This document shows, piece by piece, positions 1 to 64,000 of a stretch of 64,000 bases of DNA (position 1 is its first letter; each line of letters starts with the position of its first letter). Under the pieces are notes generated by a model. It worked only from the letters and a program-made list of their open reading frames with translations, did no database searches and was not told the origin of the DNA. The DNA is from Rhodococcus marinonascens NBRC 14363. Its GTDB lineage: Bacteria > Actinomycetota > Actinomycetes > Mycobacteriales > Mycobacteriaceae. The DNA lies in contig NZ_BCXB01000002.1 of the NCBI RefSeq assembly GCF_001894885.1, positions 1 through 64,000 on the forward strand. The letters run 5' to 3'. Both the position numbers and the translations under genes were made by a program.

Positions 1-1
1 C

Positions 2-424
2 AGTCCGATCGACTTCGAAGTCGGAACCGACGACTTTGCCGTAGTCGCACGTGAGGCCGCGGCGAGCATTACCCGAACGAAGCCGATCTCGGTGATCCCG
101 TTCGACCGCGTCGAGAAGGAACTCGCCGTCCCGATCAGGCCCCGCTTCGTCGTGTCGTACATGGACGTCAGGTTCGTGCCGGAAGCCGGGCGATGGCTCG
201 AACGCAATGCGCGGGCGCTGCGGAGCAGGCAATACACCCACGACGTCTATGTCTGGATCAACCGGACCCCACGGGGCGTGAATCTGGCGCTCCGTTATCC
301 CGGTAACGACATCGCTTCCGCAAATGTGCACACCTGGGTCGCGAGTCTCCGTCGACAAGTGGAACAGGTTTCAACCAACTACCTGTCAGTAGGGTTGCGG
401 GAGCGCCAGTCAGTCCTGAAGTGA
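2..424 (+). CDS. Hypothetical protein, 5' truncated by the window edge
   Basis: The frame is open from the first bases of the window and has no stop before 424, so the gene begins outside it. About 140 residues are visible. They include an Arg-rich stretch and a C-terminal segment ending in VGLRERQSVLK. I recognise no catalytic motif, signal peptide or membrane segment. A GTG at 92 could serve as an internal start, but the upstream codons also read as plausible protein. It lies 124 bases before the carboxylase on the same strand. Function unknown. Confidence 0.6.
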   Translation, partial: SPIDFEVGTDDFAVVAREAAASITRTKPISVIPFDRVEKELAVPIRPRFVVSYMDVRFVPEAGRWLERNARALRSRQYTHDVYVWINRTPRGVNLALRYPGNDIASANVHTWVASLRRQVEQVSTNYLSVGLRERQSVLK

Positions 425-548
425 AAACTCGATCCGGTGACCGCGCGGATCGGTTGGGTGCTTAGAATCCGTTGTGATCCCCAAACCGACCGCTGGTACC
501 ACCCGGGAGACACCGCGGGGAACGACCACGCGAACCACAGGAGGCTCA

Positions 549-2336
549 GTGCCCAGTCATACCAGCACGCACATCACGAAGGTGCTCGTCGCGAACCGCG
601 GTGAGATTGCAGTGCGGGTGATCCGGGCCGCCGCCGACGCCGGACTGGCCAGCGTCGCCGTGTACGCCGAACCCGACGCGAACGCCCCATTCGTGCGCCT
701 GGCCGACGAAGCCTTCGCCCTGGGCGGTCAGACCTCCGCCGAATCGTATCTAGTGTTCGACAAGATCCTAGCTGCCGCGCACAAGTCCGGTGCCGATGCC
801 ATCCATCCCGGCTACGGCTTCCTCTCCGAAAATGCAGACTTCGCGCAGGCCGTGATCGACGCCGGCCTTATCTGGATCGGCCCCTCCCCCCAGTCCATTC
901 GCGATCTCGGTGACAAGGTCACGGCACGCCACATCGCCGAAAAGGCGAAGGCCCCCATGGCCGCAGGGACAAAGGATCCGGTCGGCAGCGCCGACGAGAT
1001 CGTCGCGTTCGCCAAGGAGTACGGGGTTCCCGTCGCCATCAAGGCTGCGTTCGGCGGCGGCGGTCGCGGGATGAAGGTCGCTCACACCATCGAGGAAATC
1101 CCCGAACTGTTCGACTCCGCCACCCGCGAGGCCCTCGCCGCGTTCGGCCGCGGCGAGTGCTTCGTCGAACAGTATCTGGACAAAGCTCGCCACGTCGAAG
1201 CTCAGGTCATCGCCGACAAGCACGGCAACGTGATCGTCGCCGGCACCCGCGACTGCTCCCTGCAACGCCGCTTCCAGAAGTTGGTCGAGGAAGCCCCCGC
1301 ACCCTTCCTCACCGACGACCAACGCATTCGCATCCACTCGAGCGCGAAGGCCATCTGCCGCGAGGCCGGATATTACGGCGCCGGCACCGTCGAGTACTTG
1401 GTGCAAGGCGACACCATCTCCTTCCTCGAGGTCAACACCCGCCTGCAGGTCGAGCACCCGGTCACCGAGGAGACCTCCGGTCTCGACCTAGTGCTGCAAC
1501 AGTTCAAGATCGCCAACGGCGAACCCCTCGACATCACCGAAGACCCCACCCCGCGTGGGCACTCGTTCGAGTTCCGCATCAACGGTGAGGACGCCGGTCG
1601 CGGGTTCCTGCCCGCGCCCGGACCGGTCACCACCTTCACCGCGCCCACCGGGCCGGGGGTGCGGATGGACTCCGGCGTCGAAACCGGCAGTGTGATAGGC
1701 GGTCAGTTCGACTCCATGCTCGCCAAACTCATCGTCACCGGCGCGACCCGCGACCAGGCCCTCGCTCGGGCCCGCCGCGCTCTGGCCGAATTCCACGTCG
1801 AGGGCCTGGCAACGGTAATCCCGTTCCACCGGGCCGTCGTGGAAGATCCTGCGTTCATCGGCGATGGGCAAAAGTTCGACGTCTATACCAAGTGGATCGA
1901 AACCGATTGGGACAACCAGATCGAGCCCTTCGCCGGTGGTCGATCCGCCGACGAGGACGAGTCGCTCCCGCGGCAGAACGTGGTCGTCGAGGTCGGCGGC
2001 CGACGGGTCGAGGTGTCCCTGCCCGGGCAGTTCACCCTCGGCACGGGCGGCGGCACACACGGTGCGGTGCGCCGGAAACCCACGCCACGGACCCGCGGTG
2101 GTGCGTCCGGAGTCGCCGCATCCGGTGACGCCGTCACCGCACCCATGCAGGGCACCGTGGTCAAGGTTGCCGTCGAAGAAGGACAGGAAGTCGCCGAAGG
2201 CGACCTCATCGCGGTCCTCGAAGCGATGAAGATGGAAAACCCCGTCAATGCCCACAAAGCCGGCACCGTCACCGGTCTCGCGGTCGAACCCGGCGCCGCC
2301 ATCACCCAGGGCACCGTCCTCGCCGAACTGAAATAG
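549..2336 (+). CDS. accA3: Acetyl-/propionyl-CoA carboxylase alpha subunit (biotin carboxylase plus BCCP)
   Basis: Biotin-dependent acyl-CoA carboxylase alpha chain. It carboxylates biotin with ATP and bicarbonate and pairs with AccD subunits to make malonyl-CoA or methylmalonyl-CoA for fatty and mycolic acid synthesis. Seen: N-terminal biotin carboxylase domain ([18 protein letters not shown]), ATP-grasp loop GGGGRGMK, the [14 protein letters not shown] motif, and a C-terminal biotinyl domain with EAMKMENP, biotinyl Lys at about residue 561. Length 595 aa fits AccA3 (about 600). The GTG at 549 is chosen because a perfect AGGAGG lies at 539-544; the frame is open upstream to 474 without an equal ribosome site. 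A strong hairpin follows the stop. Confidence 0.96.
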
Positions 2337-2351
2337 CACACTTCTGAGCGT

Positions 2352-2392
2352 CTGTGGCGCTTGTCATTCTCGGCAAATGGCAAGCGCCACAG
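2352..2392 (+). terminator. Strong hairpin downstream of accA3
   Basis: CTGTGGCGCTTGTCATT (2352-2368) pairs with AATGGCAAGCGCCACAG (2376-2392), a 17-bp stem with one G-U pair and a 7-nt loop. It sits between the carboxylase stop and the next start at 2406. No clear U tract follows, so it may be a mycobacterial-type terminator or a processing/attenuation hairpin. Confidence 0.6.
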
Positions 2393-2405
2393 TAGTCTGT
2401 CCCGT

Positions 2406-2795
2406 ATGTCTGATGTTCCCGAGATCCGTATCGGCACCGCCGAGCGAGAGAAGTCCCTGAACCTGTTGAGCGAACATTTCGCGGCAGGTCGTTTGACGGT
2501 CCCCGAGTTCGACGAACGCAGTCTCGCGGTCACGAGTGCGACGACGCGCGGCGGACTCGACCGCGTATTCGCCGACCTCCCCGCGACCACGGTCGACACC
2601 CCGGCCAAGGCGGCAACACTCGACCCCGCCACCGACCAGAATTGGCGTCGCATCGTGATGTCGGTGATCCCGCTTCTCGCCCTCGTACTGTTTTTCGTCG
2701 TCCCGGTGGACAACAGTTGGTTGTTTTTCCTGATGGTTCCCGCTGCGGGAACCATCCTCTTCGGTACCCGCGACCGTCGCCGCCCGGGCCGCTGA
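2406..2795 (+). CDS. DUF1707 (SHOCT-like) membrane protein
   Basis: A 129-aa protein with an N-terminal DUF1707 domain: RIGTAEREKSLNLLSEHFAAGRLTVPEFDER is its typical pattern, residues about 6-40. Two closely spaced hydrophobic segments follow at about residues 80-120, then a basic end (RDRRRPGR). The role of DUF1707 proteins is poorly known; they are common small membrane proteins of actinobacteria. I use the ATG at 2406 because the DUF1707 motif begins directly after it; upstream in-frame codons overlap the hairpin. The next gene starts one base after the stop. Confidence 0.85.
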   Translation: MSDVPEIRIGTAEREKSLNLLSEHFAAGRLTVPEFDERSLAVTSATTRGGLDRVFADLPATTVDTPAKAATLDPATDQNWRRIVMSVIPLLALVLFFVVPVDNSWLFFLMVPAAGTILFGTRDRRRPGR

Positions 2796-2796
2796 C

Positions 2797-3135
2797 GTGG
2801 AGCCTGTCGAAGTCAATGCCGGCGGCTGGTATCTGCGCGCGCTGCGCGCCGACGAACGGGTGGACGACCGGCCCGCGCTCGCGGACAGTGGAATCGACGA
2901 CGCCGAGTACGTCGCGCGCCGCACCGCGCAGTGGCTGAGCGACGAGCACTATTCGTGGGCGATCTGTCAGCCCAACACCGGTGAACTGCTGGCCGAAGTC
3001 GGGCTCACTCCGTCCGGTCAGTCGGCAACGCTGACGGGCTGGGCACGTACCGGCCACCACGACGCACTCGCGAGCGGATCGGATGCGGTGCAACGCTTCG
3101 CCGAGGGCGCACTGAGGTTGACGGTCCACCGTTGA
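2797..3135 (+). CDS. GNAT-like N-terminal fragment protein, function unknown
   Basis: A 112-aa protein starting at GTG 2797, right after the DUF1707 stop. The opening (WYLRALRADERVDDRPAL) resembles the first strand and helix of RimJ/RimL-type acetyltransferases, but the chain is shorter than a full GNAT domain (about 150-180 aa) and no acetyl-CoA loop (Q/R-x-x-G-x-G/A) is visible. It overlaps the VanZ gene by four bases (TTGA), so the three small genes are probably one operon. It could be a stand-alone N-terminal half or a diverged protein; enzymatic activity is doubtful. Confidence 0.65.
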   Translation: MEPVEVNAGGWYLRALRADERVDDRPALADSGIDDAEYVARRTAQWLSDEHYSWAICQPNTGELLAEVGLTPSGQSATLTGWARTGHHDALASGSDAVQRFAEGALRLTVHR

Positions 3136-3470
3136 GTACGCGATCCATTCCGGTAACGGCGCTGACCGTGCTGGCTCTGATCATGCTCCTCTCCCCTGCC
3201 TCGGCGGCACCGTCGGGTCCCGAACATGCCGACAAGGTGGTGCACGCGCTGCTGTTTGCGAGCCTCGCGGTCGCCTCCCGGTACGCGCTCATGACGCCGC
3301 GGATGACCGTGCTCTGGCTCGCCGCTTTTGGTGTAGTCACCGAGATACTGCAGGGTGCGCTGCCCATTGGGCGACAGGGTTCCGAGTGGGACCTGAGTGC
3401 CGACATGGTGGGCGTGGCGATCGGGCTGATCGCTCAGTCCGCGATCATGCGCTCGCGCAACAGAGCCTGA
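3132..3470 (+). CDS. VanZ-like membrane protein
   Basis: A 112-aa protein with three to four hydrophobic helices. It matches the short VanZ-like pattern: the PDKxxH-type motif appears as HADKVVHALLFASLAV, and a second conserved part as EILQGALPIGRQGSEWDLSADMVG. VanZ-family proteins sit in the membrane; the founding member lowers teicoplanin susceptibility, but most chromosomal homologues have no known role. Start TTG 3132 overlaps the preceding TGA. The 3' end overlaps the convergent phosphatase gene by 37 bases. Confidence 0.85.
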   Translation: MSTRSIPVTALTVLALIMLLSPASAAPSGPEHADKVVHALLFASLAVASRYALMTPRMTVLWLAAFGVVTEILQGALPIGRQGSEWDLSADMVGVAIGLIAQSAIMRSRNRA

Positions 3471-4222
3471 ACCTTGGTGTCGAGACCAAGACCGTCACTG
3501 AAGTAGTTTTCGATGCTTCCGTACCGTTCACGCATCGTGGCCAGGGACACTTCCAAGTACTGTCTGCGGACTCCTAGCACCGGTTCGAGCAGCGCCCGAT
3601 CTCCACCGGCCTCGACGAAGTTCTCGAACACACCGGCCAAGGCCGAGAGCAGCAGTTCGTTGGTCAGCATGTAGTCGTGAAAGACATCTTCTTCGCTGAC
3701 GCCGAGGAGCAACAGCAGCGACGCCGTGGCCCATCCTGTCCGGTCCTTGCCCGTGGTGCAGTGCACGAGTACCGGTGTGCCGCTGTTCGATGCGAGACCG
3801 CCGAACAGTTCCCGGTACGACGACACCGCGCTCGGCATAAGGACGAAGTCGCGGTAGCTGCCCTCGAAATACTCGATGGCACGTCCGCCCCCGAGCTCGC
3901 GTTCGGCGATCGTCGGGTCAGAGATCACCTGGAGCATCTGCGCGGGGACAGACCGCATTCCCTTGTCGGCAAGCACGTCCAGCGCGACGGCGCGGGCGCC
4001 GTCCGGGAGTATGTCGGGCGCCGCCTCGCGTTCACCGGCGGTGCGCAGGTCGTACACAGTCCGAATTCCGAGGTTGGCAAGCACCGCCATGTCCGAGTCC
4101 GCAACCCGACTCAGATCGGTCGAGCGGTAGTACACCCCTGAGCGCACCTTCGCACCGTCGCTCGCTCGGACGCCACCGACGTCTCGCAAGTTGGGCACGG
4201 ACGTGAGCGGAATCGGTATCAT
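3434..4222 (-). CDS. Tyrosine/serine phosphatase, PtpB-like
   Basis: A 262-aa protein of the tyrosine-phosphatase-3 family, which includes M. tuberculosis PtpB. It has the P-loop signature HCTTGKDRTG, with catalytic Cys155 and Arg161, and the family N-terminal NLRDVGG motif at residues 11-17. This family hydrolyses phosphotyrosine or phosphoserine, and in mycobacteria also phosphoinositides. No signal peptide is visible. The ATG at 4222 overlaps the end of lat by four bases (ATGA), so it is probably translated with the lysine transaminase. Whether this copy is secreted cannot be judged. Confidence 0.9.
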   Translation of the reverse strand: MIPIPLTSVPNLRDVGGVRASDGAKVRSGVYYRSTDLSRVADSDMAVLANLGIRTVYDLRTAGEREAAPDILPDGARAVALDVLADKGMRSVPAQMLQVISDPTIAERELGGGRAIEYFEGSYRDFVLMPSAVSSYRELFGGLASNSGTPVLVHCTTGKDRTGWATASLLLLLGVSEEDVFHDYMLTNELLLSALAGVFENFVEAGGDRALLEPVLGVRRQYLEVSLATMRERYGSIENYFSDGLGLDTKVQALLRERMIAD

Positions 4223-5562
4223 GCGTCGACGGTACCGCCAAGCACGCGGGCCAGTGCATCCACGGCGGCGTCGAGTTCGGCCGCCGTCACGGTAAGGGGA
4301 GGCCGGAATCTGATTCCCCGCTTGCCGGTCGCCAGGATCAATACTCGCTCCCGATCTCTCAGGTCCGCCACCACGCAGTCACGTAGCTGCGGCGTCGGAA
4401 GCGTGATCGCACACATCAGGCCCCGCCCTCTCGGTTCGGTGACGTCGGGATGCGAGAGTGCGAGTTCGCGCAGTCGTTGCAGGAGGTGGGCTCCGGTCAG
4501 CCTCGCCCGGTCGACGAGTCGATCCTGCTCGATCACCTCGAGGATCCGCCGTGACCGCACCATGTCCGCGAGGTTGCCACCCCAGGTGGAATTGATTCGC
4601 GAACCGACGGCAAAAACGTTTTCGGGGACGTCGTCCACGCGACCGCCGGCCATGATTCCGCAGACCTGCGTCTTCTTACCGAAGGCCACTACGTCGGGGT
4701 GCACAGCGAGCTGCTGATAAGCCCACGCCGTACCGGTGAGACCGCACCCGGTCTGCACCTCGTCGAACACGAACAAGGCGTCGTTCTCGTGGCACAGGGC
4801 TTCCATCGCCTGGAAGAACTCCGGGCGGAAGTGGTGATCTCCGCCCTCCCCTTGGATCGGCTCCGCAATGAAACATGCCACGTCCGAAGGGTTCTCGGCG
4901 AACGCATGCCGCGCCTGCTCGAGCGCGCGTCGCTCGGCCTCTTCGACGTCACGACCGTCGGCAAGGTAGGGGGCGTCGATGCGGGGCCAGTCGAACTTGG
5001 GGAATCGGGCCACCTTGCCTGGTTCGGTGTTGGTAAGTGACATGGTGTATCCACTGCGACCGTGGAACGCCTCGGTCAGGTGGAGCACTTTCGTCCCGAG
5101 CGCCGGATCGAGGCCGCGTTGTTCGTTGAGCCTGCTCTTCCAGTCGAACGCGACCTTGAGGGCGTTCTCGACGGCGAGGGCGCCGCCGTCGATGAAGAAG
5201 AGGTGGGGTAGTGCGGGGTCTCCGAGGACGCGGGCGAACGTCTCGACGAAACGCGCCATCGGGATGGTGTAAATGTCCGAGTTGCTCGGCTTGTTGATCG
5301 CCGCCGCAGCCAATTCTCGACGGAAGGCGTCGTCGTCCGCGAGTTCCGGATGGTTCATCCCCAGGGCCGACGAGGCGAAGAATCCGAACATGTCCAGGTA
5401 TGTTGTGCCGTCCCGTTGATCGACGAGGTGCGCCCCGCGCGAACGTTCCAGGTCGAGCACCAGATCGAAGCCGTCGACGAGAATGCGCTCGCGCAGTACG
5501 TCATGTACTCGGCTCGCAGGGAGATCGCCTTCACTTCCCGAGGATCGAATCGCTGTGCTCAT
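4219..5562 (-). CDS. lat: L-lysine 6-transaminase
   Basis: Class III PLP aminotransferase, 447 aa, the usual length for Lat. It moves the epsilon-amino group of lysine to 2-oxoglutarate, giving alpha-aminoadipate semialdehyde (in equilibrium with piperideine-6-carboxylate) and glutamate. Visible: the phosphate-binding region around residues 122-135, FVFDEVQTGCG (about 265-274) carrying the PLP-contacting Asp and Gln, and the PLP Lys in FGKKTQ (about residue 296). Gene order lat-lrpA divergent from pcd is the same as in M. tuberculosis Rv3290c-Rv3293, which supports this specific call. It overlaps the phosphatase gene downstream. Confidence 0.95.
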   Translation of the reverse strand: MSTAIRSSGSEGDLPASRVHDVLRERILVDGFDLVLDLERSRGAHLVDQRDGTTYLDMFGFFASSALGMNHPELADDDAFRRELAAAAINKPSNSDIYTIPMARFVETFARVLGDPALPHLFFIDGGALAVENALKVAFDWKSRLNEQRGLDPALGTKVLHLTEAFHGRSGYTMSLTNTEPGKVARFPKFDWPRIDAPYLADGRDVEEAERRALEQARHAFAENPSDVACFIAEPIQGEGGDHHFRPEFFQAMEALCHENDALFVFDEVQTGCGLTGTAWAYQQLAVHPDVVAFGKKTQVCGIMAGGRVDDVPENVFAVGSRINSTWGGNLADMVRSRRILEVIEQDRLVDRARLTGAHLLQRLRELALSHPDVTEPRGRGLMCAITLPTPQLRDCVVADLRDRERVLILATGKRGIRFRPPLTVTAAELDAAVDALARVLGGTVDA

Positions 5563-5627
5563 GCCAAGAGATTACGCCAAATCTCCTGCCCCGTTGCCGC
5601 AAGACAGAAATATATTCGGTGTGTAAT

Positions 5628-6092
5628 CTACTTCTCGTAAAATGTTTGCAAGATGATCGTGCTGCGGGTATGTACGTTCGCGGTGGCACGAATCTCCTGC
5701 AAAAGGTGTTCCAACTCCAGCGGCGAGGAGACGCGAACGAGTAGCACATAGCTCTCGTCCCCGGCCACCGAGTGACACGCCTCGATCGCAGGAATGTTCC
5801 GCAACCGGGCCGGCGCATCGTCGGGTTGCGACGGATCGAGAGGAGTGATGGCGACGAAGGCGGAAAGGCTCTGCCCAAGCGCACCCGGATCGATCTTCGC
5901 GGTGTACCCGCCAATCACTTTCCGGGCCTCGAGTCTGCGCACCCTGGACTGCACCGCCGAGATCGACAGCCCCGACCTCTCGGCGAGGGTCGCCAGAGTC
6001 GCCCGACCGTCGGCCACCAACTCCTGTATCAATACCCGATCGATGTCGTCGAGAGGAGGATGGGTTGTGTCGCCGCGAGAAGATTCCACCAC
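5628..6092 (-). CDS. lrpA: Lrp/AsnC-family regulator of lysine catabolism
   Basis: A 154-aa Lrp/AsnC regulator: N-terminal winged HTH (DDIDRVLIQELVADGR then LAERSGLSISAVQSRVRRLE), followed by an AsnC effector-binding ligand domain. Starts at GTG 6092. It sits upstream of lat on the same strand and divergent from pcd, so the likely role is amino-acid-responsive control of both; this fits M. tuberculosis LrpA, whose gene has the same neighbours. The effector (lysine or another amino acid) is inferred. Confidence 0.92.
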   Translation of the reverse strand: MVESSRGDTTHPPLDDIDRVLIQELVADGRATLATLAERSGLSISAVQSRVRRLEARKVIGGYTAKIDPGALGQSLSAFVAITPLDPSQPDDAPARLRNIPAIEACHSVAGDESYVLLVRVSSPLELEHLLQEIRATANVHTRSTIILQTFYEK

Positions 6093-6270
6093 CAGCGCAG
6101 GTTAACCCAGCGGAGGTGCATCATGGTTAAACGTCGGAGCACCGGGCCCGCCTCGCCGGGGTACCCACCTCAAGCGATCTGGTCGATGCCGGACAACTAT
6201 GCCCGCCCATGCGCGACCCGTTCAAGTTTCACCGACAGCAGCAGGACGAACCCCTAGAGAGGACATTATC
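6093..6270. promoter_or_regulatory. Divergent lrpA/pcd control region
   Basis: A 178-bp intergenic stretch separating lrpA and pcd. It contains GGTTAAC at 6100-6106 and GGTTAA at 6125-6130, phased about 25 bp apart. Spaced short repeats are compatible with binding by an Lrp octamer, but the assignment is speculative. The pcd ribosome site AGAGAGGA lies at 6256-6263. Confidence 0.4.
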
Positions 6271-7812
6271 GTGAACCTTCCCGCCCCCGAGGATCTCTGT
6301 CGACGCGCCGAGGAAGCGCTGGTCAAGTGCGGCGCAGACCTCGGCGATGCCGGAGGTGCGCTCGTCGCACGCACCCCGATCACCGGCACCGAACTGCGCA
6401 CCGTCGCGGCTAACAGCGCGGACGACGTGGATCGAGCGGTCACGGCGGCGCACGAGGCGTTCGCGCGGTGGCGTTCGGTGCCCGCCCCCCAGCGCGGCGC
6501 CGTGGTTCGCCGGCTGGGGCAGCTACTGACCGAGCACAAGGAAGATCTCGCCGAGCTCGTGACACTCGAGGCGGGCAAGATCCCGTCCGAGGCGCAGGGC
6601 GAAGTGCAGGAGATGATCGACATCTGCGAATTCGCGGTCGGCCTGTCGCGTCAGCTGTACGGCAAGACGATGGCATCGGAACGGCCCGGGCACCGTCTGA
6701 TGGAGACGTGGCACCCGCTGGGGGTTGTCGGGGTGATCTCCGCATTCAATTTCCCTGTGGCGGTGTGGTCGTGGAATACCGCCCTCGCACTGGTGTGCGG
6801 CGACACCGTGGTCTGGAAGCCGTCCGAGCAGACCCCGCTGACCGCCATAGCCTGCGACGCCCTACTCGCCCGGGCCGCTCGCGACGTCGGCGCGCCCGCC
6901 GGAATCCACGCGCTGATCCAGGGTTCGGCGGATGTAGGTGAGCGACTCGTAGACGACCCACGTGTGGCGCTGGTCAGTGCGACCGGATCGGTGCGGATGG
7001 GACGCACCGTGGGGCCGCGAGTTGCCGCCCGATTCGGCAAGTGCCTTCTCGAACTCGGAGGCAACAACGCTGCGATCGTGGCGCCGTCGGCCGACCTCGA
7101 TCTCGCCGTGCGGGGCATCGTCTTCTCTGCGGCAGGTACCGCAGGCCAGCGCTGCACGTCGCTGCGGCGGTTGATCGTGCACACCTCCGTCGCCGACGAG
7201 GTGGTGGAGCGGGTCGCTTCGGCGTACGGCCAACTGAAGGTTGGGAATCCGTTCGACGACGGTGTCCTCGTCGGTCCACTGGTGAACCGGGCATCGTTCG
7301 AGGCCATGCAGACCGCGCTCGACAAGGCGCGAGCCGACGGAGGAACCGTGGTGTCCGGCGGTGATCGGCACGGCGGCAGAGACGCCAATCACGGGAACGG
7401 CGAGGACGACGCATACTACGTCTCGCCCGCGCTGGTGCGCATGCCCGCACAGACGTCCGTGGTCCAGGAGGAGACGTTCGCACCCATCCTCTACGTCCTC
7501 ACCTACGACGAGTTCGACGAAGCCGTCGCACTGCACAACGCTGTGCCGCAAGGCCTTTCGTCTGCGATATTCACGACGGATCAGCGCGAGGCCGAACAGT
7601 TCCTCTCCTCCGACGGCTCGGACTGCGGCATCGCGAACGTCAACATCGGCACCTCCGGCGCGGAGATCGGTGGGGCGTTCGGCGGCGAGAAAGAGACCGG
7701 TGGTGGCCGCGAATCAGGCTCCGACGCCTGGAAGGCATACATGCGCCGGGCCACGAACACCGTCAACTACTCCGACGAACTACCGCTCGCTCAGGGCGTC
7801 GAGTTCAGCTGA
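6271..7812 (+). CDS. pcd: Alpha-aminoadipate semialdehyde / piperideine-6-carboxylate dehydrogenase
   Basis: NAD(P)-dependent aldehyde dehydrogenase, 513 aa from GTG 6271; AGAGAGGA at 6256-6263 supports this start over an upstream in-frame ATG at 6199. It oxidises the semialdehyde made by Lat to alpha-aminoadipate. Seen: FNFPVAVWSWN cofactor region, catalytic Glu261 in LLELGGNN, catalytic Cys295 in GQRCTSLRR, and the C-terminal FGGEKETGGGRESGSDAWK pattern typical of the ALDH7 (AASADH) subgroup. That subgroup pattern plus the neighbouring lat makes the substrate call firm. Confidence 0.95.
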   Translation: MNLPAPEDLCRRAEEALVKCGADLGDAGGALVARTPITGTELRTVAANSADDVDRAVTAAHEAFARWRSVPAPQRGAVVRRLGQLLTEHKEDLAELVTLEAGKIPSEAQGEVQEMIDICEFAVGLSRQLYGKTMASERPGHRLMETWHPLGVVGVISAFNFPVAVWSWNTALALVCGDTVVWKPSEQTPLTAIACDALLARAARDVGAPAGIHALIQGSADVGERLVDDPRVALVSATGSVRMGRTVGPRVAARFGKCLLELGGNNAAIVAPSADLDLAVRGIVFSAAGTAGQRCTSLRRLIVHTSVADEVVERVASAYGQLKVGNPFDDGVLVGPLVNRASFEAMQTALDKARADGGTVVSGGDRHGGRDANHGNGEDDAYYVSPALVRMPAQTSVVQEETFAPILYVLTYDEFDEAVALHNAVPQGLSSAIFTTDQREAEQFLSSDGSDCGIANVNIGTSGAEIGGAFGGEKETGGGRESGSDAWKAYMRRATNTVNYSDELPLAQGVEFS

Positions 7813-7842
7813 CCGCTCCGATCACCAGCTACTCTCGAGAAG

Positions 7843-8847
7843 GTGACGAACTGGGCCGAGATGGCACACAAGATCGCCGAGAACATCCTGTTCCCGGCTG
7901 CCGACCGCGTCGACGCCGACGGACAGATCCCGGACAGCCATTTCGAGGCCCTCGCCGCCGACGGCTTCTACGGCCTCGCCGTGGCCGACGAAGCGGACGT
8001 GACGCCGTCCGTACTCGTCGAGGTATACGAAACGCTCGGCGGCGGGTGCCTCGCCACTGCTTTCACATGGTTGCAGCATCACGGCGCGGTCGCAGGGCTT
8101 TCCCGCTCGCCCAACTCCGGTCTGCGCGACCGGTACCTCGAGGGTCTCGTGGACGGCACCTTCCGCGCAGGTGTCTCGATGGCCGGGACGATTCCGGTAC
8201 CGCCGCTGCTGTGGGCCCGCCGTGTCGACGACGGATACGTACTCGACGGAGTCGCGCCGTTCGTCACCGGGTGGGGCATCGTCGACCTGCTCCAGGTGTC
8301 GGCGCGCGATGAGTTCGACAACTCCATCGTGAACGTGCTCATTCCCGCCCAATCGCTGCGCGGGCTCACCGCCGAGCAACTGCCGCTAATCGCCGCGCGC
8401 GGTTCCAACACCGTGCGCCTACAGTTCGACGGATTGGCCGTGCCCCGAGGCCTGGTGAGCACCTTCGTTACCCCGGAAGAGTTCGCGAACAGCCAACTGT
8501 TCGCATCGTGGAAGAACGCGTGCATGGCCATGGGAATCACGCGCCGGGCCATCACCGAGCTGGAGACTCTCGGCGTCGATGCCGATCCGTTGAAGGAGCA
8601 GGCGGCCCTGGCGCGCCTCGACCTCGATGCGGCGCTCGACGGGCGGGCGAAGATCGCCGAAGCACGAGCGCGCACGTCGGAACTGGCGGTCCGGGCGGCT
8701 GCGGCCCTCGTCACCGCAAAGGGCAGTTCTTCGCTCATCGCCGGGAACACCGCGGAACGTCTGATGCGGGAGGCCACATTCACTCTGGTCGCGTTCGGCC
8801 GGCCCGCTATCAAAACCGCGCTGCTGGAGCGTCTGATCCGCGGCTAA
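7843..8847 (+). CDS. Acyl-CoA dehydrogenase family protein
   Basis: A 334-aa FAD-dependent acyl-CoA dehydrogenase-like protein, starting at GTG 7843, 30 bases after pcd. The N-terminal helical domain, the middle beta domain (VTGWGIVDLLQVSARDE) and the C-terminal four-helix domain are present, but it is shorter than typical ACADs (about 380 aa) and I do not find a clear catalytic Glu. Close spacing on the same strand suggests cotranscription with pcd and possibly a later step of lysine/adipate breakdown. Substrate unknown. Confidence 0.8.
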   Translation: MTNWAEMAHKIAENILFPAADRVDADGQIPDSHFEALAADGFYGLAVADEADVTPSVLVEVYETLGGGCLATAFTWLQHHGAVAGLSRSPNSGLRDRYLEGLVDGTFRAGVSMAGTIPVPPLLWARRVDDGYVLDGVAPFVTGWGIVDLLQVSARDEFDNSIVNVLIPAQSLRGLTAEQLPLIAARGSNTVRLQFDGLAVPRGLVSTFVTPEEFANSQLFASWKNACMAMGITRRAITELETLGVDADPLKEQAALARLDLDAALDGRAKIAEARARTSELAVRAAAALVTAKGSSSLIAGNTAERLMREATFTLVAFGRPAIKTALLERLIRG

Positions 8848-8977
8848 CGGGTGCGGACCCGCACGTCACCGAACAGCGAATACTGCGCGCCCGACACCGG
8901 CGCCAATGCCGCATAGACAGGAACCAGCTGCCGGTCATGGCAAGACTGTCACCAGCCGTTCTCCGCGCTGCTGCCGC

Positions 8978-9589
8978 TCACACCCCTAGACCCGCCGCGC
9001 GGGCGAGTACGTCGACCACCCAGCGCTCGTATTCCTCGGAGCTCCAACCCCGCTCATCGATGAGCAGGATGTGGGTCTCTGGGGTGAGCAGCGCCAGACC
9101 GACATCGACGGTGCGGTCGATGTCGAGGTGGTCGACCTTGTCGGCGAGAGTGGTCATCAGGTGCCGCAGCACCATCTCATGGTGCTCGCAGGTGCTCGCC
9201 CATAGTTGCGCGACTTCGGGATCCGCTCCGGCCGCGGCCCGCACCGCGAGCAACACAGGTGCGGCACGATCGAGTATCAGCCGCGCACCACGGGTCTGAA
9301 TACGCAACTGAGACAGGGGGTCCGGCTCCGCAATCGCCTCGGCCACCCACAGTCTCGACAGCGTCGGAATCGGCTCGTCGTCGCCGGAAATGGCTACGTC
9401 GAGCAGAGCTTCGAGCACGCTGCGCTTGTTCCCGAACACGAAATACACGGTCTGTACGGCGACGCCCGCCTCGACGGCGATGGCCTTCATAGTGGTCGAC
9501 GCGTAGCCGGTGGTGGTGAACAGGGCGTGGGCGGCGGTCAGGATCTTCTGCCGCGCCGGGGTCTTGTCGTCCTCGCTTGGTGTTGCCAC
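8978..9589 (-). CDS. TetR-family regulator
   Basis: A 203-aa TetR protein. The N-terminal HTH (residues about 14-60) shows RQKILTAAHALFTTTGYAST and the recognition helix region VAVQTVYFVFGNK. The C-terminal ligand-binding half is diverged. It is divergent from the first saccharopine-dehydrogenase-like gene, and the short gap between them holds CTAGAG-containing palindromes that are likely its operator. It is therefore probably a local repressor of that oxidoreductase and perhaps of its second copy, whose promoter keeps a related palindrome. Confidence 0.9.
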   Translation of the reverse strand: MATPSEDDKTPARQKILTAAHALFTTTGYASTTMKAIAVEAGVAVQTVYFVFGNKRSVLEALLDVAISGDDEPIPTLSRLWVAEAIAEPDPLSQLRIQTRGARLILDRAAPVLLAVRAAAGADPEVAQLWASTCEHHEMVLRHLMTTLADKVDHLDIDRTVDVGLALLTPETHILLIDERGWSSEEYERWVVDVLARAAGLGV

Positions 9590-9602
9590 ACCCTAGAGTA
9601 TA

Positions 9603-9625
9603 GCTCTAGAGTAACGCACTAGAGC
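9603..9625. promoter_or_regulatory. Candidate TetR operator, copy 1
   Basis: GCTCTAG (9603-9609) and CTAGAGC (9619-9625) form an inverted repeat with a 9-nt spacer, between the tetR start and the oxidoreductase start. A further CTAGAG lies just upstream at about 9593. Position and symmetry fit a TetR operator; binding is inferred. Confidence 0.55.
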
Positions 9626-9655
9626 AATACTTCAGTGCGCTGGGAGGCGGTCGGA

Positions 9656-10612
9656 ATGACGGAATCGGTGTTGGTCCTCGGTGGGTACGGGGCGGTAGGA
9701 AAGCACCTGGTCGAGAAGCTGCGGGCGGAAGGTGTCGAGGCGCTGGCGGCGGGCCGCGACCAAGCGCGCGCAGATCGGGTGATCGACCTATCCGATCCCG
9801 CCTCCTTGTCCACCGGGTTGGACGGGGTGTCGGTGGTGGTGAACTGCTCCGGCACAGAAGATCCTGCTGTGGCTGCAACCGCGGCCGGGCGGGGGATCCC
9901 GTTCATGGACATCACGTCCACCTACGAATACCTACAACAGCTCGAGCAGGTGAACGGTCCGGCGCTGCTCGGCGTCGGGATCGCGCCCGGGCTGACCACC
10001 CTGCTCGCGGTCGAGGCCGCCCAGGGCGGTGGGCCGGTGGACGTGGTGATCGGGTTCGGGGCGGGCGAAGGTGGCGGGCCGGCATCCACGGAGTTCACGT
10101 ATGGGCTGTTCGGCAAGCGCTTCACGGACCCGGACGGGTCGCAGGTGCGGAACTACACCCGGCCCAAGCGTTTCGAGCTTCCTGCGGAAGCGGGGTACCC
10201 GCGATTCCCGGCGCTGCGCGCAGACTTCGCCGACCAGCACCGGCTCACCGACGACCTGGGCGTGCCGGTACGCAGCTACCTACGGCTCGATTCCCGGCTC
10301 GCCACGGTCGGGCTGGCCGCACTCACGTGGATGCCAAGGCTCGCGGCGATGCTCCCGGACGGCGACATGCCCGGTGGCGACGGCTGGGTGGTCGCGGCGC
10401 ATGGTGCGGCCGGACGGTGCCATTGGGCGGCGGGTCACGGCCAGTGCCGGGCAACGGCAGCCATCACCGCGGAGATTGTGCTGCGGCTGCTGGGCGATCC
10501 GGTCGAGTCACCGACCTGGCTGCACGACTGGATCAAGCTCGACGATCTGCAGGAGGCACTCGAAGGCGCCGGCGTCACGTTCGGCACCGGAATTTCAGCC
10601 GCCGCCAGGTAG
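9656..10612 (+). CDS. Saccharopine dehydrogenase-like NAD(P)-binding protein, copy 1
   Basis: A 318-aa protein with an N-terminal Rossmann fold (SVLVLGGYGAVGKHLVEKL) of the saccharopine-dehydrogenase NADP-binding family, followed by the family middle region (APGLTTLLAVEAA). Such proteins act as trans-acting enoyl reductases or unknown oxidoreductases; the substrate is not evident. ATG 9656 is chosen because the second copy has its start at the same point. Compared with copy 2, the stop codon after GTGI is changed (TGA to TCA), so this protein continues for five residues (SAAAR) to a TAG. Divergent from tetR. Confidence 0.88.
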   Translation: MTESVLVLGGYGAVGKHLVEKLRAEGVEALAAGRDQARADRVIDLSDPASLSTGLDGVSVVVNCSGTEDPAVAATAAGRGIPFMDITSTYEYLQQLEQVNGPALLGVGIAPGLTTLLAVEAAQGGGPVDVVIGFGAGEGGGPASTEFTYGLFGKRFTDPDGSQVRNYTRPKRFELPAEAGYPRFPALRADFADQHRLTDDLGVPVRSYLRLDSRLATVGLAALTWMPRLAAMLPDGDMPGGDGWVVAAHGAAGRCHWAAGHGQCRATAAITAEIVLRLLGDPVESPTWLHDWIKLDDLQEALEGAGVTFGTGISAAAR

Positions 10613-11291
10613 TCGACCGGGTAAAGGTGATCTTCCGCCTCTCACACCACTCGAGCAGGTGATGATTGATGGACTCACTCCCGTTGTCGCTGTCGACACC
10701 CAAGATCGGGAACGGCATGATCTGCGCGATCTCGCCCAGGGCGGCGATCACCCATCTGCGTGCCTTGTTGCGCACGGTGCGGTTCTCTGTCCAGCCGGTG
10801 GCGATGTCGGTCACGGTCAGCGTGTAGGCGTGCTCACCGACAGCGTTGCCGCCCTCGTGGCCGACCAGGTCGATCTCGACGAACCCCGGTTGCGCATCGT
10901 CCCAGTCCGCCCAGGTACGGATCGGGATCGGCGACTCGAGCAGCGAGCCCAGCTTGGTGTGGCTGCGGCCCCTCACCGCGTGTATGCGGCGTTCCGGGGC
11001 CAGCCGCTTGCCGGCAGGCATCCCCAACACTGCCCAGCAGAAAACGAGCGCAGCAACGACATTCGGACCGGATATCGGCGGTCGAGGTGTCCGCCGACGC
11101 ACCACCCGCGGCCGCAACGCCTTACGCGCATGATCGCGATGCCAGCCCGTGATGGCGCACAACTCGTCCAGGATCTGCGTCTTCCCGGCCTTGTCCGCCC
11201 GCCGGTAGCGGGTCGCGATCGTCTTCGTCACGGCCTTGCGCTCGGCCATCGTCAATCCCATCCTCCGGCGGTAGCGCAACTCCGCACCCAT
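10613..11291 (-). pseudogene. Truncated DDE/integrase-core transposase
   Basis: Reads as the N-terminal two thirds of an integrase-core transposase of about 400 aa. There is an N-terminal HTH part (KAGKTQILDELCAITGWHRD), then the catalytic core with EIDLVGHEGG and VDSDNGSES, where the family usually has DNGSEF. The reading ends at KITFTRS, just before the expected third catalytic Glu, and then runs into the 3' flank of the upstream paralogue. The element therefore lost its C-terminal part and cannot transpose by itself. It separates the two tandem oxidoreductase copies. Confidence 0.85.
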
Positions 11292-11324
11292 ATTCGAGCG
11301 GCACGCCGCACGCGGGCATTGTCG

Positions 11325-11371
11325 AATGAGTCAACGAAGGGGGCTACGCGGACATTTTCAATGAGTCAACG
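11325..11371. repeat. Direct repeats at the transposase 5' side
   Basis: AATGAGTCAACG occurs at 11325-11336 and again at 11360-11371, 35 bp apart, upstream of the transposase start. Repeated 12-mers at an IS end are typical transposase-binding sites, so this is probably the surviving terminus of the element. Confidence 0.55.
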
Positions 11372-11396
11372 CGGGGTGTTGCCGCATCCTGAAGTT

Positions 11397-11436
11397 TAAC
11401 TCTAGAGTGAGGCACCGAAGTCTGACTTCAGAGTTA
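11397..11436. promoter_or_regulatory. Candidate operator, copy 2
   Basis: TAACTCT (11397-11403) and AGAGTTA (11430-11436) form an inverted repeat; the left part reads ACTCTAGAGT like the sites upstream of copy 1. It lies 23 bases before the second oxidoreductase start. It is probably the diverged duplicate of the TetR operator. Confidence 0.45.
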
Positions 11437-11459
11437 AGCACCAAAGCAAGGCGGTCGGA

Positions 11460-12395
11460 ATGGCGGAATCGGTGTTGGTCCTCGGTGGGTCCGGGGCGGC
11501 AGGAAAGCACTTGGTCGAGATACTGCGGGCAGCGGGCGTCGAGGCGCTGGCGGCGGGTCGCAACCGGGCGCATGCGGACCGGGTGATCGACCTATCCGAT
11601 CCCACCTCCTTGTCCACTGGGTTGGACGGGGTGTCCGTAGTGGTGAACTGCTCCGGCATCGAGAATCCCACCGTGGCCGCGGCGGCCGCCGCGCGCGGGA
11701 TCGCGTTCACGGACATCACCTCCACCTACGAATATCTGCAGCAACTCGAGCAAGTAGATGGCCCGGTCCTGCTCGGCGTCGGGATCGCGCCCGGGCTGAC
11801 CACCCTGCTCGCGGTCGAGGCGGCCCAGGGCGGTGGGCCGGTGGACGTGGTGATCGGGTTCGGGGCGGGCGAGGGAGGCGGGCCGGCATCCACGGAGTTC
11901 TTCGATGCGCTGAGCGGCAAGCGCTTCACGGACCCGGACGGGTCGCAGGTGCGGAACTACACCCGGCCCAAGCGTTTCAAGCTTCCTGCGGAAGCGGGAT
12001 ACCCGCGATTCCCGGCGCTGCGAACAGACTTCGGCGACCAGAACCAGCTCACCGTAGACCTCGGCGTCCCGGTACGCAGCTACCTACGGCTCGATTCCCG
12101 GCTCGCCACCGTCAAACTGGCCGCACTCGCGTTGATGCCGCGACTCGCGGCGATTCTCCCCGACATGCCCGGCGGCGACGGTTGGGTGGTCGCTGCACAT
12201 GGCGGCGCCGGGCGATGCTACTGGGCGACGGGTCGCGGCCTGTACCGGGCAACGGCGGCCATCACCGCGGAGGTGGTGCTGCGGCTTCTGCGCAATCCGA
12301 TCGAGTCACCGACCTGGCTGCACGACTGGATCAAGCTCGACGATCTGCAGGAGGCACTCGAAGGCGCCGGCGTCACGTTCGGCACCGGAATTTGA
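11460..12395 (+). CDS. Saccharopine dehydrogenase-like NAD(P)-binding protein, copy 2
   Basis: A 311-aa paralogue of the protein at 9656, very similar along its whole length, with the same Rossmann motif (SVLVLGGSGAAGKHLVEIL) and the same APGLTTLLAVEAA block. It ends at TGA directly after GTGI. The bases after the stop (GCCGCCGCCAGGTAGTC) are still shared with copy 1, so the duplication included the 3' flank. It has its own palindrome upstream but no adjacent tetR. Substrate unknown; functional redundancy with copy 1 is likely. Confidence 0.88.
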   Translation: MAESVLVLGGSGAAGKHLVEILRAAGVEALAAGRNRAHADRVIDLSDPTSLSTGLDGVSVVVNCSGIENPTVAAAAAARGIAFTDITSTYEYLQQLEQVDGPVLLGVGIAPGLTTLLAVEAAQGGGPVDVVIGFGAGEGGGPASTEFFDALSGKRFTDPDGSQVRNYTRPKRFKLPAEAGYPRFPALRTDFGDQNQLTVDLGVPVRSYLRLDSRLATVKLAALALMPRLAAILPDMPGGDGWVVAAHGGAGRCYWATGRGLYRATAAITAEVVLRLLRNPIESPTWLHDWIKLDDLQEALEGAGVTFGTGI

Positions 12396-12456
12396 GCCGC
12401 CGCCAGGTAGTCAACGCCAGCGAGGATCCGTATATCGGCAACACGCGGGACATCGT

Positions 12457-12485
12457 CCAAATGGTCTCCTTGGGCGACCATTTGG
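12457..12485. terminator. Hairpin between convergent genes
   Basis: CCAAATGGT (12457-12465) and ACCATTTGG (12477-12485) are perfect 9-bp arms. A second hairpin, CGAGATGGG (12495-12503) with CCCATCTCG (12525-12533), follows. Both lie between two convergent genes, so they are plausible terminators for the oxidoreductase (+) and the secreted protein (-). Confidence 0.5.
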
Positions 12486-12549
12486 CGGCTCGGCCGAGAT
12501 GGGAACGCGCAAACCAGGCGTGCCCCCATCTCGAACGAGCAGACCTCTC

Positions 12550-13008
12550 CTAGGACGAACCCAGCGACCCTGTGGAGCCCGGGACGGGGGCAACCCACTC
12601 CCACGTCGCGCAGTCGGTCGTGGTGAAGTCGGTGTCGGTGGGTTCAATGATCACCGCCGTTGCGTACTGGAACGGGTCAACGGTGCTGGTGAAGGAGACA
12701 ATTCCATCGATCAGTGGCCCTGAACGATCCCCAGAGCAATCGGTGTCTGCGAGGCCGGGGTTCTGGTAGATGCCCGGTTTGACGGTGCCGTCCAACCCGT
12801 TGCCTACGGGGAAGATGCCATCTCCGGGAATGGTGGGCTTCCCGAGACTGCCCAACGACCCGAAGTCACCCAGGCTTCCGAAAATTCCAGAAGTTCCGAA
12901 CTCACCGGCACTTCCGAACAATCCTTGGGCGGACGCGACCCCACCCGCGGCGGTAGCCAGTGTGAGGGCCGAGAGTGTTGCGATAATGCTCCTGGTTCTG
13001 TTACGCAC
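12550..13008 (-). CDS. Secreted Gly/Ser/Phe-rich protein, function unknown
   Basis: A 152-aa protein with a clear Sec signal peptide (basic MRNRTRS, hydrophobic core, cleavage probably after ASA or AQG near residues 26-29). Next comes a low-complexity segment with repeated FGS/LGS units (FGSLGDFGSLGSLG), then a small domain with two Cys (near DTDCSG and TTDCATWEW) that may form a disulfide. It starts at GTG 13008 with GGGGAAG just upstream. No enzymatic motif. The FGS/LGS tail style recurs at the end of the secreted protein at 32438. Confidence 0.75.
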   Translation of the reverse strand: MRNRTRSIIATLSALTLATAAGGVASAQGLFGSAGEFGTSGIFGSLGDFGSLGSLGKPTIPGDGIFPVGNGLDGTVKPGIYQNPGLADTDCSGDRSGPLIDGIVSFTSTVDPFQYATAVIIEPTDTDFTTTDCATWEWVAPVPGSTGSLGSS

Positions 13009-13347
13009 GTCGTCTTCCCCTACATTGTGGATGAGACTTCTTGGACGTCAACGATAAAGACCGTTGACGGTCCAGAACCCGTGATGGCGCCCAAGACACG
13101 GCACGTGTCGGACTGAAAAGCGAGTGCCGACCCCCCAGCGGTAGGAAACCGTGCGCGGAACGTCAAAAACGTCGAATACTGCTCGTGCACACCGCTATCC
13201 GTGAACTTTGCGAACGCGGACAGCGATGTGCGTGAGTGCCGAATCCGTCTTCTTCGTGCCGGCACCCTCCACATCGAAGTTCTGAGAGATGGTGGGCCGT
13301 GGAAAATTGCATAGGGATCTGTCGTACCCCCGGTGCACTATGGAAGG
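13009..13347. promoter_or_regulatory. Divergent intergenic region before lhr
   Basis: A 339-bp gap without a supportable gene between the secreted protein (-) and lhr (+). It contains an inverted repeat GTCAACG (13047-13053) / CGTTGAC (13062-13068), near the start of the secreted-protein gene and possibly an operator. Nothing else was recognised. Confidence 0.4.
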
Positions 13348-16300
13348 GTGACCGACAGCCTGGGCGGATTCTCCGCCGCCACTCGCGAGTGGTTCGACGG
13401 TGCGTTTCCCGCGCCGACGGACGCTCAGCTGGGGGCATGGGAGTCGATAGCGAGCCGAGCCCACACACTGGTCGTCGCGCCCACCGGGTCCGGCAAGACG
13501 CTGTCGGCGTTTCTGTGGTCTCTCGATCAACTCGCCGGCTCCGACGAGAAGAAGCGGTCGACGAAGGTCCTCTACATCTCGCCCCTGAAGGCTCTCGGCG
13601 TCGACGTCGAGCGCAACCTGCGGGCACCGCTCGTCGGTATCACGCAGACCGCAAAGCGGCTCGGACTCACGCCGCCCGAGATCTCGGTGGGCGTGCGGTC
13701 CGGTGACACGCCACCCGGCGACCGGCGCGCTCTGATCAAGAACCCGCCCGACATTCTCATCACTACCCCTGAATCACTGTTCCTCATGCTCACGTCCGCG
13801 GCGCGCGAGACGCTGACACAGGTGGACACCGTCATCGTCGACGAGGTGCATGCGGTGGCAGGCACCAAGCGTGGTGCGCATCTGGCGCTGTCGCTGGAAC
13901 GACTTGACCAGCTTCTCGAGAGGCCCGCGCAGCGCATCGGCCTGTCCGCGACGGTCCGGCCCCACGAGGAGGTGGCCCGGTTCCTGTCCGGCTCGGCGCC
14001 CGTCCGCATCGTGGCCCCGCCGTCGCCGAAGACATTCGACCTCACGGTCCGAGTGCCAGTCGAGGACATGACCGAACTCGGCCTCGCCGAACCCGCCGAG
14101 GGTTCGGCTTCGGCCACCCCTCAGGCGGGGTCCATTTGGCCGCACGTCGAGGAGCAGATCGTCGACCTGGTTCTGGCCCATCGCTCGTCTATCGTGTTCG
14201 CCAACTCGCGGCGCCTCGCCGAGCGGCTTACCGCACGGCTCAACGAGATCTACGCCGAACGCGGCGGGGCCGTCGTCGACAAGAATCCGAAACCGGCCTC
14301 GCAGATCGGCACCCCGTCCGAAGTCAATTTCGGCGCCGACCCCCTACTGGCCCGCGCCCACCACGGCTCGGTCAGCAAGGACCAGCGGGCCCTGATCGAG
14401 GACGACCTCAAGTCGGGCCGGCTGCGCTGTGTGGTCGCGACGAGTAGCCTCGAACTCGGAATCGACATGGGTGCAGTGGATCTCGTGATTCAGGTGGAGG
14501 CACCGCCGTCGGTAGCGAACGGTTTGCAGCGCGTCGGTCGCGCCGGACACCAGGTCGGGGAGATCTCCCGCGGAGTCGTATTTCCCAAACACCGTACCGA
14601 TCTGGTGCATTGCGCGGTCACCGTCGAGCGCATGGTCACCGGCAAGATCGAGGCCCTCGCCGTCCCCGCAAATCCGCTCGACATCCTCGCCCAGCACACC
14701 GTGGCAGCCACCGCCCTCGAACCACTCGACGTCGACGACTGGTTCGAGACGGTCCGCCGCAGCGGGTCCTTCGCGACCCTTCCCCGGTCGGCGTTCGAAT
14801 CCACCCTCGACCTGCTGGCCGGCCTCTACCCGTCCGACGAGTTCGCCGAACTCCGGCCGCGTCTCGTCTGGGACCGGGAGGCGAACACGCTCACAGGCCG
14901 CCCCGGCGCGCAGCGCCTTGCCGTCACGTCTGGCGGCGCAATCCCCGACCGCGGCCTGTTCGCCGTGTATATGGTCGGCGAGAAGGCCTCCCGTGTAGGT
15001 GAACTGGACGAGGAGATGGTGTACGAATCGCGGGTGGGCGACGTCTTCGCACTCGGTGCCACCAGTTGGCGAATCGAGGAAATCACCTTCGACCGGGTGC
15101 TGGTCAGCCCCGCTTACGGACTGCCGGGGCGTCTGCCGTTCTGGCACGGCGACACCCTCGGCCGCCCGGCGGAACTCGGCGAGGCGCTGGGACAGTTCCT
15201 ACGGGAGATCTCGCTCGGGCACGATGCGGATGTCCAAGAACGCTGCCGTATCGGTGGACTCGACGAAAATGCCACCAGCAATCTCGTTCAGTTCGTCGCC
15301 GAACAGAAGACCGCAACGGGCCAAGTCCCCACGGATCGCACCCTGGTGGTCGAACGGTTCCGCGACGAACTCGGCGACTGGCGCCTGATCCTGCATTCGC
15401 CGTACGGGCAACGCGTGCATGCGCCGTGGGCGCTCGCGGTGAGTGCCCGGTTGAGCGAGCGTCACGGACTCGACTCGAATGCGACGGCGTCCGATGACGG
15501 CATCATCGTCCGTCTTCCCGACACGGAGGACGCCCCGCCCGGCGCCGACCTCTTCGCCTTCGACCGGGACGAGATCGAGAACCTCGTCACCGAGCAGGTG
15601 GGCGGTTCGGCACTGTTTGCGTCGCGGTTCCGGGAGTGCGCGGCGCGGGCACTGCTCCTGCCCCGCAGGACTCCCGGAAAACGCGCACCTCTGTGGCAAC
15701 AGCGGCAGCGTTCCGCCCAACTGCTGGACGTGGCCCGCAAGTATCCGACCTTCCCGATCCTGCTCGAGACGGTCCGGGAGTGCCTGCAGGACGTATACGA
15801 CCTCCCGGCGCTGAAGGATCTGTTCGGCCGCCTCGAACGGCGCCAGATCCGAATCGTCGAGGTGGAGACGCAGTCACCGTCACCTTTCGCCGGTGCCTTG
15901 CTGTTCAACTACGTCGGCGAGTTCATGTACGAAGGCGACAGTCCCCTCGCCGAACGACGCGCGGCAGCGCTGTCGCTGGACTCGACGCTCCTCGCCGAAC
16001 TCCTCGGCCGGGTCGAACTGCGGGAGTTGCTCGACGCCGACGTCATCGCGCAGGCCGAGAAGGAACTGCAGCGAGTACTCCCCGACCGCAAGGCCCGCGA
16101 CCTCGAGGGGATCGCAGATCTGCTCCGGATGCTCGGTCCACTGACAACCGGCGAGATCGCCGAGCGCTCTGTCGCGGACCCCATCCCGTGGCTCGAGGAA
16201 CTGGTCCGCGCCAAACGAGCGCTGTCCGTGTCGTTCGCCGGAAGCGATTGGTGGACAGCGATCGAGGACGCGGGGCGACTGCGTGACGGCCTGGGTGTGC

Positions 16301-17856
16301 CCCTGCCGATCGGCACCCCGGCGGCATTCATCGAACCAGTCGACGACCCACTCGGCGACCTGATCAGCCGCTACGCCCGTACCCACGGACCATTCACTCT
16401 CGCGGACATCGCCGCCCGGTTCGGTCTCGGCACCGCAGTCGCCCGGGATGTCCTCCACCGCTTCGCCCTCGACAAACGCGTGGTAGAAGGCGAATTCCGG
16501 CCCTCGGCAACAGGGAGTGAATGGTGCGACGCCGAGGTGTTGCGGCGCCTCCGCCGGCGTTCGCTGGCCGCCGCCCGGCAGGAGGTCGAGCCCGTCAGCA
16601 CAGCGGCGTTCGGGCGGTTCCTGCCGAGCTGGCAACACGTGGGCGGCACACTCCGCGGCATCGACGGAGTCGCCACGGTGGTAGACCAACTCGTGGGCTT
16701 CCCGGTGCCGGCGTCCGCGCTCGAAACGCTGGTCCTGCCGTCCCGGGTGGCCGACTACTCCCCTGCAATGCTCGACGAACTCACGTCCACCGGCGAGGTG
16801 TTGTGGTCCGGCGCGGGCAACATCTCGGGCAAGGACGGGTGGGTGTGCCTACATACCGCTGACTCCGCACCGCGCACGCTCGCGGCACCCGGCGACGCGG
16901 AACTCTCGGACGTCCAGCAACGCATTCTCGACACCCTGGCCGGCGGTGGTGCCTACTTCTTCCGGCAGCTGTCCGAGGTGCTCGACGGTACCGACGACAG
17001 CGCACTGGCGACGGCTCTGTGGGAACTGGTGTGGCTCGGGCGGATAGGGAACGACACTCTCGCCCCGGTGCGCGCACTCCTGTCTGCCACCTCCCGTACC
17101 ACCACCAGCCACCGCTCGCCACGCCGGCCTCCCCGCGCACGGGCGTATCGGAGCCTCGCGGTTCCGGTACGGTCGGCACCGCCCACCGTCGGCGGTCGCT
17201 GGTCGATTCTGCCCGAGCCCGAACGGGATCCGACGTTGCGCGCGAGCGCCACCGCGGAACAGCTACTGGAACGGTACGGGGTGGTGACGCGCGGGTCCGT
17301 GATGTCGGAGAGCGTGCCGGGCGGATTCGCGCTGATGTACAAAGTGCTCGGCACCTTCGAGGACAACGGGCGCAGCCGTCGTGGGCATTTCGTCGACACC
17401 CTGGGCGGCGCGCAGTTCTCCACACCACCGGTGGTGGACCGTCTGCGCAGCTACACCGAGTCCCTCGAAGGCAGGCACACCAGCCTTCCCGCCGTGACGC
17501 TGGCGGCGAGCGATCCCGGCAACCCCTATGGCGCGGCGTTGCCGTGGCCGAAGCGGGGCGACGATTCCGCTGGCCACCGCCCCGGACGCAAGGCGGGCGG
17601 ACTGGTGGTTCTCGTGGAGGGCGAGCTGATTCTGTTCGTGGAACGCGGTGGGCGGACGGTGCTGACGTTCAGCGACGACCCGGGCGTGTTGCGCACGGCA
17701 GCAGCGGCTCTCGCCGGCATCGTCAAACGAGGCGGGATCGACAAGATCGTGGTCGAAAAGGTCAATGGCCACACCATTCACGGCAGCGACTTCGCGCCCG
17801 TGCTGACCGAGGCCGGCTTCTCCCCCACCCCGCGGGGATTCCGGTTACGAGCCTGA
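13348..17856 (+). CDS. lhr: Large ATP-dependent helicase Lhr
   Basis: Superfamily 2 helicase of about 1500 aa, matching Lhr of mycobacteria (about 1510 aa): a 3'-5' DNA/RNA-DNA helicase linked to DNA repair. Seen: Walker A APTGSGKT, the VDEVH Walker B box, the SATV motif III, and a helicase C domain with SSLELGIDMG and QRVGRAGH. A long Lhr-specific C-terminal part with winged-helix and beta-barrel segments follows. GTG 13348 places the family start (LGGFSAATREWF) correctly; an in-frame GTG at 13333 would add five residues. In M. tuberculosis lhr is followed by nei; here only a relic follows. Confidence 0.95.
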   Translation: MTDSLGGFSAATREWFDGAFPAPTDAQLGAWESIASRAHTLVVAPTGSGKTLSAFLWSLDQLAGSDEKKRSTKVLYISPLKALGVDVERNLRAPLVGITQTAKRLGLTPPEISVGVRSGDTPPGDRRALIKNPPDILITTPESLFLMLTSAARETLTQVDTVIVDEVHAVAGTKRGAHLALSLERLDQLLERPAQRIGLSATVRPHEEVARFLSGSAPVRIVAPPSPKTFDLTVRVPVEDMTELGLAEPAEGSASATPQAGSIWPHVEEQIVDLVLAHRSSIVFANSRRLAERLTARLNEIYAERGGAVVDKNPKPASQIGTPSEVNFGADPLLARAHHGSVSKDQRALIEDDLKSGRLRCVVATSSLELGIDMGAVDLVIQVEAPPSVANGLQRVGRAGHQVGEISRGVVFPKHRTDLVHCAVTVERMVTGKIEALAVPANPLDILAQHTVAATALEPLDVDDWFETVRRSGSFATLPRSAFESTLDLLAGLYPSDEFAELRPRLVWDREANTLTGRPGAQRLAVTSGGAIPDRGLFAVYMVGEKASRVGELDEEMVYESRVGDVFALGATSWRIEEITFDRVLVSPAYGLPGRLPFWHGDTLGRPAELGEALGQFLREISLGHDADVQERCRIGGLDENATSNLVQFVAEQKTATGQVPTDRTLVVERFRDELGDWRLILHSPYGQRVHAPWALAVSARLSERHGLDSNATASDDGIIVRLPDTEDAPPGADLFAFDRDEIENLVTEQVGGSALFASRFRECAARALLLPRRTPGKRAPLWQQRQRSAQLLDVARKYPTFPILLETVRECLQDVYDLPALKDLFGRLERRQIRIVEVETQSPSPFAGALLFNYVGEFMYEGDSPLAERRAAALSLDSTLLAELLGRVELRELLDADVIAQAEKELQRVLPDRKARDLEGIADLLRMLGPLTTGEIAERSVADPIPWLEELVRAKRALSVSFAGSDWWTAIEDAGRLRDGLGVPLPIGTPAAFIEPVDDPLGDLISRYARTHGPFTLADIAARFGLGTAVARDVLHRFALDKRVVEGEFRPSATGSEWCDAEVLRRLRRRSLAAARQEVEPVSTAAFGRFLPSWQHVGGTLRGIDGVATVVDQLVGFPVPASALETLVLPSRVADYSPAMLDELTSTGEVLWSGAGNISGKDGWVCLHTADSAPRTLAAPGDAELSDVQQRILDTLAGGGAYFFRQLSEVLDGTDDSALATALWELVWLGRIGNDTLAPVRALLSATSRTTTSHRSPRRPPRARAYRSLAVPVRSAPPTVGGRWSILPEPERDPTLRASATAEQLLERYGVVTRGSVMSESVPGGFALMYKVLGTFEDNGRSRRGHFVDTLGGAQFSTPPVVDRLRSYTESLEGRHTSLPAVTLAASDPGNPYGAALPWPKRGDDSAGHRPGRKAGGLVVLVEGELILFVERGGRTVLTFSDDPGVLRTAAAALAGIVKRGGIDKIVVEKVNGHTIHGSDFAPVLTEAGFSPTPRGFRLRA

Positions 17857-17857
17857 C

Positions 17858-17902
17858 CTGCCCGAGGGCGCCACCGTCTGGCGCACCACTAATGCTGGAT
17901 AG
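17858..17902 (+). pseudogene. nei: N-terminal relic of a Nei/Fpg DNA glycosylase
   Basis: Directly after the lhr stop the sequence reads LPEGATVWRTTNAG and then TAG. The Fpg/Nei family starts with M-P-E-G-D/H-T-V-W-R, where Pro2 and Glu3 are catalytic, so this looks like the first dozen codons of an endonuclease VIII gene whose ATG is now CTG and whose remainder is gone. lhr is followed by nei in M. tuberculosis (Rv3296-Rv3297), which supports deletion of the rest of the gene at this place. The stretch is short, so chance similarity cannot be excluded. Confidence 0.5.
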
Positions 17903-17969
17903 TCAATTCCCAGTAAAATCTCAGAAAACCCCCACGTTATTCACGGGTTCCGGGAGAATGCTGGATCAC

Positions 17970-18062
17970 ATGGAACTCATCGCTGTTTCAGCCCTCATCG
18001 TAATGGCCCTCTCAGGGGTCGTCGCCGCCCATGCCCCGAAATTTCTGGTCCACACCCACTGA
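17970..18062 (+). CDS. Possible small single-pass membrane protein
   Basis: ATG 17970 opens a 30-codon frame ending TGA at 18062. It encodes a hydrophobic segment (LIAVSALIVMALSGVVAA) followed by a short basic tail. A GGGAG lies at 17952-17956, slightly too far upstream; an in-frame ATG at 17958 lies too close to it. The surrounding sequence is less GC-rich than its neighbours. A real small protein is possible, but the evidence is only the TM-like composition. Confidence 0.3.
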   Translation: MELIAVSALIVMALSGVVAAHAPKFLVHTH

Positions 18063-18089
18063 TACCCCCGCCGTGTAATGCTCTGAGGC

Positions 18090-18626
18090 ATGGCGTGGGA
18101 TCTTCCGAGTCTCTTCAACCGCCCGACGCTGGACAGCAAGGATGGGCTCACGTCCGAGCACGCGGCGAGTCGCATCAGCGCGTACATCTATGGCAACATC
18201 CTGGTGCTGGCGGCGCTCATTCCCGTCACGCAGTCACAGGAGACACTGGGCATCGCGGTCGTCTTCGGCGCGGCCCTGTCTACGTTTCTCGCCCACGTGT
18301 TCGCCGAGTCCGTGGGCCAGACACTCCGACTGGGCAGGTCCCTGACCTCTACCGAGCGCAGACGCGAACTCCGAGACAGTGTCCCAGTCCTGACGTCTGC
18401 GGTGATGCCCAGCGTGATCCTCTGCACCGCGGTCCTCGGCTGGTTCGAGCCTGCAACCGCACAGTTGATCGCCGAGATCGTGATGATCGTCCGCATCGGT
18501 TCGATCAGCTACGTCATCAGCCACCTACGCCAAGAGAAGGTGACTCTAGGTACCCATTGGGCGGCGATTGGACTGGCAGTCATCGCGACCGCCATCGTGG
18601 TGGTCAAGGTATTTCTGACACACTGA
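18090..18626 (+). CDS. Conserved membrane protein, function unknown
   Basis: A 178-aa protein with about four hydrophobic helices (around residues 34-50, 55-70, 105-125, 155-175) and a charged cytoplasmic loop (LTSTERRRELRDS). It resembles small actinobacterial integral membrane proteins without assigned function; no transport or enzyme signature was seen. The 3' end overlaps glpD by 23 bases on the opposite strand. Confidence 0.7.
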   Translation: MAWDLPSLFNRPTLDSKDGLTSEHAASRISAYIYGNILVLAALIPVTQSQETLGIAVVFGAALSTFLAHVFAESVGQTLRLGRSLTSTERRRELRDSVPVLTSAVMPSVILCTAVLGWFEPATAQLIAEIVMIVRIGSISYVISHLRQEKVTLGTHWAAIGLAVIATAIVVVKVFLTH

Positions 18627-20349
18627 CCGGCGGCTCAAGCAATTCTACCCGAGATTCGGGGGCTGCGGCACGCAACGCATCGGCAGACGCGTCGTCCGGC
18701 TGCGTCTGCGACTGCACTTCCGCCTCCACTCGCGCCCGGTAGGTTTTTACCTCGCGGTCTACGGCGTCGGCGTCCCAGCCGAGGATCGGGGCCACCAACT
18801 GCGCGACTTGTTCGGCGCAGTTCACACCTCGATGCGGGTACTCGATCGAGATCCGCGTCCGTCTGGCTAGAATGTCGTCGAGGTGCAGGGCTCCCTCTGC
18901 AGCCGCCGCATACACGGCTTCGACCTGCAGATATGCGGGAGCATCGGTGATGGGCTGCAAAAGTTCGGGTCTGCCGGCCGCCTGGTCGACGACTTGGCTG
19001 ATCAGCGAGCCGTAACGGTCGAGTAGATGTTTGACTCGGTATGGATGCAGCCCGTACTTCTGACCGAGATGGACGGTCTGATTCATCAGGGCGAAGTATC
19101 CGTCTGCACCCACCAATCGCACCTTCTGCGTGATGGATGGCGCCACCCGAGCCGGGATGTCCTCCGCCGCCGCAATGTCCACCGCATCCTCCGCCATGAC
19201 GCGGTAGGTGGTGTATTTGCCGCCGGCGATCGCGACGAGTCCTGGGGCGACGCGGGCGACAGCGTGCTCACGCGAGAGCTTCGATGTCTCATCGCTCTCC
19301 CCCTCGAGCAGCGGACGAAGGCCCGCATAGACCCCGTCGATGTCCTCGTGGGTCAGCGAGGTCACCAGCACCTCGTTGACGTGACCGAGTATGTAGTCGA
19401 TGTCGGCCTTCGTCGCCGCCGGATGCGCGAGGTCGAGGTTCCAGTCGGTGTCAGTGGTCCCGATGATCCAGTGACTACCCCAGGGGATCATGAACAACAC
19501 CGACTTCTCCGTGCGGAGGACGATCGCGGCATCGCTGACGATCCGATCCCTCGGGACCACGATGTGTACGCCCTTGGACGCGCGCACCCGGAATCGGCCG
19601 CGTTGGCGCGAAAGCGACTGGATCTCGTCCGTCCACACGCCCGTCGCGTTGATGACGACGTGCGCCTTCACATCTGCGGTGCGACCGTCCTCGCAGTCCC
19701 GCACACGCACACCGGAGACCCGGTCCGACTCCCGAAGGAATCCGACCACCTGCGTAGAAGTCCGCACGACCGCCCCGTAGTGGGCCGCGGTGCGCGCGAC
19801 CGTCATGGTGTGCCTGGCGTCATCGACCACCGTGTCGAAGTACTGGATGCCACCGGTCAGCGAACTGCGCTTGAGCCCCGGTGCCATGCGCAGCGCACCC
19901 GCACGAGTCAGATGCTTCTGCGCTGGAACCGATTTAGCTCCGCCCATCCGGTCGTACAGGAAGATTCCGGCCGCCATGTATGGCCGCTCCCACACCCGGT
20001 GGGTGATCGGGAACAGGAATTTCAACGGCTTCACCAGATGCGGCGCGAGGGTGGTCAGCGACAATTCACGCTCGCGCAGCGCTTCCCGCACCAAACCGAA
20101 CTCGAGCTGCTCGAGGTAGCGCAGGCCGCCGTGGAACATTTTCGACGAGCGACTCGACGTTCCGGAGGCATAGTCCCGCGCCTCCACCAACGCCACCTTG
20201 AGCCCACGGGTGGCTGCATCGAGTGCCGCACCGGCGCCGACCACGCCACCACCGATCACGACGACATCGAATTGCTCGTCCTCCAACTGGGCCCACGCAG
20301 TATCGCGCTGCTGGGGACCGAGGAATTGCACACCTGGCTGACTACTCAA
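18604..20349 (-). CDS. glpD: FAD-dependent glycerol-3-phosphate dehydrogenase
   Basis: A 581-aa membrane-associated flavoprotein that oxidises glycerol-3-phosphate to dihydroxyacetone phosphate and passes electrons to quinone. The N-terminal FAD-binding fold [21 protein letters not shown] is at residues about 29-50, followed by [16 protein letters not shown] and, further on, IGTTDTDWN; the C-terminal DAO domain is complete. Length fits M. tuberculosis GlpD2 (585 aa). It is divergent from glpK, so glycerol is phosphorylated by GlpK and oxidised by this enzyme. Confidence 0.95.
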
Positions 20350-20399
20350 CGCGGGCTCCTGTGAGATCGCAACGGATTCATCTCCAGGCTAGTAGCTTC

Positions 20400-21893
20400 A
20401 TGCATGTGATTCAGTACATCGCCGCAATAGACCAGGGCACAACCTCGAGTCGATGCATGATCTTCGATCACGACGGCGCTGTCGTAAGCGTCGCACAGAA
20501 GGAACACCGGCAGATCTTTCCCAGGGCGGGCTGGGTCGAGCACGACCCGAAAGAACTGTGGATCAATACCCGTGAGGTGGTGGCATCCGCCCTCGCGAAG
20601 GCGCATCTGACCGAGAGCGACATCGCGGCCGTCGGTATCACCAATCAGCGCGAGACGACGGTCGTGTGGGACCGCAACACCGGGGAACCGGTGTACAACG
20701 CCATCGTCTGGCAGGACACGCGGACCGACGAACTGTGCAGAAGGCTTGGTGGCGACGAGGGCCCCAGCCGCTATCGCAAGCGCACCGGGCTTCCGCTGTC
20801 GACATACTTCTCCGGCCCGAAGGTTCGGTGGATTCTCGACAACGTCGACGGTGCCCGCGAGAAGGCCGACGCCGGTGACCTGTGCTTCGGCACGATCGAC
20901 AGCTGGATTCTGTGGCACCTCACCCAAGGCACCCACTTGACGGACGCCACCAATGCCTCCCGCACCATGTTGATGAATCTCGAGACTCTCGAGTGGGATC
21001 CGGAGATCTGCGCCGAGTTCGGTATCCCGATGTCTATGCTGCCCGAGATCCGCAGTTCCTCGGAGATCTACGGCGTCGGACGCCCGCAAGGGCCGCTGCC
21101 CGGGATCCCGGTGGCGGGAATCCTCGGCGATCAGCAGGCCGCCACATTCGGGCAGGCGTGCCTGTCGGAGGGCGAGGCGAAGAATACGTACGGAACGGGC
21201 AACTTCCTGCTACTCAACACCGGGACCACGCCCGTACCCAGCAAGCACGGACTCCTCACCACCGTCTGCTACAAGATCGGTGACGCGCCCGCCGTCTACG
21301 CACTCGAAGGGTCCGTCGCCGTCACCGGTTCGCTGGTGCAGTGGTTGCGCGATAGTCTCGGAATCATCCAGTCCGCCAAGGAGATCGAGGCGCTGGCCAA
21401 GTCGGTGGACGACAACGGCGATGTCTACTTCGTGCCAGCATTCTCCGGTCTGTTCGCGCCGAGATGGCGACCCGACGCGCGCGGTGCCATCGTCGGGATG
21501 ACCCGGTTCACGAACAAGGGTCACCTCGCTCGGGCCGCCCTGGAGGCCACCGCGTACCAGACCCGCGAGGTGATCGAGGCGATGCGCGCCGATTCCGGAG
21601 TCGAACTCGCCTCGCTCAAGGTGGACGGCGGCATGGTGGTCAACGAGACCCTCATGCAGTTCCAATCCGACATCCTCGGAGTTCCCGTCATCCGCCCCGT
21701 CGTCAATGAGACGACCGCTCTCGGGGCTGCGTACGCGGCCGGCCTCGCGGTCGGTTTCTGGGAAAGCGAAGGCGACATCCGCGAGAACTGGGCCGTCGAC
21801 AAGACCTGGGAACCTGCGATGGACGAGGCCGAGTCCACCCGGCTCTACGCCGGGTGGAACAAGGCGGTGGAACGCACCTACGACTGGGTGTGA
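20400..21893 (+). CDS. glpK: Glycerol kinase
   Basis: FGGY-family kinase of 497 aa that phosphorylates glycerol with ATP. N-terminal phosphate loop [11 protein letters not shown] (residues about 7-17), [10 protein letters not shown], the [11 protein letters not shown] region, [25 protein letters not shown] split over two segments, and [17 protein letters not shown] near the C-terminus are all typical GlpK. ATG 20400 gives the standard N-terminus; upstream codons in frame overlap glpD and do not look like the family. No clear ribosome site. The 3' end overlaps the convergent aminotransferase by 16 bases. Confidence 0.95.
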
Positions 21894-23065
21894 TCGGCGT
21901 ATGCAGCTCCGAGTCTCGCCGCCGCGTCCGCCAGCACGTCCTCCGAACAGGTCGCGAAGCACAGCCGCAGAGCGCTCCGGTGCGCGGCGTTGATGCCGAA
22001 TGCCGATCCGGGGACGAAGGCCACACCGTGCTTTACGGCCACCTGCAACAGCGCTTCCGTGTCGAAGCCCGGTTCGGTGAACTCGGTCCAGCAGAACATC
22101 CCGCCTGCTACAGAAGGCACCGCGGCACGGTCGCCGAACGTCGAAGTGACACAATCCTCGAGTGCCCGGGCCCTAGACCTGTACCGGGTACGCAGCATCT
22201 CCAGGTGCAGATCCAGCCACGGCTCGTCCGACAGCAGTCCGGCGGCAATCTGGTGGGTCAGTGACGAACCGCAGAGGTCCGCACCCTGCTTGAGCAGTTC
22301 GACCGCCTCGCACACTCGCCGATCGCCGTGCAGCCATCCAACTCGGAGGGCAGGTGCCAGGATCTTCGAGGCGCTGGACAACCGGATGACCCGGTCCGAC
22401 AGCGCCGCGACGGGCACGGGCGGCGGCCCGTCAAAGAAGAGTTCACCGTACGGATCGTCCTCGATCACCCAGAACCCGTACCGGTCGGCCAGTGAGGCGA
22501 GGTGTTCCCGGCGGGCGGGCGCCAGGACGACGCCGCGAGGGTTGTGGAAGTTGCTCACCGTGTGCACCACGGTGGGTCGCAGTCCGCCCTCGAGCAGGCC
22601 CTGGAGAGCCGCGGTGTCCATGCCGTCGGCGTCGAGCGGGACGGACCGGACATCGGCCTCCGCTGCCCAGAACACCTGCAATGCGCCGGTGTAGGCGGGT
22701 TCCTCCACGATCACGAGGTCGCCGGGATCGAGCAGCACCTGCGCCAGCAGACTCAACGCCTGCTGCGAGCCATGCGTGACAACGACGTCCTCGGCCTCCA
22801 GCGGGCGCCCGATTCTCGCCCCTTCGCGCGCGGCGAGCACGTCGCGAAGCCTCCGCAGGCCGGTGGTCTCCCCGTATTGCACGGAGGCCGGGTCGGCGAG
22901 CGCGAGTTCGGCTTCCTTCCGGATACGTTCCCGCGGAATGATTTCGGGGTCGGGCAGCCCACCAGCGAGGCTGACGACATCGGGCCGCGCGGTGAGTGTC
23001 AGCAGATCACGGATGGCGGAGCTTTGGAGAGAGCCCATACGGCGGGCGAAAGTAGGCGAATACAC
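21878..23065 (-). CDS. PLP-dependent aminotransferase (2-aminoadipate / aromatic type, LysN-like)
   Basis: A 395-aa fold-type I class I/II aminotransferase without the MocR HTH domain. The N-terminus [21 protein letters not shown], the NFHNPRG motif, [12 protein letters not shown] (PLP-pairing Asp) and [16 protein letters not shown] (PLP Lys) match the LysN/ARO8-like group, which includes 2-aminoadipate transaminases. Because lat and pcd in this window make 2-aminoadipate from lysine, a role in the next step to 2-oxoadipate is plausible but inferred; other substrates (valine, aromatic amino acids) are equally possible. Confidence 0.88.
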
Positions 23066-23217
23066 GATGACCCCCGGAGACAGTGAGGCGACGGTAGTTG
23101 GATTTCAGGTGGGGAACACCCTGCCCGTCCGGGGTCTGGGGCAGGGAGAGCGCCGAGGCACGGCCCGGGGATTTCGGTCCGTGCCTCGACTATCCCACAG
23201 GGGATCAGTATGTGAAC

Positions 23218-23252
23218 CGCGATTCCCGCAGTCTGGGAATACGGGAATCGCG
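23218..23252 (-). terminator. Terminator-like hairpin after lpdA
   Basis: CGCGATTCCCG (23218-23228) and CGGGAATCGCG (23242-23252) are perfect 11-bp arms with a 13-nt loop, two bases beyond the lpdA stop. Likely intrinsic-type terminator or 3'-end stabiliser. Confidence 0.6.
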
Positions 23253-23253
23253 A

Positions 23254-24657
23254 TCAGCCCAGGTCGTCGTGACGCATCAGCTGACGAGCCGCCTCGGTGA
23301 TCGATCCCGTCAACGACGGGTATACCGAGAACGTCGCGGCCAGGTCGTTCACGGTGAGGTTGTTCTGAACTGCGATCGCAATGGGGAGAATCAGCTCCGA
23401 CCCGTTGGGCGCGACCACCACCCCGCCGATCACCACGCCGGTAGCAGGACGGCAAAAGATCTTGACGAAACCTCGGCGCAACCCCGACATTTTCGCGCGC
23501 GGGTTGGTGTTGAGCGGGAGCATGACGGTACGGGCCAATACCTCGCCCTCGTCGATCGACGCCTGGCTGACGCCGACCGTGGCGATCTCGGGCCTCGTGA
23601 ACACAGCCGACGCCACCGTCTTCAGCTTGATCGGGCTGACACCTTCACCGAGAGCGTGGTACATGGCGATCCGGCCCTGCATCGCGGCGACGGAGGCCAG
23701 CGGAAGGAGACCGGTGCAGTCGCCCGCGGCATAAATCCCCGACACCGTCGTCCGCGACACGCGATCGACGCGCAGATACCCACTCTTGTCCAGTTCGATG
23801 CCCACCTTCTCGAGCCCGAGGCCCTGGGTATTCGGGACGGAACCGACCGTCATCAGGGCGTGGCTGCCCTCGACGGTCCGGCCGTCGGCGAGCACGACGT
23901 CGACGCCGTTGTCGGTGCGCTTCACGAATTCGGCCCGGGCGTGCTTGACCAGGGTGACACCCCGTTCGGCGAGAACGTCCTCGAGCACGAGGGCGGCATC
24001 TGCGTCCTCGCCCGGCAAGACGCGGTCACGGCTGGACACGAGTGTCACCTTCACGCCCATCTCGGTGTAGGCGGACACGAACTCGGCACCCGTCACACCG
24101 GAACCAATGACGACGAGGTGCGAAGGCAACTCGTCGAGGTCGTAGAGGTCGCGCCAGGTGAGGATGCGCTCACCGTCCGGCTCCGCGCCGGGGATGATGC
24201 GCGGGCTCGCACCGGTCGCGATGAGGACGACATCGGCGTCGAGTGTCTTCTTCTCACCGCCGGCGAGGGTGGCACACACTTGGTGAGACGCCATGCCGGG
24301 CAGCGGGTCGGTGATCTCGGCGGTGCCGGAGAGTAGTTCGACGCCTACAGTCTGGAGGCGCGCACGGATGTCGGACGACTGCGCTTGGGCGAGACTCTTC
24401 ACACGTGCGTTGATCTTCGGCAGCGCGACCGTGGCCTGCTCCGGATCGAGAGCGATGCCCAGGTCGGTCGCGCGGCGCATGTCCGTGCGCACGCCGGTAG
24501 ACGCGATAAACGTCTTCGACGGCACGCAATCGAACAAGACACAGGCGCCACCCACGCCGTCCGAATCGATCAGGGAGACGGAGGCGCCGTGCTGCGCGGC
24601 CACCAACGCTGCCTCGTATCCGGCAGGTCCGCCACCAATGATCACGATCCGGCTCAT
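23254..24657 (-). CDS. lpdA: Flavoprotein disulfide-reductase-like NAD(P)H quinone dehydrogenase
   Basis: A 467-aa member of the pyridine nucleotide-disulphide oxidoreductase family, homologous to M. tuberculosis LpdA (Rv3303c), which reduces quinones rather than lipoamide. FAD site RIVIIGGGPAGYEAALVA at the N-terminus; the place of the redox pair reads GGACVLFDCVPSK, so the usual C-x4-C is incomplete (Cys-V-L-F-D-Cys keeps two Cys). The second Rossmann motif is VVIGSGVTGAEFVSAY. Start ATG 24657 is preceded by GGAGGA; the frame runs on upstream to 24759 without similar support. Context matches Rv3303c-Rv3304. Confidence 0.9.
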   Translation of the reverse strand: MSRIVIIGGGPAGYEAALVAAQHGASVSLIDSDGVGGACVLFDCVPSKTFIASTGVRTDMRRATDLGIALDPEQATVALPKINARVKSLAQAQSSDIRARLQTVGVELLSGTAEITDPLPGMASHQVCATLAGGEKKTLDADVVLIATGASPRIIPGAEPDGERILTWRDLYDLDELPSHLVVIGSGVTGAEFVSAYTEMGVKVTLVSSRDRVLPGEDADAALVLEDVLAERGVTLVKHARAEFVKRTDNGVDVVLADGRTVEGSHALMTVGSVPNTQGLGLEKVGIELDKSGYLRVDRVSRTTVSGIYAAGDCTGLLPLASVAAMQGRIAMYHALGEGVSPIKLKTVASAVFTRPEIATVGVSQASIDEGEVLARTVMLPLNTNPRAKMSGLRRGFVKIFCRPATGVVIGGVVVAPNGSELILPIAIAVQNNLTVNDLAATFSVYPSLTGSITEAARQLMRHDDLG

Positions 24658-24795
24658 TCGTCCTCCAATTCGACGGTCGACCAGGGTCTCCGGCCGACTA
24701 TTCATGCGATCGCAGCGCTTCGTGTCGTGCACTGCGGGCAGCTTCGTCGTGCACTGCATGCAATAGGTTACTAGCCACCGTTTAGGCTTGTCGTC

Positions 24796-25257
24796 GTGCC
24801 GATTTATGCCGCCTACGGGTCAAACATGCATCCGGACCAGATGTTGCAACGCTGCCCGCACTCGCCGATGGCGGGAACGGGTTGGCTATACGGTTGGCGC
24901 CTGACGTTCAGTGGCGGGGACATCGGTTGGGAGGGCGCACTCGCCACCGTGGTCGAAGACCCCGAATCCAAGGTGTTCGTCGTTCTGTATGACGTGCCCG
25001 AAGAGGACGAGGTGAGTCTCGACCGGTGGGAAGGCTCGGAACTCGGCATCCACCGCAAGATCCGCGTACGCGTGGACGTCGCGGGCAGCTCCGACCTCGC
25101 TTGGTTGTATGTTCTGGACGCCTATGAGGGCGGGCTGCCGTCGGCGCGCTACCTCGGGGTGATGGCGGAGGCCGCGGAGATCGCCGGTGCGCCTGCCGAC
25201 TATGTACGCGACCTGCGCACCCGCAACAGCCGCAACGTCGGACCCGGCAAACAATAG
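24796..25257 (+). CDS. Gamma-glutamylcyclotransferase family protein
   Basis: A 153-aa GGCT/AIG2-like protein. The N-terminal YAAYGSNMHPDQM gives the conserved YGSN loop that binds the gamma-glutamyl group, and the family acidic residue may be in VVLYDVPEEDEVSLDRWEG. Family members release 5-oxoproline from gamma-glutamyl amines; the substrate here is unknown. Gene order (lpdA divergent, then amidohydrolases on the minus strand) equals the Rv3303c-Rv3304-Rv3305c order. Confidence 0.88.
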   Translation: MPIYAAYGSNMHPDQMLQRCPHSPMAGTGWLYGWRLTFSGGDIGWEGALATVVEDPESKVFVVLYDVPEEDEVSLDRWEGSELGIHRKIRVRVDVAGSSDLAWLYVLDAYEGGLPSARYLGVMAEAAEIAGAPADYVRDLRTRNSRNVGPGKQ

Positions 25258-25271
25258 GCCAGAGCGGGCGC

Positions 25272-26423
25272 TCAGCCCAGCACAAGGCTCGACAGCACCC
25301 GCACACCCACACTCAGAGCCCGCTCGTCCAGATCGAACGTCGGCTGGTGAATGTCGAGTTGCCCGCCGTCCCCCGACCAGACACCCAGCCGAGCCATGGC
25401 ACCGGGAACCTCTTCGAGATACCAGGAGAAGTCCTCGCCGCCGCCGGACTGCGATGTGTCCGCCAGAGCGTCGGGCCCGACCGTGCGGATTGCGTCCTCG
25501 AACATGCGGGTCGACACCTCGTCGTTGACGACGGGCGGGACGCCGCGACTGTAGTTGAGCTGATAACTCACACCGGTGGGTGCCAGCAATCCGTGGACAA
25601 TCTCACGGACCAGCGGCTCGAGCAGCTCCCACGTCTCGTGATCGCCCGTCCGCACGGTGCCGGTCATCATGCCGGTCTGCGGGATGGCGTTGGGGGCCCG
25701 CCCGGCGCTGACGGCACCCCACACCATCACAGTGCCGGTACGCGGGTCTATCCGTCTGCTGAGCATGCCGGGCAACCCCGTCACGACGGTTCCGAGCGCG
25801 AACACCAGATCGGTGGTCAGGTGTGGACGCGATGTGTGGCCGCCCGGTGAGTCCAGCACGACCTCGATCGTGTCCGCGGCAGATGTGATCGCGCCGAGTC
25901 GGACGCCGACCCGCCCTGCCTGCAGCCGCGGATCGCAGTGGAGTGCGAAGATCCGCGACACCCCCTCGAGCCGCCCGGCAGCGACAACGTCAAGCGCGCC
26001 GCCGGGCATGACCTCCTCGGCGGGTTGGAAGATCAGCCGGACACCCACCGGAAGGTCGGGGATTTCGCTGAGTGCCAGCCCGGTTCCCAGAAGAATGACG
26101 GTGTGGGCATCGTGACCGCATGCGTGGGACACGCCGGGCACCGTCGACGAGTACGTGGCGCCAGTGAGTTCCTGGAGCGGGAGGGCGTCCATATCGGCGC
26201 GCAGCGCGATGCGGGGACCGCGCGAAGGTCCGAGGTCACACGTGAGTCCTGTGCCACCGGGAAGCAGTTCGGGCGAGAGACCGGCCGCGGCCAACCGGGT
26301 CGCCACGAACTCCGTCGTCGCGTATTCGTAACGCGCCAACTCGGGGTTGGCGTGGATGTGTCGACGCCACTGTAAGAGGTCGTCGGCGTGAGCGAGAATC
26401 CATTTGTCGACAGCCGCGTTCAC
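25272..26423 (-). CDS. amiA1: M20 family amidohydrolase (AmiA1-like)
   Basis: A 383-aa M20D metallopeptidase/amidohydrolase. Metal-site motifs: ACGHDAHTVILLGTG and IFQPAEEVMPGGA (general-base Glu-Glu pair), plus the C-terminal SGGGEDFSWYLEEVPG. Members hydrolyse N-acyl or hippurate-type amides. The GTG start at 26423 overlaps the stop of the upstream paralogue at 26420 by four bases, so both are translated together. Homologous by position and family to Rv3305c. Real substrate unknown. Confidence 0.9.
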   Translation of the reverse strand: MNAAVDKWILAHADDLLQWRRHIHANPELARYEYATTEFVATRLAAAGLSPELLPGGTGLTCDLGPSRGPRIALRADMDALPLQELTGATYSSTVPGVSHACGHDAHTVILLGTGLALSEIPDLPVGVRLIFQPAEEVMPGGALDVVAAGRLEGVSRIFALHCDPRLQAGRVGVRLGAITSAADTIEVVLDSPGGHTSRPHLTTDLVFALGTVVTGLPGMLSRRIDPRTGTVMVWGAVSAGRAPNAIPQTGMMTGTVRTGDHETWELLEPLVREIVHGLLAPTGVSYQLNYSRGVPPVVNDEVSTRMFEDAIRTVGPDALADTSQSGGGEDFSWYLEEVPGAMARLGVWSGDGGQLDIHQPTFDLDERALSVGVRVLSSLVLG

Positions 26424-27580
26424 CGGCGATCAACTCCTTCCAACAGCCGCATCCGCTGCGCGCCGTCCGTTACAGCCCGAACCGCCGTGCGCGCCAGCGC
26501 AATCGCTCCGTCGACCACGGCGCGGTCGGCAGATTCCGTGATGCATGCCGCGGCGAACCCCGGTTGGTGCGTAACCGCACCACCCGAGTCAATTCCGATG
26601 ACCGGGTGAATTCCGGGCAGGACGTTGGTGACGTTGCCCATGTCGGTGCTGCCCAGTGGGCGGGCACCCTCCCCTTCGAGCGGCAGTGGCGTCCGCCCCA
26701 TGTCGACGATCTGCTCTCGGTACGAGGCGACCAACCACGGGTCCGGTGTCAGTTCCGCATACGCGGGCGATACCGTGCGGGTCTCGTGCGTGCAACCGGT
26801 GGCGAGTGCCCCGGCAGCGAAGCACGCCTGAGCACGCGCGGTCAGCTCCGACAGCGCCGCCGACGTCTCGGCACGCAGGTAATAGTGCATTTCGGTGCGC
26901 GCGGGAACGATGTTGGGGGCGGTACCGCCGTCGGAGACGATCCCGTGCACCTGTTGCCCCGGTGACAGGTGTTGACGAAGAAGGCCGATGCCGACCTGCG
27001 TCAATGTCGCCGCGTCTGCCGCGTTGCGCCCCAACTCCGGGGAGGCCGAGGCGTGGGCTTCACGGCCGGTGAACGCGACCGTGATGTCGGCCAACGCGAG
27101 CGAAGTCGCCCCGGCGATGTCGATCGGACCCGGATGCACCATCAGTGCAGCCGCGACACCGTCGAAGACACCCCGCTCGAGCATGGCGATCTTGCCTCCG
27201 CCGCTCTCCTCGGCCGGCGTCCCGATCACCCGCACGGTGATCCCGAGCCGGTCTGCCACCGTGGCGAGCGCGACTCCGGTGCCGACCGCGGATGCCGCGA
27301 TGATGTTGTGCCCGCATGCGTGGCCGATCTCCGGCAGTGCGTCGTACTCGGCACAGATGCCGATGACGAGATCGCCGCTACCGAATGTCGCTTCGAACGC
27401 CGTCGGCAGGTCGGCGACCCCCGATTCCACGTCGAACCCGTTACTCTTCAGCAATTCGGTGATCTTTGCGGCACTCCGGAACTCCTCGAACGCGAGTTCC
27501 GGTTCGCCGTGGATCGAATGCGAAAGCGCGGTCAGGTCTGTCTCAATGGACTTGACCGCCGCCTCTATGTCCGCATTCAC
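26420..27580 (-). CDS. amiB1: M20 family amidohydrolase (AmiB1-like)
   Basis: A 386-aa M20 peptidase-family amidohydrolase of the p-aminobenzoyl-glutamate hydrolase type: CAEYDALPEIGHACGHN, GTPAEESGGGK and LGSTDMGNVTNVLPG are the characteristic blocks. It is first of the two-gene amidohydrolase operon and lies 12 bases after the enoyl-CoA hydratase stop, so the three minus-strand genes are probably cotranscribed. Corresponds to Rv3306c by order. Confidence 0.9.
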   Translation of the reverse strand: MNADIEAAVKSIETDLTALSHSIHGEPELAFEEFRSAAKITELLKSNGFDVESGVADLPTAFEATFGSGDLVIGICAEYDALPEIGHACGHNIIAASAVGTGVALATVADRLGITVRVIGTPAEESGGGKIAMLERGVFDGVAAALMVHPGPIDIAGATSLALADITVAFTGREAHASASPELGRNAADAATLTQVGIGLLRQHLSPGQQVHGIVSDGGTAPNIVPARTEMHYYLRAETSAALSELTARAQACFAAGALATGCTHETRTVSPAYAELTPDPWLVASYREQIVDMGRTPLPLEGEGARPLGSTDMGNVTNVLPGIHPVIGIDSGGAVTHQPGFAAACITESADRAVVDGAIALARTAVRAVTDGAQRMRLLEGVDRR

Positions 27581-27592
27581 CTGCTCATTCTC

Positions 27593-28291
27593 TCATCCGA
27601 AGCTGAAGTTGCTCTTGTCCGTCACCGTGGCGAGCGCGGCGAGGGCCTGGTGGTGGATTCCGCGCTTGATCCCGGCGAGGTTGTCGCCACGGGTTGCCGT
27701 GAGTGCTGACGCCCGCGCCACAGCCGCCGGGAGAACCCCGTCACCGTCCGCGATCTCGTCGACGATCCCGGCGGCGAGCGCGTCGGATCCGCCGAAACGG
27801 CGTCCGGTCGTCATCGCCTCGATCGCGGTCTGCTTGGGCAGGCGGCCGTTCACGAGTGCCGACATCCCCACGGTGAAAGGCATGTTCAGCGTTACCTCGG
27901 GCAGGCAGTAGAACCCGCGGTCGGCACGCATCACCCGGAAGTCGTGTGCCGTCGCCAACATGGCGCCCGCACCGAAACTGTGCCCCTGCACCGCCGCGAC
28001 GGTGGCCATCGGGAAAGTCAGGAGGCGGCCGTAGAGTGCGTTTACCCGGTCGAGGTATCCCGGAAGCTTGTCCGCGTTGGAGAAGATCCAATTGGTGTCC
28101 AGGCCGTTGGTGAAAAACTTTCCCGTAGCAGTTGTGACCAGCGCGGCAGGTCCCTCGTGCGCTTCAACTTCGTCCAGCGTGGCATTGGCGGCGTCGATCC
28201 AGTCCGGATTGAAGCGATTTTCATTGTCCGTCTCGCCCTCGATGCCGAGGTAGAGGATGAATACGTCGCCGTCGCGATCGAGATATGGCAT
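27593..28291 (-). CDS. Enoyl-CoA hydratase/isomerase family protein
   Basis: A 232-aa crotonase-fold protein. The oxyanion-hole region reads ALVTTATGKFFTNGLD and the second loop HSFGAGAMLATAHDFRVM; catalytic Glu positions of classic hydratases are not obvious, which fits the short peroxisomal-isomerase (ECI/PECI) type. It is divergent from deoD by only two bases between starts. Substrate unknown. Confidence 0.88.
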   Translation of the reverse strand: MPYLDRDGDVFILYLGIEGETDNENRFNPDWIDAANATLDEVEAHEGPAALVTTATGKFFTNGLDTNWIFSNADKLPGYLDRVNALYGRLLTFPMATVAAVQGHSFGAGAMLATAHDFRVMRADRGFYCLPEVTLNMPFTVGMSALVNGRLPKQTAIEAMTTGRRFGGSDALAAGIVDEIADGDGVLPAAVARASALTATRGDNLAGIKRGIHHQALAALATVTDKSNFSFG

Positions 28292-28293
28292 AA

Positions 28294-29094
28294 GTGGAAG
28301 ACTATCGCCTCATGGGAACGTCAGACGCCGCGGCCGCCGCGCTCGCCGCGCACACGAATTGCGCCGAACATTCGATCGCCGTCATCCTCGGATCGGGATG
28401 GAACGCCGCCGCGGACCGGTTCGGGGAACCCCTCGCTACCGTGCCGATGGCCGATCTACCGGGATTCACGCCGCCGTCCGCCCTCGGACACGCCGGGACG
28501 ATCCGGTCGGTGGACGTGAGTGGGCGGCGGGTTCTCGTCTTACTCGGCCGCACTCATGCCTACGAGGGCCATCCGCTCTCGTCCGTCGTCCACCCGATTC
28601 GCACCGCCATCGCCGCTGGTGCACGAACCGTCATCCTGACGAACGCGGCAGGAGGCATCCGCGAAGACTTCGCCGTCGGGCAGCCGGTCCTCATCAGTGA
28701 TCACCTCAACCTCACCGCCCGGTCCCCGCTTGCCGGAGCCGACTTCGTGGATCTCGTCGGCGCATACGACCCCGAATTGAGAGCCCTGGCCCGCGACATC
28801 GACGGCTCGCTGAGTGAAGGCGTCTACGCGGGCCTGCCGGGCCCGCACTACGAGACCCCGGCCGAGGTCCGCATGTTGCGCACGCTGGGCGCGGATCTCG
28901 TCGGCATGTCCACCGTCCACGAGACGATCGCCGCGCGCGCACTCGGTGCCCGCGTCCTGGGAATCTCGATGGTGACCAACCTCGCCGCAGGCATCACCGG
29001 CGAGCACCTGAACCACCAGGAGGTTCTCGCCGCGGGCAAAGCCTCGGCAAACCGCATGGGCGGGCTCCTGCGGGAACTCGTGGAGCGCCTGTGA
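28294..29094 (+). CDS. deoD: Purine nucleoside phosphorylase
   Basis: A 266-aa trimeric-type PNP that splits inosine/guanosine with phosphate. Motifs: VILGSGWN (phosphate loop), [19 protein letters not shown], and [16 protein letters not shown] with the purine-binding Glu region. Start GTG 28294, alternatively ATG 28312 just before the conserved part. It overlaps pmmB by four bases (GTGA). Together with add, deoA, cdd and upp nearby it forms the nucleoside salvage set of this region. Confidence 0.94.
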
Positions 29095-30680
29095 ACGATC
29101 CGATCGCCGACTGGATCGCCGCCGACCCCGACCCCGCGTCGCGGGCCGAACTGGCGGCCCTGTCCCCCAACGAACTCGCCGACCGCTTCGCCGCACCACT
29201 GAGTTTCGGCACCGCGGGCCTCCGTGGCCCGGTGCGGGCGGGGCCGAACGGCATGAACCTCGCCGTGGTGATCCGGACGACCGCCGGGCTGAGCGCGTGG
29301 CTGAAGGATCGCTGCCTGGGCGGATCGACCGTCGTCGTCGGCCGCGACGCCCGGCACGGCTCGGCGAAGTTCGCGCGCGCCGCGGCGGAAGTGCTTGCCG
29401 GCGCAGGGTTCTCCGTGATACTTCTCCCCCGTCCGCTCCCCACCCCGATCGTCGCGTTCGCGGTACGCAGGCTCGGAGCCGCTGCAGGGGTACAGATCAC
29501 CGCGTCGCACAACCCCGCCGCCGACAACGGGTACAAGGTCTACCTGGAGGGCGGCGCCCAGTTGATCTCGCCGTCCGACCGGGAGATCGAAGCATCCATC
29601 GCCCGGATCGGACCGGCAGACCTGGTGCCCCGCACCCCGGTGACGCCGGCGTCCACTGAACTCCTCGACCAGTACGTCGAACGTGTCGCCGCCCTGCCCA
29701 CAGGGAACTCGCGGACGCTGCGGATCGCGCTCACCGCGCTGCACGGCGTCGGCGGCGAGACCGCGCTGGCCGCGCTGAAGGCCGCCGGGTTCACCGACGT
29801 CCACACCGTGGCATCGCAATTCGCACCTGACCCCGACTTCCCGACCGTCGAATTCCCGAACCCCGAGGAGCCGGGAGCCGCAGACGCTCTCCTCTCACTC
29901 GCCGAGGAAGTCGACGCAGATCTGGCGCTGGCCCTCGACCCCGACGCCGATCGGTGCGCGGTCGGTGTCCGAGGGCCGGACGGCTGGCGCACGCTCCGCG
30001 GTGACGAGACGGGGGTACTGCTCGGCGAGCACGTCCTCGCGTCTGCGCCCCCCGACTCTCTGGTCGCCACGACGATCGTGTCCTCTGCCCTGCTGGGGAA
30101 ACTCGCCGCCGCCCGCGGCGCCCGATTCGCCCGCACACTCACCGGATTCAAGTGGCTCGTACGGGCCGGCGAGGGACTCGTGTACGCGTACGAGGAGGCG
30201 ATCGGTCATTGCGTCGACCCGGAATCGGTGCGCGACAAGGACGGTATCTCCGCCGCCGTGATGGCCGCCGACCTCGCCGCTAGCTTGAAAGCCGAAGGGT
30301 CGACGCTCCTCGACCGGCTGGACGACTACGCGCTCGAGTTCGGCTTGCATGCCGGCGACCAGGTGTCGCGGCGCGTCACCGACATTGCGGACATCACCGC
30401 GATGATGCAGCGCCTGCGGTCGGATCTGCCGACCGAGTTGGCCGGAGAACCCGTGGTGGCAACCGATCTCGCGAAATCGCGCGGCCGCTCCCGCACCGAC
30501 GCCGTCGTGCTCACCGGCGCCACCGTCCGGGCCGTCGTCCGTCCCTCGGGAACCGAACCCAAGCTCAAGTGCTACCTGGAGGTCGTCGTCCCGGTCTCGG
30601 ATCGTTCAGCAATGCCCGCCGCCTGTGAGACGGCCTCGATTCGGTTGAACCGCTTGCGCGAGTTCGCCGAAACCCTGTAG
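29091..30680 (+). CDS. pmmB: Phosphoglucomutase/phosphomannomutase family protein
   Basis: A 529-aa alpha-D-phosphohexomutase. Active-site Ser loop [17 protein letters not shown], metal loop DPDADR, sugar-binding [13 protein letters not shown] and C-terminal phosphate loop RPSGTEPK are all intact. It probably isomerises phospho-pentoses or hexoses released by nucleoside breakdown; the coupling with deoD (GTGA overlap) supports a phosphopentomutase-like role, as argued for PmmB homologues. Decayed copies of its last 20-75 codons recur downstream at 31850 and 32948. Confidence 0.93.
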
Positions 30681-30690
30681 CCGGAAGCCG

Positions 30691-30800
30691 TCAGCGCCGG
30701 CCGAGCCGGCGGTCTCCGGCGTCGCCGGGGCCGGGCACGATCAAGTCGTGCCCGGCTATTCCCCCACCGGGATCCACTGTGATGAGCCTCACAGCAGATT
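30691..30800 (-). pseudogene. upp: upp 3'-end fragment, copy 1
   Basis: On the minus strand this reads AVRLITVDPGGGIAGHDLIVPGPGDAGDRR in two pieces, matching the C-terminus of the intact Upp ([13 protein letters not shown] ... [13 protein letters not shown]). It is directly downstream of pmmB, where the intact upp 3' end would sit in an undisturbed convergent arrangement. It is part of the duplicated pmmB/upp junction. Confidence 0.7.
30730..30756 (+). terminator. Terminator hairpin after pmmB
   Basis: GCCGGGCACGA (30730-30740) and TCGTGCCCGGC (30746-30756) form a perfect 11-bp stem with loop TCAAG. It arose inside the upp fragment, where the intact gene has only the left arm, and would end the deoD-pmmB transcript. 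Confidence 0.6.
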
Positions 30801-31047
30801 CTATGCTCCCAGCGCAGCAACACTTTCCGCGACGCGGAAAAGTACTCCGCAGTCCTTTTCGGGGAGTTGGCCGGAGCATCGCTTGGCGCCCCGAAGGCGA
30901 AACCGTGTCAACTTTCCCTGGCACTGCAGAAACCAGCAGTACCTGACGCGGGGGGGATTCGTTCGTGCCCACGCCCGGTACCAGCCAGGTAGGTGTAGCA
31001 AGACCCGCACAGGTTCGTGTGCGGCGAGTTGAACGAAAGAGGAAATC
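30800..31047 (+). promoter_or_regulatory. Conserved leader of secreted-protein gene A
   Basis: A long untranslated stretch before the TTG start at 31048. Its 3' half is almost the same as the leader of gene B at 32175-32437. A conserved hairpin CCGCACA (31005-31011) / TGTGCGG (31018-31024) lies 23 bases before the start codon, and the ribosome site AAGAGGAA follows. No known riboswitch class was recognised. It could be a structured 5' UTR or simply the preserved promoter. Confidence 0.5.
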
Positions 31048-31515
31048 TTGAAGAAGTCAGTTCGCACCGCAGCAACCGCAGTACTCGCCGCTCCGCTCCT
31101 CGCCGCCGTCTTCGCGGCGCCGGCCAGCGTAGATGAGCACGACGACCTCGTCACACTCACTGCCGTCGCCGACGGCAGTGATGTCACCATCACCATCACC
31201 AACGGCCACGACATGAATGTGGATTGCACCTGGACTGCGGTGAACGCCGCGGACGACACTGCCGATCTCGAGGGCGAAGGAACTGTCAGGGACGAGGACG
31301 TCACGCTGGCCTTCACCGAGACGGGCGTCGCCGACGGTAGCTACACCGTCACTTGGGCTTGCGACCGGGAGGGCACGGAATGGGGAACCGAGGGCGAAAA
31401 CGCGACCGCCCTGGCGCCCGAGTTCACTATCGGCACCGTAGCCGGAACCGGCAGCTCCGCTAGCGTGACCGGCGTGATCGGCAACCTGATCAGCCTCTTG
31501 CCCGCTGGCAGCTAG
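31048..31515 (+). CDS. Secreted protein A of a duplicated pair
   Basis: A 155-aa exported protein starting at TTG 31048 behind AAGAGGAA. The Sec signal peptide (MKKSVRTAATAV..., cleavage near APAS, residue about 27) is identical to that of gene B. The mature part is acidic and predicted mostly beta; it keeps VDCTW and VTWAC cysteines that align with VECDW and VTWSC in gene B, suggesting one disulfide in an Ig-like fold. A strong terminator follows. No enzymatic motif. Possibly an envelope-associated or host/competitor-exposed protein; unknown. Confidence 0.75.
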   Translation: MKKSVRTAATAVLAAPLLAAVFAAPASVDEHDDLVTLTAVADGSDVTITITNGHDMNVDCTWTAVNAADDTADLEGEGTVRDEDVTLAFTETGVADGSYTVTWACDREGTEWGTEGENATALAPEFTIGTVAGTGSSASVTGVIGNLISLLPAGS

Positions 31516-31560
31516 GAGGCTGTCGGCAGCCTGACCACCGGCAGCTGATCTAGAGACGAC

Positions 31561-31588
31561 GAAGGCCCCGCCGGTTGGCGGGGCCTTC
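31561..31588 (+). terminator. Terminator after secreted protein A
   Basis: GAAGGCCCCGCC (31561-31572), loop GGTT, GGCGGGGCCTTC (31577-31588): a perfect 12-bp stem 45 bases after the stop. The same structure, with one G-U pair, follows gene B. Confidence 0.75.
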
Positions 31589-31849
31589 GCGCGTTCAGGC
31601 GGAGTTCCATTCTTAGCGCGGTCAATCGGCCTCGATGCCGGGTGCCTGGAGAGGACGGACTCGGCGCCGACCCTTCGCCGTCCCGTTCGATAACATCGCG
31701 AACCGCTCGACGTAACGCTCGGGAACCAGTCCGAGGTCCGACTCGACGTGCAGGTCCCCACATCAGTGCGACCAAATCCTCTCGCTGCGACGACACCGAT
31801 GCGCAGCAAGGACGGTGTCCTCGCCATGGTCATCCGATAACCTCTGGCG
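31589..31849. other. Unassigned sequence inside the duplication
   Basis: A 261-bp stretch between the first terminator and the pmmB fragment. It has no counterpart after gene B. Frames on the minus strand look weakly protein-like (VESDLGLVPERYVERF), so it may be a decayed gene, but I cannot name it. Confidence 0.3.
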
Positions 31850-32071
31850 GCAACGGATCTCGCAGAATCGGACGGCCGGTCCCACACCGACCCCGTCGTG
31901 CTCACCGGCGCCACCGACCGGATCGTCCTACTTCCCTTGGAAGCCGCGCCCACGCACAGGGGCTACCTGGAGGTCGTCGTCCCGGTCTCGGCGCGTTCGG
32001 CAGTGCCCACCGCCTACGAGACGGCCTCGATTCGGTTAAACCGCTTGCGCGAGTTCGCCGAAACCCTCTGA
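31850..32071 (+). pseudogene. pmmB: pmmB 3'-end fragment
   Basis: Translates in one frame as the last 73 residues of the PmmB family, from ATDLAES to RLREFAETL and a stop, closely following the end of the intact gene. The phosphate-binding loop has decayed (PSGTEPK is now PLEAAPTH), so it is a relic. It shows that the duplicated unit carried the pmmB 3' end. Confidence 0.85.
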
Positions 32072-32180
32072 CCGGAAACCGTCACCGTGGGCCGAACCGG
32101 CGGTCTCCGGCGTTGCCGAGTCCGGGGACGATAGAAGCTGGCCCACTCAGCCCCGTCGGCCGCCACAACGACGAGCCTCA
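32072..32180 (-). pseudogene. upp: upp 3'-end fragment, copy 2
   Basis: The minus strand gives LLVRLVVVAADGAEWASFY, matching Upp [19 protein letters not shown]; the final GDAGDR part has gone out of frame by a small indel. It lies directly after the pmmB fragment, the same order as the pmmB/upp junctions on either side. Confidence 0.75.
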
Positions 32181-32437
32181 CCAGCAAGCCTCGTTCTGCT
32201 TGTACAGCAACGCTTTCCGGTATCGCAATTGCGCGCAATGCAGTCATCTCCGTGGAGTTTGCTGGCGTTTCGCTCGGCGACCCGACGGCGAAGCCGTACA
32301 AACCCTTTTTCTGGTACTGCAGGAACCAGCAGCACGTGAAGGGCGAATTCGTTCGCGCCCACGCCCGGTGCCGGCCAGGCAGGTGTAGCAAGACCCGCAC
32401 GGGTTCGTGTGCGGTCACTTGAACGAAAGAGGAATCC
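32175..32437 (+). promoter_or_regulatory. Conserved leader of secreted-protein gene B
   Basis: Counterpart of the leader at 30800. The hairpin CCGCACG (32395-32401) / TGTGCGG (32408-32414) keeps its pairing with one G-U. The last 60 bases before the TTG are nearly the same as in copy A, while the upstream part is more diverged. Confidence 0.5.
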
Positions 32438-32890
32438 TTGAAGAAGTCAGTTCGTACCGCAGCAACCGCAGTGCTCGCCGCTCCGCTCCTCGCCGCCGTC
32501 TTCGCTGCGCCGGCCAGCGCAGCACCCCATGACGTCACACTCTCGGCTGCGGTCGAGGGCAGCGACTTTACCGTCACGATCGTCAACGACAGCCCGAACC
32601 AGGTGGAGTGCGATTGGTTCGCAATGAGCAGCACGTCATCCACGGATGAACTCACGAGCGGTGGATTCGTCAGGTCCGACGCCGACGCCGACTGCACCAA
32701 GAGGAACGTCGCCGACGGCAATTGCGAGGTCACCTGGTCCTGCGCGGATAGAGATGGCGGCCAGTGGGGAACGGACGGGCTGTCCGACCCCGCGACAGCC
32801 CAGCCGTTCAAGTTCACTGTCGGGGAGCAGCAGGGCGGTTCAGGCAGCTTGGGCAGTCTCGACTTCGGCAGCTTTGGCTCCGGCAGCTGA
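32438..32890 (+). CDS. Secreted protein B of a duplicated pair
   Basis: A 150-aa paralogue of protein A, starting at TTG 32438 after AAGAGGAA. The first 27 residues are identical to A; the mature part is clearly diverged but keeps VECDW and VTWSC, and adds a second Cys pair (DADCTK, NCEV). It ends in a Gly/Ser/Phe tail (GSLGSLDFGSFGSGS), a style shared with the secreted protein at 12550, while A lacks the repeat tail. Followed by its own terminator. Function unknown. Confidence 0.75.
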   Translation: MKKSVRTAATAVLAAPLLAAVFAAPASAAPHDVTLSAAVEGSDFTVTIVNDSPNQVECDWFAMSSTSSTDELTSGGFVRSDADADCTKRNVADGNCEVTWSCADRDGGQWGTDGLSDPATAQPFKFTVGEQQGGSGSLGSLDFGSFGSGS

Positions 32891-32902
32891 TCCAAAGACT
32901 AC

Positions 32903-32930
32903 GAAGGTCCCGCCGGTTGGCGGGGCCTTC
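32903..32930 (+). terminator. Terminator after secreted protein B
   Basis: GAAGGTCCCGCC (32903-32914), loop GGTT, GGCGGGGCCTTC (32919-32930); the 12-bp stem has one G-U pair. Twin of the terminator after gene A. Confidence 0.75.
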
Positions 32931-32947
32931 GTTCGTTCAGACGCACT

Positions 32948-33000
32948 CCGATTCGGTTGAACCGCCTGCGCGAGTTCACCGAAGCCCGCTGTCCGGACGC
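32948..33000 (+). pseudogene. pmmB: Short pmmB 3'-end fragment
   Basis: The bases read as [12 protein letters not shown], the last residues of PmmB, with the stop codon lost (TGT). It abuts the intact upp 3' end and is the third occurrence of the pmmB/upp junction. Confidence 0.7.
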
Positions 33001-33002
33001 CG

Positions 33003-33626
33003 TCAGCGCGGGCCGAACTGGCGGTCCCCAGCATCGCCGAGGCCGGGCACGATGAAAGCCTGCTCGTTGAGTCCCTCGTCGACCGCCGCCACGACGAGCC
33101 TCACCGGAAGTCCTGACCCCGACAGCGCGGCAACCCCTTCCGGCGCGGCGACCACGCACACCGCGGTCACATCCGTGGCGCCGCGGGCAACGAGCAACTC
33201 GATCGTGTGGACCATCGAACCGCCGGTCGCCAGCATCGGGTCGAGGACGTAGACCGGAATTCCGGACAGGTCCGCTGGCAGCGACTCAAGGTACGGCACC
33301 GGGAGATGAGTTTCCTCGTCTCGGGCCATTCCGACGAAGCCGACACGCGCCTGCGGGATCAGCATGCTGGCCTGATCGACCATGCCCAACCCCGCACGCA
33401 GGACGGGGACGAGCAGCGGCGGATGCGCAAGCCGGACGCCCGCCGTGGTCGCGACCGGCGTGACCACGTCGAACGCCTCGACCGGAGCCTCGCGCATCGC
33501 CTCGTACACCAGCATGTGTGTCAGCCTTCGCAGTGCGCCGCGAAACGTGGCATTGTCGCTGCGCGCATCGCGCATCGTGGTCAGGAGAACGGCTGCGAGC
33601 GGGTGGTCGACGACGTGCGTGTTCAT
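33003..33626 (-). CDS. upp: Uracil phosphoribosyltransferase
   Basis: A 207-aa enzyme that makes UMP from uracil and PRPP. The PRPP loop reads [19 protein letters not shown], and the C-terminal uracil-binding part [12 protein letters not shown] is intact. Length is the usual 207-210 aa. Its 3' end borders the duplicated region; pieces of that end are found at 30691 and 32072. Position next to pmmB/deoD fits Rv3309c. Confidence 0.95.
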
Positions 33627-33753
33627 GCTTGAAAGGATAGGTGGCCGCCGGATGCCGGCTTCGCCGGAGAGCGACTCTCGGCGAAAACGGGGATGGAACC
33701 GAATCGGGCTCGGCGACGTCCAATATGGTGACCGGTATCAAATCCGACGGGGG

Positions 33754-34083
33754 ATGACGATGAACGAGTTGATCGCGGATACCGCAAGTATCACCGAATT
33801 CGCTGCCACGACCTCGGCCATGTCAGCGGAGGTCCGGGCGGCCGAGCTGGGCGCCTCCGCTGTGGGGCCGTTGCTGCTAGGGCCGGTTTTCGGAGTGATC
33901 GGCGGTGAATTCGTCGCCGCCTTCTCCGCCGCACACGCTGCGCACCTGTCATCAATCGAGAAGCTGTCCGGGGTGCTCGGCGGAATCAGTACCACGGCCC
34001 TGGTGAACGCCGCCAATTATGAGGGCATCGACCTGGCCACCACAGCGGCACTCGCCGCGAATGCCGCCGGACTGGACGGCTGA
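33754..34083 (+). CDS. EspC-like type VII secretion target
   Basis: A 109-aa, Ala-rich, largely helical protein of the ESX secretion-associated (EspC, DUF2580) type. A central hydrophobic stretch (GPLLLGPVFGVIGGEFVAAF) lies between two amphipathic helices, and the C-terminal YEGID (residues 89-93) fits the YxxxD/E export signal of type VII systems. ATG 33754 has a G-rich ribosome site directly upstream. The next gene starts one base after its stop, so it is probably coexpressed with the NlpC/P60 protein, for which it may be a secretion partner. No ESX machinery lies in the window. Confidence 0.75.
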   Translation: MTMNELIADTASITEFAATTSAMSAEVRAAELGASAVGPLLLGPVFGVIGGEFVAAFSAAHAAHLSSIEKLSGVLGGISTTALVNAANYEGIDLATTAALAANAAGLDG

Positions 34084-34084
34084 C

Positions 34085-35248
34085 GTGATTCCCATCGACC
34101 TGCTCACCCGCCCGATGATCGACCTGGTCGGGGCATTCGGCAGCGGCATCCTCCCGTCCGGCGGCCCTGCCGACGCCCTCCGGGCATCGTCGGTCGCGCT
34201 CGACGCCGTCCACGACACCGGACGTACCGCCATCAGTTCCATCTACGGTGACTGGCAGGGCAAGGGCGCCACCGGCGCGATCGTGAAGACCGAAGAAGCG
34301 CAGCGGTCGGCCGTCGCGATCTCCGATTGTGGCAACGACATGGCTGCCGTCGTGGCCGAGGCCTCCGAGATCGTCCGGGCCGGAATGCTGCAACTCGAGG
34401 AGATCCTGCAGTCGTTCATCTCCCTCGCGGTCGCGTCAGGCTCGACCCTGGCCACCCCTCCGGGCCAGGCCATGATCATCGCGGCCGCTCACGATCATCT
34501 CGGCAGAGCCACCGTGGTGGTCGCGACGGTACGGGCCGAACTCAGCGGGCAGACCGGCAAGATTCTCGCCCTCACACCGGCGGACGACGTTCCCACCGCA
34601 CCCGCGGCGACCGCACCGGCGAGCACCACTGCGGCCTCTGCCGCAGCCGGCTCACCAGCGAGCTCCGACGCGGTGAGCCGTGCGGCGTCAGGATTCGCGA
34701 GTCCGCCCGGTCCGTCACCGATATCCGGCCTGATGAGCCAGGTGTCGAACATCGCGTCCCGGCGCGGAGGCGGGACGCGGGCAGATTCCCTCCTCGCCGC
34801 GTCCGAGGGTACCGCTCGCGGACCGTCCACGACGGATTCCGGGCACAGCGGTGAAGGCGTCGAAGTGGTCCTGCCCGACGGCAGCACCGCGCTCGCCCCC
34901 AACCGGGAAGCCGCCGAGGCCGTCCGCAACGCACTGTCGCAGCAGGGCGTCGCCTACGTCTGGGGCGGAACGTCCCCCGGGCAGGGCCTCGACTGCAGCG
35001 GGCTGACGCAGTGGGCGTATGGCGAAGCGGGCGTGGGTATTCCGCGTTTGGCGCAGGAACAGAACGTCGGGATGACGGTCAATCAGGGCGACCTCATGCC
35101 CGGAGACCTCGCCGTGTGGGACGGACACGTGGCGATGGTGATCGGAAACGGTCAACTCGTGGAGGCCGGCGATCCCGTGCAGGTCGGCCCGATCCGTACC
35201 GGCAACAGCAACATGGACTTCTACGGCTTCTATCGACCAACGAAATGA
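34085..35248 (+). CDS. WXG-like/NlpC-P60 fusion, putative secreted peptidoglycan endopeptidase
   Basis: A 387-aa protein in three parts. Residues about 1-165 are helical with a W-x-G turn (YGDWQGKG, Trp57), as in ESX substrates. A Pro/Ala/Ser-rich linker spans about 165-270. The C-terminal NlpC/P60 cysteine peptidase domain has the motif DCSGLTQW with Cys304 and GHVAMV with His348, which would cut peptide stems of peptidoglycan. There is no Sec signal peptide, so export by a type VII system is likely. GTG 34085 follows the previous stop; the end overlaps the next gene (ATGA). Confidence 0.82.
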   Translation: MIPIDLLTRPMIDLVGAFGSGILPSGGPADALRASSVALDAVHDTGRTAISSIYGDWQGKGATGAIVKTEEAQRSAVAISDCGNDMAAVVAEASEIVRAGMLQLEEILQSFISLAVASGSTLATPPGQAMIIAAAHDHLGRATVVVATVRAELSGQTGKILALTPADDVPTAPAATAPASTTAASAAAGSPASSDAVSRAASGFASPPGPSPISGLMSQVSNIASRRGGGTRADSLLAASEGTARGPSTTDSGHSGEGVEVVLPDGSTALAPNREAAEAVRNALSQQGVAYVWGGTSPGQGLDCSGLTQWAYGEAGVGIPRLAQEQNVGMTVNQGDLMPGDLAVWDGHVAMVIGNGQLVEAGDPVQVGPIRTGNSNMDFYGFYRPTK

Positions 35249-35601
35249 CAGGAATCATGTTTCCCCCAACCCCACCCCACGCCGGAACGACGGCCACAAT
35301 GAGCAACCGCTCCGGCACCATCTCGGTAAAGACCACCGAGCACGGCCTTCCGCTCGAACTCCGCATCGATCCGCGCGAACTCCGCTACGGCGGCCGGCGA
35401 CTCGCAGACGAAATCCTGACGCTGTGCCGTCGCTCGGCCGCGGAGGCTGGGGCGCGGCGCCGCGACGAACTCGCCGGCGACGGCATGCCCGCCCGCGTGC
35501 TGGACGGACTCGGCCTGCCCACGCGGGCCGACATAGCCGCCGCGCAGGTGATCGAGGACGAGGAAGAGCCCACCCCGACTAGTTGGATGACACGACTGTG
35601 A
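35245..35601 (+). CDS. YbaB/EspL-like small protein
   Basis: A 118-aa protein starting at ATG 35245 inside the stop of the peptidase gene (ATGA overlap). The core GTISVKTTEHGLPLELRIDPREL followed by a helix resembles the strand-helix pattern of YbaB/EbfC-like proteins; in ESX loci such proteins (EspL type) accompany secreted substrates. A chaperone or nucleoid-like role is inferred from family and position only. Confidence 0.65.
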   Translation: MTGIMFPPTPPHAGTTATMSNRSGTISVKTTEHGLPLELRIDPRELRYGGRRLADEILTLCRRSAAEAGARRRDELAGDGMPARVLDGLGLPTRADIAAAQVIEDEEEPTPTSWMTRL

Positions 35602-35903
35602 GCGAACACGACATGGATGCGATCGTCGGGCGGGCGGCCGACCAGGTGAACCTGCTCGAGGAAGCCCTCGCCGGTCTTCAATCGATCAAGGCGCGCGCGT
35701 CGAGTGAGTCCGACCAGGTCACCGCAGAGGTGGACGGAAACGGCAACCTGACGGGCCTGTGGATGGACGATTCCATCTCCACTCTCGACGCCCGCACACT
35801 CGCGGCACTGATCACGAGCACGACCCACGAGGCCGCCCGCCTCGCCACCGAACAGCGCACGCAGGTGATGAAGACACTGCAGGACGCCTTCGGGACGGTG
35901 TAG
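35598..35903 (+). CDS. YbaB/EbfC family protein
   Basis: A 101-aa protein if started at GTG 35598, which overlaps the previous TGA (GTGA); an in-frame TTG at 35583 would add five residues. It shows the YbaB layout: N-terminal helix with a coiled-coil look (QVNLLEEALAGLQSIKARAS), a beta hairpin (VTAEVDGNGNLTGLWMDDS) and a long C-terminal helix. Last gene of the coupled four-gene set, probably a partner of the preceding YbaB-like protein. Confidence 0.72.
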   Translation: MSEHDMDAIVGRAADQVNLLEEALAGLQSIKARASSESDQVTAEVDGNGNLTGLWMDDSISTLDARTLAALITSTTHEAARLATEQRTQVMKTLQDAFGTV

Positions 35904-35951
35904 GTCCAGCCGGGCTACACCTTTGCGCGCTGGGTATATAGGCTTTCCGCC

Positions 35952-37205
35952 ATGGCTGGAGACATCGTCCCTATCGAACTCCGTCTCACCGACGGCGACT
36001 TCGCAACACTGTGGGCACCACTGTGGCGGGAAGGCGACGACGAGTGGGAAGCATTCCTGGGTCACGAAGATGACCTCTATGCGTTCGGATCGGTGGCGGA
36101 ATTGGCTGCCTTCATTCGCACGAATACCGACAACGATTTGGTCGAACATCCCGCGTGGAGCGTTGTGTCGGGACTGTCCGCTGCCGAACTCGAACCCGAA
36201 GAGAACTTCTCCTTCGACCTGATCGGGGTGCCGGCACTGGCGGCGAGCGACCCCGAGGACCTCGTCGTCAGCGAACTCGAAGACGCGCTCAATATGGTGC
36301 GCAACATCGGTGAGGTCTGCGATCTGGACACGGTCACCAAGTTCTTCAACGCGAACCCCATTCTCGGCGCGCTCCAAGCAGGCGTCAGCGCGTTCGAGGG
36401 GCGCGAGGGTGAGCAACTGTGGGGCCAGATCGGCCTCACTATCTCGAAAGGCTGGGACGGCGTCCTCGACGCCGTCGACGCCGTCGTGGCGACCCCCGCC
36501 GTGGACGCCGAGGCGGTAGCAGTCGCCGAGGCCGAACTGGTGGCAGCCGACGAGAACACCGTCGACGTGGACGACGTCGTCGAAGAAGCTGAAGAGGACG
36601 CGGAATTCGTCTCCCTCGATGCCGACGACGACAACGAGGACGAGGACGAGGACGACTATTCGTTCTGGAGCGAGGCGGGTGTAGACCCCATCAAGATCAT
36701 CACCTCCGGAGAAACGTACTTCACGCTCCGCTGCTATATGGACGATGAGGCGATCTTCCTCGGTCGTGAGGGGATGATTTTCGTCTTCACCTCGGAGCGT
36801 GCGCTCGCCCGGTTCCTCGCCGACAACCACGAGCACGCGCTCGCCAAGATCAGCACGTACGATCAGATCCAGGTGGCGGCGGTAGACGGGTCACTCGGGG
36901 TCGAGGTCACCGAGGGGAACGTGTACGTCCTACCGGGACTCGCCGACGACTTGGTCGCCGGGCCGAATTCTGTCGACGCGGATCAGCTCGATCTCGCCGT
37001 CGAATTGTTTACCGACGCAGCAGATTTTGCAGACGACAAGTCGGTGGAAGCCGCACTCGCCGCGTCCGAACCGCTCGGCTGGTACGTATCGTTCGTCCTC
37101 AACCCGGATCCGGGGCGGTTGGCGCCGAGCGCACCGTTCGATACCGAGGCCGAGGCCTGGCGAATGCTCGAACGTGAATTCGAGGCCCGCCTCCGAAAGG
37201 CATGA
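35952..37205 (+). CDS. Conserved acidic protein with two related domains (Rv3311-like)
   Basis: A 417-aa soluble protein. The N-terminal part (FATLWAPLWREGDDEWEAFLG, then FGSVAELAAFIRTNTDNDL) has a counterpart after residue about 240 (FTLRCYMDDEAIFLG, then FTSERALARFLADNHEHAL), suggesting an internal duplication. The two are joined by a long linker of almost only Asp, Glu, Ala and Val (residues about 180-235). M. tuberculosis Rv3311, in the same place before add, is a homologue of unknown function. No signal peptide or catalytic motif seen. Confidence 0.82.
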   Translation: MAGDIVPIELRLTDGDFATLWAPLWREGDDEWEAFLGHEDDLYAFGSVAELAAFIRTNTDNDLVEHPAWSVVSGLSAAELEPEENFSFDLIGVPALAASDPEDLVVSELEDALNMVRNIGEVCDLDTVTKFFNANPILGALQAGVSAFEGREGEQLWGQIGLTISKGWDGVLDAVDAVVATPAVDAEAVAVAEAELVAADENTVDVDDVVEEAEEDAEFVSLDADDDNEDEDEDDYSFWSEAGVDPIKIITSGETYFTLRCYMDDEAIFLGREGMIFVFTSERALARFLADNHEHALAKISTYDQIQVAAVDGSLGVEVTEGNVYVLPGLADDLVAGPNSVDADQLDLAVELFTDAADFADDKSVEAALAASEPLGWYVSFVLNPDPGRLAPSAPFDTEAEAWRMLEREFEARLRKA

Positions 37206-37208
37206 GCA

Positions 37209-38294
37209 TCAGCCCACGAGGACGGCGAATCCCGGCTTGATGACCTCGTCGATCAACTGGAGTCGCTGATCGAAGGGGATGAACGCTGACTTCATCGCGT
37301 TGATGGTGTAGCGCTCGAGATCCGTCCAGCCGTATCCGAACGTCTCGACCAGGCGCAGCATCTCCCGGCTCATGCTGGTATCGCTCATGAGACGGTTGTC
37401 AGTGTTCACGGTAACCCGGAACCGCAACCGGGCCAGCAGGTCGAACGGATGGTTCTCGAGCGCGTCGACCGCACCGGTCTGTACGTTCGAACTGGGACAC
37501 AGCTCCAGCGGAATTCTCTTGTCCCGCACGTAGTTCGCCAGCTTCCCCAGCACCGGTACGCCGTCGTCGCCGATAGTGATGTCGTCGGTGATGCGGACCC
37601 CGTGCCCGAGTCGGTCCGTCCCGCAGAACGCGATGGCCTCGTGGATGGACGGCAGACCGAACGCCTCCCCCGCGTGGATGGTGAAGTGCGCATTGCTGCC
37701 TCGCATGTACTCGAAGGCATCGAGATGACGGCTGGGCGGATTTCCGGCTTCGGCCCCGGCGATGTCGAACCCGACGACGCCGCGGTCGCGGAACCGGATC
37801 GCCAGTTCGGCGATCTCCCGGGAGCGCGCCGCGTGCCGCATCGCGGTGAGGAGAACCCCGATCCGAATACGCCGACCGTGTACCTCCGACGCGGATTCGC
37901 CTGCCTCAAACCCCAGCAAGACCCGTTCCACCACCTCGTCAAGGGTGAGCCCCTGATCGAGGTGTTGCTCCGGCGCGAACCGGACCTCCGCGTAGACGAC
38001 GCCGTCCGCGGCGAGGTCCTCTGCGCATTCACGGGCTACTCGTTCAAGCCCGGCGGGTGTCTGCATGACGGCGACGGTGTGGCCGAACGTCTCGAGGTAT
38101 CGCTCGAGCGAGCCACTGTCCGCGGCCTCCCGAAACCACGCTGCGAGCGCCGGGGCGGTGCTCGCGGGCAGCGCCTCGTAGTCGCAGTCGCGGGCAAGTT
38201 CGAGAACCGTCTCGGGCCGGAGACCCCCGTCGAGATGGTCGTGCAGCAACACCTTCGGCGCTCGGCGCAGGGCGGACAGATCCAGTGCGGTCAT
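37209..38294 (-). CDS. add: Adenosine deaminase
   Basis: A 361-aa zinc enzyme converting adenosine and deoxyadenosine to inosine forms. Metal and catalytic residues: HDHLDG near the N-terminus, HAGEAFG with the catalytic Glu, GHGVRI, and [10 protein letters not shown] with the metal Asp. It is last of the minus-strand cdd-deoA-add run; with deoD and upp it completes purine and pyrimidine nucleoside salvage here. Confidence 0.95.
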
Positions 38295-38303
38295 GCGTCG
38301 ACG

Positions 38304-39599
38304 TTATCCCGACGGACCCTCGATCCGCTCGATGACGAGCGGTTCAGGTACCGACGGCGCCTCGGCGACCACGGTCCACGCATCGGAAAGTACGGCTTTC
38401 GCCGCGGCGAACCGCTCGGGTGTGTCGGTGTGCAGAGTGACGAGCGGGGTTCCAACCGACACAGTCTGCCCCGGCTTCGCGTGCCACTCGACGCCTGCCC
38501 CCGCCTGCACCGAATCGCCCTGAAGGGCGCGACCGGCCCCGAGCCGCCACGCGGCAACTCCCACAGCCATCGCGTCGAGCCCGCTCACCACGCCATCCGA
38601 CTCGGACAGCAGCACCTCCGTATGCTGGGCCTGCGGCAACGGGGCGTCGGGATCGCCGCCCTGCGCACCGATCATCTTCCGCCAGCGGTCCATCGCGGAC
38701 CCGTCCCGGAGCTTGTCGGCCGGGTCGACTCCGCCGATCCCGGCTGCGTTCAACATTTCTCGCGCCAACGCGAGGGTCAGTTCCACAACATCGGACGGAC
38801 CACCTCCGGCGAGCACCTCGAGTGATTCTCGCACCTCCAGCGCATTGCCTGCGGTGCAACCGAGAGGTGCATCCATCGCGGTAAGCAACGCCCTCGTCGT
38901 CACGCCGGCGTCGCCTCCGAGATCGACCATCATCTGGGCGAGCTCACGCGCGTCATCCAACTTCTTCATGAACGCGCCCGATCCGACCTTGACGTCCAGC
39001 ACGAGCGCATCGGTGCCCTCGGCGATCTTCTTGCTCATGATCGAACTGGCTATCAGGGGGATCGATTCGACCGTCCCGGTTACATCGCGGAGCGCATACA
39101 ACCGCCGATCCGCCGGCGCGAGGTCTGCTCCCGCCGCGCAGACGACGGCACCGATAGCGGGGTCGGACAGTATCTCCGCCATCTCCGAGGTGTCGAGGTC
39201 GGCGCGCCAGCCCGGGACCGACTCGAGCTTGTCGAGGGTCCCGCCGGTATGACCCAGCCCCCGTCCCGACAGCTGGGGCACGGCCGCGCCGCACGCCGCG
39301 ACGAGCGGTGCCAGCGCGAGCGTGATCTTATCGCCCACACCGCCCGTCGAGTGTTTGTCCACGGTGGGACGGCCGAGGTGGGTGAAGTCGAGGCGACGGC
39401 CGGATGAGATCATCGCCGTGGTCCAGCGGCTCACCTCTTCGCGCGTCATCCCGCGGAAATAGATCGCCATTGCGAGTGCCGACATTTGCTCGTCGGCCAC
39501 GACGCCGCAGGTGAATGACTCGACGACCCAGTCGATCTCTGCACCGGAAAGTTCCCTGCCGTCCCGTTTGGCGGCGATGATCGACACGGCGTCATGCAT
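38304..39599 (-). CDS. deoA: Thymidine phosphorylase
   Basis: A 431-aa pyrimidine nucleoside phosphorylase that splits thymidine with phosphate. The family signature is present (RQLDFTHLGRP region, KHSTGGVGDKIT phosphate loop), with LSGRGLGHTGGTLDKLE further on and the C-terminal domain QTVSVGTPLVTLHTDTP. ATG 39599 overlaps the cdd stop by eight bases, so the frame upstream of it is not used. Operon with cdd and add. Confidence 0.95.
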   Translation of the reverse strand: MHDAVSIIAAKRDGRELSGAEIDWVVESFTCGVVADEQMSALAMAIYFRGMTREEVSRWTTAMISSGRRLDFTHLGRPTVDKHSTGGVGDKITLALAPLVAACGAAVPQLSGRGLGHTGGTLDKLESVPGWRADLDTSEMAEILSDPAIGAVVCAAGADLAPADRRLYALRDVTGTVESIPLIASSIMSKKIAEGTDALVLDVKVGSGAFMKKLDDARELAQMMVDLGGDAGVTTRALLTAMDAPLGCTAGNALEVRESLEVLAGGGPSDVVELTLALAREMLNAAGIGGVDPADKLRDGSAMDRWRKMIGAQGGDPDAPLPQAQHTEVLLSESDGVVSGLDAMAVGVAAWRLGAGRALQGDSVQAGAGVEWHAKPGQTVSVGTPLVTLHTDTPERFAAAKAVLSDAWTVVAEAPSVPEPLVIERIEGPSG

Positions 39600-39996
39600 G
39601 GCCGATTCGGGCCTTCTCCTCGGGACCGAACGCGTCCGGCAGCAGTTGCTCCAGTCGGCGCACTCCCGTTCGGTGGTCGACGAGCAATCCGGGCCCGCCG
39701 TGCTCGAACAGAATCTGCCGACAGCGGCCACACGACATGAGTATCTCGCCACTCGCGTCACAGCAGGTGACGGCGACCAATCGTCCTCCCCCGCCCGCAA
39801 ACAAGTTACCGACCAGTACGCACTCCGCGCACAACCCCAGCCCGTATGAGACATTTTCCACATTGCACCCGACGACGATTCGCCCGTCGTCCACCAACGC
39901 CGCCGAACCCACCGCAAATCCGGAGTAATGGGCATACGCCCGACTCATCGCTTCACGCGCGTTGTCGCGCAACATTTTCCAATCAACCTCGACCAT
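39592..39996 (-). CDS. cdd: Cytidine deaminase
   Basis: A 134-aa tetrameric-type zinc deaminase turning cytidine into uridine. Zinc/catalytic motifs are CAEC (catalytic Glu) and CGRCRQ. ATG 39996 is preceded by GGGGA; a longer frame upstream to 40062 lacks similar support. First gene of cdd-deoA-add; 258 bases separate it from divergent sdhC. Confidence 0.94.
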   Translation of the reverse strand: MVEVDWKMLRDNAREAMSRAYAHYSGFAVGSAALVDDGRIVVGCNVENVSYGLGLCAECVLVGNLFAGGGGRLVAVTCCDASGEILMSCGRCRQILFEHGGPGLLVDHRTGVRRLEQLLPDAFGPEEKARIGHA

Positions 39997-40253
39997 AGTT
40001 CCCCATCCAATCACGTGCACTGAATGGATGCAGAGATTCGCTCGGGGCCGCCAAACTTGCAATGGGGAGGCAAACCTAACTTCATTTGCGCGCGCGGTAC
40101 GAACCAGGAGTCGAGTTCGTTCCCCGCTTTCGGTTGGGTTTAGAGTTCAGAGAAGTCGGTTCAGGATCAGGTCGGGTCCCAAGTTGTAATTTCAGTCAGC
40201 AACGCTGCGCAGACTCGGCACGTCCACCAATGACGTTGGAGGCACAGCACTCG
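39997..40253. promoter_or_regulatory. Divergent cdd/sdhC control region
   Basis: A 257-bp region holding both promoters. At 40061-40079 the bases AGGCAAACCTAA resemble the right half of an IdeR/DtxR iron box; the left half matches poorly (about 13 of 19 positions overall). GGAGG at 40238-40242 is the sdhC ribosome site. Nothing else recognised. Confidence 0.35.
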
Positions 40254-40658
40254 ATGAGTACTACGACTGAAGCCGCTCCGGCCAAGGAGCGCACGCGGTC
40301 GCTTTACCGGGGTGACCCCGGAATGTGGTCCTGGGTACTGCACCGGATCACGGGCGTAATGACGTTCTTCTTCCTATTCGTCCACGTGCTCGATACCGCG
40401 CTGGTGCGCGTGAATCCCGACACGTACGACAGCGTCATCGAAACCTATAAGAACCCGATCGTCGGACTCATGGAAATCGCTCTCGTCGCCGCGGTGCTGT
40501 ACCACGCACTGAACGGCGTCCGGGTGATGTTGGTGGATTTCTGGGCCAAGGGGCCGCAGTACCAGCGCCTGATGCTCTGGATAGTCCTCGCGATCTGGTT
40601 CCTGGTGATGATCCCGGGCGCAGGCCGCATCTTCTACAACATGTTTGCGGGGCACTGA
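40254..40658 (+). CDS. sdhC: Succinate dehydrogenase cytochrome b556 subunit
   Basis: A 134-aa membrane anchor with three TM helices. RGDPGMWSWVLHRITGVM contains the conserved Ser/Arg/His quinone- and heme-side motif, and LYHALNGVRVMLVD carries the heme-ligand His. ATG 40254 is chosen for the GGAGG 11 bases upstream; an in-frame ATG at 40230 is possible. First gene of sdhCDAB; electrons from succinate go to menaquinone. Confidence 0.93.
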   Translation: MSTTTEAAPAKERTRSLYRGDPGMWSWVLHRITGVMTFFFLFVHVLDTALVRVNPDTYDSVIETYKNPIVGLMEIALVAAVLYHALNGVRVMLVDFWAKGPQYQRLMLWIVLAIWFLVMIPGAGRIFYNMFAGH

Positions 40659-40659
40659 C

Positions 40660-41118
40660 ATGACTGCATCTACCCACGGCCCCGAAGCCAAGAGTCTCGG
40701 CAAGACCTACGACCGGCCCGCCAGCTTGGACAATCCGCGCTCTCCGCGCCGGGCCTCGAAGAGCAACTTCGAACTGTATGCCTGGCTGTTCATGCGGTTC
40801 TCCGGGCTCGCGCTGATTTTCCTGGTGCTCGGCCACCTCTTCATCATGCTCATGCTCGACAACGGTGTGCAGCGCATCAACTTCGCATTCGTTGCGGGCC
40901 GCTGGTCCAGCCCGTTCTGGCAGTTCTGGGATCTGACGATGCTCTGGCTCGCCCAGTTGCACGGCGGGAACGGGCTCCGCACGGTTATTGCGGACTACTC
41001 CCGCAAAGACTCCACGCGCTTCTGGCTGAACACGATCCTCGCTCTGTCGATGATCCTGATCATGGGCCTCGGCACGTACGTCATCTTCACCTTCGACCCC
41101 AATATCTCGGCGAGCTAG
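40660..41118 (+). CDS. sdhD: Succinate dehydrogenase membrane anchor subunit
   Basis: A 152-aa second anchor subunit with three hydrophobic helices. NFELYAWLFMRFSG and VLGHLFIMLM (heme-side His), then LHGGNGLRTVIADY match SdhD. One base separates it from the sdhC stop. Together with SdhC it anchors the SdhAB head to the membrane. Confidence 0.92.
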   Translation: MTASTHGPEAKSLGKTYDRPASLDNPRSPRRASKSNFELYAWLFMRFSGLALIFLVLGHLFIMLMLDNGVQRINFAFVAGRWSSPFWQFWDLTMLWLAQLHGGNGLRTVIADYSRKDSTRFWLNTILALSMILIMGLGTYVIFTFDPNISAS

Positions 41119-41133
41119 GGGAGCACAGATTTC

Positions 41134-42885
41134 ATGCAGGAACACCGTTACGACGTGGTCATCGTCGGCGCCGGCGGCGCCGGCATGCGCGCAGCGATCG
41201 AGGCCGGTCCTCGCGCGCGCACCGCGGTACTGACCAAGCTCTACCCCACCCGCAGCCACACCGGTGCGGCCCAGGGCGGCATGTGCGCCGCGCTGGCGAA
41301 CGTAGAGGAAGACAACTGGGAGTGGCACACCTTCGATACGGTCAAGGGCGGCGACTACCTCGCCGACCAGGACGCGGTCGAGATCATGGCCAAGGAGGCC
41401 ATCGACGCGGTGCTCGACCTCGAGAAGATGGGCCTGCCGTTCAACCGCACGCCTGAGGGCAAGATCGACCAGCGTCGCTTCGGCGGTCACACCCGCGATC
41501 ATGGTAAAGCCCCGGTGCGCCGCGCATGCTATGCCGCAGACCGCACCGGTCACATGATCCTGCAGACGCTGTACCAGAACTGCGTCAAGCACGACGTCGA
41601 GTTCTTCAACGAGTTCTACGCTCTCGACATCGCGATCACCGAGACGGAGAACGGCCCTGTCGCCACCGGCGTCATCGCGTACGAGCTGGCCACCGGCGAG
41701 ATTCACGTCTTCCACGCGAAGTCCATCGTGTTCGCCACGGGCGGCTCGGGACGCATGTACAAGACGACGTCCAACGCCCACACCCTCACCGGTGACGGCA
41801 TGGGCATCATCTTCCGCAAGGGCCTTCCGCTCGAAGACATGGAGTTCCACCAGTTCCACCCCACCGGCCTGGCCGGGCTCGGCATTCTCATCTCCGAGGC
41901 AGTGCGCGGTGAGGGCGGCATCCTCCGAAACGCCGATGGCGAACGTTTCATGGAGCGCTACGCCCCCACCATCAAGGACCTAGCACCCCGTGACATCGTC
42001 GCGCGGTCGATGGTGCTCGAGGTACTCGAGGGACGCGGGGCGGGACCGAACAAGGACTACGTCTACATCGACGTCACCCACATTTCCGAAGAGGTCCTCG
42101 ACGAGAAACTCCCCGACATCATGGAGTTCTCCCGCACCTACCTCGGTGTGGACCCGGTCAAGGAACCCGTTCCGGTGTACCCCACCTGCCACTACGTGAT
42201 GGGCGGTATCCCCACCCGGATCAACGGTGAGGTCCTGCGCAACAACGACGAGGTTGTGTCCGGCTTGTACGCCGCCGGTGAGTGCGCCTGCGTCTCGGTG
42301 CACGGCGCAAACCGTCTCGGCACCAACTCGCTGCTCGACATCAACGTCTTCGGGCGTCGCGCCGGCATCGCCGCCGCCGAGCATGCGAGCAACACCGAGT
42401 TCGTCGAGTTGCCCGAGGCCCCCGAGAAGATGGTCGACGACTGGATGGCCACGATTCTGTCGGACCACGGCCACGAGCGCGTCGCGGACATCCGCACCGA
42501 ACTGCAGCAGTCCATGGATAACAATGCATCCGTGTTCCGCACCGAGGAGCGTCTCACCCAGGCGCTGAAGGACGTGCGCGCCCTCAAGGAGCGCTACAAC
42601 CACATCACGGTGCAGGACAAGGGCAAGCGCTACAACAGCGACCTGCTCGAGGCCGTCGAACTCGGATTCCTCCTGGAAATGGCCGAGGTCACCGTAGTCG
42701 GCGCACTGAACCGCAAGGAATCGCGCGGCGGCCACGCCCGCGAGGACTTCCCGGACCGCAACGATGCCGAGTACATGAAGCACACCATGGCGTACAAGGA
42801 GGGCGACGGTCTGCTCTCCGACATCCGTCTCGACTACAAGCCGGTGGTCCAGACCCGCTACGAGCCGATGGAGCGTAAGTACTGA
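41134..42885 (+). CDS. sdhA: Succinate dehydrogenase flavoprotein subunit
   Basis: A 583-aa catalytic subunit with covalently bound FAD. N-terminal VVIVGAGGAGMRAA, the FAD-His motif SHTGAAQGGM, HTRDHGKAPVRRACY and ELPEAPEKM are typical. It oxidises succinate to fumarate. Starts 16 bases after sdhD with GGGGAG upstream; its stop overlaps the sdhB ATG (TGATG). Confidence 0.97.
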   Translation: MQEHRYDVVIVGAGGAGMRAAIEAGPRARTAVLTKLYPTRSHTGAAQGGMCAALANVEEDNWEWHTFDTVKGGDYLADQDAVEIMAKEAIDAVLDLEKMGLPFNRTPEGKIDQRRFGGHTRDHGKAPVRRACYAADRTGHMILQTLYQNCVKHDVEFFNEFYALDIAITETENGPVATGVIAYELATGEIHVFHAKSIVFATGGSGRMYKTTSNAHTLTGDGMGIIFRKGLPLEDMEFHQFHPTGLAGLGILISEAVRGEGGILRNADGERFMERYAPTIKDLAPRDIVARSMVLEVLEGRGAGPNKDYVYIDVTHISEEVLDEKLPDIMEFSRTYLGVDPVKEPVPVYPTCHYVMGGIPTRINGEVLRNNDEVVSGLYAAGECACVSVHGANRLGTNSLLDINVFGRRAGIAAAEHASNTEFVELPEAPEKMVDDWMATILSDHGHERVADIRTELQQSMDNNASVFRTEERLTQALKDVRALKERYNHITVQDKGKRYNSDLLEAVELGFLLEMAEVTVVGALNRKESRGGHAREDFPDRNDAEYMKHTMAYKEGDGLLSDIRLDYKPVVQTRYEPMERKY

Positions 42886-43664
42886 TGAGCGCACCTGTAG
42901 TCGACAAGACCGAGACCACGGCGAGCCTTCCCCCGATTCCCGATGGCGCCATAATGGTCACCCTCAAGATCGCGCGATTCAATCCGGAGTCCGGCGACGG
43001 ACAGCGCTGGGACAGCTTCCAAGTTCCGGCCCTGCCGACCGACCGTATGCTGAACCTGCTCCTGTACGTGAAGGGCTATCTCGACGGCACCCTCACCTTC
43101 CGCCGTAGCTGTGCCCACGGCGTGTGTGGTTCGGACGCGATGCGGATCAACGGCGTCAATCGCCTGGCTTGCAAGCTCCTCATGAAGGACATGCTGCCCA
43201 AGGACGGCAAGCCGGTCACGATTACCATCGAGCCAATCAAGGGCCTGCCGGTGGAGAAGGACCTCGTCGTCGACATGGAGCCCTTCTTCGACGCGTTCCG
43301 CGCCGTGAAGCCATTCCTCATCACCAACGGCAACGAGCCCACCCATGAGCGCATCCAGAGCCAGCACGACCGTGCACGTTTCGACGACACCACCAAGTGC
43401 ATCCTGTGTGCGTGCTGCACGACGTCGTGCCCCGTCTACTGGAGCGACGGTAGCTACTTCGGTCCCGCTGCAATCGTGAACGCGCACCGGTTCATCTTCG
43501 ACAGCCGCGACGAGGCCGCTTCCGAGCGGCTCGACATCCTCAACGACAAGGACGGTGTGTGGCGCTGCCGCACCACGTTCAACTGCACCGACGCATGCCC
43601 CCGCGGCATCCAGGTGACGAAGGCGATCCAAGAGGTCAAGCGCGCACTCTTGTTCGCACGGTAG
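42885..43664 (+). CDS. sdhB: Succinate dehydrogenase iron-sulfur subunit
   Basis: A 259-aa iron-sulfur subunit. The [2Fe-2S] site reads CAHGVCGSD; the two further clusters are held by CILCACCTTSCPVYW and CTDACPRGI. It starts within the sdhA stop, so translation is coupled. A perfect bidirectional terminator follows the stop. Confidence 0.96.
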   Translation: MSAPVVDKTETTASLPPIPDGAIMVTLKIARFNPESGDGQRWDSFQVPALPTDRMLNLLLYVKGYLDGTLTFRRSCAHGVCGSDAMRINGVNRLACKLLMKDMLPKDGKPVTITIEPIKGLPVEKDLVVDMEPFFDAFRAVKPFLITNGNEPTHERIQSQHDRARFDDTTKCILCACCTTSCPVYWSDGSYFGPAAIVNAHRFIFDSRDEAASERLDILNDKDGVWRCRTTFNCTDACPRGIQVTKAIQEVKRALLFAR

Positions 43665-43674
43665 ACTTTTCGAA

Positions 43675-43710
43675 ACAAGTGGCCCTCCCGTTTGCGGGAG
43701 GGCCACTTGT
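43675..43710. terminator. Bidirectional terminator sdhB / lacI
   Basis: ACAAGTGGCCCTCCCG (43675-43690), loop TTTG, CGGGAGGGCCACTTGT (43695-43710): a perfect 16-bp stem between convergent genes. Its right arm reaches the first base of the lacI-type stop codon. Confidence 0.85.
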
Positions 43711-44732
43711 CATCTGGGCGGCATGTTGAGCGGTGTCACGACCTGAACCGGCGATGTCGTGGAGGTGAAGTGTGCACCCATGGCCCCGTGCTCGTTCATG
43801 ACGATCCGGCAGGCCTGACGAAGATCAGCCCGGAGATCATGGTGGAGAACCGCTGAGATCTTCCTTTTTCCCAACAGTTTCCGATTGTCCTCGTCCAGAT
43901 CATGCGCGATGAACACCGCGCAGTCACGACCCACCGAATCGAACGCGTCCACCGTCGCCAGATTGCCGCCGCCGATCGAATAGACGGCACATATGTCGTG
44001 ATCGGACTCGAGTGCGAGTCGAACCAGTTCCCCGCTCGTCTCGTCCAAACCGTCGCTGTTCGGGATATCGATCAAACGCCTGGGCGGGGCCGACGCGCGG
44101 ATAGCGGATCGGAATCCCATCTCGCGCTCCTCCTCGTTGCGGAAGAACCCACTGCTCATACTGACGAGTACGGCGCCACGGCGATCGCCCAACCATTGAT
44201 CGATCAGATAGGCCGCGGTGGCGCCGGCTGCACGGTTGTCGATACCTACGTACGCGGCGCGGCGACTGCCCGGAACGTCGGTGACAAGCGTGACCACCGG
44301 AATCTTGGCGGCAACCAATCCGTCGATCGCCGCTACCACTTCGGGTGTGTCGGGAGCTTTCACGATCACGCCGTGCGATCCCCGGCTGCGAATCTTGTCG
44401 AGCGTCGACGTCATGGCATCCACCGACCCGGTTTCGCGGAAATGGAACCTCGACCGCACTACCGCCGGTGCCAATGTGGGTAGTTCCCGCTCGAGTGCGT
44501 CCCGGACGGCATCCGAGAACCTGGCTGGCGCCTGCAATACGACGTCGACGATGAATTTCCGCCCGACCAACTTAAGTTGGGTGCGTTGACGCTCCAGATC
44601 GGCGATCGCTTGCTGGACCTCCCCCCTGGTTCCTTCCCGCACGCCTGGACGGCCGTTGAGCACCCGATCCACAGTCGCTTCGCTGAGGCCCGACTGCTGC
44701 GCAATCTCTCGTACCTTGAATCGGCGCGACAC
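43710..44732 (-). CDS. LacI-family regulator of the inositol locus
   Basis: A 340-aa LacI regulator: N-terminal HTH (VREIAQQSGLSEATVDRVLNGRPGVREGT in two pieces) and a periplasmic-binding-like sugar domain. The GTG at 44732 places the HTH at the N-terminus and has GAGG upstream; the open frame to 45017 is not used. It is divergent from iolG, so it probably controls inositol catabolism with inositol or a derivative as effector; the effector is inferred. Confidence 0.9.
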   Translation of the reverse strand: MSRRFKVREIAQQSGLSEATVDRVLNGRPGVREGTRGEVQQAIADLERQRTQLKLVGRKFIVDVVLQAPARFSDAVRDALERELPTLAPAVVRSRFHFRETGSVDAMTSTLDKIRSRGSHGVIVKAPDTPEVVAAIDGLVAAKIPVVTLVTDVPGSRRAAYVGIDNRAAGATAAYLIDQWLGDRRGAVLVSMSSGFFRNEEEREMGFRSAIRASAPPRRLIDIPNSDGLDETSGELVRLALESDHDICAVYSIGGGNLATVDAFDSVGRDCAVFIAHDLDEDNRKLLGKRKISAVLHHDLRADLRQACRIVMNEHGAMGAHFTSTTSPVQVVTPLNMPPR

Positions 44733-44807
44733 AGCTACCTCACATTGATGGATATTTGATGGTGTCCAACTATTGCTCGAGGTCTTCGTGAGCGCCAGAC
44801 TGAAGCC

Positions 44808-44930
44808 ATGAATTCCCCATCGGGCGTGGCCAGGCCCGCACTCCTTCCGAGCACCACCGTCCTGGTCAGCGGCGTGGTGACGGGTTCCGCAATCGACTCG
44901 GACCACAACGTACTTGAGGGACGGGACTGA
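44808..44930 (+). CDS. Possible 40-aa leader ORF coupled to iolG
   Basis: ATG 44808 opens 40 codons whose TGA overlaps the iolG ATG (TGATG). The peptide resembles no family I know (Val/Thr-rich middle). No good ribosome site precedes it. It could be a small coupled peptide, a relic of a preceding gene, or chance. Confidence 0.28.
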   Translation: MNSPSGVARPALLPSTTVLVSGVVTGSAIDSDHNVLEGRD

Positions 44931-45970
44931 TGGGCGCTCGCATTGGAGTGATCGGACTCGGCCGTATCGGGAGCTACCATGCCCGAAACCTGCTCGGCAT
45001 GGACGGAGTCGACACACTGATCGTCACCGACGCCGACCCGAGCCGAACCAGCGACGTGTCAACCGAACTCGACGTCCCGGCCGCCCCGAACCCGGACGCA
45101 CTGTTCGAGTCCGGAGTGGACGCGGTACTCATCGCGGCGTCCTCCGGTTCGCATGCCGAGTTGATCGAGGCTGCTGTGGATCGAGGTATCCCTACGTTCT
45201 GCGAGAAGCCGGTCGCCGATTCCATCGAATCGTCGCTGCGCGCTCTACGGGCGGTGGAGCAGACGGCGGTACCCGTCCAAATCGGATTTCAACGACGCTT
45301 CGATCCGGGCCTCATCAGCGCTTACAATGCGGTTCGTGCCGGTGACCTGGGATGGCTGCACACATTGCGGTCGACCACGCTCGATCCCGCTCCTCCTCCC
45401 GTGTCGTATATCGCCCGGTCCGGCGGCATCTTCCGCGACTGCGCGATACACGACTTCGACATCATCCGCTGGGTCAGCGGCCAGGAGGTCACCTCCGTCT
45501 TCGCCACCGGTGCCAATCAGGGCGATCCGGCGATCGCAGAGGCCGGCGATGTCGATACCGGCGCCGCGGTATTGACTCTCGACGGCGGCACCCTCGCAGT
45601 CGTATCGACCACCCGCTACAACGCGCGCGGTTACGACAGCAGACTCGAGGTCCTCGGGTCCGCTGATTCCGTAGTCGCTGGGCTCGACGAGCAGCTACCA
45701 CTGCGCTCGGTCGACCCCGGTGCGCAGTTTCCGAGCGGCGTTCCACACTCGTTCTTCATGGACCGCTTCGCCGCCGCATATCGCGCCGAACTCGAAGCAT
45801 TCGTCGACGTGGTAGCCGGACGCCGGACGTCGCCGTGTACCCCCGCGGACGCTGTGGAGTCCGCCTGGATTGCCGAGGCGGCCGCATTGTCTCTCCACGG
45901 GGGGCGCTCGGTCACCATCGCCGAAGTCAAAGAACTGGTTCTCCAGACCGAAAAGGAGGCAAGCTCTTAG
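44930..45970 (+). CDS. iolG: Myo-inositol 2-dehydrogenase (Gfo/Idh/MocA family)
   Basis: A 346-aa NAD-dependent oxidoreductase. N-terminal Rossmann motif RIGVIGLGRIGSYHARNL, EKPVADS (catalytic Lys of the EKP motif), and DCAIHDFDIIRWVSG with the Asp/His active-site pair match IolG. It oxidises myo-inositol to scyllo-inosose, the first step of the pathway. It is followed, after an inserted IS element, by the iolE-like gene. Confidence 0.9.
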   Translation: MGARIGVIGLGRIGSYHARNLLGMDGVDTLIVTDADPSRTSDVSTELDVPAAPNPDALFESGVDAVLIAASSGSHAELIEAAVDRGIPTFCEKPVADSIESSLRALRAVEQTAVPVQIGFQRRFDPGLISAYNAVRAGDLGWLHTLRSTTLDPAPPPVSYIARSGGIFRDCAIHDFDIIRWVSGQEVTSVFATGANQGDPAIAEAGDVDTGAAVLTLDGGTLAVVSTTRYNARGYDSRLEVLGSADSVVAGLDEQLPLRSVDPGAQFPSGVPHSFFMDRFAAAYRAELEAFVDVVAGRRTSPCTPADAVESAWIAEAAALSLHGGRSVTIAEVKELVLQTEKEASS

Positions 45971-47290
45971 CGGTTCCTCACGGCTGAAGCCGGGGGATTC
46001 CAAGCTCAGACCGCACACACAACCAACCCGGAGGAAGGCCGCACATGTCTGACGTCGTCAACACTTGTGTGGCCCCGTTCTGCCACAGCCAGGATCACCC
46101 TGGCAGCGTTCCAATCCCTACCCGCAGTAAACCCGCAGGCCGTGCATCGGAAAGTTCGTTCCGACAGTTCGAGTCGCTGCTTGGCTCTCGCGAAGCAACT
46201 CGAACACGTCATCGTCGTATACCAGGGCCGCACCAACACCACCCTCCGGCCGGCCCGCCTGCCACGCTCGATCAATTCCTGTTTCGCCGCACCCACCGCA
46301 GCATCCGCCGCCTTGCGTGCCATCGTGGACTTCGCCAGAAAGGTGGGTTTGAAGTCCTCCACGGCGATCAAGTCGTGATGATCGACCACCCGCTTCGCCC
46401 ACACCCGAGAATCGTGCCGAGTCTGTCGGGTGGCTTTCTTGTGCAGTGTCGCCGCCGCACGCCTGGCCCGCACGTATCCGCCGGTTTGGGGGCCGCGTTT
46501 CCCGTTGTGCCGTCTCGCCATCTTCCGTTGCGCCTTGGCCAACTCGGCGGCGCAACGCTTCCGATGCCCGAGAGACGGCAGGTCGTAGGCGCTGTCGGTG
46601 GCGGTCGCCGTGGTCGACACACCCCAATCGATACCGAGACCGCTGTCCGGGTCCGCGTCGGGGGCCGGTTCGGTGTCGCGCCGCACCACGAAGGAGGCAT
46701 ACCAGTGCCCGAGGCTGTCCTGATACACCCGGACACTGGTCGGGTCGGATGGCAGGTCGCGGGACCACACCACCGGGATGGTGACACCCTTCGGCAACAC
46801 CAGACGCCGCTCACGGATGCAGAATCCGCGGGTGGTGTACCCGAGCGACGGCAGCACCTTCTTCCGGGACTTGAACGCCGGCCTTCCGCGGCCCTTCACC
46901 GTGAAGGAGTGGCCGAGGGCCAGCCCGTAAGTGCGGAGCATTTGTTGCTGTGCGACTTGGGAACCGTCGCGGAGCCATGTGTTCCTGCCGCGGGCGGCGG
47001 TGAGCAGTTTCGACAGTTTTCCGAATGTCGGCTTCGGCCCGGACTTGTGTTGGTGGACTGCTTCGTTCCACAGGAACCGGCAACGATGCCATTCGGTAGG
47101 TGTAGCGCACAGTCTCGATCACACCCACCCACCAAGCTCGACAACTACTCTGCCGGAACAACTCTGGAAAAGATCCTACCACGCCGGCACTGTCGGTAAC
47201 CAACTATTGGAGGCCCCAACCACTATGTTGAGAACCAACGAAACACCTGACCTCCCTTACCTCCCCACGGCTAAAGCCGGGGGTTTCTCG
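45971..47290 (-). mobile_element. IS605-type element (tnpB only) in the iol operon
   Basis: A tnpB-only element between iolG and the iolE-like gene. Near both ends is a short hairpin with the same core on the same strand: CGGCT-GA-AGCCG (45981-45992) and CGGCT-AA-AGCCG (47268-47279), the latter extended by CCCC/GGGG. This fits the subterminal palindromes of the IS200/IS605 superfamily. No tnpA is present. Exact borders are approximate. The insertion separates iolG from downstream iol genes and may affect their transcription. Confidence 0.7.
46006..47122 (-). pseudogene. tnpB: TnpB-like RNA-guided nuclease gene with a disrupted N-terminus
   Basis: From ATG 46941 a 311-aa reading carries the RuvC-type catalytic residues (GIDWG, VEDFKP, GRDWNAA) and the zinc ribbon CSSC...CTAC. 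The normal N-terminus starts upstream at GTG 47122 (VIETVRYTYR) but in another frame; the continuation WHRCRFLWNEAV is out of frame with it. A deletion of about 20 codons with frameshift between these parts is likely. The protein would lack its N-terminal RNA/DNA-binding part, so RNA-guided activity is doubtful. Confidence 0.75.
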
Positions 47291-47301
47291 GGCGGCACCC
47301 G

Positions 47302-48168
47302 ATGAGCAGTCCCCGTATCGCCGGCGCGCCCATCTCCTGGGGTGTCTGCGAGGTTCCCGGATGGGGATATCAACTCGACCCGGCACAGGTATTGCGTGAG
47401 ATGCGCGAAGTCGGTCTGGTCGCCACCGAGATCGGCCCGGAAGGCTTTCTGCCTGCCTCTCCCGCCGAGTTGGCCAGGGTTCTCGCCGACCATGACCTGA
47501 GTGCGGTGGGCGGTTTCGCTCCGGTCCTGCTGCACGACGGCGCCCACGATCCGGTGCCCGGCATTTCGCCCATCCTCGACGGCTTCGTGGCCGCGGGTGC
47601 GGAGGTGCTGGTACTCGCCGCAGTTACGGGTTCGGTCGGGTACGACTCCCGCCCGGAACTCGGTGAGCAGGAATGGAAAACGCTGCTGCACAATCTTGAT
47701 CGCCTGGCGGATGCAGCCGCAGAGCGAGGAATCCGGGCGGTGATCCACCCGCACGTCGGCACCATGATCGAACAGCGAGACGAAGTTCTCCGAGTCCTCG
47801 ACGGCTCCGGCATCCCGCTGTGCCTCGACACCGGCCACCTCCTGATCGGCGGCACCGACCCAGCGGAACTGACGCGCCAGGCGCCGAACCGGATCGCCCA
47901 CGTACACCTCAAGGATGTCGACCACGCCCTGGCGGCCCGCGTCCGTGCGGGCGAACTCAGCTACACGGACGGCGTCAAGGCAGGCATGTACCGGCCGCTC
48001 GGCGGGGGTGACGTCGACATCGCAGGTGTCACGCAAATCCTACGAACACAGGGATTCGACGGTTGGTACGTGCTCGAGCAAGACACCATTCTCACCGAGG
48101 CACCGTCCGACGAGGGGCCCGTGCGCGACGTGCGCGCGAGTGTCGCGTACCTACGATCGGTGCTGTGA
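47302..48168 (+). CDS. iolE: Sugar phosphate isomerase/epimerase, inosose dehydratase-like
   Basis: A 288-aa TIM-barrel (AP endonuclease-2 fold) protein. The N-terminal GAPISWGVCEVPGWG motif, VIHPHVGTMIE and CLDTGHLLIGG with metal-binding His/Glu/Asp, then HVHLKDVD are found in IolE/IolH/IolI-type enzymes. Likely 2-keto-myo-inositol dehydratase or isomerase; which one cannot be decided by eye. The stop overlaps the ATG of the next gene (TGATG). Confidence 0.8.
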   Translation: MSSPRIAGAPISWGVCEVPGWGYQLDPAQVLREMREVGLVATEIGPEGFLPASPAELARVLADHDLSAVGGFAPVLLHDGAHDPVPGISPILDGFVAAGAEVLVLAAVTGSVGYDSRPELGEQEWKTLLHNLDRLADAAAERGIRAVIHPHVGTMIEQRDEVLRVLDGSGIPLCLDTGHLLIGGTDPAELTRQAPNRIAHVHLKDVDHALAARVRAGELSYTDGVKAGMYRPLGGGDVDIAGVTQILRTQGFDGWYVLEQDTILTEAPSDEGPVRDVRASVAYLRSVL

Positions 48169-49166
48169 TGAGCACTCCACTGCGGATCGGGATCTTGGGG
48201 GCATCAAGCATCGGCGAGGATGCGATAGTCAAGCCCGCGAAGGCCACCGGACATCGCCTGGTAGCCATCGCCGCACGCAACCCCGACAGGGCGCGAGCCT
48301 ATGCGGCACGGCACGGAATCGAGCGGACGGTCGCGACGTACGCTGATCTGATTTCGGATCCCGAGGTCGACGTCGTCTACAACGCGCTCCCCAACGGCCT
48401 GCACGGGCCTTGGAATATCGAGGCGGTGCGAACGGGAAAGAATGTCCTGACCGAGAAGCCGTTCTCGAGTAACGCGGAAGAAGCGGAAGCGGTTGTGGCA
48501 GAAGCGGCCGCCGCCGGTGTCACGGTGCTCGAGGGTATCCACTATGTGTTCCACCCGGTCAACCAACGCCTGTTCGGCTTGGTTCGCAGTGGTGACATCG
48601 GGACCGTGACCGCGGTCGAGACCGAATTCCGTACCCCTCTGCCTGCCGCGAGCGATCCGCGATGGGAGTTGCCATTGGCAGGCGGATCGATGATGGACGT
48701 CGGCTGCTACGGCATCCATGCCGCGCGAATGCTCGCCGATGTGTGCGGAGGAACCCCCCGCGTGGTCGGGACACGAGTCCAGGAATACGCGCCGGGCGTC
48801 GATTCGCGGTTCGACGCGGACCTGGAGTACCCCTCCGGTATTCGGGCAACCGTCGCCAGTACCATGCTCGCAGACCATCTGCACTTCACGTTCCGAGTGA
48901 TCGGGACCGAGGGTGAGGTGCTCGTCCACAACTTCCTCCGACCCCACGACGATGATCGGGTTTCCGTCACGATCGGCGGCACCACGACGGTCGAGCATCT
49001 CGGGACGAAGTCGTCCTACACCTTCCAGTTGGAGGCTTTGGCTGATCATCTGTCCGGTGGCACAACGCTTCCGATCGGTCCGGCGGATGCTGTCGCCAAC
49101 ATGAGGATGATCGACGAGGCCTACCTGCATGCGGGTCTCGGTATCCGTCCCACCAGTTTTCTCTGA
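48168..49166 (+). CDS. Gfo/Idh/MocA-family oxidoreductase
   Basis: A 332-aa dehydrogenase starting at ATG 48168 within the iolE-like stop. Rossmann motif RIGILGASSIGEDAIVKPA, EKPFSSN (EKP motif), GGSMMDVGCYGIH with the catalytic His region. It probably oxidises an inositol isomer or a related sugar (scyllo- or chiro-inositol, or glucose-fructose type); substrate undetermined. Followed by a strong bidirectional terminator. Confidence 0.88.
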   Translation: MSTPLRIGILGASSIGEDAIVKPAKATGHRLVAIAARNPDRARAYAARHGIERTVATYADLISDPEVDVVYNALPNGLHGPWNIEAVRTGKNVLTEKPFSSNAEEAEAVVAEAAAAGVTVLEGIHYVFHPVNQRLFGLVRSGDIGTVTAVETEFRTPLPAASDPRWELPLAGGSMMDVGCYGIHAARMLADVCGGTPRVVGTRVQEYAPGVDSRFDADLEYPSGIRATVASTMLADHLHFTFRVIGTEGEVLVHNFLRPHDDDRVSVTIGGTTTVEHLGTKSSYTFQLEALADHLSGGTTLPIGPADAVANMRMIDEAYLHAGLGIRPTSFL

Positions 49167-49177
49167 CCAGTACGCGA

Positions 49178-49226
49178 AACCTGCACCGCCCAACCCCGGC
49201 TCGATTGAGCCGGGACGGTGCAGGTT
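49178..49226. terminator. Bidirectional terminator between convergent operons
   Basis: AACCTGCACCG (49178-49188) pairs with CGGTGCAGGTT (49216-49226), and an inner stem CCCGGCTC (49195-49202) with GAGCCGGG (49207-49214), closing on loop GATT. It separates the Gfo/Idh/MocA gene (+) from the ABC transporter (-). Confidence 0.8.
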
Positions 49227-49239
49227 CGGCGCGAGGTCT

Positions 49240-50052
49240 CTAGCGGCGAAGCTCGTGACTCAGGGTCTCGAGTTCGTCACCACCAGCCATCTCCTTGGTC
49301 AGTTCTTCGAGGGAAATATCCTCGTACTTGGCATCGAGCTTCTGGCGACCGCGATTGAGGAGCACGAAGTGATCGCCGACCATATATGCATGGTGCGGAT
49401 TGTGGGTGATGAAGATGACTCCGAACCCCTGCTCCTTGGCAGCGGTGATGTAACGCAGAACCAATCCTGATTGCTTGACTCCCAGGGCCGCTGTCGGCTC
49501 GTCGAGGGTAAGCACGCGCGCTCCGAAGAAGACGGCTCGGGCGATCGCGACACACTGGCGCTGTCCTCCTGAGAGGCTGCCGATCGGCGCGTCGACATCA
49601 GGCAGTTCGATGCCCATCTTCGACAGTTCCGAGAGCGTGGTTGCGCGCATCGCATTGGCGTCGAGCGACCTGATGATGCCGCTTCTGCGCAATTCCTGCC
49701 CGAGGAAGAAGTTGCGCCACACCGGCATCAACGACACGACGGCGAGATCCTGATACACCGTGGCGATGCCCTTCCCAAGGGCATCCTTCGGCGAATTGAA
49801 GGTCACTGGCTCACCGTCCACCAGCAGTTGGCCCGTGCTCTGCTGATGAAGCCCTGCAATGATCTTGATGAGCGTCGACTTGCCTGCACCGTTGTCACCG
49901 AGCACTCCGGTGACCTCGCCCGCGCCGACTCTGAGGTTGATGCCCTCGAGCGCAATGATGTTTCCGTAGCGCTTGCCGACGTCCACGAGTTCGACGAGCG
50001 GCACCTTGCCGCCCAACTCCGACTCAACAGTTACTTCAGCTGGGGTACTCAT
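49240..50052 (-). CDS. Sugar ABC transporter ATPase (CUT2 type)
   Basis: A 270-aa single-domain ATPase. Walker A GDNGAGKS, Q-loop region YQDLAVV, signature LSGGQRQ and Walker B VLTLDEPTAA are intact. CUT2 importers usually have a doubled ATPase, but short versions like this are known for fructose/inositol-type systems. It powers uptake by the permease and binding protein encoded just upstream; the inositol substrate is inferred from context. Confidence 0.92.
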   Translation of the reverse strand: MSTPAEVTVESELGGKVPLVELVDVGKRYGNIIALEGINLRVGAGEVTGVLGDNGAGKSTLIKIIAGLHQQSTGQLLVDGEPVTFNSPKDALGKGIATVYQDLAVVSLMPVWRNFFLGQELRRSGIIRSLDANAMRATTLSELSKMGIELPDVDAPIGSLSGGQRQCVAIARAVFFGARVLTLDEPTAALGVKQSGLVLRYITAAKEQGFGVIFITHNPHHAYMVGDHFVLLNRGRQKLDAKYEDISLEELTKEMAGGDELETLSHELRR

Positions 50053-50055
50053 TCG

Positions 50056-51114
50056 TCACCTTTTCGCAGCGTAGTTGCGGAATGCGTTGTTGGCGACAAC
50101 CGCCAGCAGCAGCATGGCGCCGAGGAAGAACTTGAACCAGTCGGGATTCCAGCCCGCATAGACGATGCCTTGATTGGTCATACCGAAGATGAACGCGCCG
50201 ATCGCCGCACCGATCGCGGTTCCGTAACCACCGGTGAGCAAGCATCCGCCGATGACCGCGGCGATGATGTAGAGGAACTCATTGCCCACACCCTGACCGG
50301 ACTGCACGGTGTTGAACGAGAACAGCAGGTGCATACCGACGAACCAGGCGGCAAACCCGACCGTCATGAACAGCCCGATCTTGACGGCCGTGACCGGAAC
50401 GCCGATTGCCCGGGCGCTGTCCTGGTTGCCACCGACGGCAAAGATCCAGTTTCCGATCTTGGTTTTGAAGAGAACGTACGTGGCGATGGCGGTGAACAGC
50501 AGCCACCACACGACCGTGATCTTGACGGAGACGTCTCCGATCGTGATGGAGGATGCGAATACCGTCTGGGCAGAATCGAATCCGGCCATGTCGGAGACGC
50601 TGGGTGTGGCCACCTGCCCGCTGACGAGTTTCGTCACGGCAAGATTGATGCCGGTCAGCATCAGGAACGAGCTGAGCGTGATCAGGAAGCTGGGAATCTT
50701 CGTTTTCATCACGAGGTAGCCGTTGAAGAATCCGACCGCGAGCGATACTCCCAGCGCGAACAGAACGCCTACCCAGAGATTGAGATGGAGGTTGTAAGCG
50801 ATCATCGAGGCGGCGAGCGACGACGTGGTGACCGCGACACCGGCCGACAGGTCGAACTCTCCGCCGATCATCAGCAGCGCCACTCCGCATGCCATGATGC
50901 CGATCGTCGAACTCGCATACAACACGGTTGCAAGCGCGTCCGGACTACGGAACGGTCCGGCGACGATTGCGAAGAAGACAAAGATTACGATGGCCCCGGC
51001 CAGCGAACCCATCTCAGGGCGGATCAGCAAGCGCTGGAGGCGCTTCTGCTCCCTTACCCGCTCATCGGTGACAACTTTGTGAGCGGATAGGTCGAGATCT
51101 TCCTGCGTGGACAT
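50056..51114 (-). CDS. Sugar ABC transporter permease (CUT2 type)
   Basis: A 352-aa BPD_transp_2 family permease with eight to ten TM helices; GGEFDLSAGVAV and GVGNEFLYIIAAVIGGCLL are family motifs. ATG 51114 is chosen because GGAAGGGAA lies just upstream; the frame runs on to 51159. Four bases separate it from the ATPase gene. Partner of the lipoprotein at 51179. Confidence 0.92.
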   Translation of the reverse strand: MSTQEDLDLSAHKVVTDERVREQKRLQRLLIRPEMGSLAGAIVIFVFFAIVAGPFRSPDALATVLYASSTIGIMACGVALLMIGGEFDLSAGVAVTTSSLAASMIAYNLHLNLWVGVLFALGVSLAVGFFNGYLVMKTKIPSFLITLSSFLMLTGINLAVTKLVSGQVATPSVSDMAGFDSAQTVFASSITIGDVSVKITVVWWLLFTAIATYVLFKTKIGNWIFAVGGNQDSARAIGVPVTAVKIGLFMTVGFAAWFVGMHLLFSFNTVQSGQGVGNEFLYIIAAVIGGCLLTGGYGTAIGAAIGAFIFGMTNQGIVYAGWNPDWFKFFLGAMLLLAVVANNAFRNYAAKR

Positions 51115-51178
51115 GACTTCCCTTCCGTGCTGAACGGGTTCGCGGAATGAGGTCGACAACGCCCTCCTAGCGGCCGGA

Positions 51179-52180
51179 TCAGCGAGTTCCGTTCCTGACG
51201 TACTCGGCGACCGAGTCGATATTCGTGCTGTCGACGAACGCGGGGCCGGTCAGGGTCGGCATGCCGCCACCGATGACGTTGCCGTTGTTGAGGTAGAGCC
51301 ACAGTGAATCGATTGCGAGGTAACCCTCGAGGAACGGCTGCTGGTCGACAGCCCATTGGACGTCACCGGATCTGATGGTGTCGACAAGCTCCGCATTGGT
51401 GTCGAAGGTGACCACCTTCGCGTTGCTGTCGGCGGCGGCAACCGAGGTCACCGCAGTCATCGCATACGGGGCACCGAGAGTCAGCACGTGGTCGATGCTC
51501 GGATCCTCCTGAAGCTTCGCCGTGATGGTCGATTCGACGGTGGGCATGTCCCTTCCGTTGACGTTCAGGATCTCAGTGGATCCGTTGAACGTCTTGACCA
51601 CACCGGCGCAACGCGATTCGAGGCCGACATTCCCCTGCTCGTGAATGACGCACAGGGCCTTCGTAGCGCCGTCCGCATTCAACCGGTCGCCTGCCGCCTC
51701 ACCGGCAATTTCGTCGTCCTGACCGAAGAAACCGCTGGCGCCCATGTCCTTCCAGTCGTCCAGACCTGCATTGAAGGCCACCACCGGAATCCCGTCGCTG
51801 ACGGCGGTAGCCATGGTAGGCGCCAAGGCTTCCGGCTTGGCCAGCGTGAGCGCGATGCCGTCGACCTTGCTATCGATCGCACTCTGGACCAGGTTGGCCT
51901 GGTTTGGGGCCTCCGGGTCCGAGGAGTAACGCAGGTCGATATTGTCCTTCGCTGCCGCGGTTTCGGCACCCTTGCGTACGAGATCCCAAAAGGAGTCGCC
52001 GGGAGCTTCGTGGGTGATCATCGCGACTGTGGCACGAGGAGTGTCGGCCGTGCCTGCGCCAATCCCCGAGGCTGAGGAATCCGGTCTTCCGCCCGTGCTT
52101 GAACAGGCGGCCAGGCCCAGGACCACCGCAGTGGCACCGGCCAGTACGGCGACATGCCTGTGCCCCGTGACAAACGACAT
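51179..52180 (-). CDS. Sugar-binding lipoprotein of the ABC importer
   Basis: A 333-aa periplasmic-binding (type 4) protein. The lipobox LAAC with Cys26 ends the signal peptide; the mature protein shows two alpha/beta lobes (TVAMITHEAPGDSFWDLVRKG, VDGIALTLAKPEAL). First gene of the importer, preceded by the palindromic site at 52268. Ligand inferred to be inositol or a related polyol. Confidence 0.92.
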   Translation of the reverse strand: MSFVTGHRHVAVLAGATAVVLGLAACSSTGGRPDSSASGIGAGTADTPRATVAMITHEAPGDSFWDLVRKGAETAAAKDNIDLRYSSDPEAPNQANLVQSAIDSKVDGIALTLAKPEALAPTMATAVSDGIPVVAFNAGLDDWKDMGASGFFGQDDEIAGEAAGDRLNADGATKALCVIHEQGNVGLESRCAGVVKTFNGSTEILNVNGRDMPTVESTITAKLQEDPSIDHVLTLGAPYAMTAVTSVAAADSNAKVVTFDTNAELVDTIRSGDVQWAVDQQPFLEGYLAIDSLWLYLNNGNVIGGGMPTLTGPAFVDSTNIDSVAEYVRNGTR

Positions 52181-52544
52181 GCATTTCTCCCTCTCGACAT
52201 CAACCTGCGACCAGCGAAAACAGACAGTTCCGGCGGCATGAGGAAGATGTAATACCGGTCACAGCCAAATGTCAATAGTTTGTTCTGACATTAGGACTGC
52301 TTGTCAAAGATCCGACAGCCTATGCATGCGCATCATCGCAGGTGCGAGCAGGAAATATTGCGTCTTCGCACCGCGCGCACCGCGCGTCAGTCGGGCACCG
52401 GCAGGACGCAAGAACTGTCGCCGTATGAGCCGCGTGAGGAATTTTCCTGAGGGTATTTTGACGGATTTTGGGGGTAGTGCCAGGTGCTTGTTGTTGGCAG
52501 GCTGTGAACTACGAGCTCACGAATCCCGGCAGGAAGAGTTTCAC
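52181..52544. promoter_or_regulatory. Upstream region of the ABC operon
   Basis: A 364-bp stretch with no supportable gene between the importer (-) and the dioxygenase relic (+). Its clear feature is the 25-bp palindrome at 52268-52292. It is less GC-rich than its surroundings near that site, consistent with a promoter. Confidence 0.5.
52268..52292. promoter_or_regulatory. Candidate GntR operator, importer promoter
   Basis: AATGTCA (52268-52274) and TGACATT (52286-52292) with an 11-nt spacer. Read on the other strand, the full 25 bases differ at only two positions from the site at 55040 in the gntR/iolC gap. Two matching palindromes before functionally linked genes argue for a common regulator, probably the GntR protein at 54207. 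Confidence 0.75.
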
Positions 52545-52992
52545 ATGGCTCCCGCACTGAGCAGTCAGCTATCACAGTCAGCCGGCCGGCTTCGCCGCGA
52601 TGACTGCGACATCAACGAACTTGCAGCGCTGGCCGAACCCGCGGATTATCCGTTCGCGGATTCGGTGACCGGCGGCGTTCTGCTGTATCAGGCCGACGAC
52701 TTGATCGAACAGTCAACGAAGCCGGAGGTTCGCGCCGAAATTCAGGACGAAATCGCGCGCGCTTCTCACCTGGCCTGGTATCACGGTGTTCCGGGGAGCG
52801 TTCGACGCCGACGTGATAGACCGAGCGACATCCGTCTTCCGCGGCATCCTCGCGGACCAGCATGCGGCCGGTGTGACATCAGGTGACCACTTCGCAAACC
52901 CTGGTGCCAATGATCGAATCTGGGGGGCAAGTCAAACGCGCGCTCACGGATCCCGCTACCTACGTCGACTACTACGCCAACGCCATCGTCCC
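52545..52992 (+). pseudogene. Phytanoyl-CoA dioxygenase-like relic
   Basis: ATG 52545 starts an N-terminal region in frame until about residue 73. The reading then continues in a second frame (GITVFRGAFDADVIDRATSV, up to NDRIWG) and in a third (VKRALTDPATYVDYYANAIV). The second shift lies in a run of six G at about 52920. The pieces together match the N-terminal third of PhyH-type dioxygenases. The iron-binding HxD part is absent; the sequence meets the convergent pseudogene at 53026. At least two frameshifts plus truncation make it non-functional. Confidence 0.7.
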
Positions 52993-53025
52993 GCGTTGCG
53001 CGGCAGTCGATAGCTGGCGAACTTC

Positions 53026-54172
53026 TCAGCCGACCGTTACCCAGCCACCGGACCGTACCGAGGCTACCATCGCGTCCAACGCTTCGGCTGATGCGACGGC
53101 GTCGCCGATGGTCGCCCCGTGCGAAAGACCGTCGACGATCGAACTGATGAAGTTCCGGGCCTGGATCACTTTGAGGTCGTCATAACCCATCGCGTTGGCC
53201 GCACCCGGCTGGAAGCGTCCGAACTCGCCTGATTCCGGGCCCACCAGAACATTTGTGACGGACTGATCCTGGTACTTCGAGCCCAGACTGGTTCCGAGTT
53301 CGCCCATTCGGCGGTAATCCCAGAACACCGCGCCCATGGTTCCGTGGACCTCGAATCCGTAGTTGTTCTGCTCTCCCACCGCAACCCGGCTGGCTTCGAG
53401 AGTGCATCGACCTCCGGACGTCAAGCGCAGGAGCGCACTGACGAAGTCCTCGTTCTCCACCGGTCCCATCTCGCCGCCGGTCGCGCGGGCATGCCCGCTG
53501 GCCGCCGCGGTCGGCCGCGCGCGTTCCGGGATGAAGATCGAGGTGTCCGCAACCAGCGCATCCACCTCGCCGAGAAGGTGGCGGACCCGGTCGATTCCGT
53601 GCGAAGCCAGGTCGCCCAGGACGCCGGCGCCGCCGCGCTCACGCTCGTATCGCCAACTCAGAGCGCCGTCCGGGTGGGCCGCGTAGTCACTGAGAAATCG
53701 GAACCGTGAATGTGATCGTGCCCAGTTCTCCGGAAGTGATCAGGTTCTTCGCCAGTGCCACAGCGGGGGCGTTGCGGTAGTTGAACCCGACCGCCGCCTG
53801 GACACCTGCCGCGTCTACTCCTACAGCAACGGCTTTCGCATCCTCGGTCGACAGACCGACTGGCTTTTCGATCCAGATATGTTTGCCCGCCTCGGCCAGC
53901 GCGACACCCATTTCGCGGTGCAGAAAGTTGGGTGCAGTGATGCTGACGGCGTCGATCGCAGGATCTGCTGCGATGTTGCGCCAATCCTGAGTGCAGGAGT
54001 CGAAGCCGAACTGTTCGGCTGCTTCGACTCCCCTCCCTGGAACGTCGTCGGCCACACACACCAGCCGAATTGCGGGAAGTTCCGGATAGCTCTGCCGCAG
54101 ACGCAGATATGCCTGCGCATGAACGCGGCCCATCCATCCGAATCCGGCGACCGCTACGGACATTTCGGTCAT
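53026..54172 (-). pseudogene. Frameshifted Gfo/Idh/MocA oxidoreductase
   Basis: The N-terminal 161 residues (MSVAVAGFGWMGRVHAQAY, EKPVGLS) end prematurely after TFTVPISQ. In the next frame the protein continues with FLSDYAAHPDGALSWRYER and GDLASHGIDRVRHLLGEVDA without interruption to 53026. One small indel at about 53695-53705 explains this. All other family features look intact, so the break is recent or a sequence error. It is the third inositol-dehydrogenase-like gene here. Confidence 0.8.
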
Positions 54173-54189
54173 GAGGCTCCATTCGGGTC

Positions 54190-54202
54190 ACCACATTGTG
54201 GT
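54190..54202. promoter_or_regulatory. Short palindrome between gntR and the oxidoreductase relic
   Basis: ACCACA-T-TGTGGT, a perfect 13-bp palindrome in the 34-bp gap. It could be an operator for the downstream pseudogene or a coincidence; too short for a terminator. Confidence 0.35.
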
Positions 54203-54206
54203 GTCA

Positions 54207-54950
54207 CTAGCGGTCGACCACGGTGGTTTCGAAGTAATAACGTGAGGCCCGGTAGCAGTGGTTGCCGAACTCGACAGAGCAACCTGAATCATCAAATGCC
54301 GTGCGGCTCATCGTCAAAAGGGCAGTTCCGACTTTTTCGTCGAGTAATCTGGCTTCTTCGCGCGTTGCGGCGCGAGCACCGATTCGCTGCCGCGCGACTC
54401 GGATGTGGACGCCGCGGGTTCGCAGGGTCTGATAGAGACCCTGAGTCTCCAACTCTTCCGGCTCGGGAGCGATGCCCACAGGAACGTAGTTGGTCATGAC
54501 GGCCAGCGGTTCGCCGTTGGTGCAGCGCAGACGCCTGATGGTCGCCACTTCGGCGTCACCCTCGAGATTCAGTTCCGACGCGACCTCCGCACCGGGAACG
54601 CCCACCGTGTACTTGAGCAGTTTGGTGGTCGGGGTCTGGCCGGCTCGAACGAGGTCCTCGAACAAGCTCGTGAGTTCGACCGGACGATGCACCGGACTCT
54701 GAACGACCTGCGTGCCGACACCACGCTTGCGGACAAGCAGCCCCTTGTCGACCAGTTCCTGGATGGCGCGGCGAGTGGTCGGACGCGACAGGTTGACGCG
54801 TTTAGCAAGCGCAAGTTCGTTCTCGAAGCGGTCACCTGGAGCGAGTTCGCCGCCGAGAATCGCGCCCTCGATCGCCTGGGCCAACTGAAAATACAGTGGC
54901 ACCGGGCTCGACCGGTCCAACTCGACGGCGAGTGCTGCTACCACAGTCAA
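54207..54950 (-). CDS. GntR-family (HutC/UTRA) regulator
   Basis: A 247-aa regulator: N-terminal winged HTH (residues about 15-80, GDRFENELALAKRVNLSRPTTRRAI in pieces) and a C-terminal UTRA effector domain. It is divergent from iolC; the gap holds a 25-bp palindrome that also occurs before the ABC importer. It is therefore the best candidate for the regulator of iolC-iolD and of the importer, with an inositol intermediate as inferred effector. Confidence 0.9.
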   Translation of the reverse strand: MTVVAALAVELDRSSPVPLYFQLAQAIEGAILGGELAPGDRFENELALAKRVNLSRPTTRRAIQELVDKGLLVRKRGVGTQVVQSPVHRPVELTSLFEDLVRAGQTPTTKLLKYTVGVPGAEVASELNLEGDAEVATIRRLRCTNGEPLAVMTNYVPVGIAPEPEELETQGLYQTLRTRGVHIRVARQRIGARAATREEARLLDEKVGTALLTMSRTAFDDSGCSVEFGNHCYRASRYYFETTVVDR

Positions 54951-55039
54951 CTCCGATCTCCGACCCGGGAAAGGTCCGACTGACTCTACTTTTCGCAGCA
55001 GTGTATGCGAAGACTAACATTCACTTGACCATAGGTCGT

Positions 55040-55064
55040 AATGTCAGGACAAATTATTGACATT
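55040..55064. promoter_or_regulatory. Candidate GntR operator, gntR/iolC gap
   Basis: AATGTCA (55040-55046) - 11 nt - TGACATT (55058-55064). Nearly the same 25 bases, inverted, lie at 52268. The position between the divergent regulator and iolC fits autoregulation plus control of the catabolic operon. Confidence 0.75.
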
Positions 55065-55155
55065 TGCTGTGTCGCGGCGCACAGTTTCTTGGAGTGACCC
55101 GCGGATACCTCAAAGGCCCCGCGCGTACCTCAGGGCCACACGGGGGCCACCCACA

Positions 55156-56166
55156 ATGAACTCTCGGGAGCCTGACTTGACAAGCACCAACACTCACCGG
55201 AACGGGCGGGGACTCGACGTGCTCGCGATCGGCCGGTCCGGAGTGGATCTTTACCCACTTCAGACCGGCGTCGGGCTAGCGGACGTCGAAACGTTCGGCA
55301 GGTTCCTCGGCGGCAGCGCCGCCAACGTCGCCGTGGCCGCCGCACGTCTCGGACTGTCGAGCGCGCTCATCTCCGGCGTCGGCAACGATCCCTTCGGTAA
55401 GTTCGTCAAGCGCGCGCTCACCGATCTGGGCGTCGACAACCGATTTGTAGTTACCAATTCCGAGTACCCCACGCCGGTGACGTTCTGCGAAATCTTTCCC
55501 CCGGACGACTTTCCGCTGTACTTTTATCGCAAACCCCACGCGCCAGACATGCAGGTCACTCCCCAGAACATTGACCTCGACGCGGTTCGCGCCGCCTCCC
55601 TGTACTGGTCGACGGTGACAGGTCTGTCCGAAGAGCCCAGTCGCAGTGCACACTTCGCTGCCTGGGAGGCCAGGGACCGCCGACCGCTGACCGTACTCGA
55701 TCTGGACTACCGACCGATATTCTGGTCCACGCCGGAGGACGCGACCACACAGGTCCGTCGCGCCCTCGCGCACGCGACGGTAGCTGTGGGCAACCGCGAG
55801 GAGTGTGAGATCGCAGTCGGTGAGACCAATCCCCACAAGGCAGCCGACGCCCTGCTGGACCTCGGTATCGAACTCGCCATCGTCAAGCTGGGCCCCCGAG
55901 GTGTGCTCGGCAAGACGAGGAAGCAGTCGATCACCGTTCCTCCCAATGCCGTCGACGTGGTCAACGGCTTGGGTGCAGGCGACAGTTTCGGTGGGTCTCT
56001 GTGCCACGGACTGCTGGCCGGCTGGCCACTCGAGAAGGTCCTGCGGTACGCCAATGCCGCAGGCGCGATCGTCGCCTCGCGTCTCGAGTGCTCCAGCGCG
56101 ATGCCGACCGCCGAAGAAGTTCACGATCTGGCCGAGGCCACCGCCACCGAGGCCGCCAATGTCTGA
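55156..56166 (+). CDS. iolC: 5-dehydro-2-deoxygluconokinase
   Basis: A 336-aa PfkB-family kinase. FGRFLGGSAANVAVAAARLG near the N-terminus and NGLGAGDSFGGSLCHGL (catalytic Asp) near the C-terminus are complete. It phosphorylates 2-deoxy-5-keto-gluconate, step five of inositol breakdown. ATG 55156 is taken; a TTG at 55176 preceded by GGGAG is a possible alternative. The stop overlaps the next ATG. Confidence 0.92.
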   Translation: MNSREPDLTSTNTHRNGRGLDVLAIGRSGVDLYPLQTGVGLADVETFGRFLGGSAANVAVAAARLGLSSALISGVGNDPFGKFVKRALTDLGVDNRFVVTNSEYPTPVTFCEIFPPDDFPLYFYRKPHAPDMQVTPQNIDLDAVRAASLYWSTVTGLSEEPSRSAHFAAWEARDRRPLTVLDLDYRPIFWSTPEDATTQVRRALAHATVAVGNREECEIAVGETNPHKAADALLDLGIELAIVKLGPRGVLGKTRKQSITVPPNAVDVVNGLGAGDSFGGSLCHGLLAGWPLEKVLRYANAAGAIVASRLECSSAMPTAEEVHDLAEATATEAANV

Positions 56167-57058
56167 CTGGCTCCGAATCCGCCCCCTCGCCACAACATAC
56201 GCCGAGGTCACCGAGATCCGCGCACACAAACCGCAGGTCATCCGACATGCCTGGGCGGCGAGGACCCCTCGCGCCACCCTGCGGGGAAACGGTCGCCTGA
56301 TGATTGTCGCAGCCGACCACCCCGCGCGGGGCGCTCTGTCCGTCGGTGGCAAGCCCACAGCCATGAACAGTCGCACCGATCTGTTGGATCGCCTGCGGAC
56401 AGCCCTCGACAATCCCGGCGTGGACGGAGTCCTCGGCACCGCAGACATCCTCGACGACCTTCTCCTCCTCGGCGCACTCGATGACAAGGTAGTGATCTCG
56501 TCGATGAATCGCGGAGGATTGGTCGGCGCCAGTTTCGAATTCGACGACGCGATGACGGGCTACACGGCCGAGGGGACCAGCAAGTTCGGCATGAACGGCG
56601 GCAAAATGCTGCTACGTATCGCGCTCCACGATCCCGGCACCCTCCCCACCATGACTGCGTGCGCACGGGCAGTGGACGAACTGGCCGCTGCCGGTCTGAT
56701 CGCCATGCTCGAGCCTTTCCTCTCGAGCCGCGTGAACGGCAAGGTGGTCAACGACCTCAGCCCTGACGCCGTCATCAAGTCTATCCACATCTCGCAGGGC
56801 CTCGGCTCGACCTCCGCATACACATGGATGAAGCTTCCCGTGGTCGACGAGATGGAGCGCGTCATGGACGCCACCACCCTGCCCACCCTCCTCCTCGGCG
56901 GCGATCCACAAACAGCGCCTGAGGAGACGTACGCGAAGTGGGATCACGCCCTTCGACTGCCCTCCGTACGTGGCTTGATCGTGGGCCGCGCATTGCTCTA
57001 CCCGCCGAACGACGATGTGGCTACCGCAGTCGATACCGCGGTCAAGCTCGTCCACTAG
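56159..57058 (+). CDS. Cgl0159-like aldolase of inositol catabolism (IolJ role)
   Basis: A 299-aa (beta/alpha)8 protein of the DeoC/LacD aldolase superfamily, Cgl0159 type. ATG 56159 lies inside the iolC end (8-bp overlap). RLMIVAADHPARGAL, MNRGGLVGASFEFDD and LLLGGDP are visible. Between iolC and iolB it would take the IolJ place, cleaving phosphorylated 2-deoxy-5-keto-gluconate to dihydroxyacetone phosphate and malonate semialdehyde; this is inferred from position. Confidence 0.82.
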   Translation: MSDWLRIRPLATTYAEVTEIRAHKPQVIRHAWAARTPRATLRGNGRLMIVAADHPARGALSVGGKPTAMNSRTDLLDRLRTALDNPGVDGVLGTADILDDLLLLGALDDKVVISSMNRGGLVGASFEFDDAMTGYTAEGTSKFGMNGGKMLLRIALHDPGTLPTMTACARAVDELAAAGLIAMLEPFLSSRVNGKVVNDLSPDAVIKSIHISQGLGSTSAYTWMKLPVVDEMERVMDATTLPTLLLGGDPQTAPEETYAKWDHALRLPSVRGLIVGRALLYPPNDDVATAVDTAVKLVH

Positions 57059-57076
57059 ACCCGAGTCAGGAGCGAG

Positions 57077-57949
57077 ATGCTCAGCAAGTACTACGTCCCC
57101 GCCAAATCATCCGCAGACGGGCATTTCACCACCGTGGTGACGCCCGAATCTGCCGGATGGAGCGAGTCGAGCCTGTGGACACTCGAACTCGCGCCGGGCG
57201 CGATCGCGGAGCTGGAGTCCGGCGGGAACGAGATCATCGTGCTTCCGCTGTCCGGTTCGGCGCTCGTCTCTTCGGGCGGCACCGAGTTTTCCCTGACGGG
57301 CCGCCTCTCCGTGTTCGACGGACCGAGCGACTTCGCCTACATAGGACGAGATTCCAGCTACGACGTCACGAGTGTCGGAGGCGGAAGGTTCGCACTCTGC
57401 GGAGCCCGTGCCGGCGCGAAGCTGCCCAACAGATACGGTCCGGCAGCCGATGTTCCGGTCGAACTCCGGGGCGCCGGTAGCTGCAGCCGTCAGGTCCACA
57501 ACTTCGCGACCGCCGAAACCTTCACCGCCGATTCCATCATCGCCTGCGAGGTCATCACCCCCGGCGGAAACTGGTCGTCGTACCCGAGCCACAAACATGA
57601 CGAGAACAGCGATATCGAGTCCGCACTCGAAGAAATCTACTATTTCGAGATCGGCCGAAGTCCCACCGGAACTGACGGATTCGGCTACCACCGGGTGTAC
57701 GGAACCCAGGAGCGCCCCATCGAGGTACTCGAGGAGGTCCGATCCGGCGACGTAGTCCTCGTTCCACACGGCTACCACGGCCCGTCCATCGCGGCGCCTG
57801 GTCATCACATGTACTACCTGAACGTCATGGCCGGTCCGGGTGAGATCCGGGCATGGAACATCTGCGACGACCCGGCACACACCTGGCTCCGAGGTAGCTG
57901 GGATCACCAGGACATCGACCCCCGACTGCCACTGCGTTCCCACAACTGA
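57077..57949 (+). CDS. iolB: 5-deoxy-glucuronate isomerase
   Basis: A 290-aa bicupin enzyme that converts 5-deoxy-glucuronate to 2-deoxy-5-keto-gluconate. The cupin metal motif SSYPSHKHDENS and EEIYYFEIGR, then VPHGYHGPSIAAPGHHMYYLNVMAG are diagnostic. The gene has GGAGCGAG upstream. Its last codons lie within the first unit of a tandem 18-bp repeat. Confidence 0.94.
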   Translation: MLSKYYVPAKSSADGHFTTVVTPESAGWSESSLWTLELAPGAIAELESGGNEIIVLPLSGSALVSSGGTEFSLTGRLSVFDGPSDFAYIGRDSSYDVTSVGGGRFALCGARAGAKLPNRYGPAADVPVELRGAGSCSRQVHNFATAETFTADSIIACEVITPGGNWSSYPSHKHDENSDIESALEEIYYFEIGRSPTGTDGFGYHRVYGTQERPIEVLEEVRSGDVVLVPHGYHGPSIAAPGHHMYYLNVMAGPGEIRAWNICDDPAHTWLRGSWDHQDIDPRLPLRSHN

Positions 57950-58000
57950 CTGCGGTCCCACAACTGACTGCGTTCCCACAACTGACCGGTCCCACAACTA
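57931..58000 (+). repeat. 18-bp tandem repeat spanning the iolB stop
   Basis: Three units of ACTGCG(T/G)TCCCACAACTG at 57931-57948, 57949-57966 and 57967-57984, then a shortened unit ACCGGTCCCACAACTA to 58000. The first unit encodes the last residues and stop of IolB. The array fills the iolB-iolD gap up to the iolD ribosome site. Probably slippage-generated. Confidence 0.9.
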
Positions 58001-58012
58001 ACGGAGGTAGAC

Positions 58013-59968
58013 GTGGCCCCCACCGACAACGCAATCGGCAATCGCACTCCGTGCGACGAACCGACCGTGCACCTCACCGTGTCTCAGGCCGTTATCCGAT
58101 TCCTTGCGAATCAGTACACCGAACGAGACGGTCGGCGCACCAAACTGTTTGCCGGCTGTTTCGGAATCTTCGGCCACGGCAACGTCGCCGGCCTGGGGCA
58201 AGCCCTCCTGCAGGCCGAAATCCAGGACCTCGACGCCGGTCGTGAACCCACACTCCCCTACGTACTGGGCCGCAACGAGCAAGCCATGGTTCATTCCGCC
58301 GTCGCGCACGCCCGCATGAAGGACCGCCTGCAGACGTGGGCCGTCACCTCCAGTGTCGGCCCCGGCGCCACCAACATGATCACCGCCGCAGCACTGGCCA
58401 CCATCAACCGGTTACCCGTACTCCTGCTTCCCGCAGACACCTTCGCCACACGTGCCAGCGCTCCGGTACTTCAGGAGTTGGAGTTGCCGTCGAGCGGCGA
58501 CGTCACCGTCAACGATGCATTCAAGCCGGTATCACGGTACTTCGATCGCGTCTGGCGACCGGAGCAGTTACCAAGCGCTCTGCTGGGCGGTATGCGGGTG
58601 CTGACCGATCCCGTCGAGACCGGTGCGGTCACCATCGCCATTCCGCAGGACGTGCAGGCCGAGGCTTTCGACTGGCCTGAGTCAGTCTTCGCCGAGCGGA
58701 TCTGGCACGTCGCACGCCCACTTCCCGAGCGATCGGTGATCGAGCGCGCTGCTGCGATCATTCGCTCCGCACGCAAGCCACTGATCGTCGCCGGTGGCGG
58801 TGTGATCTACAGTCAGGCCACCGAATCTCTGGCAGCATTCTGCACGCAGACCGGCATCCCCGCCGGGCAGAGTCAGGCCGGCAAGGGATCGCTGGTCCAT
58901 GACCACCCACAGTCCGTGGGCGCCATCGGGTCCACCGGGACCACGGCGGCCAATGCCCTCGCCACCGATGCCGACGTCGTCATCGGTATAGGCACGCGGT
59001 ACAGCGACTTCACCACCGCATCCCGGACGGCGTTCACCAATCCTGATGTCCGTTTCGTCAACATCAACGTCGCGTCCCTCGACTCCGTGAAACAGGGTGG
59101 CATGAGCGTGGTCGCCGATGCACGTGAGGCTCTCGACGCGCTGACACACGCTCTGAGGGGCTACAAGGTCGACGAAGACTACGCAGCCAGGATCGGCGAA
59201 CTCGCGCGGGACTGGGATTCGACCGTCGAATCCGCCTACAGGCCGACCACCTCCGCGTCCGACGGATCACTCGATCAGAGTCAAGTGATCGGCTTGGTCA
59301 ACACGCTCTCCGATCCCCGCGACGTTGTGGTGTGCGCTGCCGGGTCTATGCCCGGTGACCTCCACAAGCTGTGGCGCACAAGAGACCCCAAGGGCTACCA
59401 CGTCGAGTACGGGTACTCCTGCATGGGCTACGAAGTCGCCGGTGGACTCGGTGTCCGGATCGCCTGCCCCGACCGCGACGTGTTCGTCATGGTCGGCGAC
59501 GGTTCGTATCTGATGATGGCCACCGAACTCGCGACCGCCGTTCAGGAGCGCCTCAAGATCATCGTGATCCTCGTTGACAACCGCGGTTTCGCCTCCATCG
59601 GTTCGCTGTCCGAGTCGCTCGGTTCCCAGCGCTTCGGCACCCGGTACCGATACCGTTCGGACGACGGCCGCCTCGACGGCGGGGCTCTCCCCGTCGACCT
59701 CGCCGCCAACGCCGCGAGTCTCGGCGTCGCCGTCATCCGAGCGAATACCGCATCGGAGTTCGCCGACGCCGTCAAGGTGGCCAAGGCGAGCGAGACCAGC
59801 ACCGTGATCCACGTCGAAACCGATCCGTTGATTGGCGGACCCGACAGTAAATCTTGGTGGGATGTACCGGTATCGGCCACCTCAGAACTCGATTCAACCA
59901 AGAAGGCGCGCGCCACCTACGAATCCTGGAAGAAGATCCAGCGGCCCTACCTGCGACCCGCCGAATAG
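58013..59968 (+). CDS. iolD: 3D-(3,5/4)-trihydroxycyclohexane-1,2-dione hydrolase
   Basis: A 651-aa ThDP-dependent enzyme that opens the ring of THcHDO to 5-deoxy-glucuronate. The N-terminal ThDP Glu region, GGGVIYSQATESLAAF in the middle domain, and VMVGDGSYLMMATELATA with the GDG...N motif are present. GTG 58013 has GGAGG at 58003-58007. It closes the iolC-aldolase-iolB-iolD operon. Confidence 0.95.
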   Translation: MAPTDNAIGNRTPCDEPTVHLTVSQAVIRFLANQYTERDGRRTKLFAGCFGIFGHGNVAGLGQALLQAEIQDLDAGREPTLPYVLGRNEQAMVHSAVAHARMKDRLQTWAVTSSVGPGATNMITAAALATINRLPVLLLPADTFATRASAPVLQELELPSSGDVTVNDAFKPVSRYFDRVWRPEQLPSALLGGMRVLTDPVETGAVTIAIPQDVQAEAFDWPESVFAERIWHVARPLPERSVIERAAAIIRSARKPLIVAGGGVIYSQATESLAAFCTQTGIPAGQSQAGKGSLVHDHPQSVGAIGSTGTTAANALATDADVVIGIGTRYSDFTTASRTAFTNPDVRFVNINVASLDSVKQGGMSVVADAREALDALTHALRGYKVDEDYAARIGELARDWDSTVESAYRPTTSASDGSLDQSQVIGLVNTLSDPRDVVVCAAGSMPGDLHKLWRTRDPKGYHVEYGYSCMGYEVAGGLGVRIACPDRDVFVMVGDGSYLMMATELATAVQERLKIIVILVDNRGFASIGSLSESLGSQRFGTRYRYRSDDGRLDGGALPVDLAANAASLGVAVIRANTASEFADAVKVAKASETSTVIHVETDPLIGGPDSKSWWDVPVSATSELDSTKKARATYESWKKIQRPYLRPAE

Positions 59969-60231
59969 CCGCCCTCAACACACTCTTCGGACGAATCCGA
60001 CACGAGCACGATTCGCGACGGATCCAGCAGGCGGCGACTCCTGCAACTATCGACGGCCCCGGATCCTGGGACGGCCACGCTGCCCGCATGAGACAGCCCT
60101 GGACCACACCACCGGTCTCGGAGCACAATATCCAACAGCACAGAGCAGTGCGTACACCGAATTTCCCCACCCTACGGGTTCCATCCAGGTCCGTCCGGCT
60201 GGTCGGCGACGCATCTTCCACGGAAGGGCGG

Positions 60232-61695
60232 ATGGGCATTGTGAAGAATCAGCGACTGGCCCTGTTGGCGGTATGCCTGGGCTTCTTCGTCATCTTGTTG
60301 GACTCGACCATTGTTGCAGTGGCGAACCCCTCGATCATGGCGAGCCTCGACACCGATGTCGGAAGCGTGGTGTGGGTGACCAGCGCCTATCTGCTGGCGT
60401 TCGCTGTGCCGTTGCTCGTCACGGGACGCTTGGGTGACCGATTCGGACCGAAGAACATCTACCTCATCGGTCTCGTGGTGTTCACCCTCGCATCATTGTG
60501 GGCCGGGCTCTCTGGCAGCATCGACATGCTCATTCTGGCGCGGGTGGTTCAGGGTTTCGGTGCCGCGATGATGGCTCCGCAGACGATGGCCGTCATCACC
60601 CGGATTTTTCCGCCTGACAAACGGGGCGTTGCGATGGGCTGGTGGGGGGCTGTTGCGGGCGTTGCGATGGCAACCGGCCCGGTTGCCGGTGGTGTATTGG
60701 AAGACGGCCTCGGATGGCAATGGATCTTTTTCGTCAACGTCCCTATCGGGATCACCACGATCGTTCTTGCCATCTTGTTCATCCCTACATTCGAGACGCA
60801 TCTGCGCCGGTTTGACCTCTTGGGAGTGCTACTCAGCGCCGTAGGCATGTTCCTCTTCATCTTCGGACTGCAAGAGGGTCACACCTACGACTGGTCCGTC
60901 GGAGTGTGGCTGACAATTGCTGCAGGTCTGATCACGATGGGACTTTTCGTGCGGCACCAAGCCTCAACCAGCAACGATCCTGTTGTACCGCTTGGTCTGT
61001 TCCGGGACAGATACTTCACTGTGTCCAACATCGCCATCGCAGCGCTCGGATGGGCGATCACCTCGATGATGGTGCCGTTGATGTTCTACGCCCAGTTCGT
61101 CGGAGGACTGTCGCCTACGAGATCCGCTCTGCCGCTGCTGCCGTTGGGGATTCTGACCGCTGTTCTTGCGCTGATCGTCGGCAGGTATCTTGACCGTCTG
61201 CAACCACGCACCCTTGCCGGACCTGGCTTGTTATTGGTGGCGCTCGGGTTGGGTTGGCTCGCCCTGGCCATGAAGCCGGACGCGTCCGTTTGGGCGCTGA
61301 CCATACCGATGGTGGTAGTGGGCATGGGTAACGGCTTGGCATGGCCGGCGATCGCGAGCAGCGCGACCAGAAACTTGCCGCAGCATCAGGCGGGTGCCGG
61401 GTCAGGGGTGTACAACACCACTCGGCAGGTCGGAGGGGTGATTGGTGTCGCGGGTATCGGCGCTTTGATGACGCTGCGGCTTACGGCGAATGGCGTCCCT
61501 GAGCGGGCCGTCTCCGAAGTGGGCGCAGTACCGCCGGACCTCAGGGAAGGGTTCGCCGTGGCGATGGCGCAGAGCATGCTGCTACCAGCGGCGGTTGCCC
61601 TCGTTGGGTTCGTCGCCGTGTTGCGCTATTCACGCCCGGTTGGCGTGAGTCATCAAGCGCCGGCAGTCGCCGAGCCGAACGAGGTCGAGGCATAA
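60232..61695 (+). CDS. MFS transporter, DHA2 (EmrB/QacA-like) family
   Basis: A 487-aa protein with about 14 predicted TM helices. FFVILLDSTIVAVANPSI (DHA2 motif D1), GRLGDRFGPKN (motif A) and the APQTMAVITRIFPPDKRG region identify the DHA2 drug/proton antiporter group. ATG 60232 is preceded by GGAAGGG; upstream frame to 59854 overlaps iolD and is not used. Probably an exporter of unknown substrate, although its place after iolD would also allow a role with inositol. Confidence 0.88.
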   Translation: MGIVKNQRLALLAVCLGFFVILLDSTIVAVANPSIMASLDTDVGSVVWVTSAYLLAFAVPLLVTGRLGDRFGPKNIYLIGLVVFTLASLWAGLSGSIDMLILARVVQGFGAAMMAPQTMAVITRIFPPDKRGVAMGWWGAVAGVAMATGPVAGGVLEDGLGWQWIFFVNVPIGITTIVLAILFIPTFETHLRRFDLLGVLLSAVGMFLFIFGLQEGHTYDWSVGVWLTIAAGLITMGLFVRHQASTSNDPVVPLGLFRDRYFTVSNIAIAALGWAITSMMVPLMFYAQFVGGLSPTRSALPLLPLGILTAVLALIVGRYLDRLQPRTLAGPGLLLVALGLGWLALAMKPDASVWALTIPMVVVGMGNGLAWPAIASSATRNLPQHQAGAGSGVYNTTRQVGGVIGVAGIGALMTLRLTANGVPERAVSEVGAVPPDLREGFAVAMAQSMLLPAAVALVGFVAVLRYSRPVGVSHQAPAVAEPNEVEA

Positions 61696-61897
61696 TTCGC
61701 CAGGTCGCGGTGACCAGCAGCAATAACCCGCCGTACACCGCCTCGGCGTAGTCCGGCCCGAGACCATTGACCAGGCTCGATCCGTAGCGTCATCGCCACG
61801 GGCAGGGTATCGGTGACATCCTGTTGTTGAGGCGTCGAGTGCTTCGCTTCAACGGCGCCCGCGACAATCTGACACAAACACTGAAGTTTGGACGGTC

Positions 61898-62758
61898 ATG
61901 ACGATCAGCGATCAGACTCCCGACCTGGGAAAGCTCGGAGCGTTCGAGCTCGACGATGCCTTTTCACCAGAGATGGCCCGCGAATGTGAACAACTCGGCT
62001 ACGGCACGCTCTGGCTCAGTGGCTCGCCGCCCTCGGACTTGAAATCCTCCGAAGCACTCCTCGACGCCACCGAACGAATAACAGTCGCTACCGGCATTAC
62101 CAACATCTGCAACGCACCGGCGGCTGAAGTCGCCGAGTCGTTTCACAGACTCGAGGCTCGTTTTCCGGGAAGATTTTTGCTCGGTCTCGGCGTCGGTCAT
62201 CCGGAGGACTTCGGTCAGAAATACTCTAGCCCCTTCGAAGCGATGACCCGGTATCTGAACGAACTCGACGCCGCCGGGGTTCCTGCTTCACGTCGCATGC
62301 TGGCAGCGCTCGGGCCGCGAATGCTCAAGCTTGCCGCACAACGATCCTGCGGTGCACATCCGGCCTTCAGCACTGCCCAGCACACCAGAGAAGCCCGCAC
62401 CATCATCGGCCCAGATTCGATTCTGGCCCCCGAACACAAAGTTCTGTTGGACACCGACCCCGAGACCGCCCGACAACTCGGGCGCCAAGCGAGCGAAATG
62501 TATCTCCAGCTTCGCAACTACCGGACCAATCTGATACGCCTCGGCTTTTCCTCTGAGGAACTCGACCGCGGCGGCAGTGACCGGTTGATCGACGCTCTCG
62601 TCGTATACGGCAGTACCGACTCCATCGTCGCGCGTCTCGAAGAACACTTCACAGCCGGAGCAGATCACCTCACGATTCAGCCGGTATCAGCAGACCGAAA
62701 CCCTATGCCGACGTTCCGGCTGGTCGCCAACGCCCTCGGCGTCAACGCACGTTCGTAG
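61898..62758 (+). CDS. LLM-class F420-dependent oxidoreductase
   Basis: A 286-aa luciferase-like monooxygenase-fold protein. LGYGTLWLSGSPPSD and LGLGVGHPEDFGQKY are typical of the TIGR03620-like F420-dependent group of actinobacteria. Substrate unknown. About 200 bases separate it from the MFS gene; that gap shows no gene. Confidence 0.85.
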   Translation: MTISDQTPDLGKLGAFELDDAFSPEMARECEQLGYGTLWLSGSPPSDLKSSEALLDATERITVATGITNICNAPAAEVAESFHRLEARFPGRFLLGLGVGHPEDFGQKYSSPFEAMTRYLNELDAAGVPASRRMLAALGPRMLKLAAQRSCGAHPAFSTAQHTREARTIIGPDSILAPEHKVLLDTDPETARQLGRQASEMYLQLRNYRTNLIRLGFSSEELDRGGSDRLIDALVVYGSTDSIVARLEEHFTAGADHLTIQPVSADRNPMPTFRLVANALGVNARS

Positions 62759-62859
62759 CCTCGGCGCGCTCGGCTCATTCACGCGGGTACTGATAAATTC
62801 TGCGTAACAGCAGCGCGCCGGTTCGGGACCCTCGACGACGGTCGCCTAACCTCCTATCG

Positions 62860-64000
62860 ATGATGTGGCGTCGAAGGTATGCAGTGATCGTTGCCGGAGT
62901 AGTGCTCTTCGCTGTAGGGGGGGTCTCTGGAATTTCCGGCGCCCAGCCGGTGCCACCACCTCAGCCGCCGCCGCCCGCGCCCTTCGCCACTCCGAATACC
63001 GACAGCTGCCCCTTCGCCGTCGCTCCCGCGCCGGCAATCGACCTGTCGGAAGTCCCCGCACCGGGTGCTACCGTCCCCCCACCTGTTCCCGTTCCGGCGA
63101 GCCCGGTGGGCGGAGACCGGCTCGGCGGGTGTGGGCTCATCCTTCTGGAGGCCGCCCCGCCTCCGCCCGCGGACATCGTCGCATCAGGTTGGGTTCTTGC
63201 GGATGCGGAGTCGGGTGATGTGCTGGCGGCGAAAGATCCTCACGGCCGCTATCGCCCCGCCAGCACGGTCAAGATACTCCTGGCCCTCGTCGCTCTCGAC
63301 GAACTCGATCTCGACGCTGTCGTCACCGCCACCGCAGAAGACGCCAACATCGAGGGCAGCGCAGCCGGAATCGGCAAGGGTGGCACGTACACCAACCATC
63401 AACTGATGCAGGGCCTGATCATGGCGTCGGGCAACGATGCGGCACATGCCTTGGCCCGCCAACTCGGTGGTGTACCGGTTGCCGTATCGAAGATGAACGC
63501 ACTCGCCGCGGATCTCGGGGCACTTGATACGCGTGCCGCCACACCATCCGGTCTGGACGGACCCGGCATGAGCAGTTCGCCCTACGATCTTGCCGTGATT
63601 TTCCAGGCAGCACTGCAGAATTCGACATTCGCAAGCCTGATCCGCACGGAATCTGTTGACTTCCCAGGATTCCCGAAAGATCCGACAATTCCCGGCGACG
63701 AGGATCGTCCAGGATTCATGCTGGCCAACGACAATCGGTTGCTCTACAACTACGACGGCGCTCTCGGCGGGAAGACCGGCTTCACCGACGACGCGCGCCA
63801 CACATACGTCGGTGCCGCCGCGCGTGACGGTCGAACTCTGCTGGTCACGCTGATGGGCGGTGAGGCAATGCCGCTTCGCCCATGGAACCAAGCCGCACGC
63901 CTCCTCGACTACGGGTTTGCCCTGCCCACAACGGCGTCGATCGGATCGTTGACCGAGCACACGATGGACGCCGTGACACCCAGCGTGACGCGAACTCCGT
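62860..64000 (+). CDS. dacB1: D-alanyl-D-alanine carboxypeptidase, 3' truncated by the window edge
   Basis: A frame open from ATG 62860 to the window end (380 codons, no stop). N-terminal signal/anchor (RRRYAVIVAGVVLFAVGG), then a Pro-rich low-complexity region, then a class-A low-molecular-mass PBP domain: Ser135-x-x-Lys138 (SxxK), Ser190-Gly-Asn, and Lys305-Thr-Gly. These are the complete active-site triad motifs of DD-carboxypeptidases, which trim terminal D-Ala from peptidoglycan stems. Position after the sdh region fits M. tuberculosis dacB1 (Rv3330). Confidence 0.93.
   Translation, partial: MMWRRRYAVIVAGVVLFAVGGVSGISGAQPVPPPQPPPPAPFATPNTDSCPFAVAPAPAIDLSEVPAPGATVPPPVPVPASPVGGDRLGGCGLILLEAAPPPPADIVASGWVLADAESGDVLAAKDPHGRYRPASTVKILLALVALDELDLDAVVTATAEDANIEGSAAGIGKGGTYTNHQLMQGLIMASGNDAAHALARQLGGVPVAVSKMNALAADLGALDTRAATPSGLDGPGMSSSPYDLAVIFQAALQNSTFASLIRTESVDFPGFPKDPTIPGDEDRPGFMLANDNRLLYNYDGALGGKTGFTDDARHTYVGAAARDGRTLLVTLMGGEAMPLRPWNQAARLLDYGFALPTTASIGSLTEHTMDAVTPSVTRTP

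Follow-up and report, generated by a model that had tools for sequence, protein, structure and literature searches.

A compact four-gene cassette of Rhodococcus marinonascens NBRC 14363 probably encodes an Esp-type substrate pair of the ESX-4 secretion system (A and B) together with its two chaperones (C and D), the peptidase of B being predicted to cut the producer's own cell wall. The cassette occupies positions 33754-35903 of the window, by which we mean the whole stretch of 64,000 nucleotides analyzed, as four co-directional genes on the forward strand: A (33754..34083, +), B (34085..35248, +), C (35245..35601, +), and D (35598..35903, +). An earlier note on this DNA had reported such a run, and its coordinates and junctions were reproduced, with a 1-nt gap between A and B, an ATGA overlap between B and C, and a GTGA overlap between C and D. 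B starts with GTG, and A more likely starts at its second ATG (33760) than at the one at 33754, since Met3 is the conserved start in the alignment of A members.

Protein A, an EspC/EspF-like candidate partner of a type VII substrate, matches the EspC-like family PF10824 above the Pfam cut-off (6.4e-8), and a match to this family was found in all 34 aligned A members. It carries YEGID, a YxxxD motif, near its end, in line with what had been noted earlier, and YxxxD/E lies close to the end in 33 of the 34. Protein B joins an EspA/EspE-like (WxG) N-domain through a linker to an NlpC/P60 (C40) peptidase. The peptidase domain (34946..35209, +) matches PF00877 at residues 288-374 (8.9e-17, 61.4 bits against a cut-off of 23), and C304, H348, and E360 are invariant across 24 aligned NlpC-type proteins. 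Residues 1-161 (34085..34567, +) form a putative WXG-type domain with W57-Q-G and a predicted role in export; here the B of the window stays below the cut-offs, with a weak EspA_EspE match in Pfam (E 0.024) and neither a WXG100 nor an EspA_EspE match at E 0.01. Across the family, however, Pfam WXG100 matches 11 of 37 members (best 1.3e-5), EspA_EspE matches 5 of 37 (best 1.4e-5), TIGR03930 WXG100 matches 17 of 37 when E values up to 0.1 are allowed (best 1.1e-5), and the strict WxG motif is present in 26 of 37, while a PDB profile search with the N-domain gave weak CFP-10/ESAT-6 matches (E 0.014-0.021, others to 0.98).

We found no Sec-like start in B by simple composition (hydrophobicity plus K/R count), as the earlier note had claimed: the best 15-residue hydrophobic mean is 1.29 (range in the 24-protein set, 0.72-1.94), whereas two Sec-type neighbours reach 2.19, and the first eight residues of B hold no K/R against three in those neighbours. 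B shares its catalytic domain family with RipA, RipB, and RipC, which are Sec-exported, but differs from them in its WXG-type domain and in the absence of a Sec-like start; its best NCBIfam match is indeed RipC (1.7e-18), far under the cut-off (67 vs 425 bits).

The linkage of the genes in relatives, a check raised in the earlier note, was borne out, as A-B-C-D follow one another directly in 67 of 80 named loci, more often than chance would give. The loci come from Rhodococcus, Nocardia, Skermania, and others, and pmm-upp-A-B-C-D-satS is the usual order. With starts picked by rule of thumb, the B-C junction is -4 in 41 and the C-D junction -4 in 35 of the 67 contiguous loci. When neighbour-gene distances were removed, A covaried most with the B N-domain (partial 0.79) and C most with D (0.83), and among ten pairs these two ranked highest in 494 of the 500 half-samples, although covariation of distances is an indirect measure and the data points are non-independent. 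The cassette had also been called self-contained, which is only partly right: 17 of 18 loci with A-B but without C-D belong to genomes that have C beside another B paralogue.

The layout of B (secretion domain, linker, enzyme) is that of type VII toxin modules, and the N-domain also bears other C-termini, namely an SLT transglycosylase in locus L068 and, in five B paralogues scanned, tails without a Pfam enzyme; both would suit a lytic toxin sent out by type VII secretion against other bacteria or a host. The conservation pattern is the reverse of that of a polymorphic toxin, however, with a mean pairwise identity among the 24 NlpC-type proteins of 0.75 in the peptidase domain against 0.45 in the N-domain. 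The peptidase domain is under purifying selection and constrained about like upp (dN/dS 0.075-0.128 vs 0.078-0.115 in three comparisons), and the cassette keeps the same chromosomal site across the named genera. Only C and D lie between B and satS, and no adjacent immunity gene was found among C, D, and SatS, the genes that follow B in the window, so the earlier remark that there is no obvious immunity protein was correct. A peptidase as constrained as upp and the lack of an adjacent immunity gene make the secreted lytic toxin of that note very improbable, and remodelling of the producer's own wall fits better.

D matches YbaB (PF02575, 2.9e-10), as do 24 of 24 aligned D members. C is more divergent and matches YbaB weakly when searched alone (0.042, Pfam), but 6 of 23 C members match (best 1.1e-4) and the C and D profiles align with each other (hhalign probability 94.3, E 9.6e-8), in agreement with the two YbaB-like proteins first noted. 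A PDB profile search with C returned nothing useful. When the order was searched with C, a match appeared in 51 of 298 genomes, the best outside the family at 4.1e-10, and we read these outside matches as probable distant YbaB proteins. In two genomes (G350 and G224), two such out-of-family matches lie side by side, so remote C-D pairs may exist outside the family.

The Pfam family is named for DNA-binding YbaB/EbfC, and C and D could accordingly be pictured as nucleoid-associated regulators that have no part in export and merely happen to lie in one operon with A-B. Against this, a separate and stronger YbaB (3.9e-31) is encoded elsewhere in the same genome, D scores 22.8 bits against the cut-off of 49.45 of the YbaB/EbfC equivalog TIGR00103, and C has neither a TIGR00103 match nor any relevant NCBIfam match. 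C-D are also found alongside Esp-like pairs in two distinct modules as well as at ESX loci, which upholds the link between the two pairs drawn in the earlier note. In Mycobacterium, the YbaB-like EspH is described as binding EspE and being required for EspE/EspF secretion, with espE/espF mRNA unchanged in its case (PMC6107294), and EspL, also YbaB-like, as stabilizing EspE, EspF, and EspH (PMC6107294, PMC6319747). We thus regard a regulatory pair as highly improbable and predict that C and D are the two halves of a chaperone.

A type VII system encoded elsewhere in the genome had been postulated, and the genome of the window indeed carries one EccB, one EccD, two WXG100 proteins, and EccE in the context known for ESX-4, near ribosomal-protein genes that were identified by eye, about 115 kb from the cassette, which itself lies outside any ESX locus. 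The type VII connection is strengthened by two other genera in which the entire cassette lies within the ESX-4 genes or immediately behind them. In locus L185, the order is eccC-A-B(NlpC)-C-D-esx-esx, placing the cassette inside the ESX-4 operon, with FtsK/SpoIIIE and the two WXG100 proteins confirmed by Pfam; the same order recurs in L217, the two loci representing one related genus and two genomes. In L190, from a second genus, the cassette follows eccC directly (eccC-A-B(NlpC)-C-D). Altogether, 29 of 133 C places lie within 15 kb of a listed eccB, to be read against the approximately 0.6% of a 5-Mb genome that falls so close to one eccB and with several of the 29 sharing a genus or genome. 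Tsukamurella tyrosinosolvens carries a related C-D-A-B' module beside PE, PPE, EspG, two WXG100 proteins, and EccE. Dependence on ESX is not absolute, since genome G105, which lacks eccB, eccD, and eccC, still has all four cassette genes, with the end of B intact and roughly 1.3 kb of additional sequence separating B from C. A second genome without these ecc genes (G034) retains A and a B whose end is missing at an insertion, and the 14 kb fetched there showed neither C nor D. ESX in turn does not need the cassette, as EccB is present in 148 of 151 family genomes and a B N-domain match is missing in 24 of 151.

The position at ESX-4 genes in two genera would also suit an ESX-4 accessory that opens peptidoglycan for machine assembly or cargo passage, an actinobacterial counterpart of EssH rather than an enzyme of growth or division. 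EssH is described as a dedicated peptidoglycan hydrolase of the Staphylococcus aureus T7SSb, and two NLP/P60 hydrolases are said to accompany a mycobacterial plasmid T7SS (PMC13059805). Like EssH, B is a type VII-linked enzyme predicted to hydrolyze peptidoglycan, but EssH is reported to have a CHAP domain and a Sec signal peptide and to be Sec-exported and no T7 substrate (PMC13059805), unlike B with its lack of a Sec-like start. Retention of the cassette in G105 and the lack of a B N-domain match in 24 of 151 genomes, with EccB in 148 of 151, also speak against such a role, which we consider rather unlikely.

The gene after the cassette and outside it (35952..37205, +) encodes a SatS-like protein of the Rv3311 type (NF050072, 3.8e-150; at 500.5 bits it falls short of the equivalog cut-off, 700), and in 76 of 80 named loci SatS lies 3' of the cassette. 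Published work on M. tuberculosis places satS immediately downstream of sapM, in one operon with this client (PMC6333443), which agrees with the earlier placement of sapM at the corresponding site. B might by analogy be exported by SecA2 with SatS as its chaperone instead of by ESX-4. However, B lacks a Sec-like start, the relocated cassettes sit beside ESX-4 genes, where the stretches fetched for L185, L190, and L217 showed no SatS, and in genome G025 SatS has stayed behind at its former location (L191). As the flanking order pmm-upp...add-deoA is conserved too in the named loci, the SatS neighbourhood may be mere synteny, and we judge the SecA2 route improbable.

Origin from a mobile element was considered and rejected. 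C and A had no match in plasmids, and of the 937 plasmid and 379 phage records matching B, none covered more than 80% of the query. Among the best 30 plasmid matches listed, 29 start at residue 218 or later, in the peptidase half, and the sole exception, in the N-domain, is a Tsukamurella record; this record is named a plasmid yet carries ribosomal-protein genes. The 20 phage matches listed all fall at residues 225-385, the peptidase half, and no cassette copy was thus seen on a phage. Anti-phage defence was likewise set aside, with no PADLOC match for the four proteins. No description of the cassette was found in the titles and abstract openings of the papers listed by searches of the open-access PMC literature.

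Returning to A-B as a substrate pair of ESX-4, the closest known parallels, compared by family and description, are EspE-EspF with EspH/EspL, and EspA-EspC with EspD, of mycobacterial ESX-1, each set combining an EspC-family partner, a WxG-type partner, and YbaB-like helpers (PMC6107294, PMC6319747). Unlike these sets, the cassette is a single four-gene operon outside the ESX locus in the window's genome, which has a single EccB/EccD (ESX-4), and its B carries an NlpC/P60 enzyme. B also resembles the ESX-4 proteins EsxU/EsxT as a predicted WXG-type substrate of the same machine class, and a WXG100 pair adjoins the cassette in L185 and L217, but EsxU/EsxT are described as a membrane-permeabilizing heterodimer without an enzyme domain in M. 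abscessus (PMC9401124). We propose that A, which carries YxxxD, would pair with the WxG domain of B into a folded secretion unit, that C and D would serve as dedicated helpers, and that EccC of the single ESX-4 machine would export the pair. The exported peptidase may then cleave stem peptides in the producer's own peptidoglycan, serving growth or division or clearing space for the ESX-4 machine.

ESX-4 is regarded as the ancestral ESX, and its function was called undetermined in 2016 (PMC4791881); later work ties it to EsxU/EsxT and CpnT (PMC9401124), and authors in the field expect further substrates to be found (PMC11791044). We tentatively suggest, as a possibility we hold at less than even, that an ancestral job of ESX-4 in mycolic-acid bacteria is Sec-independent export of a chaperoned peptidoglycan endopeptidase, that EspE/F/H/L and EspA/C/D of ESX-1 descend from the four-gene module with the enzyme swapped for non-enzymatic tails like those of the paralogue, and that a C-D pair, where it is the only one, acts in trans for the enzyme and the tail paralogue alike. 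EspH-like proteins have been described as unique to ESX-1 (PMC6107294), and with the cassette, Esp-type substrates and YbaB-type export chaperones would no longer be confined to that system. As an enzyme-bearing cassette found at ESX-4 genes in some genera, it is a concrete ESX-4 substrate candidate, and if our reading is right, the simplest type VII machine, with its poorly known job, gains a testable cargo.

The cassette of four genes (A to D, 33754-35903 of the window, + strand) lies where the earlier note had placed it, and its junctions were confirmed in the window sequence, with gene A likely starting at 33760 (Met3). Pfam profile searches matched A to the EspC family (6.4e-8), B to NlpC/P60 (8.9e-17) and D to YbaB (2.9e-10), with a weak YbaB match for C (0.042). 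The weak assignments of C and of the N-terminal domain of B became firmer once relatives were added: of 37 N-domains of the B family, 11 matched WXG100, 5 matched EspA_EspE and 17 matched TIGR03930 (E up to 0.1), while 6 of 23 C-family proteins matched YbaB and the C and D profiles aligned with each other (prob 94.3). Residues C304, H348 and E360 of B were invariant across 24 aligned NlpC-type proteins; in RipA, the third catalytic residue is a Glu. No Sec-like start was seen in B, as judged by simple composition, in agreement with the earlier note. Between pmm and upp, the window also encodes two small proteins (31048-31515 and 32438-32890) with near-identical Sec-type leaders, and further proteins with such leaders occupy the equivalent place in a relative's locus (L056).

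The four genes proved to be linked in relatives. A named scan gave at least 512 relatives of the NlpC-type B, and among the best 80, kept for locus comparison, A-B-C-D was contiguous in 67 and SatS lay downstream of the cassette site in 76. The remaining 13 comprised five A-B-SatS loci without C-D (L159, L163, L169, L170, L172), four Dietzia loci in which the C profile did not recognize a C at the expected position (L167, L168, L171, L173), three where B is followed immediately by other genes (L111, L112, L115), and L127, near a contig end. The closest B matches among those listed were from R. wratislaviensis (79%) and R. tibetensis (74%). Searches matched the B N-domain in 127 of 151 family genomes, 84 of these having two or more matches (counted from the table), and C in 114 of 151 (E up to 1e-3). 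Outside the family, weak C-like matches paired side by side (G350:C1:4793312-4793931, G224:C1:7542805-7543334) are possible remote C-D pairs. In several genomes, insertions that look by eye like prophages or integrative elements are located at, or close to, the final codons of B (GFYRP), ahead of C (L112 11100-11260 and L201 5404-6345; L202 5564-19229; L111 11173-13400; L216 2000-5770). Both ends of the R. triatomae insertion have a 16-bp core in common and, in L202, a gene resembling serine recombinases lies next to C; integrases may repeatedly use the 3′ end of B for attachment.

We also found a paralogue, B′, which joins the N-domain of B to a tail rich in Gly and Pro that frequently terminates in a GDLPxVAPAVIG-like motif; none of the five tails scanned contained a Pfam enzyme domain. 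In the window's genome (G000; 4.92 Mb, 156 contigs), B′ lies at C11:148609 and has an EspC-like gene to itself (C11:148013); C-D was not found beside it. In other genomes, the order C-D-A-B′ occurred in 17 of 72 loci with a classified B. Nine enzyme-type loci (A-B-NlpC-SatS) had no C-D (L080, L083, L089, L179, L181, L186, L197, L198, L206), and eight of their nine genomes have a C place near B′ elsewhere; the ninth, G099 (L198), gave no C match in the genome search (E up to 1e-3). Conversely, nine A-B′ loci lacked C-D (L050, L072, L073, L074, L075, L077, L078, L087, L194), and all nine genomes carry it at the NlpC locus. Therefore, for 17 of these 18 loci, a C stands next to a different B elsewhere in the genome concerned. 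This count excluded loci with C-D and those with other patterns (L068, L076, L176, L177, L180, L191, L202, L203, L212). Exactly one typed C place was present in 99 of the 112 genomes having any, and two to four in 13, Nocardia-type ones among them. We infer that a single C-D pair serves both modules where the genome has only one. Separately, L068 (5684-6868) fuses a B N-domain to an SLT transglycosylase (PF01464, 5.1e-11), representing another type of cargo that cuts peptidoglycan; the stretch fetched around it showed no A, C or D.

Covariation was computed over 67 named loci after correcting for the distances of upp, SatS and pmm. Of ten pairs, C-D (0.83) and A-B N-domain (0.79) ranked highest, with 0.58 between the two halves of B; the values for 29 representatives were 0.81, 0.73 and 0.41, respectively. 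The two pairs led in 494 of 500 half-samples, and the A-B N-domain value was reached by 0 of 999 permutations. Complexes of A with the B N-domain and of C with D would suit this pattern, which is short of proof.

The ESX system that the earlier note supposed to be encoded elsewhere is present: G000 has one EccB and one EccD, in a locus that also holds two WXG100 genes and EccE, together with eccC, mycP and ribosomal-protein genes on both sides (named by eye). This locus is an ESX-4 with EccE, and a survey gives its three Rhodococcus no ESX type other than ESX-4 (PMC4791881). Some relatives carry the cassette at such a locus, in the order eccC-A-B(NlpC)-C-D-esx-esx in L185 (G060) and L217 (G013, same genus), and eccC-A-B(NlpC)-C-D in L190 (G025, 5401-7597). 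The upp-SatS site of G025 (L191, about 6585-7495) holds A and a B without peptidase, the peptidase cassette following the ESX-4 eccC instead. EccE and/or EccB are found close to the module with B′ in L082, L178, L207, L208, L209, L211, L212, L214 and L215. Downstream of C-D-A-B′ in Tsukamurella tyrosinosolvens (NZ_LR134464.1) come PE, PPE, EspG, two WXG100 genes and EccE, with C, A and B′ annotated as hypothetical. Overall, a listed eccB is no more than 15 kb away from 29 of 133 C places, against about 0.6% expected per eccB, although these 29 are not independent because several share a genus or genome. In genus g8 (G007, G037), C-D lies within about 11 kb of eccB (L199 6941-7665, L200 6039-6760), and no B N-domain match was found in the genome at E 0.01; C-D may serve other substrates there.

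An absolute dependence on ESX is argued against by G105, where eccB, eccD and eccC were unmatched (the eccC query gave an FtsK-like match only) and all four cassette genes are retained, B having its usual end. G034, also without matches to the three genes, keeps A and B, with B ending early at an insertion whose genes are phage-like by eye. G013 lacks an eccB match because its contig begins inside eccC. EccB, found in 148 of 151 family genomes, is more widespread than the cassette; in genus g29, taken as Mycobacterium because of several EccB per genome, only two of seven have a strong B match, and some members carry C.

In ESX-1, EspH binds EspE and is required for secretion of EspE and EspF, EspD stabilizes EspA and EspC, EspL stabilizes EspE, EspF and EspH and binds EspD, and both EspH and EspL resemble YbaB, according to two reports (PMC6107294, PMC6319747). 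Compared with this Esp set, the window cassette gathers predicted counterparts for all of these roles into a single operon and adds an enzyme. In three comparisons, dN/dS was 0.075-0.128 for the peptidase domain, close to upp (0.078-0.115), 0.135-0.365 for the B N-domain and 0.243-0.651 for the linker, and mean pairwise identity was 0.75 for the peptidase domain versus 0.45 for the N-domain. Such constraint would suit an enzyme whose substrate does not vary, for example the wall of the producing cell. None of the open-access PMC papers listed in the literature searches describes the cassette in its title or at the start of its abstract. Its parts are of known kinds, and what is new is the combination of an Esp-type pair, a YbaB pair, an NlpC/P60 cargo and ESX-4. 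M. abscessus ESX-4 was observed at subpolar sites, and the authors of that study point to cell expansion (PMC11791044). The enzyme of B could act either in growth or in the passage of the machine itself, for which EssH offers a comparison (PMC13059805).
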